NCBI GenBank assembly: GCA_020347645.1
Contig: CP070736.1
Coordinates: forward strand, 396,553 to 453,083
Reading direction: 5' to 3'
DNA length: 56,531 nucleotides
Origin: Methanobacteriota archaeon
GTDB lineage: Archaea > Thermoplasmatota > Thermoplasmata > UBA10834
Both the position numbers and the translations under genes were made by a program. Positions 1 to 56,531 of this stretch are shown here, one piece after another. Under the pieces are notes generated by a model. The model saw only the letters and a program-made list of their open reading frames with translations, was not told the origin of the DNA and made no database searches. The number at the start of each line of letters is the position of its first letter. The stretch's first letter is position 1.

Positions 1-533
1 AGGAACTGGCGCAAGAGATGCGCGACCATCTCCTGATCGAACCACCCGACGACCTCGGCAGGTACGAGCTCTATCTGTCTGAGATAAAGACAGCGAAGTT
101 GATTCACGATTGGGTTTCTGAAGTCAGCGAGTTCGAGATGGAGAAGACCTATGGCATCGGTCCTGGTGATATCCGGAGCAAAGTTGAACTGGCCGAATGG
201 CTGATGCATGCTATGTCTAGACTCGCAGGCCTGATCAACAAGAGTGCCGTACCGTACACGGAAGAAATCAACCGGCGGATCGCGTATGGCATTAAGCCAG
301 ATCTACTGGAACTGGTAAGACTGGGAGGCATAGGCCGGGTCAGAGCAAGGGCGTTGCACGACCGCGGCTTGCGAACAATCGAGGACCTCAGAAAGACCTC
401 ATACGACCGCATCAAACAGATCCCGAACATAGGCGAACGGGTTGCCGCATCCATCAAGAAACAGCTAGGCCAGCCACGGGAGGGCGTTGTCCCTGACGGA
501 GAAGATAGTCAGAGGTCTCTAAGTGAGTTTTGA
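1..533 (+). CDS. hel308: Hel308-family DNA helicase, C-terminal end (partial at 5' side)
   Basis: The reading frame is open from the window edge (codons from position 3), so only the last ~177 residues are seen. They match the C-terminal part of the archaeal superfamily 2 helicase Hel308: a YGIGPGDI segment followed by an AEWLMHAMSRLA helix (the ratchet/winged-helix side), then a helix-hairpin-helix region (LGGIGRVRARALHDRGLRT and IPNIGERVA) that binds branched DNA. Hel308 unwinds lagging strands at stalled forks and acts in the cytoplasm on the chromosome. The motor motifs lie outside the window. The stop overlaps the GTG start of cgi121, so the two are co-transcribed; this pairing recurs in archaea. 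Family confidence is high, completeness unknown. Confidence 0.9.
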   Translation, partial: ELAQEMRDHLLIEPPDDLGRYELYLSEIKTAKLIHDWVSEVSEFEMEKTYGIGPGDIRSKVELAEWLMHAMSRLAGLINKSAVPYTEEINRRIAYGIKPDLLELVRLGGIGRVRARALHDRGLRTIEDLRKTSYDRIKQIPNIGERVAASIKKQLGQPREGVVPDGEDSQRSLSEF

Positions 534-1098
534 CCAATCCTTATTACCGTGGTGTGCCGTGTACTCCTCGGTCGATATGTCAGAACTCCTCAACTCGCCG
601 TCACGAGCCGAAGTTGTGGGTTGGCAGTTGGAGGTCGAACCTGGTGAAGCTCGAAAGGTTATGGAGGATGCGCTCGAAGAGGCTTCCGCCAGGGGGGCGG
701 ATGTTCTGGTGGCCGATGGAGAGATGGTATTCGGATTGGACCACATCGCCAGCGCGGCCTTTCACGCGCGGCGAGCCATGGACGAGGGACGCAATTCATC
801 GAAATCGTACTCTATGGAAACCCTTTTGTACGCCTCTGGAGAGAGGCAGCTGAGCAGCGCGATCGCGAAAATGAGTGTGAGCGACAAGACCTCTTCAGTC
901 GCGATAGTCCTCCTGTCAGAAGCTGGCCTTGATGGTCATGAAGGTTGGGATGTCCTTTCCACATTCACGACGGCGCCTCGAACAGAGAGACTGATTAGAT
1001 TTGGAATCACCAAAGAAGAGCTGAAGACCGTCCCTCCCGAGAAACGCGTTGACCTCGTGCTCGAAAAGGTCGCTGCGGTCGACCTAATAAAGAGATAG
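523..1098 (+). CDS. cgi121: KEOPS complex subunit Cgi121
   Basis: This 191-residue protein resembles Cgi121 (TPRKB), the subunit that activates Bud32 and binds the tRNA 3' end within KEOPS, which makes N6-threonylcarbamoyladenosine at position 37 of ANN-decoding tRNAs. The family signature is SMETLLYASGERQLSSAI near the middle, preceded by a helix that retains small residues (AAFHARRAMDEG), and a C-terminal RVDLVLEKVAAVDLIKR helix. I chose the GTG at 523 because AGAGGT lies six bases upstream, although an ATG at 577 would also give a normal N-terminus. It overlaps the hel308 stop, implying translational coupling. No other KEOPS gene is in the window. Assignment is by motif memory, not alignment. 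Confidence 0.87.
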   Translation: MSFDQSLLPWCAVYSSVDMSELLNSPSRAEVVGWQLEVEPGEARKVMEDALEEASARGADVLVADGEMVFGLDHIASAAFHARRAMDEGRNSSKSYSMETLLYASGERQLSSAIAKMSVSDKTSSVAIVLLSEAGLDGHEGWDVLSTFTTAPRTERLIRFGITKEELKTVPPEKRVDLVLEKVAAVDLIKR

Positions 1099-1145
1099 CC
1101 CATAGAGGGCCCTCGTAGGCCGCTTCTATGGTCTCGGGGGGTGCC

Positions 1146-1155
1146 ATTATAATAT
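1146..1155 (+). promoter_or_regulatory. TATA box of ftcD-fchA
   Basis: ATTATAATAT lies about 30 bases before the ATG at 1183. There is no Shine-Dalgarno site before that ATG. This spacing fits a leaderless transcript of the folate gene pair. Confidence 0.55.
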
Positions 1156-1182
1156 GCCCTGTAAACCATTACTCAGACTGTC

Positions 1183-2082
1183 ATGGGTGAGGTAGTCGAG
1201 TGCGTACCGAACTTCAGTGAAGGACGCAGAAGGGAAGTGGTCGATAGGATTGTGCAGTCCATCAGCTCCGTACCGGAGATCAAGATACTCGATGTTGAGA
1301 TGGATGGAGATCACAACCGGTCTGTCATCACTTTCGTGGGCAACAAATCGAGCGTTCAAGAGGGAGCGTTCCTGGCAGCCAGGACGGCGGCAGAGCTCAT
1401 AGATTTGACGAAGCACAGTGGAGAACACCCTAGGATGGGCGCTCTGGACGTGCTGCCGTTCATACCTATTGAGGGAGTCACAATGAAGGAGTGTGCCGAC
1501 ATAGCGGTCGCCGTCGGTGAGAGAATCGCCAAGTCGCTAGAGATACCTGTCTATCTATACGAAGCGGCCGCCAGAAAGCCGAGCAGAAGACAGCTCGAGA
1601 ATGTCCGGCGAGGGCAGTTTGAAGGAATTCGCGAATCCATAAGAACCGACGAGACCCGGCGTCCCGATTTCGGACCGAGACAGGTGCATCCGACTGCTGG
1701 CGCGATCGCCGTCGGGGCAAGAATGCCATTGATAGCTTTCAACATCAATCTGGACTCCCAAGATTTGGACGCAGCAAAGGAGATCGCAAGAACCATAAGG
1801 ACGAGCGGCGGAGGACTGCCCCACCTCAAGGCTTTGGGGCTGCGTCTTGAGGGAAAAGGACTTGTGCAGGTGTCGATGAACCTCACAGACTACACTATTA
1901 CCTCCATGTCGCGGGTATTCGATGAGGTCCAGAGGGAGGCGAACGCGAGAGGTGTCCAAGTGGCGGAGAGCGAAATAATCGGCCTCGTTCCGCTTGATGC
2001 TGTCTGCGACATAGCGGCCAGGTTCTTGAAGCTAGAGAAGTTTGAAAACAAGCAAGTATTGGAGAGGCGGATCTGGTGTTGA
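1183..2082 (+). CDS. ftcD: Glutamate formimidoyltransferase
   Basis: This 299-residue protein moves the formimino group from N-formimino-L-glutamate, the product of histidine breakdown, to tetrahydrofolate. The start VVECVPNFSEGRR and the segment GEHPRMGALDVLPFIPI, which holds the catalytic histidine, are signatures of the formiminotransferase domain; length matches a stand-alone transferase rather than the fused animal FTCD. The start codon follows a TATA-like box at leaderless distance. The next gene overlaps its stop by seven bases and encodes the partner cyclodeaminase, so the pair does the two reactions of the fused enzyme. HutH is 8 kb away on the other strand, which supports a role in histidine catabolism. 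HutU and HutI must be elsewhere if the pathway is complete. Confidence 0.93.
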   Translation: MGEVVECVPNFSEGRRREVVDRIVQSISSVPEIKILDVEMDGDHNRSVITFVGNKSSVQEGAFLAARTAAELIDLTKHSGEHPRMGALDVLPFIPIEGVTMKECADIAVAVGERIAKSLEIPVYLYEAAARKPSRRQLENVRRGQFEGIRESIRTDETRRPDFGPRQVHPTAGAIAVGARMPLIAFNINLDSQDLDAAKEIARTIRTSGGGLPHLKALGLRLEGKGLVQVSMNLTDYTITSMSRVFDEVQREANARGVQVAESEIIGLVPLDAVCDIAARFLKLEKFENKQVLERRIWC

Positions 2083-2696
2083 AAGACGTAAAAGGGCTGA
2101 GCGATTTCTGCGCAGAGTTGTCCTCGAGCGAACCATCTCCGGGAGGCGGCACAGCTTCGGCTTCCGCTGGAGCGATGGCCGCCTCGCTCCTTGCCATGGT
2201 GTGTCAGATAACTCGAAAGAACAAGAAACATGAGGAGCACTGGCAGGAACTGGAGATGATGACCGACTCTCTGCTTACTCTCAGAGACGAGCTCATGAGA
2301 CTCGCCATGGAGGATGCGAGGGCTTATGACGTATTGGTCGAGGCCATGCGGAGGCGCAAGATGGAGGACACTCACGAGGCAGAGAACGCAGTAAAGGATG
2401 CGCTTGGGGGAGCGATAGAAGTGCCTCAGAAGACTTCAAGGGCTTGTGCGAGGATTCTCGAAATGTCCTCGCGAGTCGCTGAAATCGGCGTGCGGAGCGC
2501 GTACTCTGATGTCGCTGTCGCCATCCATCTTGCTGAGGCGGGTGTGAAAGGAGCCCTTGTGAACGTGGCTGTCAACCTTGAGGATTATGAAGATCTAGAG
2601 TATGTCGAGGAGATGAAGAGGGACGTGAAGAACCAATCAGAAAGGGCATCACGGGCGGCGAAAGAGGCTCTGGGTAGGCTTTCGGTGCCAGCATGA
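2076..2696 (+). CDS. fchA: Formimidoyl-tetrahydrofolate cyclodeaminase / methenyl-THF cyclohydrolase (FchA type)
   Basis: This 206-residue protein belongs to the FTCD cyclodeaminase (FTCD_C) family, which releases ammonia from 5-formimino-tetrahydrofolate to give 5,10-methenyl-tetrahydrofolate. The signature is the N-terminal SEPSPGGGTASASAGAMAASL stretch (substrate-binding glycine-rich turn) followed by an all-helical body. Translation starts at TTG 2076 inside the end of ftcD (seven-base overlap), so it is coupled to it. The overlap and product order reproduce the bifunctional FTCD as two chains. The related FchA of bacteria acts as methenyl-THF cyclohydrolase; sequence reading cannot separate the two activities, but the ftcD neighbour favours cyclodeaminase. 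Confidence 0.9.
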   Translation: MLKDVKGLSDFCAELSSSEPSPGGGTASASAGAMAASLLAMVCQITRKNKKHEEHWQELEMMTDSLLTLRDELMRLAMEDARAYDVLVEAMRRRKMEDTHEAENAVKDALGGAIEVPQKTSRACARILEMSSRVAEIGVRSAYSDVAVAIHLAEAGVKGALVNVAVNLEDYEDLEYVEEMKRDVKNQSERASRAAKEALGRLSVPA

Positions 2697-2749
2697 CCGA
2701 GGACTTATCGGTGTCCGCCACCGTATCAGAGTTGATAGAGACGACGATA

Positions 2750-2760
2750 CCTTTAATACA
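2750..2760 (+). promoter_or_regulatory. Possible TATA box before the helical-repeat giant
   Basis: CCTTTAATACA is the only clear AT-rich box in the 127-base gap before 2824. It would place the transcription start near 2785, giving a leader of about 40 bases. Confidence 0.35.
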
Positions 2761-2823
2761 ATTGACTAGGATGAGAACATCTGAAGGTTCTGCCAGGGGG
2801 CTCGATGCTCGCTGGCACGTTCG

Positions 2824-5800
2824 ATGGGAGCATGGTTCAAATTGACCGGCAACTACCTGAAGAGCCTCCAGCTTGCGAAACAGCTCGAGCAGCGTGCGAA
2901 AGAGGCGACCAAGAACAAGAAGCTTGCCGAAAAGGAACGAGAAGCCCTGCAAGATCTAATTGATCTGTGCGAAGAAAGCGATGTGGACCTGTCAGGCGTT
3001 GACAGACTTTTGAGCGAGTTCTCTGCCGCTATCAACGCGAAGGACTACCAAACTGCCATAGGCCATGCCAGAAAGGCGATCGAATCGGCAAGGAACGCAT
3101 ACATTCAGAAGATCGCAGACGTTGCCGACTCGGTGGATGCGGTGCTGAAGCTGATCACCTCGACTGAGAGCGAGTCCAAAGGCGCCTTGGAGATGCTGGA
3201 GAAGAGCAAGGAACTCGTACTCAAGGACGAACTTCAAGACGCTATGAAGCAGGCCAGGAGCGCATACGACGCGGCTGAGAGGACTTTTCACGAGCATTTC
3301 TCCCTTAAGTACTCGCAGGCTCAGGAGACCGTCAACCAGGCTAAGGAGATGGGCGATGATGTCAGCCTCTTCGAGGACCTTCTGAGTCGTTCCAAATCAG
3401 CGCTTGAAAAACAGGATTACGAGGGTGGCATCTCCCAATTGAATGAGGCGCTCGAAGGAGCTGGCGAGAACGTGAGATCGCAGATAGAGGATGCGATATC
3501 TAAGGCGGAGGACTTGACGCGTGCCGGCCAGGGAATCGAAGCGGATATGGCCCGGGTTGAGAGCCACGTAGAGCGGGCGAGAGCAGCTTTGGAGACTCTC
3601 AAATACAGAGATGCGTTGAGCTACTCGAAGAGGGCAGAGAGCGATGCTGAGAAGGCGATATCGAGCAGGCTCAGCGATGGAATTCGCGAATTCAGAGAAG
3701 ACATAAAGTCGGCACAGACGATTGACAAGGACTCTCAGGAATCCAGAGATCTGCTCGACAAGGCTCAGGAGGCAATCAAGGACAAGCGGTTCTTGGATGC
3801 CATCGACATCTTCGAGAATGCAAAGAAGAAGAAGCACGAGGCGAACTTCCAGGCAGTCCTCGGCGTGATAGCGAAAGCGAAGGACAAGTTCGTTCTGGCC
3901 AAGAAAGTAGGTGTTGATATGAGCAAGGCGTTGGAGCTGCTCAACACCTCTAGAAAGAGCCTTCGCAAGGGGGACTTCGACGATGCCATAAGGCTGGCGG
4001 AGGAGAGCGGAGAAGCAGTGGAGAATTCGCTGCAATCGTTCTATCGCGCGCGTGACGAACTAGTGGAGCTGACGAAGATAATCAAGCTGATGAAGAGTAT
4101 TGGACAGGACATCGCAGATGTTGGATCCCGCCTCGAGGAGGCGAAGAAATCATTCGAGGACAGAGACTACGAAAAATCTTCCGAGGCATCGTCCGAAGGA
4201 ATTTCAGGCGCTAGGGAGAGAGTGTACGAAATTGCCAGAGAGAAGATAGACAGCGCGGACGGCATAGTCAAACTGGGCAAGTCAATAGGAGCGGATATCG
4301 CCGAGGCAGAAGCTGACCTAGCGAAGGCCGCAGAAGCGATATCGAGTGAGAATCTTTCCAATGCTATCCACCTCGCAAGCGAGAGCCTGGATGCGGCGAA
4401 CAACGCAACATCGGCGGCGCTCAACGCCAGGCTGCGCAGCCTTGATCAGTTTGTGGATGGCTTTGCGAAACAGGACGAGATCATCGACGATGTGAGGGAC
4501 AAGATCGCGGAGGCCAGGCAATTCCTCGGAACCGGCGACCTATTCAGTACCAACGACCTCCTGGGCGAGATCACCGTCCGTATTGAGAACGTTGGGAGAG
4601 AGGAATGCGAAAAGCTCCTGACATCCGCGCGTGAAAGGCTGAATGTGGCAGAGTCACTGGGTGCTGATACAAAGGCGGTTGAGGAAGCATTCACCATAAT
4701 CGACGAACTCATCGAGAAGAAATCCTATGACGAGACGATGGTGAAGATTAAGGAGGCCAAGGAGCAGGCAGACGAAGTGTCGTTCAGGTTCCTCCAGGCC
4801 GAGTTCTCGTCCGCAAAGGACGCTCTGGAAGAGGCGCAGTCGCTCGGAATAGATGTCAGCGACTCCAGGAAGCAACTCAAAGAAGCCAGAGCGAAAGCGG
4901 AATCGCAGAATTTCATAGATTCTCATGAAATGGTCGCATCTCTGAAGAAGACTGTCGACAGCGCGATCACACGGCATGAGATGATCAAAGATAAGATTCG
5001 GAAGGCTGAGGGGCTCATACAGGAAGCATTGGCAAGCAAGGCGAACGTAGCAGGCCTCGATGAACCCCTGGAGAAAGCCAGGAGGCTGCTCACGGAGGGC
5101 AGGATTGACGATGCCGAAGCAAAATTGGACAATCTTATAGACGAGACTGAGAAACGCTTAGCGATGTATCTTGCAGCAAAGCATATCCTGGCGTCGAAGG
5201 AGAACATTGAGCTTTCTATGTCACATGGCTTGGATGTCCAGGAAGCGCAGGAACTCCTGTCGAAAGCGAAAGAGAGCATGAAGAACAAGAGCTATGACGA
5301 GGCTCTCGAACTCAGCCGAGAATCGGACGAATTTGCCCAGAGAGCACTGGCTGAAGGCGTCGAGGTGCTGGTCAAAGAGCTTCGCAGGATGATTACCGAA
5401 GCGAAGAACGTTAGCATGGATACTGCAGGTGCTGAAAAGCTGGTCGAGAAAGCGAGCGTGCTTGCGACAAACGATGACTACGCTGAGGCGCTCAGGTGTC
5501 TGGACTCCGCCAAGGAGGACATAGATCATATCAGGAACCTCAACGCGCACGCGACGACCGAGATAAAGACTGCAAGGACGAATCTGAAGGAGGCGGAGAT
5601 GCTCAACATGGATGTGGGTCAGGCCCGTGAGATGTTGGAGCAAGCCGTTGATGCGCTAACAAGGCACCAATACGCCATAGCCCTTGAGTTGGCGAAGAAG
5701 TCTTCCGAGACATCGATCGAGATCACGAAAGCCAGTGTATGGAAGACTCTAGAGGATTTCAAGGAACGCATAAGCAAAGCTTCAGAAGAAGGCGTGTACG

Positions 5801-7356
5801 TTGGCACGGCGGAGCGGTGCGTGGCCGAGGGAATAGAGGCGTTCAACGACAAGAGATATCAGGACTCGCTCAAACTGGCGATGAAGTGCGAGGCTGAGAT
5901 GGAGCGAGCAGAGCTGCAGAAGGAGATCAGCACCAAAGCAGTGGAGAACGCCCGGAAGAAGGTGACAGGAGCTGAGGCCGAAGGTATCAAGTCGGACAGT
6001 GCGGTCAACAAGGTCGAAGAGGCGGAGCGTCTGCTGGCGAAGGGACGATACACTGATGCGCTCGTATCGGCGATAGAAACCGGCGATATTCTTCACAACA
6101 TAAGGGAGCATTATGACCGTGCAAGGCTCGAACTCAGCGCAGTCAGGGAGCAGCTGGAGAGGTTGAAGAAGGTCAAGATCGACACTTCTGAATGCGATGA
6201 GATCCTTGATATCTCCAGAGAACATCTCAGTTCGCAGGACTTTGAGAAATTCAGCGATACACTCGCAAGATGCTCCGCGAAGGTAGGCGATCTCTTCGAG
6301 AACTCCGTCAGCAATCTCATGGAGAAATCGACGGAGAAGATTTCTCTGGCAAAATCACTTGGTATCAACACGAAGGCCTGTGAGGATCTGCTAGAGGTGG
6401 CCAAGACCTCGTTCTCGGAGAAACTCTGGGACTTCGCCTACCAGCAGGCGGAGGAGTGCGGCAGCAAATGCGGCGAGTTGATAGACAAGAAGCTTGGCGG
6501 ACTCTTTGCGGACGCTGGGGCGAGATTGGATGCACTCGGTCACTTGGGTGCCGGAGTTAAAACTATCCAGGAAAGCATGGACGTCGCAAAAGGATTCTGC
6601 GAAGCTGGTGACCATGTGAAGGCTTTCGACATCCTGATGGAAGTCGATCAGAGGATAGCGTCAATCGAAGATTCCAACAGGGAGTTCATTGACATATCGA
6701 TCGCTGCCGAAAGCGCCATCGAGAACCTCAAACGGCTCGGAGGTCAGATCAGGGAAGCGGAACGCCTTCTCGCGCTCGCGGACCTGGAGAAAGAGAAGGA
6801 CTACGATTCCGCGATCGAACTCGTAGCAGAAGCGCTGGATACAGCCCAAACCGACTTGGAATCGTATGCCCCCAATATTGATGGCGTCATCGAGACGGAA
6901 GGACTCTATCAAGACCAGGAGGGACAGATCACACTGGTGCTGAGGAACAGCGGCAAGGCCGAGGCAAGAGCCATCACCGCGGAGATGTCAGGTGAGTTCG
7001 AAGTGATTTCCATTCAGAGTCTCACATCCATTGGTCCCGGCAGTGAAGAGCGCCTGACAGCGAAGGTCGTGCCGAAGTTGGACGGAGAGTTGTCTATCAG
7101 CGCAAATGTGAGTTCCAAGAGACCGTTCGACGCCATAACTGATACGGTGGAGGTGAAGGGCAAGCTCGAAGTCTATCCCGCAGGGCCACCGTTCAAGATA
7201 ACACGGGCCAAGAGCGTGGCGAAGTGCGAGGTGTGCAAGGGCAAAATCAAGGAAGGCTTCGACGTGGTCTCCTGCAGATGCGGCAGCCAACATCATCTGA
7301 CGTGCGCCAAGAGATTCAAGACCTGTCCTGTCTGTTCGCAGGATTTTAAGTTCTAG
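2824..7356 (+). CDS. Giant helical-repeat protein with C-terminal RING-like zinc module
   Basis: I do not recognise a named family. The 1510 residues have no signal peptide or membrane segment, so the protein is probably cytoplasmic. From about residue 20 to 1360 there are about 21 imperfect repeats of roughly 65-70 residues. Each has a pattern like lGxDxxxaexLLxxAkxxl followed by a dyxxAlxlaxes helix, as in KSLGINTKACEDLLEVAK or KKVGVDMSKALELLNTSR. The repeats are very acidic and lysine-rich and should form a long alpha-helical rod or solenoid. Residues ~1360-1460 look like a beta-sandwich (ITLVLRNSGKAEARAITAEM). The last ~45 residues hold CEVC, SCRC, QHHLTC and CPVC, spaced as a RING-like or treble-clef zinc site. 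ATG 2824 lacks a good Shine-Dalgarno site. A scaffold or adaptor role is inference. Confidence 0.8.
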   Translation: MGAWFKLTGNYLKSLQLAKQLEQRAKEATKNKKLAEKEREALQDLIDLCEESDVDLSGVDRLLSEFSAAINAKDYQTAIGHARKAIESARNAYIQKIADVADSVDAVLKLITSTESESKGALEMLEKSKELVLKDELQDAMKQARSAYDAAERTFHEHFSLKYSQAQETVNQAKEMGDDVSLFEDLLSRSKSALEKQDYEGGISQLNEALEGAGENVRSQIEDAISKAEDLTRAGQGIEADMARVESHVERARAALETLKYRDALSYSKRAESDAEKAISSRLSDGIREFREDIKSAQTIDKDSQESRDLLDKAQEAIKDKRFLDAIDIFENAKKKKHEANFQAVLGVIAKAKDKFVLAKKVGVDMSKALELLNTSRKSLRKGDFDDAIRLAEESGEAVENSLQSFYRARDELVELTKIIKLMKSIGQDIADVGSRLEEAKKSFEDRDYEKSSEASSEGISGARERVYEIAREKIDSADGIVKLGKSIGADIAEAEADLAKAAEAISSENLSNAIHLASESLDAANNATSAALNARLRSLDQFVDGFAKQDEIIDDVRDKIAEARQFLGTGDLFSTNDLLGEITVRIENVGREECEKLLTSARERLNVAESLGADTKAVEEAFTIIDELIEKKSYDETMVKIKEAKEQADEVSFRFLQAEFSSAKDALEEAQSLGIDVSDSRKQLKEARAKAESQNFIDSHEMVASLKKTVDSAITRHEMIKDKIRKAEGLIQEALASKANVAGLDEPLEKARRLLTEGRIDDAEAKLDNLIDETEKRLAMYLAAKHILASKENIELSMSHGLDVQEAQELLSKAKESMKNKSYDEALELSRESDEFAQRALAEGVEVLVKELRRMITEAKNVSMDTAGAEKLVEKASVLATNDDYAEALRCLDSAKEDIDHIRNLNAHATTEIKTARTNLKEAEMLNMDVGQAREMLEQAVDALTRHQYAIALELAKKSSETSIEITKASVWKTLEDFKERISKASEEGVYVGTAERCVAEGIEAFNDKRYQDSLKLAMKCEAEMERAELQKEISTKAVENARKKVTGAEAEGIKSDSAVNKVEEAERLLAKGRYTDALVSAIETGDILHNIREHYDRARLELSAVREQLERLKKVKIDTSECDEILDISREHLSSQDFEKFSDTLARCSAKVGDLFENSVSNLMEKSTEKISLAKSLGINTKACEDLLEVAKTSFSEKLWDFAYQQAEECGSKCGELIDKKLGGLFADAGARLDALGHLGAGVKTIQESMDVAKGFCEAGDHVKAFDILMEVDQRIASIEDSNREFIDISIAAESAIENLKRLGGQIREAERLLALADLEKEKDYDSAIELVAEALDTAQTDLESYAPNIDGVIETEGLYQDQEGQITLVLRNSGKAEARAITAEMSGEFEVISIQSLTSIGPGSEERLTAKVVPKLDGELSISANVSSKRPFDAITDTVEVKGKLEVYPAGPPFKITRAKSVAKCEVCKGKIKEGFDVVSCRCGSQHHLTCAKRFKTCPVCSQDFKF

Positions 7357-8709
7357 CTACTCAGATCCTCCGATTCTGGCATGTGATATCCTCAATGCAG
7401 GAGTCTCGACGCCGAAAGCGTTCCGCGATTTCGAGCCCGCAATGTCGATTCTGGAGAACATATCCAGCAGGTTGATTCCCATAGTCGACTGACGTATCGA
7501 AGGCCCGGTTTCACCATTCTCGATTGTATAGCCTTCCATCATCAGCCCCGAGAATTCGCCAGTTGCTAAGTTGGGCGAGTCGAATGTTATCCTCAGATAC
7601 ACTCCCCTACCGCACTCTTCGATCATTTCTTCGAGTGAAGCGTCGCCACGCTCGACAACCATGTTCGAAAACGAGATTCCAGGCGGGTCTGTGTAGCTCC
7701 AAGTTCCTCCTCCACGGGAAGAGTTCCCTGTGTTTTCAACGGAATCCTTCCCCGCTGTGTATGAGTCGAAGAGGTATGTCTTCAGCTCTCCCCTTTCTAC
7801 GACCGTCTTCTTCCTCGCAGCGACGCCCTCACCGTCGAATGATGTGCTCCCAAGGCCCCATTGCAGTGTCGGATCATCGTACACTGACAGAATCTCAGAC
7901 CCGATTTCGGTGCCCAGTTTATCGACTAGATAGCTTCTCTTACGCTGAATGTTCTCAGCGTTCACGCCTCCGCCCAACGCTGAAGCAAGTATGTAGCCGG
8001 CCGCGAGAGGGTCGAGGACAACGGGGTAATCTCCAGTCTGCATCTTCGCATGACTCAGCCCATCGATCGCATGTTGCTTCGCACTGCCCCCGACAATCAC
8101 GGGCGAGTTGACATCCATCCGTCTACTCGATGCGTAATCCAATCCCGAGAACATGGAGTCACCAGACCGCGCGACCGCTTCAGCGAATACGTCGAAATAA
8201 GTTATCTTCTGGCAGTCGACGATGCCATTGCTGTTTGCCAAGGCGACTTCCTCCACTGAGGCCGTCAATCCAGCGTTCACGGAGGTTATGCGTTCGTCAT
8301 CGGACGCTTCGTTGACTAGAGCGATGAGCATATCGACGGCCGTTTCCGGTTCCAGGGCCGCCAGACGGGAATCATATATGTCCTCGATGACAACGTGCCG
8401 CGTCGGCTCAGGAAGCCCTTTGAAATCTTCGTCCGCGGTTCCCGCTCTGGCTTGGGACACCGCCAGCTCTGCCGCTTTCTGCAAATCTCCAATCTCATGG
8501 CTTGTGCAGTAGACAAACCCCGAGCTGCCGTTATGGAACACTCGAATAGCGACCCCGGGATCGGCGACGTGTTCCGCCTGCTTGATCGAGCTCTTCTCTA
8601 CTTCGGCGGAGGCAACTCGCGAGTCGACCACCAACACGTCGCAAACTGTACCGCCCATCTTGCCTACAAGTCCCACGATATCCTCAGCGAATTCTGACAA
8701 TTTTGTCAC
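7357..8709 (-). CDS. tldE: TldE/PmbA-family protein (TldD partner)
   Basis: About 450 residues matching the PmbA/TldE branch of the TldD/PmbA family (a U62-type peptidase pair). TldE lacks the zinc site and forms a heterodimer with TldD that degrades unfolded peptides; in bacteria the pair matures microcin B17 and cleaves antitoxin CcdA. Visible family features are DPGVAIRVFHNGSSGFVY, the LDPLAAGYILAS stretch and the C-terminal GVETPALRIS. I chose GTG at 8709 because AGGAGGT sits just upstream, overlapping the tldD stop; a longer frame reaches 8787 but has no site. There is a 10-base gap to tldD. Its stop abuts that of the convergent giant gene with no base between them. Confidence 0.9.
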   Translation of the reverse strand: MTKLSEFAEDIVGLVGKMGGTVCDVLVVDSRVASAEVEKSSIKQAEHVADPGVAIRVFHNGSSGFVYCTSHEIGDLQKAAELAVSQARAGTADEDFKGLPEPTRHVVIEDIYDSRLAALEPETAVDMLIALVNEASDDERITSVNAGLTASVEEVALANSNGIVDCQKITYFDVFAEAVARSGDSMFSGLDYASSRRMDVNSPVIVGGSAKQHAIDGLSHAKMQTGDYPVVLDPLAAGYILASALGGGVNAENIQRKRSYLVDKLGTEIGSEILSVYDDPTLQWGLGSTSFDGEGVAARKKTVVERGELKTYLFDSYTAGKDSVENTGNSSRGGGTWSYTDPPGISFSNMVVERGDASLEEMIEECGRGVYLRITFDSPNLATGEFSGLMMEGYTIENGETGPSIRQSTMGINLLDMFSRIDIAGSKSRNAFGVETPALRISHARIGGSE

Positions 8710-8719
8710 GTGATACCTC

Positions 8720-10114
8720 CTATGTGAGTCCTCCAACGACCACGTTATCGACACGGATGTGTGGTCCTCCATCAGTGGTTCTCGCATCCTGACCGGACTT
8801 CCCGCAGTACCCTGGGTCGACGAGCTCGAAGTCGTCAGCGATGCCAGTCACATCTTTTAGAATGTCTAGTATCACTCCGGTCAGGATGGCATCGCGATAC
8901 CTCTGTCCAACGTCGCCATTCTTGATTTCATAGGCTTCGTCGCATTTGAACATAAACTGTCCTTTGGCGGGTTCGACGTAGCCGTACTGAGCACCTTTGA
9001 TCAGGAAACCTTCTCTGAGGTCGGCTATGAGTTCGTCCTTCTTCACATCTCCTGGCTCTATGTATGTGTTACTCATACGGATTATCGGAGGACTTGAGTA
9101 TGAATCTGACCTCGCTGCGCCATTCGGTGGTACGTTCATCCGGCTGCTGGTTTCTATGTTGTGCAAGAACTCGCTCAAGACGCCTTTGTCTATCAGGACA
9201 TGTTTGACTGATTTGACGCCTTCCCAGTCAAAGGGGAAGTACCCGAAAGTGTCGGGGACCGTTGGGTCATCTATCAACGTAACACCTTCGTTTGCGACCC
9301 GCTCGCCCTCCAATCCCTCGAGCACTGAAGAGCCAGATAGTATCGCGTCGGCCTCGCAAGCGTGTCCGAAGGCCTCATGCGCCATCAACCCCGTCATCTT
9401 GTTGTCCAGAACACACGTGAATTTTCCTGCAGGCACCGGCTTGGAATCGAGCAATCTCACTGCCATCGCCGCCGCGGTCTCGCCGCACTTCACTGCGGCT
9501 TCGGAGCTTGCCAATTCGAAACCTCCGATGTTGCCTACTGCCTCATGTCCCCTCTGCACGACGTCACCAGACTTCCCCCACGCGGAACACGCCGCCAACG
9601 TCCAAGTCTCCTTCGTTCTCACCTGAGAGCCGAAAGAGCTTGCGACAATTCGTTCCCCCTCGAAATCATTGTATCTAGAGCTTCTGCTGACAATGCGCGC
9701 GTCGTGGACCTCCATCGACTTATCGAGATTGAGCACGAATGACAGTTTGTCCTCCGTGGAGATCGTCGATGGGGCAATCTTACATGGATATTCGCTCTTG
9801 CTCTGGACGGACGGTGCTGAGGCGATCTCGAAGCCTAGCGTGGCCTTTTCCCTGCTAACCTTCGCTAGTTTAACGGATATCTCCGCAGTCCTAAGTATGT
9901 CCGAAGTCTTGAGACCGTTGCAGACAGCGAATCCCCAGCCTCCCCCCACGAAGGATCTTATGCCGCAGCCTTTCTCCACTCTCGAAGTCACAGTCCTGGT
10001 CTTGCCGTCCATAACGACTATATTGACGCCTGTGACCGATTCTATCCTGAGGTCGGTGAACTCGGCGCCAAGGCTTTGAGATCGCTCTATAGCTGCTTCT
10101 GCAATGTCCTCCAA
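8720..10114 (-). CDS. tldD: TldD metallopeptidase
   Basis: A 464-residue TldD-family zinc peptidase, the catalytic partner of TldE. The metal-binding motif HEAFGH is at residues 246-251, with a downstream cysteine in the DPGYCGKSGQ segment as expected for the third ligand. A TTG start at 10114 is preceded by GGAGGG at good spacing. It lies directly upstream of tldE (10-base gap) and 63 bases downstream of hutH on the same strand, so it may belong to the long directon that starts at 15149. The native archaeal substrate is unknown; general peptide turnover fits an organism living on amino acids. Confidence 0.93.
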   Translation of the reverse strand: MEDIAEAAIERSQSLGAEFTDLRIESVTGVNIVVMDGKTRTVTSRVEKGCGIRSFVGGGWGFAVCNGLKTSDILRTAEISVKLAKVSREKATLGFEIASAPSVQSKSEYPCKIAPSTISTEDKLSFVLNLDKSMEVHDARIVSRSSRYNDFEGERIVASSFGSQVRTKETWTLAACSAWGKSGDVVQRGHEAVGNIGGFELASSEAAVKCGETAAAMAVRLLDSKPVPAGKFTCVLDNKMTGLMAHEAFGHACEADAILSGSSVLEGLEGERVANEGVTLIDDPTVPDTFGYFPFDWEGVKSVKHVLIDKGVLSEFLHNIETSSRMNVPPNGAARSDSYSSPPIIRMSNTYIEPGDVKKDELIADLREGFLIKGAQYGYVEPAKGQFMFKCDEAYEIKNGDVGQRYRDAILTGVILDILKDVTGIADDFELVDPGYCGKSGQDARTTDGGPHIRVDNVVVGGLT

Positions 10115-10177
10115 TCGAAACCCTCCATATTTCTAGCGTTCATACTTATCTATCCCGAATAAGATTCTGTTGTCCGG

Positions 10178-11731
10178 TCAAATCCTGTTGAACTCGCATG
10201 TGTTTTCAGCCGCGTCCACTAGGATTCCGTCGTTCATCATCCTAACAACGGCGTTAATGTCGCCAGTCATCGACCGGTCCTCATCGAGCCTGGGAATTGC
10301 AGTTCGAATCAGCTTTCTGACGGTTTCAATAGGTGGAGATGAATGGTGCGGTATGAAATCGAGTCCTTGAGCAGCAGCTATCATTTCGATTGCCACCACC
10401 TTTGTCACGTTTTCGACAATCGCACTAGCTTTCCAAGCGGCGGTCATGCCCATGCTGTTGTGGTCTTCCTGTCCCGCGCTCGTTGGGATGGAGTCCGCAG
10501 ACGCCGGATGAACAAGCACCTTGTTCTCTGATACGATGGATGCGGCGACATACTGGGGAACCATCATTCCGGAGCTGAGGCCGCCATGTCTTGTCAGGAA
10601 CGGGGGAAGGCCGCTGAGCCTGTGGTCCACCAACCTGTAGATGCGACGCTCAGAGAACGAGCCTATTTCGTGAACTGCAAGACCCAGGTAGTCCATGACG
10701 AGGGCAACGGGCTGCCCGTGGAAGTTGCCTCCAGAAAGCACTCTGCTTTCATCAGGGTAGTAGAGGGGATTGTCGGTAGCAGAGTTCATCTCGACGCTAA
10801 GGACTGCCATTGTGTGCCAAATCGCATCCAGCGTTGCGCCCATTACTTGAGGAATGCATCGCAGCGTGTAGGCATCCTGCACTCTGGAGCAGTGCTTGTG
10901 CGATGCCATGATTTCGCTTCCTTCCAGAAGAGCCGTGATGTTCTTTGCCACTGTGGTTTGGCCTCGGTGGGGTCTCGCTTTGGACAGAGCTTCATCGAAC
11001 GCCGTCGATGTGCCCCTCAAAGCTTCAACGGACATCGCAGCCGCGATCTGCGCGTTGTCAATGAGGCAAGCAGCATCCTCGACCGCTAGACACCCGACTG
11101 CACTCATAGCCTGCGTACCGTTGACAAGCGAAATCGCCTCTTTGGGCTCCAACGCCATCGGTTCAAGTCGGGCTCTCCCCAATGCTTCGATGCCTGGTAC
11201 CACACCACCATCGCTGTCGGCGAAGCCCTCTCCTATGAGCACAAGTGCCAGGTGAGCCAACAATGCGAGATCCCCGCTCGCGCCAACCGATCCCTGACGG
11301 GGAATGACGGGGTGGACACGAGAATTGAGCATCGATACGAGCATTTCAACTACCTCGGAACGGACGCCCGAATAGCCTTTGGCCAATGCATTCGCTCTCA
11401 GAAGCATCATGGCTCTTACGACATCCTCCGGCAGAGGGTCCCCCACGCCGCATGCGTGGCTTCTGAGAATGTTGACCTGAAGTCGTTCAAGATCGTCGCT
11501 CGGAATTCGCACATCGAGCAGGTCGCCTACTCCAGTGTTCACCGCATAGACTGTTGATCCTTCAGAAACAAGCTTTTCCAGGGAGGCGCGAGCGCGAGAC
11601 ATTCTCTTCTTCGCTTCGCCCTGAAGCTCCACTACAGCGCCTCCTCGAGCGACCTTGACGACCTTGTCAAGAGACAATGTCGTTCCGTCCAGCCTGATAG
11701 GCTCCGAAGATTCGGTTCCTGAATCAGTCAT
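10178..11731 (-). CDS. hutH: Histidine ammonia-lyase
   Basis: 517 residues with the hallmarks of histidine ammonia-lyase, which converts histidine to urocanate and ammonia. The self-cyclising ASG triad that forms the MIO prosthetic group is at residues 151-153 in QGSVGASGDLALLAH. YAVNTGVGDL near residue 62 supplies the active-site tyrosine region. I chose ATG 11731, preceded by GAGG, over a TTG at 11776 that has no site; this gives the usual family length. It lies 55 bases after the DUF35 gene of the mevalonate cluster, an unusual neighbour. With ftcD and fchA in this window it covers the first and last steps of the histidine-to-folate route. Phenylalanine or tyrosine ammonia-lyase activity cannot be excluded by eye. 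Confidence 0.92.
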   Translation of the reverse strand: MTDSGTESSEPIRLDGTTLSLDKVVKVARGGAVVELQGEAKKRMSRARASLEKLVSEGSTVYAVNTGVGDLLDVRIPSDDLERLQVNILRSHACGVGDPLPEDVVRAMMLLRANALAKGYSGVRSEVVEMLVSMLNSRVHPVIPRQGSVGASGDLALLAHLALVLIGEGFADSDGGVVPGIEALGRARLEPMALEPKEAISLVNGTQAMSAVGCLAVEDAACLIDNAQIAAAMSVEALRGTSTAFDEALSKARPHRGQTTVAKNITALLEGSEIMASHKHCSRVQDAYTLRCIPQVMGATLDAIWHTMAVLSVEMNSATDNPLYYPDESRVLSGGNFHGQPVALVMDYLGLAVHEIGSFSERRIYRLVDHRLSGLPPFLTRHGGLSSGMMVPQYVAASIVSENKVLVHPASADSIPTSAGQEDHNSMGMTAAWKASAIVENVTKVVAIEMIAAAQGLDFIPHHSSPPIETVRKLIRTAIPRLDEDRSMTGDINAVVRMMNDGILVDAAENTCEFNRI

Positions 11732-11786
11732 TATCCTCAAACCCGCTAGCCGCGCAGGGCTTGAATCCCCGTACAAATACCTGAAG

Positions 11787-12218
11787 TTATTTGTCCGCAG
11801 GCGCTTCCGGACCGTTGCAGACGGGTATGAACTTGTAGCCGTAGTGTATGACGCCTGCGGACCCCTCCTCGCTCAACTTCCTCAGAGTCGTCCGCACCTT
11901 GGTGCCTATGGACAAGTCACAGGCGTCACAATCAATGACCTGACCCGTTATCTTGGCCCCTTCGTCCATCTCAACCATCGCAATGATATAGGGCTTATTC
12001 ATGTCTTGCTCGTACGTCCCTTCGTGTATTTCTGTAAACGAGAATATTGCTCCTGTACCATGCAGTCTCACCGGCTCGATTTTGCCGACACTCTTCCTTC
12101 GACATTGTGGACAAAGGATTCTCGGAGGGAAGTGATACCGTCCACAGGCGTTACACTTGAACCCGACCAGATTGTATCTGCTTGGATTCTCCCTCCAGAA
12201 TCTAGGTGCAGTAGCCAT
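11787..12218 (-). CDS. DUF35 zinc-ribbon/OB-fold scaffold of the HMG-CoA synthase-thiolase complex
   Basis: 143 residues. An N-terminal rubredoxin-like zinc ribbon with cysteines at 22, 25, 36 and 39 is followed by an OB-fold (HGTGAIFSFTEIHEGT, ITGQVIDCDACDLSIGTKV). This is the DUF35 protein that in methanogens bridges thiolase and HMG-CoA synthase and lets acetoacetyl-CoA pass between them (known from the Methanothermococcus complex structure). ATG 12218 has GGAGG upstream and overlaps the thiolase end by a few bases; a longer frame to 12296 is unlikely. Placement directly after the thiolase-like gene and the synthase gene supports the complex role. Confidence 0.9.
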   Translation of the reverse strand: MATAPRFWRENPSRYNLVGFKCNACGRYHFPPRILCPQCRRKSVGKIEPVRLHGTGAIFSFTEIHEGTYEQDMNKPYIIAMVEMDEGAKITGQVIDCDACDLSIGTKVRTTLRKLSEEGSAGVIHYGYKFIPVCNGPEAPADK

Positions 12219-12219
12219 C

Positions 12220-13386
12220 TCACGCCCTCCTGAAGATGTGGACCACGACGGTGGCTCCGGTGCCACCCACATTCTGCGCGAGGCCGACGTCGGCATCTTT
12301 CACCTGTCTCTTGTCGGCAATTCCTCTAAGCTGTGTTACGATCTCCACTGCCTGAGCAACGCCGGTCGCACCAATCGGATCTCCCCTCGCTTTCAATCCA
12401 CCAGAGGTGTTCACAGCAACATCCCCTTCCAGAGCCGTGCTCCCGGCTTCGGTAGCTTCGCCTCCTTCGCCCTTGGCGAAGAAGCCCAGATCCTCCACCG
12501 CGAGGATTTCGCTGATCGTGAAGTTGTCGTGCACCTCCGCAACATCGACGTCCTTCTGGGACAACCCGGCCATCTTCAATGCCCTATCGGAGGCGACTCT
12601 TGTAGCGTCCATGGTGCAAATGTCTTTCCTGTGATGAAGCGCCAAAGAATCGCTGGCCTGTCCAGAGCCTACAATCTCGACCGGGACGTCTGCGTATTTC
12701 TTGGCGGATTCCAGTGGACACAACACCACCGCAGCCGCTCCGTCGGAGCTCGGCGCACAGTCGAACATGCGGAGGGGAGCTGCAACGACCGGCGATTTCA
12801 GGACGACATCACGGCTTATCTCTCGTCTGAATTGCGCCTTAGGGTTGAGTGAACCATGCCGATGATTCTTTACTGCGACATCGGCGAGCTGTTCTCTCGT
12901 GGTCCCGTGTTCGTGCATATGCCTCGTCGCTATAAGGGCATGAAGGCCAGGAAATGTCGCTCCCAACTCCGTCTCCCACTCCTGATCGGCGGCGGACGAC
13001 TGTATCATTGAGGATTCCATATCGCTCACATCCGTCATCTTTTCCGCTCCCCCTACCACTACAATGTCATGGAGGCCTGAAGCGACCGCTAGAAATCCCT
13101 GCCTAAGCGCCAGCCCACCGGAGGCACCAGCGGCTTCGACTCTCGTCGCAGGAATGTGGTCTTTCGCCAGGCCTGAGTAATCTGCAATGAGCGCGCCCAC
13201 ATGCTCCTGCCGTATGAATCTTCCAGCAGACATGTTGCCGACGTACATGGCGTCTATCTGCTCCGCGGATATCTTTGCATCCTCCACGGCTGCGAGGCCT
13301 GCGTCGATACCGAGCTTTCTGAAGGAGGAGTCCCAGAGCTCGCCGAATTCCGTGATGCCTGTACCTATGACGGCGACCCTGCGCAT
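12220..13386 (-). CDS. Archaeal thiolase-like protein of the mevalonate cluster; expected catalytic residues absent
   Basis: 388 residues of the archaeal thiolase family that normally condenses two acetyl-CoA into acetoacetyl-CoA for HMG-CoA synthesis. ATG 13386 has GAGGTGAT upstream, overlapping the synthase end. Family landmarks are clear: [25 protein letters not shown] and AVEDLGFF. However, where thiolases carry the nucleophilic cysteine (ACASGG) this protein has AGASGG, with glycine at residue 87. The GHP motif reads GDP (Asp336), and the usual HN(I/V)GG reads QNVGG (Gln371). Each change was re-read from the DNA (GGT, GAT, CAG). The gene is otherwise intact and well conserved, so it is not a decaying pseudogene. 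Either this lineage uses other residues or the protein is structural. Thiolase fold: high confidence; enzymatic activity: doubtful. Confidence 0.85.
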
Positions 13387-13388
13387 GC

Positions 13389-14444
13389 TCAATCACCTCT
13401 CTTCACGATCTTGCCTTTATACTTCGCGTAAGTCGCGTAGTCCAGATACTTGGGGTTGGAAGTGATTTGGGTCAAGGTAGGCGCGAGGTCCCTCCTGTAC
13501 CTCGCCATCTCATCAGTGACCTTGATGTCAAAAGCATCCGATCCCGCTCCCGACCCATATGCGACGACGAATATCCTATCTCCAGGGTTGGCCTCGTCAA
13601 GTATTCCAGCCAATCCCAAGGGGACCGCTCCCGAATAGGTATTGCCGATAGTCGACACAAGGAGACCCTTTCTGATTTGGTCTGCTACGAACCCCAACTG
13701 CTTCGCCACCCTAGTCGGAAACTTGCCGTTGGGTTGGTGAAAGACAGCATGTGTGAAATCCTCAGGGGTTGTGTTGGTCATCTCCAGGAGACCTTTTGCC
13801 CCGCTGATGACGTGTTTGAAATAGGCGGGCTCGCCGGTAAATCTCCCACCGTGTCTAGGGAACACCTTCCCTTCGCGCCTCCAGAAATCAGGCGTGTCAG
13901 TTGTGAAGGAGTATGTTTTGTCGATTGAAGCAATGACCTTCTCTCTTCCGATCAGGAACGCTGCACCTCCAGCAGAGGCTGAGTACTCCAAAGCGTCGCC
14001 CGGAGCGCCCTGTGATGTATCTGCCCCGATGGCAACTGCATATTTGACCATATCCGCGCCAACCAATCCCATGCAGGTCTGGATTGCCGCGGTGCCAGCC
14101 TTACAGGCGAACTCGAAGTCGGCGACCGTCAGATCAGGAGCCGCCTCTATCGCCTCAGCGACGATTGTGCCAGTGGGCTTTACCGCGTAAGGGTGTGATT
14201 CTGATCCGACATAGAGCGCACCGATCTCTTCCGGATCTACCTCACATCTCTTCATCATGTTTCTTGCAGCTTCGACAGCGATTGTCGTTGTGTCCTCGTC
14301 CGGCGCGGGGACTGACTTGCTGGTTATCATAAGTCCTTTCCCCATCGCCTTGCCATCCACACCCCACACTTTCCCTATCTCGTCGGGGGTGATTCTGAAA
14401 TGCGGCACATAGGCACCGTAGCTAACAATACCGACTCCGTTCAT
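13389..14444 (-). CDS. Hydroxymethylglutaryl-CoA synthase (archaeal)
   Basis: 351 residues matching archaeal HMG-CoA synthase, which condenses acetyl-CoA with acetoacetyl-CoA, the committed entry to mevalonate and isoprenoid lipids. Glu82 in YVGSESHP, Cys114 in [11 protein letters not shown] and the histidine in [10 protein letters not shown] form the expected acid/base, nucleophile and substrate-binding set, so the active site is complete, unlike its thiolase-like neighbour. It sits 21 bases after the regulator gene and its stop is next to the thiolase start. The order regulator, synthase, thiolase, DUF35 is common in Euryarchaeota. Confidence 0.95.
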
Positions 14445-14465
14445 CGAAATTCCCTCTGCGTCATA

Positions 14466-15149
14466 TCATCCGAGCGCCTGCAACCTATCGACAAGGTCCC
14501 CTATCGCAAGCGACGTCCTTATCAGCGGAATGCCTTCGAGCTCTGCGAGTCTTATAGCCAGCTCGTCGACGTGCTCCGGTTTCTGATATACTACGAGGGC
14601 CGGTTTCAACGGGTGCGCTCGTATGGCTATCATCGGTGACCTGCCGAATCGAACCCCGGTGAACACCAGTGCCCTCTGACTGCTCCAGCCATATATCTTC
14701 AAGTAATCAAATGAACTCAGAGTCGTGATGGCTCTGACGCTATCTATGACTGTGTATCCGTGGATATGTTTGTCGAGAGGAATCGCGGGCGTGAGGTTCT
14801 CCCCGCTTATACCTTCCACGAGTTCAGGGGCTAGAATCTCAGCCGAGAACTCCTTTATGGAAATTATCGAATCAGTCTTGCCTGCAAGGGAGTACTGTTT
14901 GAGCACATTGGCCCCAGTCTTTTCGTCGATATCCAGGAAAGCATCGACTATCTTTCTGACCGTTGCGATTCCGGGAGACCGTCTTCTGCCCGCTTCGTAA
15001 TCGCTTATCACTGAAGGAGATACGCCCAAGTGCTTCGACAAATCCTGCTGAGAGATGACGAACTGCTCTCGCCACTTCCTTATTGTACGGCCCGGCTCCT
15101 CAGAAAGACATATCTCACCCGCAATCTTCTCCCTGACCTGATCGCGCAT
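14466..15149 (-). CDS. XRE-type HTH regulator with C-terminal sensor-like domain
   Basis: 227 residues. A helix-turn-helix of the Cro/C1 type lies at about 30-60 (QQDLSKHLGVSPSVISDYE). It is followed by a linker and a C-terminal alpha/beta domain (RALVFTGVRFGRSPMIAIRA). This matches a group of archaeal regulators commonly encoded just before HMG-CoA synthase. The ATG is 26 bases from a TATA box, so the mRNA is probably leaderless. Position at the head of the mevalonate cluster, 21 bases before the synthase, suggests it controls that operon and itself; the ligand is unknown. Confidence 0.82.
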   Translation of the reverse strand: MRDQVREKIAGEICLSEEPGRTIRKWREQFVISQQDLSKHLGVSPSVISDYEAGRRRSPGIATVRKIVDAFLDIDEKTGANVLKQYSLAGKTDSIISIKEFSAEILAPELVEGISGENLTPAIPLDKHIHGYTVIDSVRAITTLSSFDYLKIYGWSSQRALVFTGVRFGRSPMIAIRAHPLKPALVVYQKPEHVDELAIRLAELEGIPLIRTSLAIGDLVDRLQALG

Positions 15150-15170
15150 GGTCGCCAGAGCATTTTATGG

Positions 15171-15180
15171 CTATAAATAG
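15171..15180 (-). promoter_or_regulatory. TATA box of the regulator-mevalonate operon
   Basis: CTATTTATAG on the minus strand is centred about 26 bases before the ATG at 15149. That spacing puts the transcription start at or next to the start codon. Confidence 0.6.
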
Positions 15181-15364
15181 TTGCCGTATGTCCCCTCCGA
15201 CAATAGTCGTAATGGGGGGTTCGGTAATGTGTCTGGACGTAGATGAAGGTGCCACCGAAATCGCCGTTTTCATGAGCCGCCAACATTCGAATCCCGCAGA
15301 TTCGCGACGCTTGTGCGGGAGCCTGACAAATGTTGGAATCCTTCGATTGAACGAACTTGCACTA

Positions 15365-15374
15365 TGCATAAATA
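15365..15374 (+). promoter_or_regulatory. TATA box of tRNA-Pro
   Basis: TGCATAAATA lies about 40 bases upstream of the mature tRNA-Pro 5' end, consistent with a short 5' leader removed by RNase P. The rest of the 15150-15411 gap shows no convincing gene. Confidence 0.5.
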
Positions 15375-15411
15375 AGTCACCCTTTCTATCCCTCTTCGCC
15401 TGACCCAGACT

Positions 15412-15485
15412 GGGGTAGTGGTCTAGCTTGGCATGATCCGTGGTTCGGGACCACGAGACCGTCGGTTCAAATCCGACCTACCCCA
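15412..15485 (+). tRNA. tRNA-Pro (anticodon CGG), no intron
   Basis: The cloverleaf folds by hand. The acceptor stem GGGGTAG pairs fully with CTACCCC, discriminator A. The D arm contains AGCTTGGCA. The anticodon stem CGTGG/CCACG encloses loop TTCGGGA, so the anticodon is CGG, reading proline CCG. The T arm is GTCGG-TTCAAAT-CCGAC. No CCA is encoded. It stands alone with its own TATA box. Confidence 0.93.
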
Positions 15486-15986
15486 CTCTTAAGCAAATGG
15501 CAGATTATTGAGTTGTGTTGTTGCTGTGCCCGCTTTCAGCCAAGAGACAATAAGGGGTTTGAGTGTTCCCCTGAACCCTGTTACCGGGAACCACCCACGG
15601 CGTTCACAGAGGAACACTAGGGATCAATAAATCAATTAATCGTTTGCGGTTGAGGAATCGTCGTCCCCTTTCGGGGTGCTCAATCCAACGGTGATCTTCA
15701 AGTCTGGAGCCTCTGTTAATTGACCACTAGGCTCACCTCCCAATGGGTGAAATAGGTAGTATTGTTTCGTCTGAAATTGATTTCACAAGACATTCGAAGC
15801 GTCACGAACTGCTATGTCGACGTTCAAATCTAGACATACGTCAGGGATTGCGCATAGCATGCCAAGATTCAGCGACCCGTCACCATTCACTTGAAGGTCT
15901 TCTGTCAAATGCAAATCGCCAGCCGAGGCTTGCACGCCATTCTCAGGAATAGATATCCGAGAGTGAACCAAATCCCATCGAGGCAA
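15486..15986. other. 501-base gap; no gene seen, possible structured RNA
   Basis: No reading frame here looks coding. Two inverted-repeat elements stand out. AGTGTTCC at 15562-15569 pairs with GGAACACT at 15611-15618. CCCC-TTTC-GGGG at 15665-15676 is nested in a TTGAG/CTCAA stem (15650-15654 with 15679-15683). On the minus strand the inner loop reads GAAA, a GNRA tetraloop. An AT-rich stretch (15625-15640) lies between them. It may be a small RNA or the 3' region of the peptidase mRNA; neither can be proved from one sequence. Confidence 0.3.
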
Positions 15987-18755
15987 TCAAGATCGTCGCC
16001 TACATCGGGCGCGACTGATTAGCGCGAAGAGCAGAAGGACAACGACTATCGGCAGCAGCAACAACGGGAATTCGGGTATGGCGTCACCGCCCACATTTAT
16101 CTCGATGCTGCCCGTTGATGTCAAGCCGCTTCCATCCATTATCTCCACCACTACGATGTATGTGCCTGGCGATTCAAACTGATGGGATGCCTCCAGACTG
16201 TTCAGCCAATCGGTGTCCCATCCCCCGTCCCCATTCCAGTCCCAGCGGGCACACAAATCTGTAGTAGAAGTCTCAGCGTCGTACGAAGAAGAAGCATCAA
16301 AGTCAAAGATCACCGAGGTGTCACCCTGTGACTGATCTGACTCCACCGATACCACGGGTGGAGAATTGACCAGAAGTAGAGCACAGGCCTGATCCCAATC
16401 ATAAGCGAAGTGCTCTTCATCATCGCGGACTTCGACCTCCGCGGTGTAGGGCTCCTCGCGGCTTTCAGGGCAGATGAAGTCGAAGGAGAACACGAAAGGT
16501 GCACCCGGTTCAGGGGTGTCGGTGTCAGTCATCGTTGTGGCCGAGGACTCGACGCTGAAGATTACCGTGACCGTATCGCCCTCGGCGTCCGCTACCTCGA
16601 CATCGAAGCGAACCATATCGCCTGGGGAGTAGTAGTCCAATAGGGGGGCTATGGAGATGGATCGCACCAAAGGCATTGCATTTCCATCCATAACTTGCAC
16701 AACGGCGGATTCGCTCACATTGTTGTCGTGTTCGTCCGCTGCCCAGACTGTCAGTACGAAGCTGTCAATGGTTTCATAGACATGCGACGCTGAGTGGCCT
16801 TCGGTCGGGTTGCCTGAGGTTATCGCGGTGCCATCGCCCCAATCGTACCAAAAGCTCAGCTGGGAGCCGGAGGGATTGACGATGTCAATAGGCGTGACTT
16901 CAAGTGGTACGTTCAGAACAGCGGCGTACGACTCCTGAAGCGAGAACTGAGGCGATGCCATGCTGATCCGGATGTCATCGAGCCAGGCAGTGTCGTCGAG
17001 TTCACTGGTATCTGAATCCTTCGTGTAATTCCAGTATGCCGTGTGAGTCCCTTCCCCGAGGCTATATGACACGTCGGTCCAATCCACATCTCCGCTTATG
17101 GCATGGCGGATATCGTCGTTGGGGACTGAGAAATGGAGGATGTCCGAACCTTCCTCTGAAGACACTTTCCAAGAGAACGCTAAGACCGCTGGTCCCTCGA
17201 CTGCAAGTGCAAGCGATGAAGTCTCACCATCGCCCACATCACCGCTCTGAATGGAATCTTCATCGACGGCTGAGCTATCTTCGACAGGCACCCAACTCAC
17301 GCCAGACGCACAGGTGAATGTTACGCCCGAGGCGTCTACGGCGTCGTCCGAGTTCACGACATCGTACCTTGGGAAGATCACGGTCACGGCTCCGGGTGTA
17401 GTTCTAGGTACATCGATCGATTGACCTGACGACCTCGAGGGCGATCCAATCGAGAACGCTCCTTCGTGTGACTCTATCTTGAACGACGATATCGTGCCTC
17501 TCGAAGGCGAAGCGCCGACGTCCAAGAAGAAGTTCTCGTTTGAATCTTCGTAGTTCTGTACGAACTCCGTGATGTCCACGCACATGAAAGTTGGATATGA
17601 ATGGGATCCAATCCTATCTTCGATTGAAAACGGTATCTTTGATGCCACTGGCGATGACATGGATCCGACGCCGATCTCTAGAGACGCGGCTCTGGACGGC
17701 GGATCGTTGAAGTGCCAATTCGCCACCAAGCTGGGGGAGTAGTCCTCTATGTCCAGCAAGTAGTCCAACTGCGCCTTGTCAGTGGCTCCGAGCTCCATCA
17801 AAGCATCATATGTGAACCAATAGAATCCGTCAATTCCCCAGCCGTCACCCCACGAGTTCACAACCCAGAACGCTCCAACCTCATCATCATCTGTAATGGT
17901 ATCGTTGTAGCCGACGATCGTCTGGGCATGGTTCAAATCGAGCGAGTCGTACTCTTGGGAAGTAATGATGTGGTTCCCATCCGAGAACGCTGGATAGTAT
18001 TCATTCGCGTCGATGCCAAAAGTGACGGGTATTCCTTCAGCCACAAGCAGCTTGATCTCCTCAATTGTGGAAGCACCAGAATACTCAATGTTGAAAACCT
18101 CGCTCGCTCTATGAGCAGGGGCTTCACGGAAAGCCGAAGGTGAGCCCATGTCAACATACTCATACTCGTCGAAGGGCATCGTGGCCATGGTGGCGGCGCC
18201 CCAATCCTGGATTACCCTCATATTGGACTCCATGTTCGAACCAAGATCGCGACCAGCGTTTGATCTCGCGTATGTCCACGCAGGAGATATCAGTTGTGAT
18301 GGTTCGCCAAGCGGCGCAAGCGTCCAGTCGTTGTCCGTAGCCTCTTGGAAACCGTACGCGTAATATGTAGCAGCCCAGGCCGCACAGGACGGCTGAGAGG
18401 ACTGGTTCCCAACCGCCGGGAATGTGGGAAGGGCGGAAAGATTCACTGCTTCAGGCAGCTCCCCGAAATCTGCTTCTATCGCATCGTGTACGTTTACGAC
18501 ACCCACCATGGATACCAGCTCTTCTTCAGTGAGAGGCGAAAGGCCTGTTCCAAATCCGTCAACGATGACATTGTAGTTCTTTGCCGGTTCGAACACTCCG
18601 CAGGTTCTCCTGAGTCTGTCGGCGTCGTCAGAAGTCATCTTGTGGTGCAGAATAACGACGTCGGTAACGTCACATCGAGCAGCGGAGGACGAAGGCAGGA
18701 AGACGGACGCGCAGAGGATGAAGACAACGATGATGGAAGATCCTGCAGATTTCAT
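15987..18755 (-). CDS. Secreted papain-family (C1) cysteine peptidase with PKD domains and PEF-type C-terminal sorting signal
   Basis: 922 residues from ATG 18755, which follows GTGATTT and starts a signal peptide (SIIVVFILCASVFL, cleavage near SSSAA). The C1 catalytic domain has the oxyanion glutamine Gln118 and nucleophile Cys124 (NQSSQPSCAAWAA, papain spacing), the histidine in LNHAQTIVGYND and the asparagine in VVNSWGDGWG. Two or more beta-domains follow, including PKD-type repeats (YDWGDGTA, HVYETIDSFVLTVWA; WDWNGDGGW, HQFESPGTYIVVVE). The tail IPEFPLLLLPIVVVLLL plus an arginine-rich end resembles PEF-CTERM signals processed by archaeosortases. It should act outside the cell on proteins or peptides, anchored to the envelope. 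It is divergent from an ABC exporter-like operon. A longer frame to 18872 lacks a signal peptide at its start. Confidence 0.9.
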   Translation of the reverse strand: MKSAGSSIIVVFILCASVFLPSSSAARCDVTDVVILHHKMTSDDADRLRRTCGVFEPAKNYNVIVDGFGTGLSPLTEEELVSMVGVVNVHDAIEADFGELPEAVNLSALPTFPAVGNQSSQPSCAAWAATYYAYGFQEATDNDWTLAPLGEPSQLISPAWTYARSNAGRDLGSNMESNMRVIQDWGAATMATMPFDEYEYVDMGSPSAFREAPAHRASEVFNIEYSGASTIEEIKLLVAEGIPVTFGIDANEYYPAFSDGNHIITSQEYDSLDLNHAQTIVGYNDTITDDDEVGAFWVVNSWGDGWGIDGFYWFTYDALMELGATDKAQLDYLLDIEDYSPSLVANWHFNDPPSRAASLEIGVGSMSSPVASKIPFSIEDRIGSHSYPTFMCVDITEFVQNYEDSNENFFLDVGASPSRGTISSFKIESHEGAFSIGSPSRSSGQSIDVPRTTPGAVTVIFPRYDVVNSDDAVDASGVTFTCASGVSWVPVEDSSAVDEDSIQSGDVGDGETSSLALAVEGPAVLAFSWKVSSEEGSDILHFSVPNDDIRHAISGDVDWTDVSYSLGEGTHTAYWNYTKDSDTSELDDTAWLDDIRISMASPQFSLQESYAAVLNVPLEVTPIDIVNPSGSQLSFWYDWGDGTAITSGNPTEGHSASHVYETIDSFVLTVWAADEHDNNVSESAVVQVMDGNAMPLVRSISIAPLLDYYSPGDMVRFDVEVADAEGDTVTVIFSVESSATTMTDTDTPEPGAPFVFSFDFICPESREEPYTAEVEVRDDEEHFAYDWDQACALLLVNSPPVVSVESDQSQGDTSVIFDFDASSSYDAETSTTDLCARWDWNGDGGWDTDWLNSLEASHQFESPGTYIVVVEIMDGSGLTSTGSIEINVGGDAIPEFPLLLLPIVVVLLLFALISRARCRRRS

Positions 18756-18794
18756 TGAAATCACTCGAATGTAGTCCGCCTTGATACTGACCCG

Positions 18795-18807
18795 CCATAT
18801 TTTTACC
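18795..18807 (-). promoter_or_regulatory. Possible TATA box of the peptidase gene
   Basis: The minus strand reads GGTAAAAATATGG about 45 bases before ATG 18755, the best AT-rich box in the 176-base divergent region. It leaves room for a short leader with the GTGATTT ribosome site. Confidence 0.4.
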
Positions 18808-18931
18808 TTTGTGCCACATACAACACCACCTACTGGCAATTCCTCAAGCTCCTCTCGCAGGATAAGACTCATAAGAGGAACAGGCCATGGATGTCAGGAG
18901 TGTGCAATCGATTTCAGGGAGAGTGATATGA

Positions 18932-19645
18932 GTGGGCGAACTCGTAAGACTGGAGGAAATCACGAAGGAATACTATACCGGACCTCGTGCATTCAAAGCA
19001 GTTGACGACGTTTCGCTGAGCTTCGACCAGGGTGAGTTCATCATAATGCTCGGACCGAGCGGATCCGGCAAAACGACACTTCTCAACATTATCTCCGCTC
19101 TGATCAAACCAACGTCCGGAAGAGTCTTCATCGGAGACAGCGAGATTACCGCTCTTTCAGATGACAATGCAACTCGCTTCAGGGCGAAGCATATCGGTTT
19201 GGTGTTTCAGTTCTTCAACCTCTTTCCTGCTCTGACCGCAATCGAGAATGTTGAGATAGGTGTAGCTCTCAAGATTACAGAGCGTGACTTGCTGAGAACA
19301 CGCGCACTCAAATATCTTGAGATGGTGGGATTGCAGGGGATGGAGGACAAGTTTCCCGACCAGCTATCGGGGGGCGAACAGCAGAGGGTTGCGGTGGCTC
19401 GCGCACTGGCTATGGAACCGAGGATCCTTCTTGCGGATGAGCCGACGGGCAATCTCGACTCCGAGACGGGGCAGCAGATATGGAATCTTCTCAAGGACAT
19501 AAATGAGAGAACTGGCACGACAATCGTCGCGGTTACCCACTGGGGGGAGGCCTCCAGCAATGCAGATCGCACCATCCATTTGCGATCTGGCAGAATAGAT
19601 AGGATAACCAAGGACGCGACTGCCAAGGGAGACGCCAACTTCTGA
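18932..19645 (+). CDS. ABC transporter ATP-binding protein, LolD/MacB type
   Basis: 237 residues with a complete nucleotide-binding domain: Walker A GPSGSGKTT, Q-loop VFQFFNLFP, signature LSGGEQQRV, Walker B ILLADEPTGNLD and the H-loop histidine in VAVTHW. The NLFPALTAIENVE and DEPTGNLDS wording is typical of the LolD/MacB/FtsE class. These do not move substrate through a pore but drive a periplasm-facing permease. The start is GTG 18932 with GGGAGAGTGAT upstream. The permease follows with no gap, so they form one transporter. Confidence 0.93.
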   Translation: MGELVRLEEITKEYYTGPRAFKAVDDVSLSFDQGEFIIMLGPSGSGKTTLLNIISALIKPTSGRVFIGDSEITALSDDNATRFRAKHIGLVFQFFNLFPALTAIENVEIGVALKITERDLLRTRALKYLEMVGLQGMEDKFPDQLSGGEQQRVAVARALAMEPRILLADEPTGNLDSETGQQIWNLLKDINERTGTTIVAVTHWGEASSNADRTIHLRSGRIDRITKDATAKGDANF

Positions 19646-22048
19646 ATGGTGACACCATTGATACGCTATCTCATCAAGAGGATGAATCGGGAACTCAAGA
19701 GATCAAAATTCAGAGCAATAGGCAGCAGCGCGCTCGTCCTTGTCGCAGTCGCAGCGTATATCAGCTTCTCGGCGATGGTCCCTTCCGCCCTGACCTCGCT
19801 TGAGAAGATGGTGGAGGAGCAGAACATCAGCGATTTTACCGTGCATATGACTCAGGGCAACCTCTCATATGAGGCCGCTGTTTCAGGGTTAGCAGGCGTT
19901 GCGACAGTGGATCACCGGGTTACGGTTTCCTCTAAGATCAAGTATACAGACGCTCGCGGTGAGACGCAAATGGTTCCCGCTACGCTCGTCGGCATAGAAC
20001 CGAACAGATTACCGCTGGTAAACACACTGGTGATCAGAGATGGAGATGGCGATTATCTCGATGCTGATCGCGACGACGAAGTCCTCATAGAAGGGGGCTT
20101 CGCTTACGGGGAAGACATTGGACCTTGGGACAGCGTGAGTATCCTAACGTCGTCGGGATATGCCGCGTTCTCCGTCGCGGGATTGGCCTTCTCCCCTGAA
20201 CACATCATGATGCCCATCAATCCTCAGTCCGTGATACCGCTGCCCGGCTCCCTTGCAGTAGTATACATGGCAATCGACTCCGTCAGAAATGCATTCGAGT
20301 TTCCTGAGGATTACATCAACGAGCTGCTGTTCCTGTTCGACGGGATTGTGCTTCCCGAGGTTGCGATGAGCGACATCGCTGAGGCGCTGTCGAGCGCCAC
20401 GGTCACATTCACCCAACAACGCGATGAGATATACGGGTATGCTCTGATCAAAGAGGATCTCAAGCAAGGCGACAGCTTCACGGCCGTCATAGCCATGCTG
20501 ATCCTCTTGGCGGCGTTCTTCGTGACCTACTCCTTCTTCAGCAGAATCGTGGACGAGGAGAAGAAGCAGATAGGAGTTCTGAGAGCTCTGGGATACTCGC
20601 GGCGCTCAGTGCTAGCGTCCTATCTCTACATGGCGATTGCCATAGGCCTCGGAGGATCTATAGTTGGCGTCGTCATCGGCATTCCGGCAGGGGAGGCCCT
20701 CTCCAGATTCTATGTTGAGACCATGTTGCACAGTCGTGTAGTTGATCTTGTCATCAATGCCGATGCCATCATCCTTGGATTGATTTTCGGACCAATGACG
20801 ACCGGCCTCGCGTGTACCATAGCCGTCTGGGGGACGGTTTCGTTGGAGCCACACGAAGCTATCAAGGACATGCGGACGCAAAAAGTCAAGAGGCGGCGCC
20901 GTTCGAGATCGATAAGGATAGGCAGCTTCAAGAGGACGTCTTACATGACACTCTACACGCTGAGAAATACCTTTCGGCACAAAAGGAGAACGACTTTCAC
21001 CGTTGTGGCAGTCGCATTCTCCATCGTTCTTGGGGCGATGTCTTTTCTGATGGTGGAGTCTTTCGCCAATTCAATCACCAAAAGCATAGAAGATCATGAA
21101 AACTGGGACCTCGTGGTCGATTACTCGTATCCCCTCGAAAGGTCGGAGGCGGAGTCCATCTCCGTTCCAGGGCTGGAACAAGCCGTGCTGATATCGAAAC
21201 TGGCAGTTGTCTGGGAAATCGACGATGCTACCGGACAGGTGGTTGTGACGGGCCTGCCCGCGAACCAGACTATGCACAAGTATGCGCTTATCGAAGGCAG
21301 GGAGGCGGCCGACGCGAAGGAGGTCATGATAGGATACACGATGTCCAATGACCATGGCATAAGTTCCGGAGACCATATCGAATTCAGGACGGTCGACAGC
21401 AGTGTAGTGCTGTCCGTTAGTGGGATATTGGCGGATACTGTCGGCGAGGTGGTGGTCTTTATGGAGGTGATTGAGCAGCTGGCAGAGCGTCCCGCCTTCG
21501 CCGGCATGTACGTGGAGAGCTCACCCGGCACCGCGGACGACGTGATGGACGCCTTGGAGCTGCTGCCAGTCGTCGCGAACGTGCAGATGCGAGGCGAAGT
21601 CGAGTCAGGTCTCGTGGAATTCATGCAGAGCTACAGCTCCGCGCTGTATGCATTCTCTCTTGTAGGGGTGACAATAGCCACGCTTACGATCGCAAACGTC
21701 GTCTTCATGAGCGTGCTTGAGCGACAATACGAATACGGACAGTTGAGAGCGATAGGATACAGGAAGCGCGATGTGTCGAAGAGCGTCTTGGTTGAAATAT
21801 TAGCTATGATAGCCATCGGAGGCGTCGTTGCCATCCCCCTGCTGATAATCGTCTTGGAGTCATTGGTGGGGCTGTTCAGAGAGTTCTGGCCGACCTACAG
21901 CACCGTTCTATTTCTGAATGATTGGTACGGATATTTAGTCGTGCTGGGACTCACGACGGCATTCGGCCTTCTCGCAGCAGTCCCAGGAATCCGGTTCCTG
22001 GGTCGGATAGACATAGCGAAGGCGGTCTCGGGCGGCAGGTTTGGATGA
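19646..22048 (+). CDS. FtsX/MacB-like ABC permease, two-module
   Basis: 800 residues with two FtsX-type modules. A first transmembrane helix (residues ~22-45) is followed by an extracytoplasmic domain, three helices with the DEEKKQIGVLRALGYSRRSV coupling segment (~290-420), then a second module starting near 430 (FRHKRRTTFTVVAVAFSIV). That has its own extracytoplasmic domain and three final helices with the YEYGQLRAIGYRKRDV coupling segment. Duplicated FtsX modules are usual for lipoprotein- or peptide-export permeases. It begins directly after the ATPase stop. Substrate is unknown; divergence from the secreted peptidase hints at a link with export or envelope peptides, but that is inference. 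Confidence 0.9.
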   Translation: MVTPLIRYLIKRMNRELKRSKFRAIGSSALVLVAVAAYISFSAMVPSALTSLEKMVEEQNISDFTVHMTQGNLSYEAAVSGLAGVATVDHRVTVSSKIKYTDARGETQMVPATLVGIEPNRLPLVNTLVIRDGDGDYLDADRDDEVLIEGGFAYGEDIGPWDSVSILTSSGYAAFSVAGLAFSPEHIMMPINPQSVIPLPGSLAVVYMAIDSVRNAFEFPEDYINELLFLFDGIVLPEVAMSDIAEALSSATVTFTQQRDEIYGYALIKEDLKQGDSFTAVIAMLILLAAFFVTYSFFSRIVDEEKKQIGVLRALGYSRRSVLASYLYMAIAIGLGGSIVGVVIGIPAGEALSRFYVETMLHSRVVDLVINADAIILGLIFGPMTTGLACTIAVWGTVSLEPHEAIKDMRTQKVKRRRRSRSIRIGSFKRTSYMTLYTLRNTFRHKRRTTFTVVAVAFSIVLGAMSFLMVESFANSITKSIEDHENWDLVVDYSYPLERSEAESISVPGLEQAVLISKLAVVWEIDDATGQVVVTGLPANQTMHKYALIEGREAADAKEVMIGYTMSNDHGISSGDHIEFRTVDSSVVLSVSGILADTVGEVVVFMEVIEQLAERPAFAGMYVESSPGTADDVMDALELLPVVANVQMRGEVESGLVEFMQSYSSALYAFSLVGVTIATLTIANVVFMSVLERQYEYGQLRAIGYRKRDVSKSVLVEILAMIAIGGVVAIPLLIIVLESLVGLFREFWPTYSTVLFLNDWYGYLVVLGLTTAFGLLAAVPGIRFLGRIDIAKAVSGGRFG

Positions 22049-22097
22049 CATCTTCATCAACATACGGAGGGGCCTGTGTCGCGAATCAGAAAGAAAC

Positions 22098-22105
22098 GTA
22101 TATAT
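22098..22105 (+). promoter_or_regulatory. TATA box of tRNA-Gly
   Basis: GTATATAT lies about 30-35 bases before the mature tRNA-Gly 5' end, the normal archaeal box A distance. Confidence 0.6.
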
Positions 22106-22133
22106 CTGGCAACGGATTACTTCGGCAATGGAT

Positions 22134-22245
22134 GCAGGTGTAATCTAGTCTGGTCAGGATTTTGGCCTTCCAACTCCTCCAGAAATGAATTAAAAATGGA
22201 GAGGGACGAAAGCCAACGGCCCGGGTTCGAATCCCGGCACCTGCA
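22134..22245 (+). tRNA. tRNA-Gly (anticodon TCC) with a 38-base intron
   Basis: The acceptor GCAGGTG pairs with CACCTGC, discriminator A. The D stem is ATCT/GGAT, and the anticodon stem TTGGC (22162-22166) pairs with GCCAA (22212-22216). The loop reads C-T-TCC-A, so the anticodon at 22169-22171 is TCC for glycine. The T arm is CCGGG-TTCGAAT-CCCGG. Between position 37 and 38 there is an insertion, best placed at 22173-22210, whose ends can fold into a stem (CTCCA with TGGAG) as in introns cut by archaeal splicing endonuclease. The mature tRNA would be 74 bases. The exact splice bulges are not certain. No CCA is encoded. Confidence 0.92.
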
Positions 22246-22514
22246 CTTCGCTCCCCTGAGCCCAGCCTGGAACTCACCACCGTTTCGTGGCAGCACGAGG
22301 CCCTTTCTGACTCCTCTCCATTGGCGGAAGCATGCGCGTTGGCGATTGCCGAATCGAGCCGCTTAACCTACTCATCGAGGAAGCGCTGGATATGACAATG
22401 TGGCGGGAGACTCAGCGTTCTCGACTATTACGAGTCGGGTTGAGATCGTGTGCCTTCCCTCTCCTTCTTCTGCATTCTGACGTGTCCTTTCCTGACACGA
22501 ATGCATCGCACTCT
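22246..22514. other. 269-base gap after tRNA-Gly; nothing recognised
   Basis: No frame looks coding, and no integrase or repeated tRNA 3' end was found that would mark an attachment site. Confidence 0.4.
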
Positions 22515-22835
22515 TCATCCGACCTTTGCACTCTCACCGATCAGGGGAGAAACGGGTACTTCTTCGAGATTCGAGCCGACGTCGATCTCCCTGAGTTCGC
22601 CCAGTAGATCGATGATGTCATGGACATCCTCTCCTTTGGCTTTCATCTCTCCAGCGAGGTTCTCCAGGTCCCGAACTGTGTGAGTGCGAACCCACTCGAT
22701 CGCTTGAGCGTTCCGCGCCGCAGCCCGCGCAGCCTTCCTGTTCAGCATTGCATCCCATCCGCTCAGTTCGTCTGACAATGTGTCAGCTAATTGGTCGTAT
22801 CGGAGTTCACAATATTTAAATATTGTCCAATCCAT
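22515..22835 (-). CDS. Small hypothetical protein, helical
   Basis: I do not recognise this 106-residue frame. The middle is rich in alanine, arginine and glutamate (NRKAARAAARNAQAIEWVRT, DLENLAGEMKAKGEDVHDII) and predicts two or three amphipathic helices, with no cysteine cluster or membrane segment. The upstream start at 22835 would put an AT-rich palindrome (22809-22826) inside the first codons. If that palindrome is the promoter, the real start is more likely the ATG at 22748, giving about 77 residues. Its position, divergent from the TPR giant with a shared control region, is the main hint that it is real. Confidence 0.5.
   Translation of the reverse strand: MDWTIFKYCELRYDQLADTLSDELSGWDAMLNRKAARAAARNAQAIEWVRTHTVRDLENLAGEMKAKGEDVHDIIDLLGELREIDVGSNLEEVPVSPLIGESAKVG
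22809..22826. promoter_or_regulatory. Perfect 18-base AT-rich palindrome, likely bidirectional TATA or operator
   Basis: ACAATATTTAAATATTGT is its own reverse complement. It lies between the divergent small gene and the TPR giant. A TATA-like core readable on both strands could drive both, or a dimeric repressor could bind it. Confidence 0.5.
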
Positions 22836-23018
22836 GTCGAAGCATCCGGTGAAATGTCAGACTGGCAGCACCGACGCCGATCCACTAGTCAACAATGAAT
22901 CCATTTACGGCTGGATGACGTGGAAGTTACGTCGGATGTGCCAAGAAGGCCTTGTGTCAGACGGGACGAACAGTCGTGCCTTTCACCCGTCGAACGACAT
23001 GGAGTCGAAATCTGGAAA

Positions 23019-26000
23019 ATGCTTTATGACGACAAAACATTAAGTTTTCAGGACTCAGGTGAGTTTGACTTGGGGATACTCGATTCACTAACTAACAAGG
23101 AGAAGAGGCTTCTGAACAGAGTCGACAAGGAGTTGACAAAGATAGATGCCCTCATCAAAGCGGGCAAACGTGAGGAAGCATTTTCGTCTCTTAAGAAACA
23201 GATATCTCTTTTGAACGAAGGTATGGGCAGCATTGACAAGCTGAAGACCGACTTCTCGAGACTCCTATCGACGATGGGCTTCAAATCAATAACGCTCACA
23301 GAGCACAGTACTGCCGAGGATTGCGCCAAGGTCGCTCTTCAACTCGATCCGGGGAATCCTGATGCTATGGTAGTCCTTGGCAAGGCGGCCTTGGAGCTTG
23401 GGCGTGGCGAGGACGCAATCGCATGGCATAAGAAAGCGACGGAGCTGCGGCCGAAGTCGCCCGTATACTGGTCTGCGTTGGGCGATGCCCACGAATCTCT
23501 AGACGAGATATCCGATGCAATCGTAAGTTATCGGCAAGTAGTGGCTCTCGACCCAGACAGTGTAACACATTACGACAAGATTCTCTTGCATGAACCAAAG
23601 GACACAGATATCATCAATCGCAAGGGCAACGCCCTCTCGAGGTTGAAGAGATATGGTGAAGCTGTAGAGACCTTCAACTCTGGCATTGAGATACAGCCCA
23701 AGGACAAGGACTTATGGATTGGCCTGGGCGCTGCGCTGAATTTCGACGGCAAGGCCAAGGAAGCCATCGAAGCGCTTGACAAGGCATATAAGATAGATCC
23801 CAAGGATGCGTATATCCTCGACAATTTGGGGAGGATCCATCACAAACTCGGCAATCAGAAGCAAGCGCTCAAATGTTTCACTCGAGCGGTAGAACTGGAC
23901 CAATCAAATGCAGTTCTGTGGAACGAGTTAGGGGTTGTCCAGGAGGAAATGAACTCATTTGATCAGGCTATAGAGTCATTTGACAAAGCGCTGGAGATTG
24001 AGCCGGATAATCTCAACATCCTGCTGAACAAGAAGAAGACTCTGATGAAGTCCGAGCGCTTTGTCGACGCGATAGAAGTGTGCGACAGGATAATGGTCAT
24101 AGATGCAAGGAATCACGAGTCGTTGTTCGACAAAGGGCGCGCTCTCTTCGCCTTGGAGAGATATGATGAAGCCCTTACGTTTACCGAGGCATCCCTCACA
24201 ATCGCACCCGAATCGAAACCCGCGATGAAGCTCAAGAAGGACGCATTGATCAGACTGAACCGTCATGCAGATGTAGTGACGTGGTCCAACAGAATTCTGG
24301 GGGTCAGCCCGGACGACCACGAAACCATGCACGACAAAGGTGTTGCACAGACCGAGTTGGGGAAATTCCACGATGCCATCAAGACCTTCGAGAAGGCGCT
24401 GAAATCCGCACCGGACAAGCGTCGAATACTGATTAGCTTGAAGGAAGCGTACAAGAAGGTGCAGAAGGACGCCGAAGTCGTTCGCGTATGCGATGAAATA
24501 ATATCTATCGACGGCTCGGAAAAAGAAGCGCATTTCGACAAAGCCGTGGCTCTTGACAGGATGGATTGCGCCGACGAGGCCGTGGTCACTTACATAATGG
24601 CGCTGAAGAATGATCCCAAGAATCCCGACATATTCTATAGCTTGGCTGCACTCTTCCTGAGGCTCGGAAAGACAAAGGAGGCGCTTGATTACATCAAGCA
24701 GGGGCTTTCGGCCAATCCTTCCTCTGTTCTGCTGTGGCGATTAAAGGGGAGGGTCGCATTCACAGAAAAGGATTATGAGGATTCCATAGAGTCCTGGGAG
24801 AAAGCCCTCGAACTCGACCCTTCTGACTTGGCCACCGGCAGATTCCTTGGCAGAGCGCTGGTCGGAATGAAGAGGTACGAGGAGGCGCTGTCGAGATATG
24901 ATTCGGTCCTGGAAGCGGATTCGAAGGACACAGAGGCTTGGACGCTGAAAGCGGAAGCTCTGAACCTACTGGAGCGATACGATGAGGCTTTGGCGGCAAT
25001 TCGTCAGACCATGAGGCTGAGACCGAATTCTGCCGACCTCATGGTCAAAGAGGCGCGAGTCCTGATTAAACTCGACCACAGAGAGGACGCCTTGGCCTCC
25101 TTCAACTCCGCGTTGGCCGCAGATCCGAGAAATGTAGATGTCCTCGACGAGAAGAAGGAGCTGCTGAAATCGCTGAAGAGATATGACGAAGTAATTCAGA
25201 CATGCGATGAAATACTGACGTTATCGCAGAACAACAAGGACGCCTATGTCGACAGGGGAAGCGCTGCCCTGTTCCTCAAGAGGCCTAACGATGCCCTGTT
25301 CGCGTTCAATAGAGCTCTGACCATCGATGACGCGGACTTGGACACCCTTGAACTCAAGAAACTCGCACTCAAGGAGTTGGACGATAACGAGTCCGTTGTC
25401 GATGTCAGCGACCGGATATTGGAGCTCAGTCCCAAGAACAAAGCGGCTTTCTCCGACAGGGCGGGCGCACTAGATAAGCTAGGACGGCTGGAAGAGGCGC
25501 TCGAGAGTTACGAAAAGGCGATAGCACTCGATGAGAAGGATGTCTTTCTCTGGAATCGGAAGGGGTCTCTACTGCTCAATGCCGGAAAGGCAGCCCAAGG
25601 AGCAGAGGCGTTCGAGCATGCGCTCAAGCTTGACGAGAATCAGCCGTTCATACTCAACAACCGCGGAAAGGCGTATCTTGAGCTGAAGCGGTTCGAGGAA
25701 TCTCTTGCGGATTTCGACAAGGCTATCAAGATCCTGCCGAAAGTCCCTGACTTCCATACTGATAGAGGGAGAGTCCTTGCCGCTATGGGGCGATTCGATG
25801 ACAGCTTGGACTCGTTCACTGAGGCCAGGAGATATGCCCCGAACGACATCTCGGCGCTCAAGTACATGGGAATGGCACTTCTCAAGCTCAACCGTACTTC
25901 AGAGGCTCTTGGCTGCTTTGACGAAGCTATTCGTCAAGGCTCCCAGGATAGGGACCTGTGGACTGCGAGAGCCAAGGCTTCGGAAGCAGCTGGGGAGAGG

Positions 26001-27473
26001 CAGGAGGCAGCTCGATCGTATTTGAAGGCGCTGGAGATCGATCCTTCTGACAAGGCCGCCTGGTACAGGCTGGGGCTGCTGTACGTGGAAATGCAGATGT
26101 TCGAAGAAGCGAACGAGTGTTTCGACAGGGCTCTGGAGCTCGACGACTCCAACTCGAAGGTTTGGATGAGCAAGGGTTTCGTGATGGAGAAGCTCGACTC
26201 ATTCCAGGAAGCCGCATCGGCGTACGATCGGGCGATAGGTCTGGACTCGAACGACAAGAATGCATGGAACAGCAAGGGATACGCAATGCTCGAACTGGGA
26301 AGCCCAGAACAGGCTATGAGATGCTTCGACCATGCACTCACCATAGATCCCTACTTCGAAGCGGCCACTGAGGGCAGGAAGACCGCCGAAGAGGAGATAC
26401 GCAACACGAAGATTGAAGACTACTCCCGCGCGGTGCTAGATTTCGAGTACGCACATGGTAGGCCCGTTTCGAAAGAGGAGGCGTTCAGAGTATGTGGCAT
26501 ACCCTACGCGTTCCTGGATGATGTGCTCGAGTATCTCAGCGACTCGAGCGAGGTGGTTTTATCGGAACTATCGAGAGCAGGGTTCGACAGACATGAGCAG
26601 CTTTCTAGGGAGGTCCTCATCGCAGCGATGCTGAAGAGGGATCTATCCGATCACGGGTTGAGGCTATGTGATATAACTGTGAACTTCCCCGAATTGAAGG
26701 TTTCGAGCGCGAAACGAATCCTAAGCTACATCCGTGCCGTTGAGGAGTACAAGTTCACTCCGGAGGTCGCGGATCCGCAGACAGATTCCCTTCTGCGACA
26801 AGCGTTGGATCTGCCCGCCGACCAGAAGAACGTCTTGGGACTGATCAGGAATCTGGGAGTGGGAGTCTACCAAGCCAGACAGCTGGTAACCATCCTGATG
26901 ACATTCCACGAGGGTGGTGTAGAGTCCCCCACGGTTTCATTGACATCAATAGTAAGCGAGAGTTTTGGAGACTACTCTCCTTACGAGGAGCAGATACCCA
27001 CTACAACTTCTTCAAGAGATAGGGCGCCCACGTCCGCGGATGAGGACCGATATGAGGAGGAAGACTACGAAGATGAGCCAGAGCCCCGTAAGAAGGTTAC
27101 CAGAAGTAGAACTCGACAAAGCTCCGTGAGACCCAGCGCCAAACGGCGACAGGCTGACGACGAGGAGGAAACGCCAACCGATTTGGTGGGAAGGCGTTGT
27201 CTCTTTCACGGAGGAGTAGCTGTAAGCCGCTGCTCAAAATGCAAGGCTGTGCTGTGCAGGGAATGCATAAGGGGTTCGGACCGATGTCCAAGATGCAACA
27301 CGCCTCTAAAGGCAAGCGCTTCCAAGCGAGGAGGGGGGGAGCGGGAACAGGACGAGGAGGAGGACGAGGAGGGCCAGGACGAAAGCAGTCCACAGCAGCC
27401 CACGAAATCGCCGCGCAGGTCTAAGAAGAAAGGGGGTCAGAGCAGCAAACTGGAGGACATCTCGCGGCTATGA
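23019..27473 (+). CDS. Giant TPR-repeat protein with B-box-like zinc finger
   Basis: About 1484 residues from ATG 23019; the frame is open to 22920, but the first 33 residues do not look protein-like. The N-terminal ~85 residues form a lysine-rich helical segment. Residues ~95-1130 are about 30 tetratricopeptide repeats (for example LGRGEDAIAWHKKATELRPK and MQMFEEANECFDRALELDDS), an adaptor surface for partner proteins. A helical region of about 180 residues follows (FEYAHGRPVSKEEAFRVCG). Then comes a charged, disordered stretch, and CLFH-x8-CSKC-x4-CREC-x7-CPRC, which resembles a B-box/RING-type zinc site. The tail is acidic and then basic. No signal peptide or membrane helix is present. The overall plan repeats that of the giant at 2824. 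The partner proteins are unknown. Confidence 0.85.
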   Translation: MLYDDKTLSFQDSGEFDLGILDSLTNKEKRLLNRVDKELTKIDALIKAGKREEAFSSLKKQISLLNEGMGSIDKLKTDFSRLLSTMGFKSITLTEHSTAEDCAKVALQLDPGNPDAMVVLGKAALELGRGEDAIAWHKKATELRPKSPVYWSALGDAHESLDEISDAIVSYRQVVALDPDSVTHYDKILLHEPKDTDIINRKGNALSRLKRYGEAVETFNSGIEIQPKDKDLWIGLGAALNFDGKAKEAIEALDKAYKIDPKDAYILDNLGRIHHKLGNQKQALKCFTRAVELDQSNAVLWNELGVVQEEMNSFDQAIESFDKALEIEPDNLNILLNKKKTLMKSERFVDAIEVCDRIMVIDARNHESLFDKGRALFALERYDEALTFTEASLTIAPESKPAMKLKKDALIRLNRHADVVTWSNRILGVSPDDHETMHDKGVAQTELGKFHDAIKTFEKALKSAPDKRRILISLKEAYKKVQKDAEVVRVCDEIISIDGSEKEAHFDKAVALDRMDCADEAVVTYIMALKNDPKNPDIFYSLAALFLRLGKTKEALDYIKQGLSANPSSVLLWRLKGRVAFTEKDYEDSIESWEKALELDPSDLATGRFLGRALVGMKRYEEALSRYDSVLEADSKDTEAWTLKAEALNLLERYDEALAAIRQTMRLRPNSADLMVKEARVLIKLDHREDALASFNSALAADPRNVDVLDEKKELLKSLKRYDEVIQTCDEILTLSQNNKDAYVDRGSAALFLKRPNDALFAFNRALTIDDADLDTLELKKLALKELDDNESVVDVSDRILELSPKNKAAFSDRAGALDKLGRLEEALESYEKAIALDEKDVFLWNRKGSLLLNAGKAAQGAEAFEHALKLDENQPFILNNRGKAYLELKRFEESLADFDKAIKILPKVPDFHTDRGRVLAAMGRFDDSLDSFTEARRYAPNDISALKYMGMALLKLNRTSEALGCFDEAIRQGSQDRDLWTARAKASEAAGERQEAARSYLKALEIDPSDKAAWYRLGLLYVEMQMFEEANECFDRALELDDSNSKVWMSKGFVMEKLDSFQEAASAYDRAIGLDSNDKNAWNSKGYAMLELGSPEQAMRCFDHALTIDPYFEAATEGRKTAEEEIRNTKIEDYSRAVLDFEYAHGRPVSKEEAFRVCGIPYAFLDDVLEYLSDSSEVVLSELSRAGFDRHEQLSREVLIAAMLKRDLSDHGLRLCDITVNFPELKVSSAKRILSYIRAVEEYKFTPEVADPQTDSLLRQALDLPADQKNVLGLIRNLGVGVYQARQLVTILMTFHEGGVESPTVSLTSIVSESFGDYSPYEEQIPTTTSSRDRAPTSADEDRYEEEDYEDEPEPRKKVTRSRTRQSSVRPSAKRRQADDEEETPTDLVGRRCLFHGGVAVSRCSKCKAVLCRECIRGSDRCPRCNTPLKASASKRGGGEREQDEEEDEEGQDESSPQQPTKSPRRSKKKGGQSSKLEDISRL

Positions 27474-27483
27474 CTAACCCTTT

Positions 27484-27960
27484 CTATCCGTGCAAGCGTT
27501 CAGTGAGGTTCCCAACTCTCTGACCGTATCTGATGCACATCTTCTCAACACGCTTGTCAGGCTTTCTTATCGATACCGGACCGTAGTGATCTCCTTCGGA
27601 GTCACCACAGATTACCATGCCATGGATTAGGAGGGCTTCGAGTATGGCAAGGACGGTCGTCTCGTTGCCTCCGCCGATATTGTGACTGGACGAGAATGCG
27701 CCGCCCACCTTGCCATCCAGCTTTCCATGATACTTCACGCTCCTGTCGAGAAGCTTCTTGACTTCAGCGGACATCAGGCCATAGTAGGTTGGCGAACCCA
27801 AGATGATTCCATCGTAGGATAGAAGCTCCTTGGGGTCGACTCTATTCACATCTTTCACGGACGTCTCTGCACCTGTAGATTCAACGCCCTTCTTTATCAA
27901 ATGGGCCATCTTCTTCGTGTTGCCAGAGCGCGAGAAATAGCATATCAGGACTTTCGCCAT
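27484..27960 (-). CDS. Flavodoxin-family protein
   Basis: 158 residues with the flavodoxin fold: phosphate loop YFSRSGNTKKMA for FMN, GIILGSPTYYGLMSAEVKKL and an SSSHNIGGGNETT loop contacting the flavin ring. It resembles flavodoxin/WrbA-like NAD(P)H:quinone oxidoreductases and multimeric flavodoxin-like proteins of anaerobes. ATG 27960 is six bases after GGTG; an ATG three bases earlier is also possible. Its stop faces the TPR giant, and it diverges from the zinc-ribbon gene. It could be an electron carrier or an oxygen-stress quinone reductase; the sequence does not decide. Confidence 0.88.
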   Translation of the reverse strand: MAKVLICYFSRSGNTKKMAHLIKKGVESTGAETSVKDVNRVDPKELLSYDGIILGSPTYYGLMSAEVKKLLDRSVKYHGKLDGKVGGAFSSSHNIGGGNETTVLAILEALLIHGMVICGDSEGDHYGPVSIRKPDKRVEKMCIRYGQRVGNLTERLHG

Positions 27961-28079
27961 CATTCACACCTGTGCTTGAGGCATTGTCTGGTGGGTTCTT
28001 AGCGATTTCTAGCACGCCGGACGCAAACTTTGAAATGGTCGTCGATTCCTTGTCTTCTTTGTTCAGGAGAACTAGCACA

Positions 28080-28568
28080 ATGCGGATCTGCAACAGATGT
28101 CGACAGGAGACCCAAGATATGTTCTGCCCTAATTGCCGAGTGTTGACGTCCATCCCAAAGGAGAGAAAGGCACCGGTGGCATCTGTGGCTGGTGACCTCT
28201 TCGAGTGCACTATTTGGCAGGCTTCGAATCGTTCGAGGGGAATCGATATCCCACTGGGCCACAGAGACAGGCATTTCTCCAAGGATTTTGAGATGATAGT
28301 GCTATACATCGAGGGGCTCAGGAGCATAGCGAAGCTTGGCTCGGGCTTCTGGAGGAAGCCGGCGGTGATAAGGAAGGCGCTCGGAGATGATGGAAAGGAT
28401 AAGCTTGGCAAGTTTATTGAAAAGCATCACCTCCTCCCTCCTGATCAGTCTCTCAAGGAGAAAGGTATCGTTGATATCGTCATCTTCGAAGTCGTCGTTC
28501 CTTCAGAAGAATTCAAGATATCCATTGCGGAGAGAGCCGAGAGCGAAGGCGTTCAGGACGCCAGCTAG
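28080..28568 (+). CDS. Hypothetical protein with N-terminal zinc ribbon
   Basis: 162 residues from ATG 28080, which has AGGAGA nine bases upstream. Residues 4-19 form a zinc ribbon (CNRCRQETQDMFCPNC). The rest is a soluble alpha/beta body without signals; SKDFEMIVLYIEGLRSI and KGIVDIVIFEVVVPSEEF look like a helix and a strand. I do not recognise the family. The frame also extends upstream to 27972 but without protein-like sequence. A minus-strand frame overlaps it (27881-28411) but lacks a ribosome site. The 3' end overlaps the kbl stop by four bases, tail to tail. Confidence 0.65.
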   Translation: MRICNRCRQETQDMFCPNCRVLTSIPKERKAPVASVAGDLFECTIWQASNRSRGIDIPLGHRDRHFSKDFEMIVLYIEGLRSIAKLGSGFWRKPAVIRKALGDDGKDKLGKFIEKHHLLPPDQSLKEKGIVDIVIFEVVVPSEEFKISIAERAESEGVQDAS

Positions 28569-29758
28569 ACCAGGTCAAGCTCTTTCCCAGTCTTCTCGAA
28601 CGCACATAATGCTTCGTCGAGGTCTTCGTCGGTGAGCGCCGCGTTCATTATCGTACGTATCCTTGCGCCGTCCTGGGAGACCATGGGAAACACAATCGGC
28701 AGAGCGAAGACTCCGAGCTCATACAGCCTCTGGCTGAAGGTCTTCGCTGCCGCGCTACGGCCGATCATTATTGGCACAATCGGAGTGACACTCTTGCCAG
28801 TGTCGAACCCAATGTCCTGAATGCCCTTTCTGAAGTACTCCGTGTTCCTCCAAAGGTCTTTTACATGCTCCGGCTCGGTTTCCAGGACGTCGATAGCTGC
28901 TATGCACGCGGCAGCGACGGCGGGTGGGTGAGAGCCGCTGAGCAGCCATGTTCTAGACATGTTGAGAGCGAAATCCACGAGTTCCTTTGAGCCGGAGATG
29001 TGACCACCCACTACGCCAAAGGCTTTGGAGAAAGTCCCCATCTCAACATGGACTGTGTCCCGTTTCAGTCCGAAGTGGGAGACGATTCCTCTGCCACCTT
29101 CACCCAACACGCCTTCTCCATGGGCGTCATCGACGTAGACCATGGATCCATGCTTTGCAGCGACACTGGCGATCCGGTCAAGAGGCGCCATGTCGCCATC
29201 CATGCTGAACACACCATCAGTGATGATCAGGATTCTACGATGAGGCGGCGTATGTTCTTCCGCTTCAGTCAAGACCTCCTCCAAATGAACATGGTCGCAG
29301 TGTCTGTACACCGTCCTGCTCGCTTTCGATAGCCTCACTCCGTCTATTATGCTTCCATGGTTGAGTTCGTCGCTCACGATGAGGTCTCCTGAACCAGCCA
29401 ACTGAGGGATCAGCCCAGCGTTCGCAGCGAATCCGGTCTGGTATACAAGAGATGCATCAACTCCCTTGAATGCCGCCAGTCGCAGCTCGAGCTCGATATG
29501 CAGGTCCATGTTGCCTGCAATCGGCCTAACAGATCCGGACCCCGCCCCATGACTCCTGACTGCTGCAATAGCCGCCTCTTTGACCTTGGGATGATTGCTG
29601 AGGTTGAGATAGTTGTTGGAGCAGAGCATAATGACATCACGCCCATCCACTCTGCACCGCGGACGGCTCGCTCCTTCCAGCACCCTCAGCCTCCAATCGA
29701 GCTCTTTGTCAACGAGCGCTCTGTATTCCTCCCCGAGAAACGAGACGGGATCTCTCAT
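28565..29758 (-). CDS. kbl: Glycine C-acetyltransferase (2-amino-3-ketobutyrate CoA ligase)
   Basis: 397 residues of the alpha-oxoamine synthase family. It cleaves 2-amino-3-ketobutyrate with CoA into glycine and acetyl-CoA. Landmarks: CSNNYLNLSNHP, YQTGFAANAG, DELNHGSIIDG, VYVDDAHGEG and the pyridoxal-phosphate lysine Lys245 in GTFSKAFG. ATG 29758 has GAGGAG upstream. It lies 10 bases after threonine dehydrogenase, so the two form a threonine-to-glycine unit. Relatives (AONS/BioF, ALAS) look similar; the tdh neighbour settles the call. Confidence 0.94.
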   Translation of the reverse strand: MRDPVSFLGEEYRALVDKELDWRLRVLEGASRPRCRVDGRDVIMLCSNNYLNLSNHPKVKEAAIAAVRSHGAGSGSVRPIAGNMDLHIELELRLAAFKGVDASLVYQTGFAANAGLIPQLAGSGDLIVSDELNHGSIIDGVRLSKASRTVYRHCDHVHLEEVLTEAEEHTPPHRRILIITDGVFSMDGDMAPLDRIASVAAKHGSMVYVDDAHGEGVLGEGGRGIVSHFGLKRDTVHVEMGTFSKAFGVVGGHISGSKELVDFALNMSRTWLLSGSHPPAVAAACIAAIDVLETEPEHVKDLWRNTEYFRKGIQDIGFDTGKSVTPIVPIMIGRSAAAKTFSQRLYELGVFALPIVFPMVSQDGARIRTIMNAALTDEDLDEALCAFEKTGKELDLV

Positions 29759-29768
29759 CGCTATCTCC

Positions 29769-30836
29769 TCACCACTCCGGTATCATCGAGACCTTTGCTG
29801 AGCGCTTCGAGTGAATCAGCTCCATGCCTGACGCTATATCTCTAATGGGCAGCGTGTGCGAGATTATCTTGGGCAACTTATCCCGGAAATCTTCGTTTTC
29901 GAGTAGCCGGTCCATCTCCCTCCAAGTTTCGAACATCTTCCTTCCGGTTATACCATAGACCACAGCGGACTTGAATGTAATGGCGTTGTTGACATCGAGC
30001 TTCACTGGGTCCGAATATAGGCCGAGTATCGAGACTCTCCCGCCCGGTGTCAGCACCTCGAACACCTGCCTCAATGCCGCCGGAGCACCGGACAACTCCA
30101 GCGAAATATCGACACCGTTGCCATCAGTCTCATCCATCACGGCTGATATCAGCTCTTCGTTGCCAACCGAGGCGTCGACCACGACATCCGCACCCATCCT
30201 ACTGGCGAGATCGAATCTCACGTGTTCGCTGCCCAGTTCTGATGCTATGACCTTTCTTGCGCCGACGGCCTTCAGCATTGCAATCGCCATCAGACCTATC
30301 GGGCCGCACCCCGCCACGAAGGCGGTCCTGCCTCGTACGTCATCGGCACACTCGTTGGGCAGCACGGCAAAAGTCGCGTTGCCCAGTGGTTCAAGGAGCG
30401 ACCCGCATTGAGGAGCAAGTTCGCGTGGGATCCTTCTTGCGTTCATAGCTGGGATGCGGATATACTCTGCGAATACGCCGTCCGTGTCAATCCCTAGAAT
30501 CTTCACGTTCCTGCACACGTGCATTCTACCGGTCTTACACTGATAGCATTCCTGATCGACTATGTGGGTCTCTGCAGCTACAAGGTCTCCGATTTCGATG
30601 TCATGGACATCCGAGCCCTTTTCGACGATCTTTCCGCAGGCTTCGTGTCCGAAAATTATGGGCAGCTTCCTGATGCGTCTATCCGCCCAGTTGTTCCAGT
30701 GCCAGATGTGTACATCTGTGCCACAGATGGAGCTGTAGTTCATCTCTATCAAAACGTCCTTGGGCCCAACCTCGGGCCTCGGGACAGATTCGATTCTAGC
30801 TCTGGCTGCCCTTCGTCTCTTCACAACGGCATACAT
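29769..30836 (-). CDS. tdh: L-threonine 3-dehydrogenase
   Basis: 355 residues of the zinc medium-chain dehydrogenase family; oxidises threonine to 2-amino-3-ketobutyrate with NAD+. Catalytic zinc ligands Cys38 (SICGTDVH) and His64-Glu65 (FGHEACG) are present, and GCGPIGLMAI begins the nucleotide-binding fold. The structural-zinc lobe is ETHIVDQECYQC...HVC. Three cysteines remain at 97, 100 and 108, but the first ligand position is Asp94 where archaeal homologues have cysteine. The gene precedes kbl by 10 bases, confirming the pathway, and follows the GPN GTPase by 93 bases with its own possible promoter. Confidence 0.93.
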   Translation of the reverse strand: MYAVVKRRRAARARIESVPRPEVGPKDVLIEMNYSSICGTDVHIWHWNNWADRRIRKLPIIFGHEACGKIVEKGSDVHDIEIGDLVAAETHIVDQECYQCKTGRMHVCRNVKILGIDTDGVFAEYIRIPAMNARRIPRELAPQCGSLLEPLGNATFAVLPNECADDVRGRTAFVAGCGPIGLMAIAMLKAVGARKVIASELGSEHVRFDLASRMGADVVVDASVGNEELISAVMDETDGNGVDISLELSGAPAALRQVFEVLTPGGRVSILGLYSDPVKLDVNNAITFKSAVVYGITGRKMFETWREMDRLLENEDFRDKLPKIISHTLPIRDIASGMELIHSKRSAKVSMIPEW

Positions 30837-30929
30837 CTAATGGTCGTCCTCATTCCTGTACATGATGACGGGATTCATACTCTTAAGTGATTTGATTGAG
30901 CGGGTGAGCGCGGGGCTTCGGGTGGGAGA

Positions 30930-31700
30930 TCATCTGTCTATGTCCTCTCCGCCCTCGAGCGAATGCTGCACGGCGGAGTATATGTCGGCAAGCCCCTCCC
31001 CGGTCTCGGAGCTGACAAGACAGACCTCCATCGCGGCTCCGACCGTGTCGATGGCCTGGAGGAGCTCAAGGCTGATTTGCGTCTGGGCGTCGATAGACTC
31101 ATCGCACAAAGCGGCCCACAAGGCTTGAGGGTCACGGCTCCATGCGCTGACGGCATCGGCTTCCATTTCTGAGAGTAGATCCGCCTTTGCCAAGATGGAT
31201 AACATGGGCAAAGGAATTCTGAACTGCACAGTGACTGAAAGCAGGAGCGAGGTAACCAAACCGTTCGGATTTCTTACCAACACGGGGTCCAAGAGGAATG
31301 CGAGCATAGATGCATTGGTGCCTAGAGCGTCCATGACCGTTCTGCTGCTCTGCCGGAACGCGAAGAGCTCCAACTGTCCTGGCGTGTCCACCAATACATA
31401 GTCCGTGTCGAAGCCTTCTATCACGTCGGCGACCTCGCCGATGTTGAGCGCCAGCATGTCAGCAGCTAGAATTTGGGCGCCGTTAGGTCCCAACGAGTAC
31501 TCGTCCATGATTTCAGATATTCTAATCCAGTCTCTGACATCCACATCTGGCTCATATGGCAGCGAATCGCAACCTGGGTCAAGATTGACGATTATGCAAT
31601 CATAACTCTCATTCTTCAACCATTGGCCGAAAGTGCTGGTGAGAGTGCTCTTTCCGGAGCCTGCAGTGCCGATGAAATACAAGTTCTTGGTTGCCAACAC
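30930..31700 (-). CDS. GPN-loop GTPase
   Basis: 256 residues of the GPN GTPase family (archaeal relative of eukaryotic GPN1-3, which help assemble or import RNA polymerase II; archaeal role unknown). P-loop GTAGSGKST at 11-19, the diagnostic Gly-Pro-Asn at 71-73 in SLGPNGAQ, DTPGQLELFAF as Walker B/G3 and AKADLL as the guanine-specificity motif. I chose GTG 31700, which has GAGGAGG upstream; the longer frame to 31778 is unlikely. It leads the GPN, tdh, kbl series. Confidence 0.93.
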   Translation of the reverse strand: MLATKNLYFIGTAGSGKSTLTSTFGQWLKNESYDCIIVNLDPGCDSLPYEPDVDVRDWIRISEIMDEYSLGPNGAQILAADMLALNIGEVADVIEGFDTDYVLVDTPGQLELFAFRQSSRTVMDALGTNASMLAFLLDPVLVRNPNGLVTSLLLSVTVQFRIPLPMLSILAKADLLSEMEADAVSAWSRDPQALWAALCDESIDAQTQISLELLQAIDTVGAAMEVCLVSSETGEGLADIYSAVQHSLEGGEDIDR

Positions 31701-31860
31701 AAGACCTCCTCGCAACGTAAGCATGTCCGGGCCGAACGACACTACGTCCGATGCGGTACGATTGGGCGACGGCGACATTAAGCTTTTCTCGTAGATTGCA
31801 TTGGTGCCGGCAAATCGCAGCCGTGGGTTCGCATGTCCACCTTACGATTGACATTGGCGA

Positions 31861-31877
31861 CCTAATGCGAAATTAGG
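31861..31877 (-). terminator. Hairpin downstream of tRNA-Lys
   Basis: CCTAAT-loop-ATTAGG forms a 6-bp stem about 28 bases past the tRNA-Lys 3' end. There is no strong T-run, so a role in termination or 3' processing is only a guess. Confidence 0.25.
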
Positions 31878-31904
31878 AGCTTGTCATTGGGAGTGGCGGA
31901 AAGG

Positions 31905-32008
31905 CGGGCTCGAAGGGATTCGAACCCTTGACCCACCGGTATCTCCTGAGAGACACGATGGGTGTCGCAGTAAGAGCCGGTTGCTCTACCTAGCTGAGCT
32001 ACGAGCCC
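31905..32008 (-). tRNA. tRNA-Lys (anticodon CTT) with a 30-base intron
   Basis: On the minus strand, acceptor GGGCTCG pairs with CGAGCCC, discriminator G. The D arm is GCTCAGCTAGGTAGAGC. The anticodon stem ACCGG/CCGGT encloses C-T-CTT-A, giving anticodon CTT (31972-31974), lysine. The T arm is AAGGG-TTCGAAT-CCCTT. An insertion lies between positions 37 and 38 (31941-31970) and contains a GACAC/GTGTC stem, typical of an archaeal intron. Removing it leaves a 74-base tRNA. No CCA is encoded. Confidence 0.94.
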
Positions 32009-32033
32009 GCGAATCGGCAGTATATTCTTGTCG

Positions 32034-32043
32034 CTAATAAACC
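32034..32043 (-). promoter_or_regulatory. TATA box of tRNA-Lys
   Basis: GGTTTATTAG on the minus strand is about 30 bases before the tRNA 5' end. Confidence 0.55.
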
Positions 32044-32194
32044 TATCGAGATTGGACGGTGAAGATTGATTATCTGGCTAGTGACGGTGTAGGCCAATGA
32101 TGAGAATGGATTATGTGCGTTCGGTTCTTAAAGCTCGGGTCGCTTTGACAGAGAGTCTATGCACGCGGTAGCGATTCAGTCAAAGTCCGCCGAA

Positions 32195-32204
32195 CATTTT
32201 ATCA
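32195..32204 (+). promoter_or_regulatory. TATA box of the MBL hydrolase gene
   Basis: CATTTTATCA is about 30 bases before ATG 32230. A GGAGGAG at 32207 is too far from that ATG to be its ribosome site, so a leaderless message is more likely. Confidence 0.45.
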
Positions 32205-32229
32205 TTGGAGGAGCCTTTGCAGCAGTCGG

Positions 32230-33000
32230 ATGCACGATTCGTTCGTCGCGGTCTTGAGCAGTGGAAGCTGCGGCAATTCGACATTTGTGTCAGCTTCGGA
32301 GACCTCTCTACTTATAGATGCGGGCCTCTCCTGCCGGGAGCTGGAAAGGCGTCTGGCAATCTATGGCATCGAGCCGCAGCAGATAGAAGGTGTGTTGCTA
32401 ACTCACGAGCACACGGACCACAACAGAGGCGCTCGAAGATTCTGTAAGATGCATGGTGTGTCTTTGTTCGGCACGGCTGGAACTCTGGCTCTAACGCCTC
32501 ATGAAGACGTCAACTCCATTGTGATATCCGACCGGGAGTCCTTGGCGATCGGCAGCATCTCCGTGCGGCCTTTTCCTGTGAATCATCTAGCAGCAGAACC
32601 AGTTGCGTTCTCTCTAACGCTCAACGGGGCGAAGGTTTCGATAGCCTCGGATCTTGGATGCTTCACCGAGCGGGTCGTACGTGAAATGAAATGCTCGAAC
32701 CTGCTCATGGTCGAAGCGAACTATGACGAAGAAATGCTTAGAAATGGCAACTATCCCGGCTTTCTGAAGAGAGCCATAATGAGCGATCATGGTCACTTAT
32801 CGAACTACGATGCGGGCAACCTTTGCGCAAGCACTGCAAGCGACGCCTCCAAGGAGATCGTATTGCTTCATTTGAGTAAGGATAATAACAGCTCGGAGGT
32901 CGCCAAGGATGCTGTGTGCGATAGCATCGGGGAGTTGATGCCTCGGATGAGTGTCGTACCTGTTGAACACGGATTGCATGCAGGTCCTTTCAAGCTATGA
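32230..33000 (+). CDS. Metallo-beta-lactamase-fold hydrolase (WalJ/YycJ-like)
   Basis: 256 residues. The metal motif HEHTDH is at 59-64 (GVLLTHEHTDHNRGA), preceded by LLIDAGLS. Later metal ligands are likely in IASDLGCF and SDHGHLSNYDAG. The N-terminus SSGSCGNST is a hallmark of the group of small MBL proteins related to WalJ/YycJ, reported as exonuclease-like or phosphodiesterase enzymes in bacteria. Cytoplasmic, no signal peptide. It converges on the GINS gene with a six-base overlap of ends. The actual substrate cannot be told. Confidence 0.88.
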   Translation: MHDSFVAVLSSGSCGNSTFVSASETSLLIDAGLSCRELERRLAIYGIEPQQIEGVLLTHEHTDHNRGARRFCKMHGVSLFGTAGTLALTPHEDVNSIVISDRESLAIGSISVRPFPVNHLAAEPVAFSLTLNGAKVSIASDLGCFTERVVREMKCSNLLMVEANYDEEMLRNGNYPGFLKRAIMSDHGHLSNYDAGNLCASTASDASKEIVLLHLSKDNNSSEVAKDAVCDSIGELMPRMSVVPVEHGLHAGPFKL

Positions 33001-33657
33001 TGACTCGATGACTCTAATCTTACCATGCGATGCGAGCGTTTCAGCGATTTCCTTCGGAAGTGTAATCACATCTTCTCTTCGGAGGGTATAGTCTTTGTCA
33101 ACCCCTGCGAACGTGGGAATATCCTCAAGAACCCTCACGAGGACGAGGGGTGTAGATTTGCCTTCGTCCGTCTCCGAAGCTCCTCCATTCCCGCTGACGG
33201 AGTCAGTCTGGGAGGCCTCAGGCAGTTGAACGACGTCTTTGGGGTTCGAGAAACGCGGTCCAGAATCGTCGATGTCTGCGTTGCTGTCCCTATGCGCTCC
33301 AAGCACCGATACCAGGCTGGAGTAGAGGACGAGTTCATCGGGGGTCAGGTTTGCGGTTTCTGGGCTGTCTCCAGCTACCTTTCTCAGAGCCAACAGTGCA
33401 ATCTTCCGCTGACGGAGCTCATAGATCCGCTTGGCCTTGTCACCAGCCTTCTTGAGCTGGTCGCTTAGCATCATGCTCGCCTGCGAACCAGGGTTTGTGG
33501 CAATCTCCTTTTCATTCTCTCTGCGCAGACTTCGAACGTACGACGCCATCTTCTGATAGAAGTCCGGGCCAACCTTGCTGAGTTGAGGGGATCCATACTC
33601 TTGTCGAAAGAGTGCCATGATGTCCTCGAACCCTACGTCCCCCCTTTTAGCCGCCAT
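32995..33657 (-). CDS. GINS complex subunit (Gins51/Gins15 type)
   Basis: 220 residues. An N-terminal helical A-domain (FEDIMALFRQEYGSPQLSKVGPDFYQKMASYVRSL) is followed by a low-complexity linker and a C-terminal B-domain (VRVLEDIPTFAGVDKDYTLRREDVITLPKEIAETLASHGKIRVI). That A-then-B order is the Sld5/Psf1 type, called Gins51 in archaea. GINS links MCM helicase with polymerase and GAN at the fork. ATG 33657 is 28 bases from a TATA-like GTATTTGATG box (33681-33690); ATG 33669 is also possible. It diverges from the DUF167 gene. Confidence 0.9.
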   Translation of the reverse strand: MAAKRGDVGFEDIMALFRQEYGSPQLSKVGPDFYQKMASYVRSLRRENEKEIATNPGSQASMMLSDQLKKAGDKAKRIYELRQRKIALLALRKVAGDSPETANLTPDELVLYSSLVSVLGAHRDSNADIDDSGPRFSNPKDVVQLPEASQTDSVSGNGGASETDEGKSTPLVLVRVLEDIPTFAGVDKDYTLRREDVITLPKEIAETLASHGKIRVIESS

Positions 33658-33722
33658 CGCTTCGCCCATACATCAACAACGTATTTGATGCTTGTGCGAG
33701 GAATTGGTGGAAAGGTTTTTGC

Positions 33723-33740
33723 GAGAGAGCACGCTCTCTC
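33723..33740. promoter_or_regulatory. 18-base inverted repeat before the DUF167-Toprim genes
   Basis: GAGAGAGC-AC-GCTCTCTC sits between a TATA-like GGTTTTTGCG (33714-33723) and the ATG at 33755, over the expected transcription start. That position fits an operator or a leader hairpin. Confidence 0.45.
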
Positions 33741-33754
33741 AATATGTCCGAACC

Positions 33755-34057
33755 ATGATTCCTCATTCCTACTTGATGGCAGTCGATGAAGGCGTTCTCT
33801 TGGCGGTCGAAGTGTCGCCCGGAGCGAAGCAGACTGCGATAAGCGGCATTAACGAATGGCGAAGCGCACTACAAGTCAGAGTGGCAGCACCTCCAGAAAA
33901 GGGAAGGGCGAATATGGAGCTTAGGAGATACTTATCGGAGAGGTTATCGCTGCAACCAAGCGACGTCCGGATAATAAAGGGAGCACGCTCCCGCCACAAA
34001 ACGATATTTGTCAGGATATCTCCTGATGAATTTAAGAGGCGCATGCAGGTGAAGTAG
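33755..34057 (+). CDS. DUF167 (YggU-like) family protein
   Basis: 100 residues. The core VEVSPGAKQTAISGI and LQVRVAAPPEKGRANMELRRYL is the DUF167/YggU signature, followed by SDVRIIKGARSRHKTIFV. Structures of the family exist, but its function is unknown. ATG 33755 lies about 35 bases after a TATA-like box; ATG 33776 is an alternative. The Toprim gene follows directly, so they are co-transcribed, and the GINS gene diverges from them, placing it among replication and RNA-processing genes. Confidence 0.88.
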   Translation: MIPHSYLMAVDEGVLLAVEVSPGAKQTAISGINEWRSALQVRVAAPPEKGRANMELRRYLSERLSLQPSDVRIIKGARSRHKTIFVRISPDEFKRRMQVK

Positions 34058-34468
34058 ATGATGTCGCCAGAGGAACGGCTCGAACGCATATTGAAAGCCA
34101 TCGATGAGTTGGAGTCGCTAAGTGAGGAGATGCCAATAGTCGTCGAGGGCAAACGGGATGTGGAAGCCCTTGGACGCATGGGCATCGCAAAGAACGTCGT
34201 GAGCCTCAGCAAAGGCATATCGGTATTTGCCTTCTGTGAGTCCCTGACTAGGAATTGGAATTCGGTCGTGATACTCACGGACTGGGACCGGAAGGGTGGC
34301 CGCCTTGCGAGAAAGCTCAAGGAGGCAGTCGAAGCGAACGGTGCGAGACCGATTGAATCCATAAGGACGCAGCTAGCCTACTTGGCAAAGAAGGAGGTCA
34401 AGGATGTTGAAAGCATTCCTACATTCGTGCAGAACCTGCGTAACCTGGCAGGCGTGAAGCAGCCCTGA
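34058..34468 (+). CDS. Toprim-domain protein (UPF0292 / M5-like)
   Basis: 136 residues consisting mostly of one Toprim fold: the conserved glutamate Glu30 in PIVVEGKRDVEAL and the DxD pair in VILTDWDRKGG (Asp75, Asp77). Small archaeal Toprim proteins of this kind are related to bacterial RNase M5 and primase catalytic cores and probably cut or join nucleic acid with Mg2+. GGTGA lies five bases before the ATG, inside the end of DUF167. The exact substrate is unknown. Confidence 0.87.
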   Translation: MMSPEERLERILKAIDELESLSEEMPIVVEGKRDVEALGRMGIAKNVVSLSKGISVFAFCESLTRNWNSVVILTDWDRKGGRLARKLKEAVEANGARPIESIRTQLAYLAKKEVKDVESIPTFVQNLRNLAGVKQP

Positions 34469-34490
34469 TCGACAGGCGAATCATGACAAA

Positions 34491-34500
34491 GGTTTTAGCG
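34491..34500 (+). promoter_or_regulatory. TATA-like box of gcvPA-gcvPB
   Basis: GGTTTTAGCG is about 30 bases before ATG 34525; no Shine-Dalgarno site precedes that ATG. Confidence 0.4.
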
Positions 34501-34524
34501 TAGAATTCCAATAAAACGCTCGTT

Positions 34525-35856
34525 ATGCAGCGCACTGAATGCTCCGCTCTGATGATGTCTGTTCTGGGCATTGCGAGCGTCGAAGAGCTCTTTGAGGATA
34601 TCCCGAAGAAGGTGAGGACGAGTGGCCTCAAGCTTCCAGATAGGGTAGAGGAGGCAGATCTTGCGAGAGCGCTGCGCGACATGCTCGCTTCAAACAAACC
34701 GGTGACGGAATGGCTTAGCTTTCTAGGGGCCGGGGTTTACTTCCATCACATACCTGCTGCGGTGAGGAGTATAGTCTCGCGCTCGGAGTTTCTCACTTCT
34801 TACACTCCGTATCAGTCAGAAGTCAGCCAGGGAATGCTCCAGGCGCTCTTCGAGTATCAATCCTTCATCGCTGAACTAACAGGCGTGGATGTGGTCAACA
34901 GCAGCATGTACGATGCATCAACCGCGCTAGGCGAGGGCGTCCTCATGAGCCACCGTATCTCGGGAGGGACCAGGTTCTTGTCGAGCAAGGCGGTAAACCC
35001 CGAAAAACTGTCCGTCGCAAGGCTTTACGCGAAGGGCGCGAACATGGAGGTAGCGACTGTGGATTATGACGAAAACTCCGGAACAGTCGATTTGGACGAC
35101 CTCGCCTCGAAGATGACCGACGATGTGTCTGGATTCTACTTCGAAACGCCGAACGTCTTCGGCGTGTTTGAGACATGCTGGAAGGAGATACGCGAGATTG
35201 TAGGGGAGAAGACGCTGATAATAGGTGCCAATCCTCTTGCTCTAGCAATAGTTCGGTCGCCTGGTGAAATGGGAGCGGACATAGTAATCGGAGATGCACA
35301 AGTTTTGGGCGTTCCCATGAACCTGGGAGGGCCTTCGATCGGTGTATTCGGCTGCAGAGCGGATCATATTCGCAAGATGCCGGGACGATTGATAGGGATG
35401 ACAGAAGATGCCGAAGGCACACGCTCATTTTGTATGACTCTTCAAACCAGGGAGCAGCATATTCGGCGTAGCAGAGCCACCTCTAACATTTGCACGAATC
35501 AGGCACTGCTTGCGGTGGCGGTTGCGGCGCACTTGGCACTACTTGGCAGGGAAGGACTCAGAACAGTTGCCATGAAGAACCTAGTCAATATGAAATCCCT
35601 CTCCTCCGAGATCGATTCCCTCGACGGATACACGGCGCCCGTGTTTGGCGCCCCTCATTTCAACGAATTCGTCATGCGTTCACCGGTCTCGATTGACCGC
35701 CTTAACGAAATTCTCAGAAAAGAGAAGATACACGGAGGGTATGCAATAGGAGAATGGTTTCCTGAATTGAAGGACTGCGCGCTCGTAACAACGACTGAGA
35801 TGCACACATCGAACGACCATCGAAGATTCATTGAGGCCCTGAGGGTGAGCAAGTGA
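34525..35856 (+). CDS. gcvPA: Glycine dehydrogenase (decarboxylating) subunit 1
   Basis: 443 residues of the N-terminal-type P-protein subunit of the glycine cleavage system. It matches the family from the start (GIASVEELFEDIPKKVR) through FLGAGVYFHHIPAAV and TPYQSEVSQGMLQALFEYQ. Together with subunit 2 it decarboxylates glycine and loads aminomethyl on the H protein. Subunit 1 lacks the pyridoxal-phosphate lysine. The next gene begins at a GTG overlapping this stop by four bases, so the subunits are translated together. H, T and L proteins are not in this window. Confidence 0.96.
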   Translation: MQRTECSALMMSVLGIASVEELFEDIPKKVRTSGLKLPDRVEEADLARALRDMLASNKPVTEWLSFLGAGVYFHHIPAAVRSIVSRSEFLTSYTPYQSEVSQGMLQALFEYQSFIAELTGVDVVNSSMYDASTALGEGVLMSHRISGGTRFLSSKAVNPEKLSVARLYAKGANMEVATVDYDENSGTVDLDDLASKMTDDVSGFYFETPNVFGVFETCWKEIREIVGEKTLIIGANPLALAIVRSPGEMGADIVIGDAQVLGVPMNLGGPSIGVFGCRADHIRKMPGRLIGMTEDAEGTRSFCMTLQTREQHIRRSRATSNICTNQALLAVAVAAHLALLGREGLRTVAMKNLVNMKSLSSEIDSLDGYTAPVFGAPHFNEFVMRSPVSIDRLNEILRKEKIHGGYAIGEWFPELKDCALVTTTEMHTSNDHRRFIEALRVSK

Positions 35857-37334
35857 GATATCATCAGGCGGTTCATGAGGTCCCTATCCTTTTGGAGGGG
35901 TGTGCCCCCATAGTCGACGATAGAGCTGGGCGCGAGTCAGAAGGATTGCTGCCCAGCGACCTCCTCCGCGGCGGTCTGGAGTTGCCGGACCTGCCAGAAA
36001 GAGAGGTCGTTAAACACTTCATCAATCTTTCGCAGATGAACTTCGGGGTTGACAATGGCCTGTACCCCCTTGGTTCATGCACGATGAAGTACAATCCGAA
36101 GATATGCGACGAGATATCCTCTATGGACACCGTCGCACATCTCCACCCGCTTCAGGACGTATCGACCATTCAGGGTGCTTTGGCGATTATGTTCGAGCTT
36201 GAGAACATGTTGTGTGAGATAGGCGGCATCGACGCGGTGACTCTTCAACCGGCTGCTGGGGCACACGGCGAATTTACAGGCATGCAGATCGCGAGGGCAT
36301 ATCATGAGTCAAGAGGGGAGAGTAGGAGTGAGATCGTGCTCCCTGATACTGCTCACGGAACGAATCCTGCCAGTGCTGCCATGGTAGGGTACGATGTTCT
36401 TGACCTGCCGTCCAAGGATGGCTGCGTGGATGTCGAAGCACTCAAAGCAGCTGTCTCTGACGACACTGCCGCGTTTATGCTGACGAATCCGAACACCCTT
36501 GGCCTATTCGAAAAGGAAGTTGTCGAAATCGCAGACATCGTTCATGAAGCGGGCGCGCTTCTGTATTATGACGGAGCTAATCTCAACGCCATAATGGGCA
36601 AGACCTCGCCTGGAAGGATGGACTTTGACATCGTCCATTTCAACCTCCACAAAACCTTCGCTACCCCGCACGGCGGAGGAGGTCCTGGAGCTGGACCCGT
36701 GGGTGTCAAGCAGCATCTAGAGGGATTCTTGCCAGTCCCCAGAATCGTTTGCAGGAATGACATGTACGAACTGGACTATGATCGCCCTGAGAGCATCGGC
36801 AAGGTCAAGGCATTTTATGGCAACTTCGCTGTCCTCGTCCGCGCGTATGCATACATCAAGATGTACGGCAGAGATCTTCAACACGTGTCGGAGCAGGCTG
36901 TCCTCAATTCGAACTACCTGAAGCAGGGGTTAATGGATGTCTTCGAGATGCCTTACGGAAAGCTCAGAAAACATGAGTTCGTCCTTAGCGGACGAGCACT
37001 CAAGAAGCGCGGCTTGAGAACCATGGATTTCGCGAAGAGACTGCTTGATTACGGCTTTCATGCGCCCACGGTTTACTTCCCGCTGATAGTCGACGAAGCG
37101 TTGATGATAGAGCCTACGGAGACGGAGACGAAGGACAATCTCGATGCATTCATCGCAGCCTGCAAGCAGATAATGTCCGAGGATCCTGAGATTGTCAGGA
37201 GCGCGCCCCACAATGCTGCCAGAAGACGGATAGACGAGGTGAAGGCTGCCAGAGACATGATTCTCAGTTGGAGAAGTTACAGGGGGAAGAAGGAATCCCA
37301 CCACAACGGACAGGCATCTACTGCTCGCGATTGA
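35853..37334 (+). CDS. gcvPB: Glycine dehydrogenase (decarboxylating) subunit 2
   Basis: 493 residues, the catalytic pyridoxal-phosphate subunit. The cofactor lysine, near residue 267, is in FNLHKTFATPHGG, followed by the glycine-rich GGPGAGPVGV. QMNFGVDNGLYPLGSCTMKYNP near the N-terminus is also diagnostic. GTG start 35853 has GGTGA upstream within gcvPA. Glycine made by Tdh and Kbl could feed this enzyme. The last 17 bases overlap the convergent Lrp-like gene. Confidence 0.96.
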   Translation: MRYHQAVHEVPILLEGCAPIVDDRAGRESEGLLPSDLLRGGLELPDLPEREVVKHFINLSQMNFGVDNGLYPLGSCTMKYNPKICDEISSMDTVAHLHPLQDVSTIQGALAIMFELENMLCEIGGIDAVTLQPAAGAHGEFTGMQIARAYHESRGESRSEIVLPDTAHGTNPASAAMVGYDVLDLPSKDGCVDVEALKAAVSDDTAAFMLTNPNTLGLFEKEVVEIADIVHEAGALLYYDGANLNAIMGKTSPGRMDFDIVHFNLHKTFATPHGGGGPGAGPVGVKQHLEGFLPVPRIVCRNDMYELDYDRPESIGKVKAFYGNFAVLVRAYAYIKMYGRDLQHVSEQAVLNSNYLKQGLMDVFEMPYGKLRKHEFVLSGRALKKRGLRTMDFAKRLLDYGFHAPTVYFPLIVDEALMIEPTETETKDNLDAFIAACKQIMSEDPEIVRSAPHNAARRRIDEVKAARDMILSWRSYRGKKESHHNGQASTARD

Positions 37335-37563
37335 ACCTCGCGCAGATGAGGGTTCTAGAGCCAGTCACGCCACTGACGCTTCGCACCTTCTGCAAGACGA
37401 CATCGCACAACTTGTCGTAGTCGTCGGTTTCCAGTCTCGCGATTACATCATACTGGCCGAAGAGCTGGTGAGCCTCTGTCAGTTCAGGAAGGTCTCTTAT
37501 CTGATTGACGACGTAATCCTCTTTCCCGGTTGCTGTCGTGATTAGAACGTACGCTACTACCAG
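37318..37563 (-). CDS. Stand-alone Lrp/AsnC effector-binding (RAM) domain protein, CTG start
   Basis: 81 residues: LVVAYVLITTATGKEDYVV, then LFGQYDVIARLETDDYDKL, then SVSGVTGSRTLICARF. This is the ligand-binding RAM domain of Lrp/AsnC regulators without a DNA-binding half; such stand-alone domains sense amino acids and may co-assemble with full-length Lrp proteins. No ATG, GTG or TTG exists in frame between the upstream stop (37603-37605) and the conserved sequence. CTG 37563 has GGTGAG four bases upstream, and a TATA box (GAATATAAG, 37602-37610) puts transcription start near 37578, so CTG (or ATT 37581) must be used. Its 3' end overlaps gcvPB by 17 bases, suggesting a link with glycine metabolism. 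Confidence 0.8.
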   Translation of the reverse strand: MVVAYVLITTATGKEDYVVNQIRDLPELTEAHQLFGQYDVIARLETDDYDKLCDVVLQKVRSVSGVTGSRTLICARFNREQ

Positions 37564-37601
37564 AGTCTCACCCTGAGAAATGTGTAAATGCCTTGTTTCT
37601 A

Positions 37602-37610
37602 CTTATATTC
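37602..37610 (-). promoter_or_regulatory. TATA box of the Lrp-like gene
   Basis: GAATATAAG on the minus strand predicts transcription start near 37578, leaving only the GGTGAG site and CTG as an initiation region. Confidence 0.5.
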
Positions 37611-37735
37611 TATCAGCAGGGGGTAATGAAGCTTTCCAGCGAGGCCTGGGATAGACACAGGGAGAAGATTGGCCAACCACCACATACGACCAGCAAAATG
37701 TTATCTACAGAGCCTGTCAATTCGATGTCCTTGAT

Positions 37736-38329
37736 ATGACGGCTTTTATAGTAGTGGAAGGCATCGATGGCTGCGGAAAGAGCACCGCGGCGAAGTCTCT
37801 GACCCACGCCCTGGGCGAAGATTCCGTGTTGACTCGAGAGCCCACGGATTCCTGGATTGGATCGGCGGTAAGGTCTGGCGGGAAGGACGAAGTGAGCCCT
37901 TATCTTGATGCCCTTCTGTTCATGGCTGACAGAGCACAACACACTCTCCAAATCAAGAAATGGCTGGACGAAGGAAGATCTGTTGTGTGCGATAGATACT
38001 ACCATTCGACGGTCGCGTATCAGACTGCGTATCTGAGACGTCGCTCGCTCGGAGACAATTTCGATTGGTTGCTCAAGGCGAACAATCGCATATCAATCCA
38101 TCCCGATGTTACTTTTCTGCTTGTTCTTGATCCCGAGAAAGCCATAGAGAGAGTTGAAGGCAGGGGGAGTTCATCGAGGTTTGAAAAGACTGATTTCCTC
38201 AGAGAGGTGCAGGCAAATTACGAAAGGCTTGCGCGAGCAGACGACACAATCGTCCTGATTGATGGTGGTGACTCGCCGGAGAGAATTGTCGATTGCCTGC
38301 TCCGAGACATCAAAGAGAGGAAGCTTTAA
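37736..38329 (+). CDS. tmk: Thymidylate kinase
   Basis: 197 residues. P-loop EGIDGCGKST at 8-17, TREPTDSWIG as the dTMP-binding loop, ADRAQHTLQIKKWLDEG and VCDRYYHSTVAYQ as the DRY/H motif, and a lid segment EGRGSSSRFEKTDFL. It phosphorylates dTMP to dTDP for DNA synthesis. ATG 37736 stands about 35 bases after an AT-rich box, probably leaderless. It is followed by coaBC, which appears to have its own TATA box inside the end of tmk. Confidence 0.95.
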   Translation: MTAFIVVEGIDGCGKSTAAKSLTHALGEDSVLTREPTDSWIGSAVRSGGKDEVSPYLDALLFMADRAQHTLQIKKWLDEGRSVVCDRYYHSTVAYQTAYLRRRSLGDNFDWLLKANNRISIHPDVTFLLVLDPEKAIERVEGRGSSSRFEKTDFLREVQANYERLARADDTIVLIDGGDSPERIVDCLLRDIKERKL

Positions 38330-38333
38330 TATC
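38323..38333 (+). promoter_or_regulatory. TATA box of coaBC-pantoate kinase
   Basis: GCTTTAATATC overlaps the tmk stop and is about 30 bases before ATG 38358, fitting a leaderless coaBC message. Confidence 0.5.
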
Positions 38334-38357
38334 ATTGGAGGCCTGGGAAGTCGGCGA

Positions 38358-39548
38358 ATGCACCCCGCAAATGCTCTCAAGTGCTCTAAGAGCGAGAAGC
38401 TCAAGGACCGACGTATAGTCCTGGGAGTGACTGGCAGCATAGCCGCTGTAGAGTCTGTCAAGCTCTGCAGGGAGCTGATTAGGCATGGGGCAGAGGTCCA
38501 TGTAGTCATGTCGGCTGACGCGCAGAAGATTTTGCACCCCTATGCGTTGGAGTTCGCGTCAGGAAGGCCTGTAACGACCGAAATAGATGGTAGAGTCCAG
38601 CATGTAGCCCTGTGTGGGTCTGTGACGGATAGGGTCGATATGCTCTTGATAGCGCCTGCCACTGCAAACACGATATCCAAGATTGCCTGCGGAATCGACG
38701 ATACCACTGTCACAACGTTTGCCACTACCGCTCTTGGCACTGGAATCCCGGTTATGGTCGTCCCTGCTATGCATGGCAGCATGATCCGGCACAAGATAGT
38801 TCTCAGAAACATCGATTGCCTGAAGGATTTGGGAGTAATCGTTCTGGATTGTAGTCTGGATGAAGCCAAGGCCAAGATGCCGTCAACGGACGAGATAGTG
38901 GCTAAGACCATATCAAGAGCAGGCCGCGGGGACATGCGAGGAGTCAAGGTCCTCGTCATTGCAGGTTCGACCGAGGAGCCGTTGGATGACATCAGGGTGC
39001 TGACAAACCGTAGCTCAGGGGAGACGGGTGTGGAACTCGCCAAGGCGGCCTATGAAAGAGGGGCAGATGTAGAGCTCTGGATGGGACGGTGCGGAGTCGC
39101 CATTCCAAGTTACCTGACCACGAAAAGATTCTCGACCGCGGTCGAACTGGAAGGAATGATAGACGACAAGGCCGGCGCCGACATAGTATTGTTCCCAGCT
39201 GCAGTTTCGGATTACCGGCCAGATCGCTATAATGGAAAGATGCCGTCGACGAATGATACTGTGACATTGACTTTGAGTAAGACACCAAAGCTCGTCGACA
39301 AGGTCGTCGGTGCCACTGTCGTGGCATTCAAGGCTCAATCAAGAGCTCAGGAATCGCAACTCGTCCAAGAGGCAGTCGAACTGATTGAGAGAGCAGGCTG
39401 CTCCTTCGCCGTCGCAAACCGAATGGAGGACGTTGAACGAGGTATGACGCGGGCACTCATAGTCGAAAGAGATGGATCGGTAGAAGAGGTCTCTGGATCA
39501 AAAGCGGCGGTGGCAGAGAAGATCCTTGACAGATCGCTGAAAGGATGA
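38358..39548 (+). CDS. coaBC: Bifunctional phosphopantothenoylcysteine decarboxylase / phosphopantothenate-cysteine ligase
   Basis: 396 residues. The N-terminal half is the FMN-dependent decarboxylase (VLGVTGSIAAVESVKLCREL, LLIAPATANTISKIACGIDD, VPAMHGSM). The C-terminal half is the ligase (VLVIAGSTEEPLDDIRVLTNRSSG, FPAAVSDYRP). Together they turn 4'-phosphopantothenate into 4'-phosphopantetheine for CoA. I start at ATG 38358, 25-30 bases after the TATA box; the frame runs back to 38259 inside tmk. Pantoate kinase follows four bases later, giving a CoA operon. Confidence 0.95.
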   Translation: MHPANALKCSKSEKLKDRRIVLGVTGSIAAVESVKLCRELIRHGAEVHVVMSADAQKILHPYALEFASGRPVTTEIDGRVQHVALCGSVTDRVDMLLIAPATANTISKIACGIDDTTVTTFATTALGTGIPVMVVPAMHGSMIRHKIVLRNIDCLKDLGVIVLDCSLDEAKAKMPSTDEIVAKTISRAGRGDMRGVKVLVIAGSTEEPLDDIRVLTNRSSGETGVELAKAAYERGADVELWMGRCGVAIPSYLTTKRFSTAVELEGMIDDKAGADIVLFPAAVSDYRPDRYNGKMPSTNDTVTLTLSKTPKLVDKVVGATVVAFKAQSRAQESQLVQEAVELIERAGCSFAVANRMEDVERGMTRALIVERDGSVEEVSGSKAAVAEKILDRSLKG

Positions 39549-39552
39549 GGCG

Positions 39553-40419
39553 ATGAGAGCGAGAGCGTTCTGCCCAGGACATGTCACCGGTTTCTTCGAA
39601 GTTAAGAGATCGGAGGACCTGTTGTCCTCCGGATCGCGCGGGGCCGGTCTATGCATCTCCCTCGGTGCGACTACGGACATCGAGGCAGCCGACTCCCGCA
39701 AGAAGACGCTTGAAGTGCACGTGAATGGCGAGCAGCGGAGAGCCTACACCACCGTTCATACTCTAAACAGGCTGCTTGGTGAGCGAGATATGGAGGTGGT
39801 CGCATCGACCAGGCTGGACCTACCAGAGAGTCAGGGGTTTGGCATGAGCGCCGCGGGGGCTCTCTCCGCTGGGTTCGCGTTGTGTGATCTCCTCGGAATA
39901 GACGCTGAATGTGCATTCGAAGCCGCTCACTCTGCAGAGATTGAATGCGCAACTGGGCTTGGAGACGTGTCATCGATTCGGTGCGGCGGCCTGGTCATAA
40001 GAGAGGCTGCTGGCCTTCCGCCGAGGGGGCGTACGCGCCGAATGGAGGGCTGTCCCGAGATTGTGTTGGCAGTTATAGGAAGCTCACTGAGAACCGCAGG
40101 AATGATTGGCGATCCTGATCTCATAATCCGGGTGAATCGCGAGGGCTCCTGGAGGGTTGATGAGCTTGCCCGAGAGCCAAGCATCAGTAAGCTGATGATG
40201 CTTTCGGCATCATTCGCGTTGGACACCGGTCTCGCTTCAAGAGAAGTCAGGTATGCAATGGCGTCCGCATCGTCAGCAGGCCTCGCCAGCATGGCTATGC
40301 TGGGGAATTCTATATTCGCGATCGGCTCGACGGATGAACTCGTCTCAGCTCTCTCGAAGCATGGAAGAACCTACACCTGTCGTGTTGACACAGAGGGTGT
40401 TCGCATGGTGCAAAAGTGA
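39553..40419 (+). CDS. Pantoate kinase
   Basis: 288 residues of the archaeal GHMP-kinase group COG1829. In archaea, pantoate is phosphorylated before condensation with beta-alanine, replacing bacterial pantothenate kinase. Landmarks: ARAFCPGHVTGFFEV at the start, the ATP loop LPESQGFGMSAAGALSAGFAL, and TGLGDVSSIRCGGLVIREAAG. ATG 39553 follows the coaBC stop with GATGAGGCG upstream. Joined with CoaBC it supports an archaeal-type CoA pathway; phosphopantothenate synthetase is not in the window. Confidence 0.93.
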   Translation: MRARAFCPGHVTGFFEVKRSEDLLSSGSRGAGLCISLGATTDIEAADSRKKTLEVHVNGEQRRAYTTVHTLNRLLGERDMEVVASTRLDLPESQGFGMSAAGALSAGFALCDLLGIDAECAFEAAHSAEIECATGLGDVSSIRCGGLVIREAAGLPPRGRTRRMEGCPEIVLAVIGSSLRTAGMIGDPDLIIRVNREGSWRVDELAREPSISKLMMLSASFALDTGLASREVRYAMASASSAGLASMAMLGNSIFAIGSTDELVSALSKHGRTYTCRVDTEGVRMVQK

Positions 40420-40436
40420 CTTATTCAGAGGGCGAT

Positions 40437-40748
40437 TCACTCGTAGAGAGTGAACATCTGGTCATCGCCTCCTACATCAAAGAGCCCGATTCGCGCACCG
40501 CTATCCAGCCATCCATGAGCATAATTGACACACGCAAATGCGTTGACCATCTCACCCTTTCTGGCGAATTCCTTGGCGTCATCCAAGTACGAGCGCGCCA
40601 TTGTGAGAAAATCCTCTGCAAGACGTCTGTTGAACGACCTCTCCGGAGCGGCCACTTCGAGATTCGCCAACGCAGTCGAAGTAAGCGTCAGGTACCTGTC
40701 GAGGCGTTCACGGGTGACAGTGCTTTCACCGACATGCACGGGCCTCAC
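40437..40748 (-). CDS. DUF357 family protein
   Basis: 103 residues, all helical, ending in the family signature NAFACVNYAHGWLDSGARIGLF. DUF357 proteins are archaeal, small and of unknown function. The start overlaps the herA stop by four bases, so it is translated together with HerA. The pairing suggests a role near HerA. Confidence 0.9.
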   Translation of the reverse strand: MRPVHVGESTVTRERLDRYLTLTSTALANLEVAAPERSFNRRLAEDFLTMARSYLDDAKEFARKGEMVNAFACVNYAHGWLDSGARIGLFDVGGDDQMFTLYE

Positions 40749-42400
40749 ATCCTTCTGTTTGGGACTATCTCGACGCTTTCTCCTCCGTGCTGTGATTCCC
40801 TGGGCCTGATGTCCACAAAGAGAGGCATCGAGACGCCGCCGCCTGTCACAATCGCGGTTCCGATTGGAAGTCTTTGAATCTCTTCCTCCATACCCTCAGT
40901 GAGCCCTTCAATGGAGGCTGCTATCGCCTTGAGGTCGTTTGGATTGTTCACTTTCAGGATGATCTGCGTGTTGCATTGACTCAGGACGTTCTTGTCGACT
41001 TTCGCAGGCCTTTGAGATATCACCAAGAGGCCAAGGCCAAACTTCCTTCCTTCGGACGCGATTGTTCTGAAAACCTTCGAGCAGGCTACCTGGCCCTGCT
41101 GGGGGCAGAAATTATGTGCCTCTTCAACGACAAGCATCATCGGAGGTATTTTGCCTACTTTCCTCAGTTCGAACAGTGCCGTCCCTATTCTATTGACTAT
41201 GAGCTCCTGCATATCTGGAGGGGTCCCTCTGAGGTTGATGATCGTTGTCTTGCCTTTTTGAATAAGCTCATCAATTTTCGTTCCCTGCTCAGCGAACACC
41301 TCTATCTCATTCAAATACTCCAGCTCTGTGATCAGGGCGCCGCTGGATTGTTCGTTGTTGGCTTCCAGCACCGCTATTATGTCGTTAATGGAGAAGTTCT
41401 CCTTGGTCTCGCGGAGCGTGTCGACTGCCCTCCTCAACATCGTCAGATATGATCGCACATTCTTCGTGTTTGTGAGTCCGAGAATCTCCCTGGCGTCGAG
41501 GTTGTGGAGTGTGAACTTAAGCGGGCGGGCTTGCTTGTTTAGGCTGGTATCTGTTGCGAACTCGACTACCTTGTCTCCATACCCTCTAGGCTTGACATGA
41601 AAGTCTCTGTGAGTCTTCTTTATCGATCCTTTCTTCCTCATGGTAGTGTATTCTCCATGAGGATCGATTATGCAGACAGTCACCTTTTGTTTCATCAGCT
41701 CTTCCACGAGAGCGCCAGAACAATAAGACTTACCTCCTCCAGTCTTGCTCAGTATGCAGACGTGCTTTTGCACGAGCAGGTTGATATCGAGTTCGACTCT
41801 GACATCATGACCAGAGAGCAGTCCGATGTAGGCGCCAGTGTCCATATGTTCCCGAATGCCAACAATGTCCTTGATGAGCTCTTCCTGAGCGCGAAACACC
41901 TCTTCGCCCGCAAGCAATGGTGTCCTAGGCACCTGCAGCAGGTTTCTGTCGTCGCGGTATCCGACGACGGTGACCGTGGCGATTTCCTTCTCTTCGATCT
42001 CTACCGGAGTGCCGTGCTTCATAGATTTGACGCCATCCGTCGTCAGGTTCGTTCTTCGCTCGATCTCAGAAACCTGGCCAAGCACGAATCCGTGTATCTT
42101 GTGTTTGACTTGGACGAACTCCATCTTCTCGAGCGGGGAAGTGACGACAATGTTGAATCTCAATGTGCCGACGTTTCCGTATATGATCCCGACGGATTCA
42201 AGGGCGCCTCGTCGACCACCACGAGCCTCTTTGGAATGGTTCTTTGATGGCCCAGTCTCCACCGTCTCTTTGATGCTTTCAGGGAGCTCGTCCTCGGATT
42301 CTGCGGTTGATAGGTCCATCTGGTCAGTGCTCGGGTTCAATGGCATCCCATCTCGATTTCCCAATATGACGATTTGTTCTATTAATGCTTTCGACGACAT
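40745..42400 (-). CDS. herA: HerA-family ATPase/helicase
   Basis: 551 residues. The N-terminal ~70 residues are a variable acidic segment. Then comes a HAS-barrel-like beta domain (GTLRFNIVV, KIHGFVLGQVSEIERRTNL) and the hexameric ATPase: Walker A CILSKTGGGKSYCSGALVEE, Walker B MMLVVEEAHNFCP, and the arginine-finger region (FGLGLLVISQRPAKV). HerA normally works with the nuclease NurA, and with Mre11 and Rad50, in end resection. None of these is adjacent here, so it may be the canonical HerA or a paralogue. It pairs with DUF357 and diverges from prs. Confidence 0.9.
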   Translation of the reverse strand: MSSKALIEQIVILGNRDGMPLNPSTDQMDLSTAESEDELPESIKETVETGPSKNHSKEARGGRRGALESVGIIYGNVGTLRFNIVVTSPLEKMEFVQVKHKIHGFVLGQVSEIERRTNLTTDGVKSMKHGTPVEIEEKEIATVTVVGYRDDRNLLQVPRTPLLAGEEVFRAQEELIKDIVGIREHMDTGAYIGLLSGHDVRVELDINLLVQKHVCILSKTGGGKSYCSGALVEELMKQKVTVCIIDPHGEYTTMRKKGSIKKTHRDFHVKPRGYGDKVVEFATDTSLNKQARPLKFTLHNLDAREILGLTNTKNVRSYLTMLRRAVDTLRETKENFSINDIIAVLEANNEQSSGALITELEYLNEIEVFAEQGTKIDELIQKGKTTIINLRGTPPDMQELIVNRIGTALFELRKVGKIPPMMLVVEEAHNFCPQQGQVACSKVFRTIASEGRKFGLGLLVISQRPAKVDKNVLSQCNTQIILKVNNPNDLKAIAASIEGLTEGMEEEIQRLPIGTAIVTGGGVSMPLFVDIRPRESQHGGESVEIVPNRRM

Positions 42401-42424
42401 GCCACAGGGGTCCTGACAGCGTCA

Positions 42425-42434
42425 ACATATATGA
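42425..42434 (+). promoter_or_regulatory. TATA box of prs
   Basis: ACATATATGA lies about 35 bases before ATG 42465 in the short divergent region with herA. Confidence 0.5.
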
Positions 42435-42464
42435 GAATGGATGACGTTGTCGGCGGTCGATATC

Positions 42465-43322
42465 ATGTACATCGTCGGAGGTTCAGCGTCAAGAAGGCTC
42501 GCGAGCGAACTCGGCAGGTCTATGGAGGCAGTCATCTCTGAGGTAGATGTCACCAGATTTCCAGATGATGAGTGTTATGTCCGCATAGATGCTGACCTAG
42601 AGGGCGAGGATGTCTTGATTGCACAGACCGCCTGGCCTGACCCCAACATCGTAGAGCTGATGCTTCTTCAGGACGCAGTAAGGGAGATGAATCCCTCTTC
42701 AGTCACAGTGGTCGTTCCCTACTTCGGATATGCGCGGCAGGACAAGAAGTTCAAGGACGGCGAACCAATAAGCGCCCGAGCGCTTGCTCGCTTGATACAG
42801 ACGCAGTCGGACAGGTTCATAACCGTCGACGTTCATGCAGCCAGTGTAATTTCGTGGTTTGACAGGATACCCGCGCAAAATGTCTCCGCCCATCCACAGA
42901 TAGGCAGATTCCTGGGAGACCGCGGTGTGGAGCTAGTGTTGTCTCCGGATGAGGGCAGGTGGGAGAATGCGAAACGAGTGGCTGAGGTCGTAGGCTGCCA
43001 AGCAGACTTCCTGATAAAGGAGCGTCACGACGGAGAATCGGTGACCATGACACCAAAGTCATTAGATGCCTCAGGAAAGACTGTGGCGATAGTGGATGAT
43101 ATAATCTCGACTGGAGGCACCATAGTAAAGGCGTCTGAGCAGCTCAGGAAGCAGGGGGCCGCAAGCATAATTGCGGTTTGCACTCACGGAGTCTTTGCCA
43201 AGAACGCAATAGAGCGACTGAAGAATGTTTGCGACGAGGTTCACTCTACAGACACAATAGAGACCCCCGTGACCACGATAACGGTAGCTCCAGAAATCGC
43301 GAAAGCTATCGGAAGCGGGTGA
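42465..43322 (+). CDS. prs: Ribose-phosphate pyrophosphokinase (PRPP synthetase)
   Basis: 285 residues making PRPP from ribose 5-phosphate and ATP, for nucleotide and histidine synthesis. Landmarks: MYIVGGSASRRLASELG at the start (archaeal form), VVVPYFGYARQDKKF, VDVHAASVISWF, and the PRPP-binding loop VAIVDDIISTGGTIV. I start at ATG 42465 because the TATA box distance and the family N-terminus agree; an upstream ATG at 42441 is less likely. Confidence 0.95.
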   Translation: MYIVGGSASRRLASELGRSMEAVISEVDVTRFPDDECYVRIDADLEGEDVLIAQTAWPDPNIVELMLLQDAVREMNPSSVTVVVPYFGYARQDKKFKDGEPISARALARLIQTQSDRFITVDVHAASVISWFDRIPAQNVSAHPQIGRFLGDRGVELVLSPDEGRWENAKRVAEVVGCQADFLIKERHDGESVTMTPKSLDASGKTVAIVDDIISTGGTIVKASEQLRKQGAASIIAVCTHGVFAKNAIERLKNVCDEVHSTDTIETPVTTITVAPEIAKAIGSG

Positions 43323-43374
43323 CCGGTGAACCAAAAGCTAAAAGTACACGCCTTTGACTCTTGGGGCTGACATC

Positions 43375-44772
43375 ATGAAGAAGGCCGAGGATTTCAGCGA
43401 GTGGTACAACGAAATAGTCGAGAGGGCGAGCCTTACGGACAAGCGCTATCCAGTTAAGGGCATGAACGTCTGGACCCCGTACGGCTGGAAGATAATGCGC
43501 GCCATCGACGCCTGTATCCGTGAAGAACTCGACGCAACCGGCCACGACGAGGTCTGCTTTCCACTTCTCATTCCGGAGGACCAATTCGCAAAGGAAAAGG
43601 AGCACATCAAAGGTTTCGACGAGGAGGTCTTCTGGGTCACCCATGCGGGGCTGACGCCGCTGGATGTGAAGCTTCTTCTAAGGCCTACTAGCGAAACGGC
43701 GATGTATCCGATATTCTCACTGTGGGTCAGGTCGCACGCAGACCTCCCGATGAAGACCTATCAAATCGTAAACACCTTCAGGTATGAGACCAAGCAGACC
43801 AGAGCATTCATACGAGTCAGGGAGATTCACTTTTTCGAATCACATACGTGCCACGTGGATTACGAAGACGCTGAGAGACAGGTGAGGCAAGATTATGAGA
43901 TGCTCAGCCGCCTTGCCAGGAAGTGGTGCCTTCCTTATTTGTTACTCAAACGGACGGAGTGGGACAAGTTTCCGGGTGCAGTGTACACGGTTGGAATAGA
44001 CACAGTGCTACCCCACGGGAAGACCCTTCAGCTGGGGTCGATTCATCAGTATAGAGACAATTTCTCGAAGCCCTACGATATAAAGTATGAAGGCAACGAT
44101 GGAGAACACAGGCATGTACACCAGACCACCTTCGGCATGAGCGAGAGGCTCATAGGTGCGATCGTTGCCATCCATGGCGACGATAAGGGGCTCGTGCTGC
44201 CTCCCGATGTTGCATCGATACAGGTGGTTGTGGTGCCCGTGTTGGCAAAGGGCGCTACTGATACTGTATCGAAATCTGCCAGAGAGCTGACTAGCGAACT
44301 CGAATCGGCAGGAATCCGAGTTCATATTGACGAGCGAGACATCAGACCTGGAGCCAAATACTATGACTGGGAACTAAAGGGAGTGCCTCTCCGACTCGAA
44401 ATTGGCATGAAGGATATTGAGAAGGGCGTGGTAACTCTCGTTCGCAGGCACTGCACGGAGAAGACGCTCGTCGACAGGAAAGGCATTGCAGATGCGATTA
44501 GAGGGGTTCTCGAGGAAATTGCCGCCGACCTGCTTGCAGACGCGAGCGCAGCGATGAATGCTAATACCGTGACCGTCGATTCATTGGAAGATCTACCAGA
44601 CAAGCTGATCAAAACAGGCTGGTGTGGCAGCGAGGAATGTGGACACCGGATCGAAGACCTATCGGAGCGAGACATGATAGGCACGCCAATTGCGGATGAG
44701 GGATACAAGGGGATGTGCGTAGTCTGCGGAAAACCCACTACTACTCCCGTCTTTATTGCCAAGGCGATGTGA
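43375..44772 (+). CDS. proS: Prolyl-tRNA synthetase, archaeal/eukaryotic type
   Basis: 465 residues of class II synthetase. Visible are the LLRPTSETAMYPIFSLWVR motif 2 region, FRYETKQTRAFIRVREIHFFE, LQLGSIHQYRDNFSKPYDI, and the anticodon-binding domain (VPVLAKGATDTV, DERDIRPGAKYYDWELKG). A C-terminal zinc-binding segment with GWCGSEECGHRI and GMCVVCGKP marks the archaeal/eukaryotic class, which lacks the bacterial editing insertion. ATG 43375 begins MKKAEDFSEWYNEIV; a TTG at 43354 is less likely. Confidence 0.96.
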   Translation: MKKAEDFSEWYNEIVERASLTDKRYPVKGMNVWTPYGWKIMRAIDACIREELDATGHDEVCFPLLIPEDQFAKEKEHIKGFDEEVFWVTHAGLTPLDVKLLLRPTSETAMYPIFSLWVRSHADLPMKTYQIVNTFRYETKQTRAFIRVREIHFFESHTCHVDYEDAERQVRQDYEMLSRLARKWCLPYLLLKRTEWDKFPGAVYTVGIDTVLPHGKTLQLGSIHQYRDNFSKPYDIKYEGNDGEHRHVHQTTFGMSERLIGAIVAIHGDDKGLVLPPDVASIQVVVVPVLAKGATDTVSKSARELTSELESAGIRVHIDERDIRPGAKYYDWELKGVPLRLEIGMKDIEKGVVTLVRRHCTEKTLVDRKGIADAIRGVLEEIAADLLADASAAMNANTVTVDSLEDLPDKLIKTGWCGSEECGHRIEDLSERDMIGTPIADEGYKGMCVVCGKPTTTPVFIAKAM

Positions 44773-44839
44773 CGATAGCATCGTCTTCACGGAAATCTCA
44801 TAAGATCCGACTGTGTCTGCATACAGAGAATCTACGCTT

Positions 44840-45070
44840 CTAGGCCCTGGAGGGTTTCTTTTTCCTGAACAGCAAGATGCCGACAATGCCGAAGGCTATC
44901 AAGGGGGCATAGATGGTGTAAATGCCGATGTTGCCTCTGTCGAATGGATACCATGTGTCGTATGTTACTGCCCATCCCCAGTAGACTGCGATTCCTGCTG
45001 CTAGAAGAATAACGAAGAAGGCGAACGCTGCCTTTCTTTGAAATTCAGCGCCTTCATCTTCTGCCATCAT
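44840..45070 (-). CDS. Small membrane protein, two transmembrane helices
   Basis: 76 residues. A short charged N-terminus is followed by two hydrophobic helices (AAFAFFVILLAAGIAVYWGWA and TIYAPLIAFGIVGILLF) and a KKKPSRA tail on the cytoplasmic side. No family recognised. ATG 45070 is 25 bases from a TATA box (minus-strand AATTTATA, 45091-45098), so it is probably leaderless and transcribed apart from the ABC operon that ends 195 bases upstream. Confidence 0.7.
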   Translation of the reverse strand: MMAEDEGAEFQRKAAFAFFVILLAAGIAVYWGWAVTYDTWYPFDRGNIGIYTIYAPLIAFGIVGILLFRKKKPSRA

Positions 45071-45090
45071 CGCGGCCAACGATTTGGCTG

Positions 45091-45098
45091 TATAAATT
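45091..45098 (-). promoter_or_regulatory. TATA box of the small membrane protein gene
   Basis: AATTTATA on the minus strand, 25 bases before ATG 45070. Confidence 0.55.
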
Positions 45099-45274
45099 GA
45101 TTTGCCTCTCTGAAAACTGCAGCATAGACTGTCTATCCATCACCAATCGATTGGCCGAACCATCACAGGGCTCATAATCTAGTAGCTGCACGCCTATGCG
45201 CATTGGGGAAGCATTCTCTCACATTCAAGAATGAAACTCCAACGGCATGAATCCTTTGGCGTCGGTTTATGGCT

Positions 45275-46033
45275 TCAGCTCAACTCCTTCTCTCTCAGCA
45301 AATAGGCCCCAAGAACTAGGCAAGATAATGTCAATCCCACTATCACAGCCACTGAACCTCCGAAGCTTGACGCGTCGAAGGTGCTAATGCTGCCGTGGTC
45401 GACCCATTCGGACCCCATGCTTCGCAGGTAGTGCTTGATAGATGCCTTCTGAATTGCACCGGGAATCGATCCTATGAACCCTTCCCATATAAATGCATAG
45501 AAGAGTCCGAAAAAGACGGGTTTCGTGAACAGGACGCTCGCCGCCAGGAACAGGGACGAATAGACGATTGAGCCAAGAACAACGAGAGCAATGAACTCGA
45601 AGTACATCTCCAGAGCATCTCCACTCACATCGTGTTGGAGGAAGAAACTCAGGAATCCAGCGGTGGTTATAATGACCATTGAACCGGAGACTGCTAATGA
45701 CAACGGCAGATAGTAACCAATGTACGCGAATGAACGGTCCAGAGGCGCGGTGGCCACGTGCGTGATGCTCTTGTTGTCAATCTCATCACGGATCAGGGAC
45801 GAACCGAAGATCATCGCCATGACTGGCATGAAGAAGAAGAGTATCAGAACGTCCATCATATTGGCGCCTTCCGCGAGAGCGTCCACGTCTTGACCTCCGG
45901 CGTAGGCCATTACTGCTGTCACAAACAACAGTACAAGTACTGTTATCACCGCCTTTCGGCTGAACAGCAAGCCTCTGAGAGAATGAAGCGTTAGAGCGTA
46001 TATCCCATTTGCAGTCTTCTTAAGATTGGTCAA
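45275..46033 (-). CDS. ABC-2 type transporter permease (second pair)
   Basis: About 252 residues with six hydrophobic segments in the ABC-2 layout. A first helix (AVITVLVLLFVTAVMAYA) and extracytoplasmic loop are followed by VLILFFFMPVMAMIFGSSLI and the IRDEIDNKSITHVATAPL coupling segment, then three to four more helices. I chose TTG 46033, directly after the ATPase stop; the frame continues to 46078 inside the ATPase gene, so ATG 46078 with overlap is also possible. Co-encoded with the preceding ATPase. Confidence 0.85.
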   Translation of the reverse strand: MTNLKKTANGIYALTLHSLRGLLFSRKAVITVLVLLFVTAVMAYAGGQDVDALAEGANMMDVLILFFFMPVMAMIFGSSLIRDEIDNKSITHVATAPLDRSFAYIGYYLPLSLAVSGSMVIITTAGFLSFFLQHDVSGDALEMYFEFIALVVLGSIVYSSLFLAASVLFTKPVFFGLFYAFIWEGFIGSIPGAIQKASIKHYLRSMGSEWVDHGSISTFDASSFGGSVAVIVGLTLSCLVLGAYLLREKELS

Positions 46034-46034
46034 A

Positions 46035-46985
46035 TCAGCGCCCCACAAGGTATTTGAAGATAGCCTCCAAGTTGTCATCCAGGCTGTACATGCTAATCAC
46101 GCTGCAGTTCGTCTGTCCAACAAGAGCCGGCAATTCATTGAAGAAATCATCGGGTTGTAAGACCTGCACCGTTATGCCGCTTCTATCGACATTGAATGCA
46201 ACCGATACGATGTAGTCCTTATCGAGGAGCGCCTTGGCAAGTGAGCTGATTCCGTCCCCCTCAATCACTATGTTGTGCGGGTGTTTGTCGATCAGTGCTC
46301 TGATCTCAGATATATCTCCCGAAGCTACCGTACGTCCCTTGTATATCAGAGCCACGTTGTGGGTCATCCTCTCGATTTCAAACAAGACATGGGAGCTTAC
46401 TATCACATCGTGACCTTGTTCCTTATTCAGACGTTTCGTAAGGTCAATGAGGTCCTTTCGGACTATAGGGTCCGTTCCACTCAGAGGCTCATCTAGAATC
46501 ACCAGTTGTGGGTCATGAATGAGCGCCCCTGCGATCTTCATCCTCTGCTTCATCCCCTTGCTGTACCCTCCTGTTCTTCTGTCAAGCGCGTGCGTCATCT
46601 CGACCAGCTTTGCAGTCTCCTCAATGCGTTTGGAGAGGGCCGCTCCTTCCATCGCATGCAGGTGCCCAATCAAGGATAGAAATTGCCTGCCGGTCGAATC
46701 CGCGGGCAGGGACTCGTAGTCGGGACAGAATCCGATTTCGGAATGCAGCTTCGAGTTGCGCCATGGAATTTGTCCGAGGACTGAAATCGTTCCTGTGTTT
46801 GGCTTGATCAGACCCAACACGAGTTTGAAGAATGTACTCTTACCGGATCCGTTAGGACCAACAACACCAGTCACGCCGTGTTTGATCTCCAGGTTGAAGT
46901 TGTTCAGGCCTATGACTTCGCCGTACCACTTGCCGAGAGCCTCGCCGACGATAACGCAGTCGGCTCCGCCTGCGGACTCCGTCAT
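46035..46985 (-). CDS. ABC transporter ATP-binding protein (second pair)
   Basis: 316 residues. Walker A GPNGSGKST, signature GYSKGMKQRM, Walker B LVILDEPLSGTDP and the H-loop in VSSHVLFEIERM. The Q-loop region is IGFCPDYESLPAD. It carries a C-terminal ~90-residue extension typical of drug or lipid ABC-2 exporters of the NosF/CcmA class. The start overlaps the preceding permease stop by four bases, so all four transporter genes are translated as one series. Confidence 0.92.
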   Translation of the reverse strand: MTESAGGADCVIVGEALGKWYGEVIGLNNFNLEIKHGVTGVVGPNGSGKSTFFKLVLGLIKPNTGTISVLGQIPWRNSKLHSEIGFCPDYESLPADSTGRQFLSLIGHLHAMEGAALSKRIEETAKLVEMTHALDRRTGGYSKGMKQRMKIAGALIHDPQLVILDEPLSGTDPIVRKDLIDLTKRLNKEQGHDVIVSSHVLFEIERMTHNVALIYKGRTVASGDISEIRALIDKHPHNIVIEGDGISSLAKALLDKDYIVSVAFNVDRSGITVQVLQPDDFFNELPALVGQTNCSVISMYSLDDNLEAIFKYLVGR

Positions 46986-47803
46986 TTTCCCACCGCCTGT
47001 CTGGTTATCTTGACGTACACAACGACTGATGGTAAGACGATGAACAGGGTTATCAGGGCAGCAAGCGCTCCCTTGTTTATGAAGCTCGGGAGTGCTTCAC
47101 CGAAGATCCAGTCGAATGAATATGATAGAGAATCTATCGGACTTATGATGCGCCATCCCTGTGCGAACCCCGCGAATACTTCAGCGATTATGGTCAAGAC
47201 AAAGAATGACATAAATGTTCCAACGGCAGCATAACTCTTCCTCCTGGTAAATGAAGACATCATTATCCCATACGGGACGTAGAAGACCGTCGCGAGTGCC
47301 CCAGCCCCGATGGTTCGTCCAATGACCGTCAAGCTATGCCAGTAATCATTTCCGCTCTGAGTTAGAGTTGCTGTTACAGCTATTAGCAAGGGCGGAATTA
47401 GGCATAACAGGCTCATCAGCAGCAGCGCCCCACCGGTCTTCCCAGCAATATAGTCCCTCGATTTCAGCGCACGACTGAAGTAGAGGACGAATGAATTGCT
47501 GGACAAATCCTCCGATATCAAGTCTGAGGTAACGACTGCGGCAAGTAGCAGGGCGAAAATGGCAAGGATGAGACTATCGAGGCTTGAGTTCATATCGCTC
47601 GCCTCCAGCCTCTCATGTGGCGCAAAGACTACGGATATCAGCGGGAATGCAAACACGATAAAGAAGCCGATTACAAGAAGGATTATCACTCCTGGTGATT
47701 TCATCCCGTGATTGATGACGCTCCTGAAGATCACGTATACGCGCAGGTTCTGAGCGCTCCTCTCCCCTTTCCAGGGACGGTACTGGATGGGGCTAATTCC
47801 CAT
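46982..47803 (-). CDS. ABC-2 type transporter permease (first pair)
   Basis: 273 residues with about six membrane helices (GVIILLVIGFFIVFAFPLIS first), an extracytoplasmic loop and the DLISEDLSSNSFVLYFSRAL coupling segment. It starts inside the end of the upstream ATPase (11-base overlap). It is related in plan, but not closely in sequence, to the permease at 45275, suggesting either a heterodimeric exporter or two transporters made together. Confidence 0.9.
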   Translation of the reverse strand: MGISPIQYRPWKGERSAQNLRVYVIFRSVINHGMKSPGVIILLVIGFFIVFAFPLISVVFAPHERLEASDMNSSLDSLILAIFALLLAAVVTSDLISEDLSSNSFVLYFSRALKSRDYIAGKTGGALLLMSLLCLIPPLLIAVTATLTQSGNDYWHSLTVIGRTIGAGALATVFYVPYGIMMSSFTRRKSYAAVGTFMSFFVLTIIAEVFAGFAQGWRIISPIDSLSYSFDWIFGEALPSFINKGALAALITLFIVLPSVVVYVKITRQAVGK

Positions 47804-48776
47804 CTTTGGACTCCCCCTCGAACGACCTCAGGAATACCTCCTCTAGGTCGAGTTTCTCTGGCCGGTAGCTCCTTATTTGGATGCCTCTCTCGCTAGCTAG
47901 CCGAAAAATGGCCTTGCCGTCTTCGCATCCGCTTACAAGCAAAGACGCCTGCATGTCCCCCTCATTCTTTCTCTCCAAAACATTGCAGATTTCTTCCATT
48001 GAACGGACGTAGCTCTCAATGGCTCTGACATCGCCTCTCACAGTGAGAGTGTGAACCCCCTCCTCGCCTGCTACCAGAGATTGGGTCTTGCCGGCACGTA
48101 TGAGCCTTCCGTTGCTGATTATGACGATGTAGTCGCATACGCGCTCCACCTCCTGCAGTATATGCGAAGACACAACAACAGTCTTATCGGCGAGGCCTAT
48201 CCTTCGTATCAGATCGAGCATCTCTTCCCGGCCCTGGGGGTCCATGCCGCTCGTCGGCTCGTCGAGAAAGAGCAGGGAGGGGTCGTGAACAATTGCCTGC
48301 GCGAGCTTGACTCTCTGCTTCATGCCTGTGGAATAGGACTTAATCAAACGGTATCGCTCCTCGCCTAATCCCACGAAATCCAAGACTTCATGACCTCTCT
48401 GCATCGCATCGCGAGGCGTCATTCCCGATATCTGTGCCATGTATGAAACGAGCTCAACAGCATTGAGTGAAGAAATAAGGCAGTCGTGTTCGGGCATATA
48501 ACCGACATTATCTCTGATTCGTAGGCTTTGCGAGCGCGAATCCAGGCCGCCAACAAGAATGGATCCGGCCTCCGGCTGGAGTAGGCCCAAAGAGGCTTTG
48601 ATGAATGTGCTCTTCCCCGCGCCGTTCGGTCCCAACAGACCTACTGACTCTCGTGGTATGCTGGCGGTGAAACCATCCAATGCGGTCACCTGACCGAACC
48701 GCACAGTGACGCGCTGCGCCTCTAGCGGGTGATCTGAGGTCAGTTCGCGCACGCTGGCATCCGAGATTCGCGGCAT
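47793..48776 (-). CDS. ABC transporter ATP-binding protein (first pair)
   Basis: 327 residues from ATG 48776, which has GGAGG seven bases upstream; the frame continues to 48812 without a site. Walker A GPNGAGKST, signature SYSTGMKQRV, Walker B LLFLDEPTSGMDP, H-loop VSSHILQEVERV. The C-terminal extension ends with KLDLEEVFLRSFEG, usual in ABC-2 exporters. It heads the four-gene transporter operon and diverges from the GOLD-like membrane protein gene. Confidence 0.93.
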   Translation of the reverse strand: MPRISDASVRELTSDHPLEAQRVTVRFGQVTALDGFTASIPRESVGLLGPNGAGKSTFIKASLGLLQPEAGSILVGGLDSRSQSLRIRDNVGYMPEHDCLISSLNAVELVSYMAQISGMTPRDAMQRGHEVLDFVGLGEERYRLIKSYSTGMKQRVKLAQAIVHDPSLLFLDEPTSGMDPQGREEMLDLIRRIGLADKTVVVSSHILQEVERVCDYIVIISNGRLIRAGKTQSLVAGEEGVHTLTVRGDVRAIESYVRSMEEICNVLERKNEGDMQASLLVSGCEDGKAIFRLASERGIQIRSYRPEKLDLEEVFLRSFEGESKDGN

Positions 48777-49049
48777 CAAGGTTCCTCCGAGGCGTCTTCG
48801 GCGATCCATCACTAAGACTTTCTGCAGGCCTCAACAGTCGTACCCTGTATTTCGGCTCGCATGATAATTCGCAGACATCTCTTTTCCATGGGCAAGGGAA
48901 CCTGAGGAATAAATGCCTTTTGTTCGATTGAAGCGACGAAATTCGTAATCCTCTAGGCGACAGCATTTGTGATCCGATACAACTTTCTCTTTCAGACCGT
49001 AACAACTAAGGTATGAAGTTACAATATTTTTGTTGGAGGAGGTATGAAG

Positions 49050-49586
49050 ATGCTCGCACGGAGAATATCTGCGCTGTTTGCGAGCATTGCTATACTCACA
49101 CTTCTCACAATTGCAGATACAAATGCCAATGCTTACGAGGTTATGGATTTCGTAATGGATTCATTGGTGCTTCATGTGGACGAGGTCTTCGCAGTATCCA
49201 TGTATATCAGCGACGAAAATGTTTTGATAGAATGCTATTTCGTTGTTGAACCCTCGACTGGGCTGTCCACGTGGATCAAGACTCCAGACGATACTATCCT
49301 GGAGGGACCTGAGGCTACTGAGATGATAAGCGGCGGCTATGGCTACGAAATCGATGGTTTGGGAAGATACATCGTCGTATGGGAGAACACGGGCGCCTCA
49401 GATGCGAACCTTAACTATGCCATAGTAATGAGTCTGCTCCCGCCCGAAACCGGAACGGCAAATGATGAGTCTCTCCTAGTTGCGATCGTCGCCTTAGGGT
49501 CGGGAATTGCCGTCGAGACAGCCATCCTATTTAGGATGTTGCGTAGACTAGAAACCGATTCGCAACCTCCAAGAGCTACGACATAA
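49050..49586 (+). CDS. Single-pass membrane protein with GOLD/p24-like extracytoplasmic domain
   Basis: 178 residues from ATG 49050, seven bases after GGAGGAGG; the ATG at 49044 is too close to that site. A signal peptide (LFASIAILTLLTIADTNANA) leads to a ~95-residue beta domain, then a transmembrane helix (LLVAIVALGSGIAVETAILF) with RMLRRLE on the cytoplasmic side. The beta domain ends GLGRYIVVWENTGASDANLNYAIVM, which looks like the G-x-Y-x-V-x-x-x-N strand-turn of GOLD domains in eukaryotic p24 (emp24) cargo receptors; the overall layout is the same. This match is by eye and only moderately sure. It diverges from the ABC-2 operon. Confidence 0.7.
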   Translation: MLARRISALFASIAILTLLTIADTNANAYEVMDFVMDSLVLHVDEVFAVSMYISDENVLIECYFVVEPSTGLSTWIKTPDDTILEGPEATEMISGGYGYEIDGLGRYIVVWENTGASDANLNYAIVMSLLPPETGTANDESLLVAIVALGSGIAVETAILFRMLRRLETDSQPPRATT

Positions 49587-49857
49587 GAGATAGCAGAAGA
49601 GAAGATGCGATATGATGCAATCAGAGCTCGAAGGCTCTTGATCGTTTCCTCTGAGAAGGAAAGTCCCTCGATACAAAGATGTTGTTCGCCCTCCCGCTCG
49701 AATCGTGGAAGTCATCTGCCGTCAAATCGTACGGAGATATGGGCAGAGGTGAGAGTCATTCCCGGAGAACCAGGCTTGAAGGCCGAAGTCTAGCTGATCC
49801 GCAAAGTCTACGGCATCGGCCTTATCCAATGGCTTCCAAGCCTCTGATAAGTTCCGC
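49587..49857. other. 271-base gap; nothing recognised
   Basis: Short frames on both strands look random. This region lies between two convergent genes and shows no clear T-rich terminator. Confidence 0.35.
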
Positions 49858-52800
49858 CTACACGCGCCGTCGTGCCTGTACCAAAGCCCCAGCTGCGAGG
49901 ACTGCAATACCGCTCATGGTCACTGTGGCCGCTATCAGCATTGCAGAAGAGCCAAGGTCTGAATTCAAGCCCGTTTCACTGTCTGTCCAGGTCATGGACA
50001 GGTCCTTCGATTCTTCGGCAAGGGAGTCTTCTATGCTCGTTGAGGATGGATATCCTGATATTGATGATTCGACCGCTGGTTCTGTGACGTTGAACTCTAG
50101 CCAAGGCGCCCCGTGGTACAGCAACCCTCCACCGCGCGGGTTGTCGAACACGTGCGGTCCCGAGATGGTTAGTATCTTTTCCCCGCTATCGTAACTGATT
50201 TGCCCGCTTGGCAAAGCATTGAGAATGCTCGCTCCTGGCTCCATCTCTCCCAGGTACCGTATAGCGTCGTAGTCTGACGTGTCGCCTCCCCATACGTTCT
50301 TGATTGCATTCTTGTCGACGACTTGCCCGTAGTATCCCACGATGTCAGTGCCGTGCGGAAGCTCTATGACTAGCTCAGCATAATCTGGGAGCGTGAGTGC
50401 CCACGGGGTGCCTTCATACACTCTTTCCAACGAGTATGCAGGATCCCCGGAATTCCAACTTTGGTAGGTCAGATAGTAGTAAGGCGTGAACTGCGAATCT
50501 GGATGACTCTGGCTCGCCGGGAGGTAGTCGGCACCTGTCGCCTCCCAGGCCCACGCGCCAGGCGCCCCTGTCGTCATTGTGCTGGCATTTGATTTGACAG
50601 AACGTAGGCTCCATTGGCAAACGGTATCCATTACGACATTGGATTTGTCTTCCGAATAGTCCACCGTCATGTTGAAGTCCTCGAAGAATGCTTGGTGTGG
50701 AGATATTCCCGTCTCAAGAAGCCATCTCGTCATCAATATCTCGTAACCCGCAGAGATGTGAGCTATCTGGAGATTCACAGTCGTGCCATCGCTTGTCAAC
50801 CTCATCATTGTCGCCAGATCGAGATAGATGTACTCGTAGGCATTGTAGATATCCAGTCTGTCATTGCCTTCGACATCGAGCCAGGTCCTCCAATCTGCGA
50901 CGTAAGATGCTTCGTTCGATGCCCACCAATCGGCGGGGATGGCTCCTGTAGGCAGGTTCAGCCATTCCTCGGCGGCAGCCCTGTTCATTGTCACTTCGTA
51001 AAGCGTAGCCATCCAATAGCCGTCAGTATCCTCGGCAAAGTCATCCCCTGGCCAGTCCGGATGGTCTCCCCATGTTGGGATCCAATACCCCTCCCACCAT
51101 CCTCCAGTGTAGGGGTGGATGTAGTTGAAGTTGATATGAACGGAGGCTTCGGCTCCTACGATCTCCGGGCCAAATGTGGGCATGAATTCAGGAGCACTGA
51201 CATTTACGAAATCGATATCGACAGCCGTGATGTTCCATCTGTACGGCGCGTAAATCGTTCCTTGATCGTTGTTGCCGTTTGGATTCGCGCTCATCGAGTA
51301 GAGATATGTCACACTCCCTGGATCTGATGTAAGCAATCGCTCAGTGTCCCAGGTGATGCTGTTCACCCTCCAATCCCAGAAACCATGCCAGGGTTCCTCA
51401 AACATGTCGTATATCCTGTATGTGATGAAGGAAGTGACGAGTGCGGTCACCTCGATTCCTAGTTCGTCCGTTAGCGCGGCGTCTTCGCTGTCGACGACAG
51501 TTACGGTCTGAAGTCCAATCTCGGATAGAGAGAGATCGGTGAAAGAATGCGACCCAAAGTCGACGGCAGGAACGAATTCGTAGTTCTCCGGAAGGACTGC
51601 GTACGTGCTAGTATCAGATGTGTCAAACGAGACTACACCGTCATACTCCTCAAACAATTCGCCATACTGATGATATGCAGATACGGTTATCCCGAAGGTT
51701 TCGTTTTCCATTGCTGTCGATGGTCCGAAGATGGCAAGCATATCTGCCACCAAGTCTTCGATGACTATGTCTTCTTGGCTGCCTTTCTTGGTCGCGTCGG
51801 ACGTGTCTTCAGCCGTGACGTTGAAGTTGCCTGGATCGTCGAACATCACCGAATCGGTGAAGGTTCGGACGCCAGCGTCCGCAAGGATGAAGGTGTAATC
51901 GTCGGGCAGAACATGCAAACCAGTTGCGTTTGTTGAGAATGTTATCTCACCAACATAATTTTCGAAAATGGAGTTGTATTGATCATATGCTGTCACAGTG
52001 ACTGAGGAGTAGTTGTTCTCCCACATATTCTCTATGTCTGTAACCGTGAAGCGATCGAGCATAGGTAGCTCTCCTACAACCCAAGCCTCAAGCATTCCGG
52101 TTATCGATGGGTCCATCGTGTCGTTGCCCCAGATAGTGAAGTATCCTTGCGCCGTGAAGTTGATGACAGTGCTCGCTTCAGGCTCTCCTGGCAAGAAGAC
52201 GATGTCTTCTGGAAGCTCGACCTCTCCGCTCCTGTTCGTTTCGAAAGTTACTGTTCCATCGTATGTCATGAAGACACGGTCGTATTGATCGTATACTGTT
52301 ACTATCATGACCTGATCCGTTTCCACCTGGGCGGGGTCGTCGACTCCTGTCAACAGGAAATGGTCTGCGGCAGCTGCAGCGAGGACGGTCTGTGAAGACT
52401 CCCCAGACGCTTCGGGCATGTCTACGTCGCTCACGTTCACGGTGTGTAGTCCTTGGGTGCTGAATGTCACGCTGAAGCTCTGAACTCCGTTCATCCCAGG
52501 GTCGAATGGAGAGTCAGATGGCAGTTCTGCGCCGCTGTCATTCGATTCAAATCTCACTGTTCCATCGTAGTCTGTGAAGACTTCGTCCCACTGGTTGTAG
52601 GCTGTAACAGTGATTTCCGTAGGCTCAGCGGCGATCACATCGTCGCCTGAGAAGGCCACCTCAAAAGAGGCGATTTGCGCACTCTCCTGAACCACGATGT
52701 CGCTTTGAGTGCCAGAGATTGTTGCATCGTCCACGTCCACGGCTGTCAAGTAGTGGGTAGCCAGATGGGTCACTGGGTCGACTGTGTTGAAAGCGGCCTG

Positions 52801-55086
52801 AAAGGTATGCCGGCCAGCATCTGTGAGCGGATCGAAAGTGTAGTCGGCTGGGAGGACTGCAGACTCATCAGACGATTCGAAGGTCAGAGTACCTGCATAA
52901 TCTGCGTAGACGTCGCCTGTGAGGGAATTCCTTATTGTTACGTTGAAGCTGGTTATCTCTCCAACCTCTAGAGGGCTTCTAACATCCTCCAAATAGAGGC
53001 TTAGGGACGGCGGTCCGACCACGGGAGGTCTGAATTCAACATACGGCGCACCATAAGGCAACAACTCAAGTCGCTCCCATTCGTCCATTAGCCACTCATG
53101 CGCCGTCTGGTCCTTCGACCATGTCCACATGTCGAATGGGCCTGAGTAGGTGATAGTGCGCTCTGTCTCGTCTATCGAAATATGCTCCGGAGCATCAGAA
53201 GGCATCGGCTCGGCGTAGACAATTGTCATCCCGGCTGTAGAGTCAATAGTGCCGGGTATGAGATCTCCATCGATGCCCTCAATGTCGTGAGCGAAGTAAA
53301 GAAGATCCTCGCCAGCAGGCCACTCTATGACCAGGGTCTCACCTTCGGACAGGTTCCAGGAGCCTGGCGTGTAATCCCAGGGCATCTCCTCTCCGTACCA
53401 CAGACTCCCAGGCGCATAGTTGACGTAAGTGAAATCCGCATATTGGTCGAACAATGAAATTGGATACTCAGGTGTCGATTCGATGTAATCCGCCATAACC
53501 GCCTCCCAAGCCCAGCAAGGCTCGCCCTCTTCGGTGGTTTCGTAGGCGTAGGCAGCATAGGCAACGGCAGCATCGATATCGATGTCCGCCATCTCCGGTC
53601 CAATTGCGGCATGGAAGTCGATGTCCTCCATCCAGTACTCGACGGGCATCCAGGCTTCATGCATCCATCTGAACATCAAGGCCTCTAGACCCCAGCCGAC
53701 AGTGTCAATGCTGATGGTTATTTGATTGTCCGACTGCTCAGCATTCAGGGCAAGGTAGTACAGGTCTAGGTAGTAGCCATATCCGTTGAATATCGCTAAT
53801 CGGTCATTGCCAGCCTCGTGCTCCAGCCAAGCCCACCAATCCTCTTCTACAGATTCTCGGTTTAAAGACCACCAAGCTTCGAAATCATCGAATTGCGTCG
53901 AAGTCACTCCAAGCACGGCCATGGCTGCTTGCTTGTCCAAGGTAATTGTTCCGTTGAGCAGGACATACCATCCGTCATAATACGAAAGCGGACCAATCCC
54001 CAACCGGTCTGCGCAGTAGTCATAGGTCGCATAGTCAATGTGCCAATCTATGGCTGCTGAACCTCCTCTAGCTGAGCCGAGGTAGGGAAGAAACTCCGGA
54101 TTCAGATTCATGCTCAATTCGGTCATGTTTCGCCCGGTTAGGTTCATGCGCATCATTGTGTATATCCATGTGTTGCCGGGGGGCGAGCTGGACGTCATAT
54201 ATACGTATGGGTAAGTATCCGTGATGGCCCATTCATCACCTACAATGTCTTCTCGCCATTGATACCATTCCCCGAATGGTTGGGCGAAGAGATCGTACCA
54301 ATAGTAATCTAGAGTTCTGACGGCTGTCTCTGTTGTGACTTCAACAGTTGCAGAGCCATAAACGGTCTTATCCCCCTTCGTAGCAGCGACCGTGAGTGTG
54401 GCGTTCACCTCAATCGAGGCGGAAAAGGAGACCGTCGAACCTATGCTCGGGGTGAGCGTATAGTCGTCCAGATTGACGCCTGAGACTGTCCACGAGAAAG
54501 TAGCATCGTTGACCGTGTTTCCTACCGAATCAGTTGCTGTGGCAGTGAAGTTCCATTCTTCGTCCGGCTGCAGAGTCTTATGCGACGGTGCGACGGTTAC
54601 GGAATCAAGGAATGGGGGATCGACTACGATTGAAGCTTCTACGCTTGCAGATCTTCCTTTATAGGCAACTTCGCACATAATCGTTCCCTCGCCACCTTCG
54701 GCGCCAGCAAGGAAAACAATGTCGGCGTTGCTGTCGGAATCCAAATCGCCAAGGGTAGCCGGAGTAACGGACCACTCGTATTCAACACCGTCATCCGCGG
54801 TCGCGATATCAGATCCCCATTTGACTTCCGCGGACAGCTCTTGAGTTGCCCCTGCAGGAACGTTCGGAATCTCCTCCGGAATCAGCCTTACTTCAAGGTC
54901 TTTGCCAAGGAGCAACAGATATGCGGCACTTCCGATGAGGGCTGCAGCGATTATGATTGCAAGAAGCACGATCCAAAGAGTCCTTTTATCTCCCTTTCTT
55001 GGTTCGGACAATGGCTCAGTTTGACTCTGTTCGTTCGATTCAGCGATTTCAATGTTCTCTTCATCGGCAACGCTATCTGATGACAA
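49858..55086 (-). CDS. Giant double-anchored surface protein with Ig-like repeats and a duplicated unrecognised domain
   Basis: 1742 residues. Residues 1-35 are acidic and cytoplasmic, and 36-60 form a membrane anchor (TLWIVLLAIIIAAALIG). Two Ig-like domains follow (~62-250). Then come domain A1 (~250-690), five Ig-like repeats of ~100 residues (~690-1213) with the pattern VTAYDQYxxxFxxYDGTVxFxxN, and domain A2 (~1213-1663). A second helix (~1712-1737) ends in RARRRV-like basic residues. A1 and A2 are distant copies: both have a YDLF/YDMF start, a WW-x-(S/A)-N segment, GNDRLxIxNxYxYxxLDL, and a final GAPxxEF. They are rich in Trp and Tyr. TTG 55086 has GGAGGGA upstream. It should form a long loop outside the cell held at both ends. 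Function unknown; adhesion or envelope structure is a guess. Confidence 0.85.
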   Translation of the reverse strand: MSSDSVADEENIEIAESNEQSQTEPLSEPRKGDKRTLWIVLLAIIIAAALIGSAAYLLLLGKDLEVRLIPEEIPNVPAGATQELSAEVKWGSDIATADDGVEYEWSVTPATLGDLDSDSNADIVFLAGAEGGEGTIMCEVAYKGRSASVEASIVVDPPFLDSVTVAPSHKTLQPDEEWNFTATATDSVGNTVNDATFSWTVSGVNLDDYTLTPSIGSTVSFSASIEVNATLTVAATKGDKTVYGSATVEVTTETAVRTLDYYWYDLFAQPFGEWYQWREDIVGDEWAITDTYPYVYMTSSSPPGNTWIYTMMRMNLTGRNMTELSMNLNPEFLPYLGSARGGSAAIDWHIDYATYDYCADRLGIGPLSYYDGWYVLLNGTITLDKQAAMAVLGVTSTQFDDFEAWWSLNRESVEEDWWAWLEHEAGNDRLAIFNGYGYYLDLYYLALNAEQSDNQITISIDTVGWGLEALMFRWMHEAWMPVEYWMEDIDFHAAIGPEMADIDIDAAVAYAAYAYETTEEGEPCWAWEAVMADYIESTPEYPISLFDQYADFTYVNYAPGSLWYGEEMPWDYTPGSWNLSEGETLVIEWPAGEDLLYFAHDIEGIDGDLIPGTIDSTAGMTIVYAEPMPSDAPEHISIDETERTITYSGPFDMWTWSKDQTAHEWLMDEWERLELLPYGAPYVEFRPPVVGPPSLSLYLEDVRSPLEVGEITSFNVTIRNSLTGDVYADYAGTLTFESSDESAVLPADYTFDPLTDAGRHTFQAAFNTVDPVTHLATHYLTAVDVDDATISGTQSDIVVQESAQIASFEVAFSGDDVIAAEPTEITVTAYNQWDEVFTDYDGTVRFESNDSGAELPSDSPFDPGMNGVQSFSVTFSTQGLHTVNVSDVDMPEASGESSQTVLAAAAADHFLLTGVDDPAQVETDQVMIVTVYDQYDRVFMTYDGTVTFETNRSGEVELPEDIVFLPGEPEASTVINFTAQGYFTIWGNDTMDPSITGMLEAWVVGELPMLDRFTVTDIENMWENNYSSVTVTAYDQYNSIFENYVGEITFSTNATGLHVLPDDYTFILADAGVRTFTDSVMFDDPGNFNVTAEDTSDATKKGSQEDIVIEDLVADMLAIFGPSTAMENETFGITVSAYHQYGELFEEYDGVVSFDTSDTSTYAVLPENYEFVPAVDFGSHSFTDLSLSEIGLQTVTVVDSEDAALTDELGIEVTALVTSFITYRIYDMFEEPWHGFWDWRVNSITWDTERLLTSDPGSVTYLYSMSANPNGNNDQGTIYAPYRWNITAVDIDFVNVSAPEFMPTFGPEIVGAEASVHINFNYIHPYTGGWWEGYWIPTWGDHPDWPGDDFAEDTDGYWMATLYEVTMNRAAAEEWLNLPTGAIPADWWASNEASYVADWRTWLDVEGNDRLDIYNAYEYIYLDLATMMRLTSDGTTVNLQIAHISAGYEILMTRWLLETGISPHQAFFEDFNMTVDYSEDKSNVVMDTVCQWSLRSVKSNASTMTTGAPGAWAWEATGADYLPASQSHPDSQFTPYYYLTYQSWNSGDPAYSLERVYEGTPWALTLPDYAELVIELPHGTDIVGYYGQVVDKNAIKNVWGGDTSDYDAIRYLGEMEPGASILNALPSGQISYDSGEKILTISGPHVFDNPRGGGLLYHGAPWLEFNVTEPAVESSISGYPSSTSIEDSLAEESKDLSMTWTDSETGLNSDLGSSAMLIAATVTMSGIAVLAAGALVQARRRV

Positions 55087-55768
55087 GTGATTCTCCCTCC
55101 AATCTCACTATGCAAATGAAAGATTTTCACCGTATATGTATCTGGCACCGAACAATGTCCAATAGCGGACACCGGAATTGAGCGTGATTCGAATAGTTTA
55201 CAGTTTGAAAGCCGGAACCTGCTTTAATCAAAGAACCGCTTATTCTTCGTTTAGATGGAATACTCGGAGCAATGGATACACACCAGGATGATGAGCGGCA
55301 AGGCTGCGCTCGAATTATCGGGGGTTGTCCTTTGTTAAATAAGCAAGCTCGATTGAACGTTAAGCAACATTGGATCTGTGTGTGATAGTCCAATGATATC
55401 TCGGCTTCGGACCGTAACATCCTGAATCTGCTGCAGATATTGAGGCAGTAGACAGTGGTACCGGCTATCGCGATGTCACAACAAGAAAGGAATGGATGAG
55501 ACAAGAATTGCACTAGCCAGCCACTATGTGTGTCGGCAGGTTTGATCAACAAGTCCTCGCTCGTATGCTTTGAATCAGACAGATTTCCTGCGAGAATTGA
55601 CATATGTCTCCCGTGACAAGAATGCGAGTTGTTGTGAATCCTAATAGAGGGAGTAAAGAGCAAGAGCCAAGTCGTGTTCGAGAGAATCGGGGTGGATGAT
55701 GTTCGTCTTTTGCCAGGCAGAAAGCCTTATCCCCCTTCGGTCCGTTCTGGAAAGACGGGTGATTGACA
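55087..55768. other. 682-base region without a recognised gene
   Basis: It holds the control region of the giant surface gene: GTATATGTAT at 55131-55140 gives a minus-strand TATA box about 45 bases before the TTG start. At its right end lies the ribosome site of the Ntn hydrolase (GGGTGA, 55757-55762). The middle ~550 bases contain only frames with random-looking composition, such as minus 55127-55663. I see no tRNA fold, tandem repeat or mobile element. It may be a decayed gene or hold an unrecognised RNA. Confidence 0.4.
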
Positions 55769-56531
55769 TTGACGCTGGTGCAGGCATGTATCGCACAGGA
55801 AGGAGAACGAGTCATTCTTATCGGCGACAGACTTGTGACTAGGAACATCGGCACCGACGTTCCTTCCTACGAATATGAATCGCACAATCGCAAGATACTT
55901 CTCAAGGGAACTGTCGGGATAGGATTCGAGGGCGACGTGGTTCTGATTGACAAATTCATTGCAGAATTGTCTGGGAAGAGGGATTACGACAGCATCGTAG
56001 ATAGCATTGCGGACGCCGTGGGGAAGGAGGACGAGAGGGCTACCGAAAGGTATGTGAAATCTCGTACCGGTCTTTCCGCAAAGCAGTTCTTCGAGCGGAC
56101 GGACACCAAGGTTCCCGATTATCTGGTAGATGAGATCTACGAAGGGATTGAGGAATGCGTCGATATCGGAGCTCTTATAGCGGGATTTGACAGGAGCGGG
56201 AATGCGAGAATCACAGTCGTCGACGCCGAAGGCGATGTTCTGAATTTCACAAACTTGGGGAATGTTTCAATCGGAAGCGGTAGCACGCTTTCAGGGATAT
56301 ACTTCGACCAGAATCGTTATGATCCCAGGATGAACGAGAACGAGGCGCTGTTGTTCGCCTTCGAAGCGAAGAAGTGGGCGGAGGCGCACACCGGCGTTGG
56401 CCATTCCACAGATATCATAATCATCAAGAAGAAGGGCAAATCCAAAGAGATAATAGAGGAGTCTCCACTCATGGAGAAAATGAATCGGATCTACGATGAG
56501 GAGCGCCGCAAGCAGGAAGAGGTCAGAAAGA
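55769..56531 (+). CDS. Proteasome-like Ntn hydrolase (partial, runs off the window)
   Basis: 254 residues seen. After the TTG start (GGGTGA six bases upstream) the protein reads M-T-L-V-Q-A-C, so removing methionine would expose a threonine directly, as in Ntn hydrolases, without a propeptide. It then follows the proteasome beta-subunit plan: VILIGDRLVTRN (aspartate at the Asp17 position), HNRKILLKGTVGIGFEG (lysine at the Lys33 position and the following glycine), ALIAGFDRSGNARITVVDAEG, a GSGS loop, and VGHSTDIIIIKK near the end of the fold. A basic helical extension follows. It could be a proteasome beta paralogue, an HslV/Anbu-like protein or an unrelated Ntn enzyme. Fold confidence is good; substrate unknown. 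Confidence 0.78.
   Translation, partial: MTLVQACIAQEGERVILIGDRLVTRNIGTDVPSYEYESHNRKILLKGTVGIGFEGDVVLIDKFIAELSGKRDYDSIVDSIADAVGKEDERATERYVKSRTGLSAKQFFERTDTKVPDYLVDEIYEGIEECVDIGALIAGFDRSGNARITVVDAEGDVLNFTNLGNVSIGSGSTLSGIYFDQNRYDPRMNENEALLFAFEAKKWAEAHTGVGHSTDIIIIKKKGKSKEIIEESPLMEKMNRIYDEERRKQEEVRK

Follow-up and report, generated by a model that had tools for sequence, protein, structure and literature searches.

The window analysed here is a stretch of 56,531 nucleotides, covering positions 396553 to 453083 of a 1.42-Mb contig, from a Thermoplasmata genome that is 65% complete. Near its start, the window encodes a giant protein that consists of a helical cap, a long repetitive rod and a two-domain head (Table 1). 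A formiminotransferase-cyclodeaminase gene lies on one side of the giant's gene and TldD/PmbA genes on the other. Other long ORFs in the window encode 961 amino acids (positions 15987-18872, minus strand; no convincing NCBIfam match), 1742 amino acids (49858-55086, minus strand) and 1517 amino acids with ~21 true TPR repeats (22920-27473, plus strand).

Table 1. Coordinates in the window of the gene for the giant protein and of its parts
Feature	Position	Strand	Basis or remarks
Giant rod protein, CDS	2824..7356	+	1510 aa; ORF call and collinear full-length homologues in the class
N-terminal helical cap, residues 1-53	2824..2982	+	L-x-K-Q-L motif at ~17-21, conserved in 33 homologues (column conservation)
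Helical rod, residues 54-1350, 21 units of 62-64 aa	2983..6873	+	Autocorrelation, HMM units, AF2
CARDB-type Ig-like beta-sandwich	6898..7116	+	Pfam span residues 1359-1431; AF2 strands ~1352-1451
RING finger, residues 1466-1506	7219..7341	+	Ligands C1468, C1471, C1484, C1486, H1491, C1494, C1501, C1504

Self-comparison of the giant produced a peak at a lag of 62 residues (z = 10.8 versus shuffled sequences); further peaks, its harmonics, lay at 124-126, 182-189 and 250. An iterated HMM combined with inspection placed the unit starts at residues 54, 116, 178, 240, 302, 364, 428, 490, 552, 614, 676, 740, 803, 865, 929, 991, 1055, 1119, 1181, 1243 and 1306; two weaker units, 9 and 20, were positioned manually, guided by the spacing and the motif. 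The first-pass annotation had described about 21 repeats of 65 to 70 residues, of which the number of helical units stands, whereas the period, by both the lag and the HMM, is somewhat shorter. The rod contains 2 Pro in 1350 residues and is 35% charged, a composition that fits a soluble helical rod, and the maximum 19-residue hydropathy of the giant is 0.83, so that no transmembrane-like segment is present. The AlphaFold check proposed with the annotation was run on one 491-aa stretch of the rod (residues 860-1350; 7 sequences; pLDDT 82.5, pTM 0.47) and returned a regular two-helix repeat, in which a helix of ~15 residues, a turn of 3, a helix of ~41 and a turn of 5 follow one another. The view that the unit is not a standard TPR is borne out by these helix lengths and by the lack of any TPR model match, and a TPR solenoid of 34-residue helix-turn-helix repeats was rejected on the same grounds. 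Classical spectrin repeats, three-helix units of ~106 residues, were rejected as well because of the 62-64-residue period and the lack of a Foldseek match. Spectrin repeats and the rod would nevertheless be alike in forming three-helix bundles joined by continuous helices into a rod, but they differ in unit length, and neither sequence comparison nor Foldseek links them at E ≤ 0.001. More generally, Foldseek searches of the PDB and viral structure libraries with the rod model yielded no fold match at E ≤ 0.001; the rod resembles no solved structure.

The head (residues 1346-1510) was modeled by AF2 with a pLDDT of 89.8. The beta-sandwich that had been noted after the rod is indeed present and is identified by Pfam as CARDB (PF07705; E = 7e-4, with a score of 20.1, below the Pfam cut-off of 22.7), and Foldseek matches it to the CARDB domain of PF1109 (PDB 3idu; TM on target, 0.58-0.65). 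The domain thus combines the Ig-like beta-sandwich of this family with a weak profile match. CARDB domains are usually extracellular; in contrast, that of the giant adjoins a RING in a protein free of membrane-like segments. The zinc module that follows (residues 1468-1504) reads C-x2-C-x12-C-x-C-x4-H-x2-C-x6-C-x2-C, and its eight ligands are invariant in 25/25 homologues from ~18 families; the RING is the most conserved part of the giant. Prok-RING_1 (PF14446) is detected in the full-length giant at E = 1.5e-5, under the curated cut-off, and in the isolated module at 6e-8, over the Pfam cut-off; 24 of the 25 modules match it, the best at 3.9e-16. A profile of the 25 modules searched against the PDB retrieved the RINGs of Arkadia, RNF165 and ARK2C (E = 5e-4 to 2e-3), together with weaker C1/PHD matches, which are expected among treble clefs; the top match, zinc-finger 2i13, was dismissed as an artefact of repeated CPxC fragments. 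The AF2 model has the beta strands and the helix of a RING in place. The eight Cys/His residues in RING spacing and the profile matches indicate that the module is a RING, presumably a binuclear one, and not merely any treble clef, in agreement with the RING-like assignment of the first-pass annotation. It shares the C4HC3 ligand order and the profile of Prok-RING_1 but here ends a 1500-residue rod and often occurs without E2 or a ubiquitin-like protein (Ubl). The impression that such a layout is new to archaea holds insofar as no counterpart was found in searchable papers, although the Prok-RING_1 family is already in Pfam. In the same phylum, CARDB-RING tails also occur on proteins of 2780-3198 aa in other classes (G164:C3:50462-51139, G153:C3:122426-123106 and G180:C403:7638-8327). 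Prok-RING is further found fused to an ABC oligopeptide ATPase (L138), a winged-helix-like protein (L142), a Kelch/TM protein (L141) and a TM protein with a DUF835-like tail (L137), and, among L137, L138, L140, L141, L142 and L147, on coiled proteins of 690-715 aa with a CARDB-like domain.

Matches to the giant were found in 112 of 150 genomes of the class, a count in which the weaker coiled-coil matches are to be read with caution. In a 33-sequence alignment, most families (18-30% identity) place unit 21 at 1237-1252 residues from unit 1, a span that corresponds to the same 21 units; the array is shorter by some one to two units in f7, f4 and f24 and longer by about as much in f14, f16, f25 and f10. 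Corresponding units of different homologues score on average 51-68, compared with 35-39 for other units, which argues that the unit array is old and frozen: the duplication would predate the class, with the length held since. The f10 giant has lost both CARDB and RING, which shows that some lineages can do without the head.

A search for Ubl modifiers and E2-like proteins, likewise proposed with the annotation, located both in a single operon of the same genome (G000 C1 ~17.2-19.5 kb; L078:622-2884). The operon encodes a ThiF/E1-like protein of 262 aa, an 82-aa Ubl that ends in PDPEGG (Pfam ubiquitin, E = 8e-4), an E2-like protein (UQ_con, E = 4e-12) with its Cys in HPNIMPPEDGGYVC (motif HPNI..GGYVC) and a JAB/JAMM protease. 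The PDP.GG end is invariant in 10/10 Ubls. By sequence and profile searches, E2 is present in 66 of the 150 genomes, strong Ubl matches fall in the same families, and E1-Ubl-E2-JAMM operons occur in many Thermoplasmata families. An earlier survey reported euryarchaeal parts of such systems in one marine group II genome only (PMC4327156), and among archaea E1/E2/RING cascades are proven for Caldiarchaeum, with reports of them from Asgards as well (PMC5654768); a cluster analysis placed E3-less JAMM-Ub-E1-E2 operons at a stage preceding Caldiarchaeum and Asgards (PMC6043591). No literature on E2 systems or on the giant in Thermoplasmata was found, an absence that is weak evidence given partial journal coverage.

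The cognate E1, Ubl and E2 of a prospective E3 are therefore all encoded in the giant's genome, and the giant itself could be that ligase, with its RING recruiting Ubl-charged E2 and its rod offering up substrates for modification, which might be chromosome or division proteins. Besides the complete operon, the resemblance of the giant's RING profile to eukaryotic RING E3s is consistent with this role, as is the retention, in the RING encoded in the window, of two E2-contact features, with a hydrophobic residue preceding C2 (CEVC) and Pro following C7 (CPVC). That E2 and Ubl are present was not by itself accepted as proof of ligase function, however, and the phyletic distribution argues against the ligase role raised in the first-pass annotation. 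At the family level, counted by hand with f7 set aside and f8 undetermined, the giant's RING is found in 10/12 E2-positive and 12/14 E2-negative families (p = 1 by Fisher's test, which ignores relatedness); thus, it does not co-occur with E2/Ubl and appears, from this distribution, to be uncoupled from the Ubl operon. About 12 families retain it with neither E2 nor Ubl detectable, and no UQ_con match above the cut-off was found in nine RING-positive, E2-negative genomes. In Aciduliprofundum-like and f4 genomes, the giant's RING is the one RING detected, with no E2 or Ubl detected, so there it has a role independent of both. Conversely, f20 keeps E2, but its giant stops after the sandwich and has lost the RING. 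The E2-contact residues are also relaxed across the giant family (I/L/V before C2 in 14/25, Pro after C7 in 16/25) compared with 11/11 and 10/11 in a second protein that combines a RING with zinc ribbons (RZR; L132:3194-4207, L150:6219-7070, L133, L135 and L072). Strong RZR matches are confined to E2 families, and within f6 RZR occurs in 10/10 E2-positive genomes, including one weak match without a RING-profile match (G018), versus 0/7 E2-negative genomes. By these distributions, RZR tracks E2 far better than the giant's RING does and is the better candidate for the E3 of the Ubl operon. It is membrane-anchored in f6 and f20, and in f1, f6 and f20 it adjoins ftsZ and/or the psmA/SBDS/rrp4/rrp41 (proteasome/exosome) genes; in the genome of the window, the N-terminal half of RZR falls in a stretch of N. 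A RING protein of Caldiarchaeum subterraneum, srfp, is like the giant in being encoded in a genome with an E1/Ub/E2/JAMM operon, but srfp is small, operonic and shown to stimulate E2, whereas the giant, known from sequence, is encoded away from the Ubl operon; RZR would be the nearer functional counterpart of srfp (PMC5654768). Three families with E2 (f19, f25 and f28) lack a clear RZR and must therefore rely on a different RING, possibly that of the giant. Overall, we consider it unlikely that the giant is an E3 ligase.

The strongest individual hint of contact between the giant's RING and UBC-fold partners comes from f7, where the giant gene is divergent from an adjoining gene for a Ubl-UBC fusion (L059, L065, L125 and L130). 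This pairing would suit a ligase, but the fusion has lost the catalytic Cys position, as in UEV proteins. A small CDC48_N-like ORF (weak match) also adjoins the fusion gene. The f7 linkage might instead be coincidental and the RING just a zinc cap that stabilizes the structure or binds proteins, unconnected to Ubl chemistry in every lineage, which would fit its retention in families devoid of E2 and Ubl as well as the occurrence of Prok-RING_1 on proteins as different as L138, L142, L141 and L137, as a general binding module could be. We nevertheless find this improbable, since the f7 neighbor is specifically a Ubl-UBC protein, a chance pairing being unlikely, and since at least one Prok-RING protein is matched in 65/66 E2-positive genomes, compared with 42/84 E2-negative ones. 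In six families (f15, f19, f21, f23, f24 and f27), smc and scpA lie directly upstream of the giant on the same strand; scpB was found in five of the six, with a gap to the giant of ~42-202 nt where it was called. The giant might accordingly serve as an accessory condensin rod, acting with SMC-ScpAB specifically in chromosome condensation or segregation, a reading that we hold to be doubtful. The metabolic gene hutH, which is encoded on the other strand, accompanies the giant in eight families, among them all of the six that have smc and the one to which the window belongs; gene order alone thus persists here, and the position of smc may simply have been inherited, without a function in common. 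With this control, assigning function from synteny alone was rejected. Moreover, the giant has other contexts: ftsZ 12-41 nt upstream in both complete f14 (Aciduliprofundum-like) genomes (L056 and L063), the UEV-like gene of f7, KaiC-like ATPases (f9 and f13) and a coiled-coil protein with zinc ribbons (f25 and f28). Neither f18 nor most f6 genomes have a recognizable giant, and in the genome of the window scpB lies elsewhere (C1:730490). Membership in a defense system was also considered and rejected, as the giant has no PADLOC match.

Taking the observed domains, repeat number, frozen length, class-wide conservation and RING fold together, we favor a scaffold over a possible ligase and regard it as an even call that the giant serves as a cytoplasmic scaffold, a rod whose length hardly varies and whose CARDB-RING head is a docking module. 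In such a scaffold, the 21 units would be mini three-helix bundles that share the continuous ~41-residue helices, a spectrin-like topology with a shorter unit; the helix lengths suggest ~3.1 nm per unit and a rod of ~60 nm, with the structural model covering residues 860-1350 at a pTM of 0.47. The head would dock partner proteins, its RING binding proteins that include UBC-fold ones where present rather than acting solely as an E3 of the Ubl system, and the giant would work as a tether or spacer. Its partners may belong to chromosome segregation or cell division, as the smc-scpA order in six families and the ftsZ neighborhood suggest; a role in these processes is possibly the right one, with the hutH synteny warning against over-reading. 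Finally, in a decidedly improbable variant, the giant would be a RING ligase that uses a 60-nm ruler to place Ubl on segregation or division proteins a set distance away from an anchor; after loss of conjugation, a form that only docks would have survived.

If true, this last variant would make the giant an archaeal scaffold ligase acting at a fixed distance from its anchor. For the Ubl operons of Thermoplasmata, RZR, encoded beside proteasome genes, can be named as a candidate for the missing E3. As for the giant, the near-frozen repeat number of a ~1500-residue protein across the class implies a requirement for physical length.
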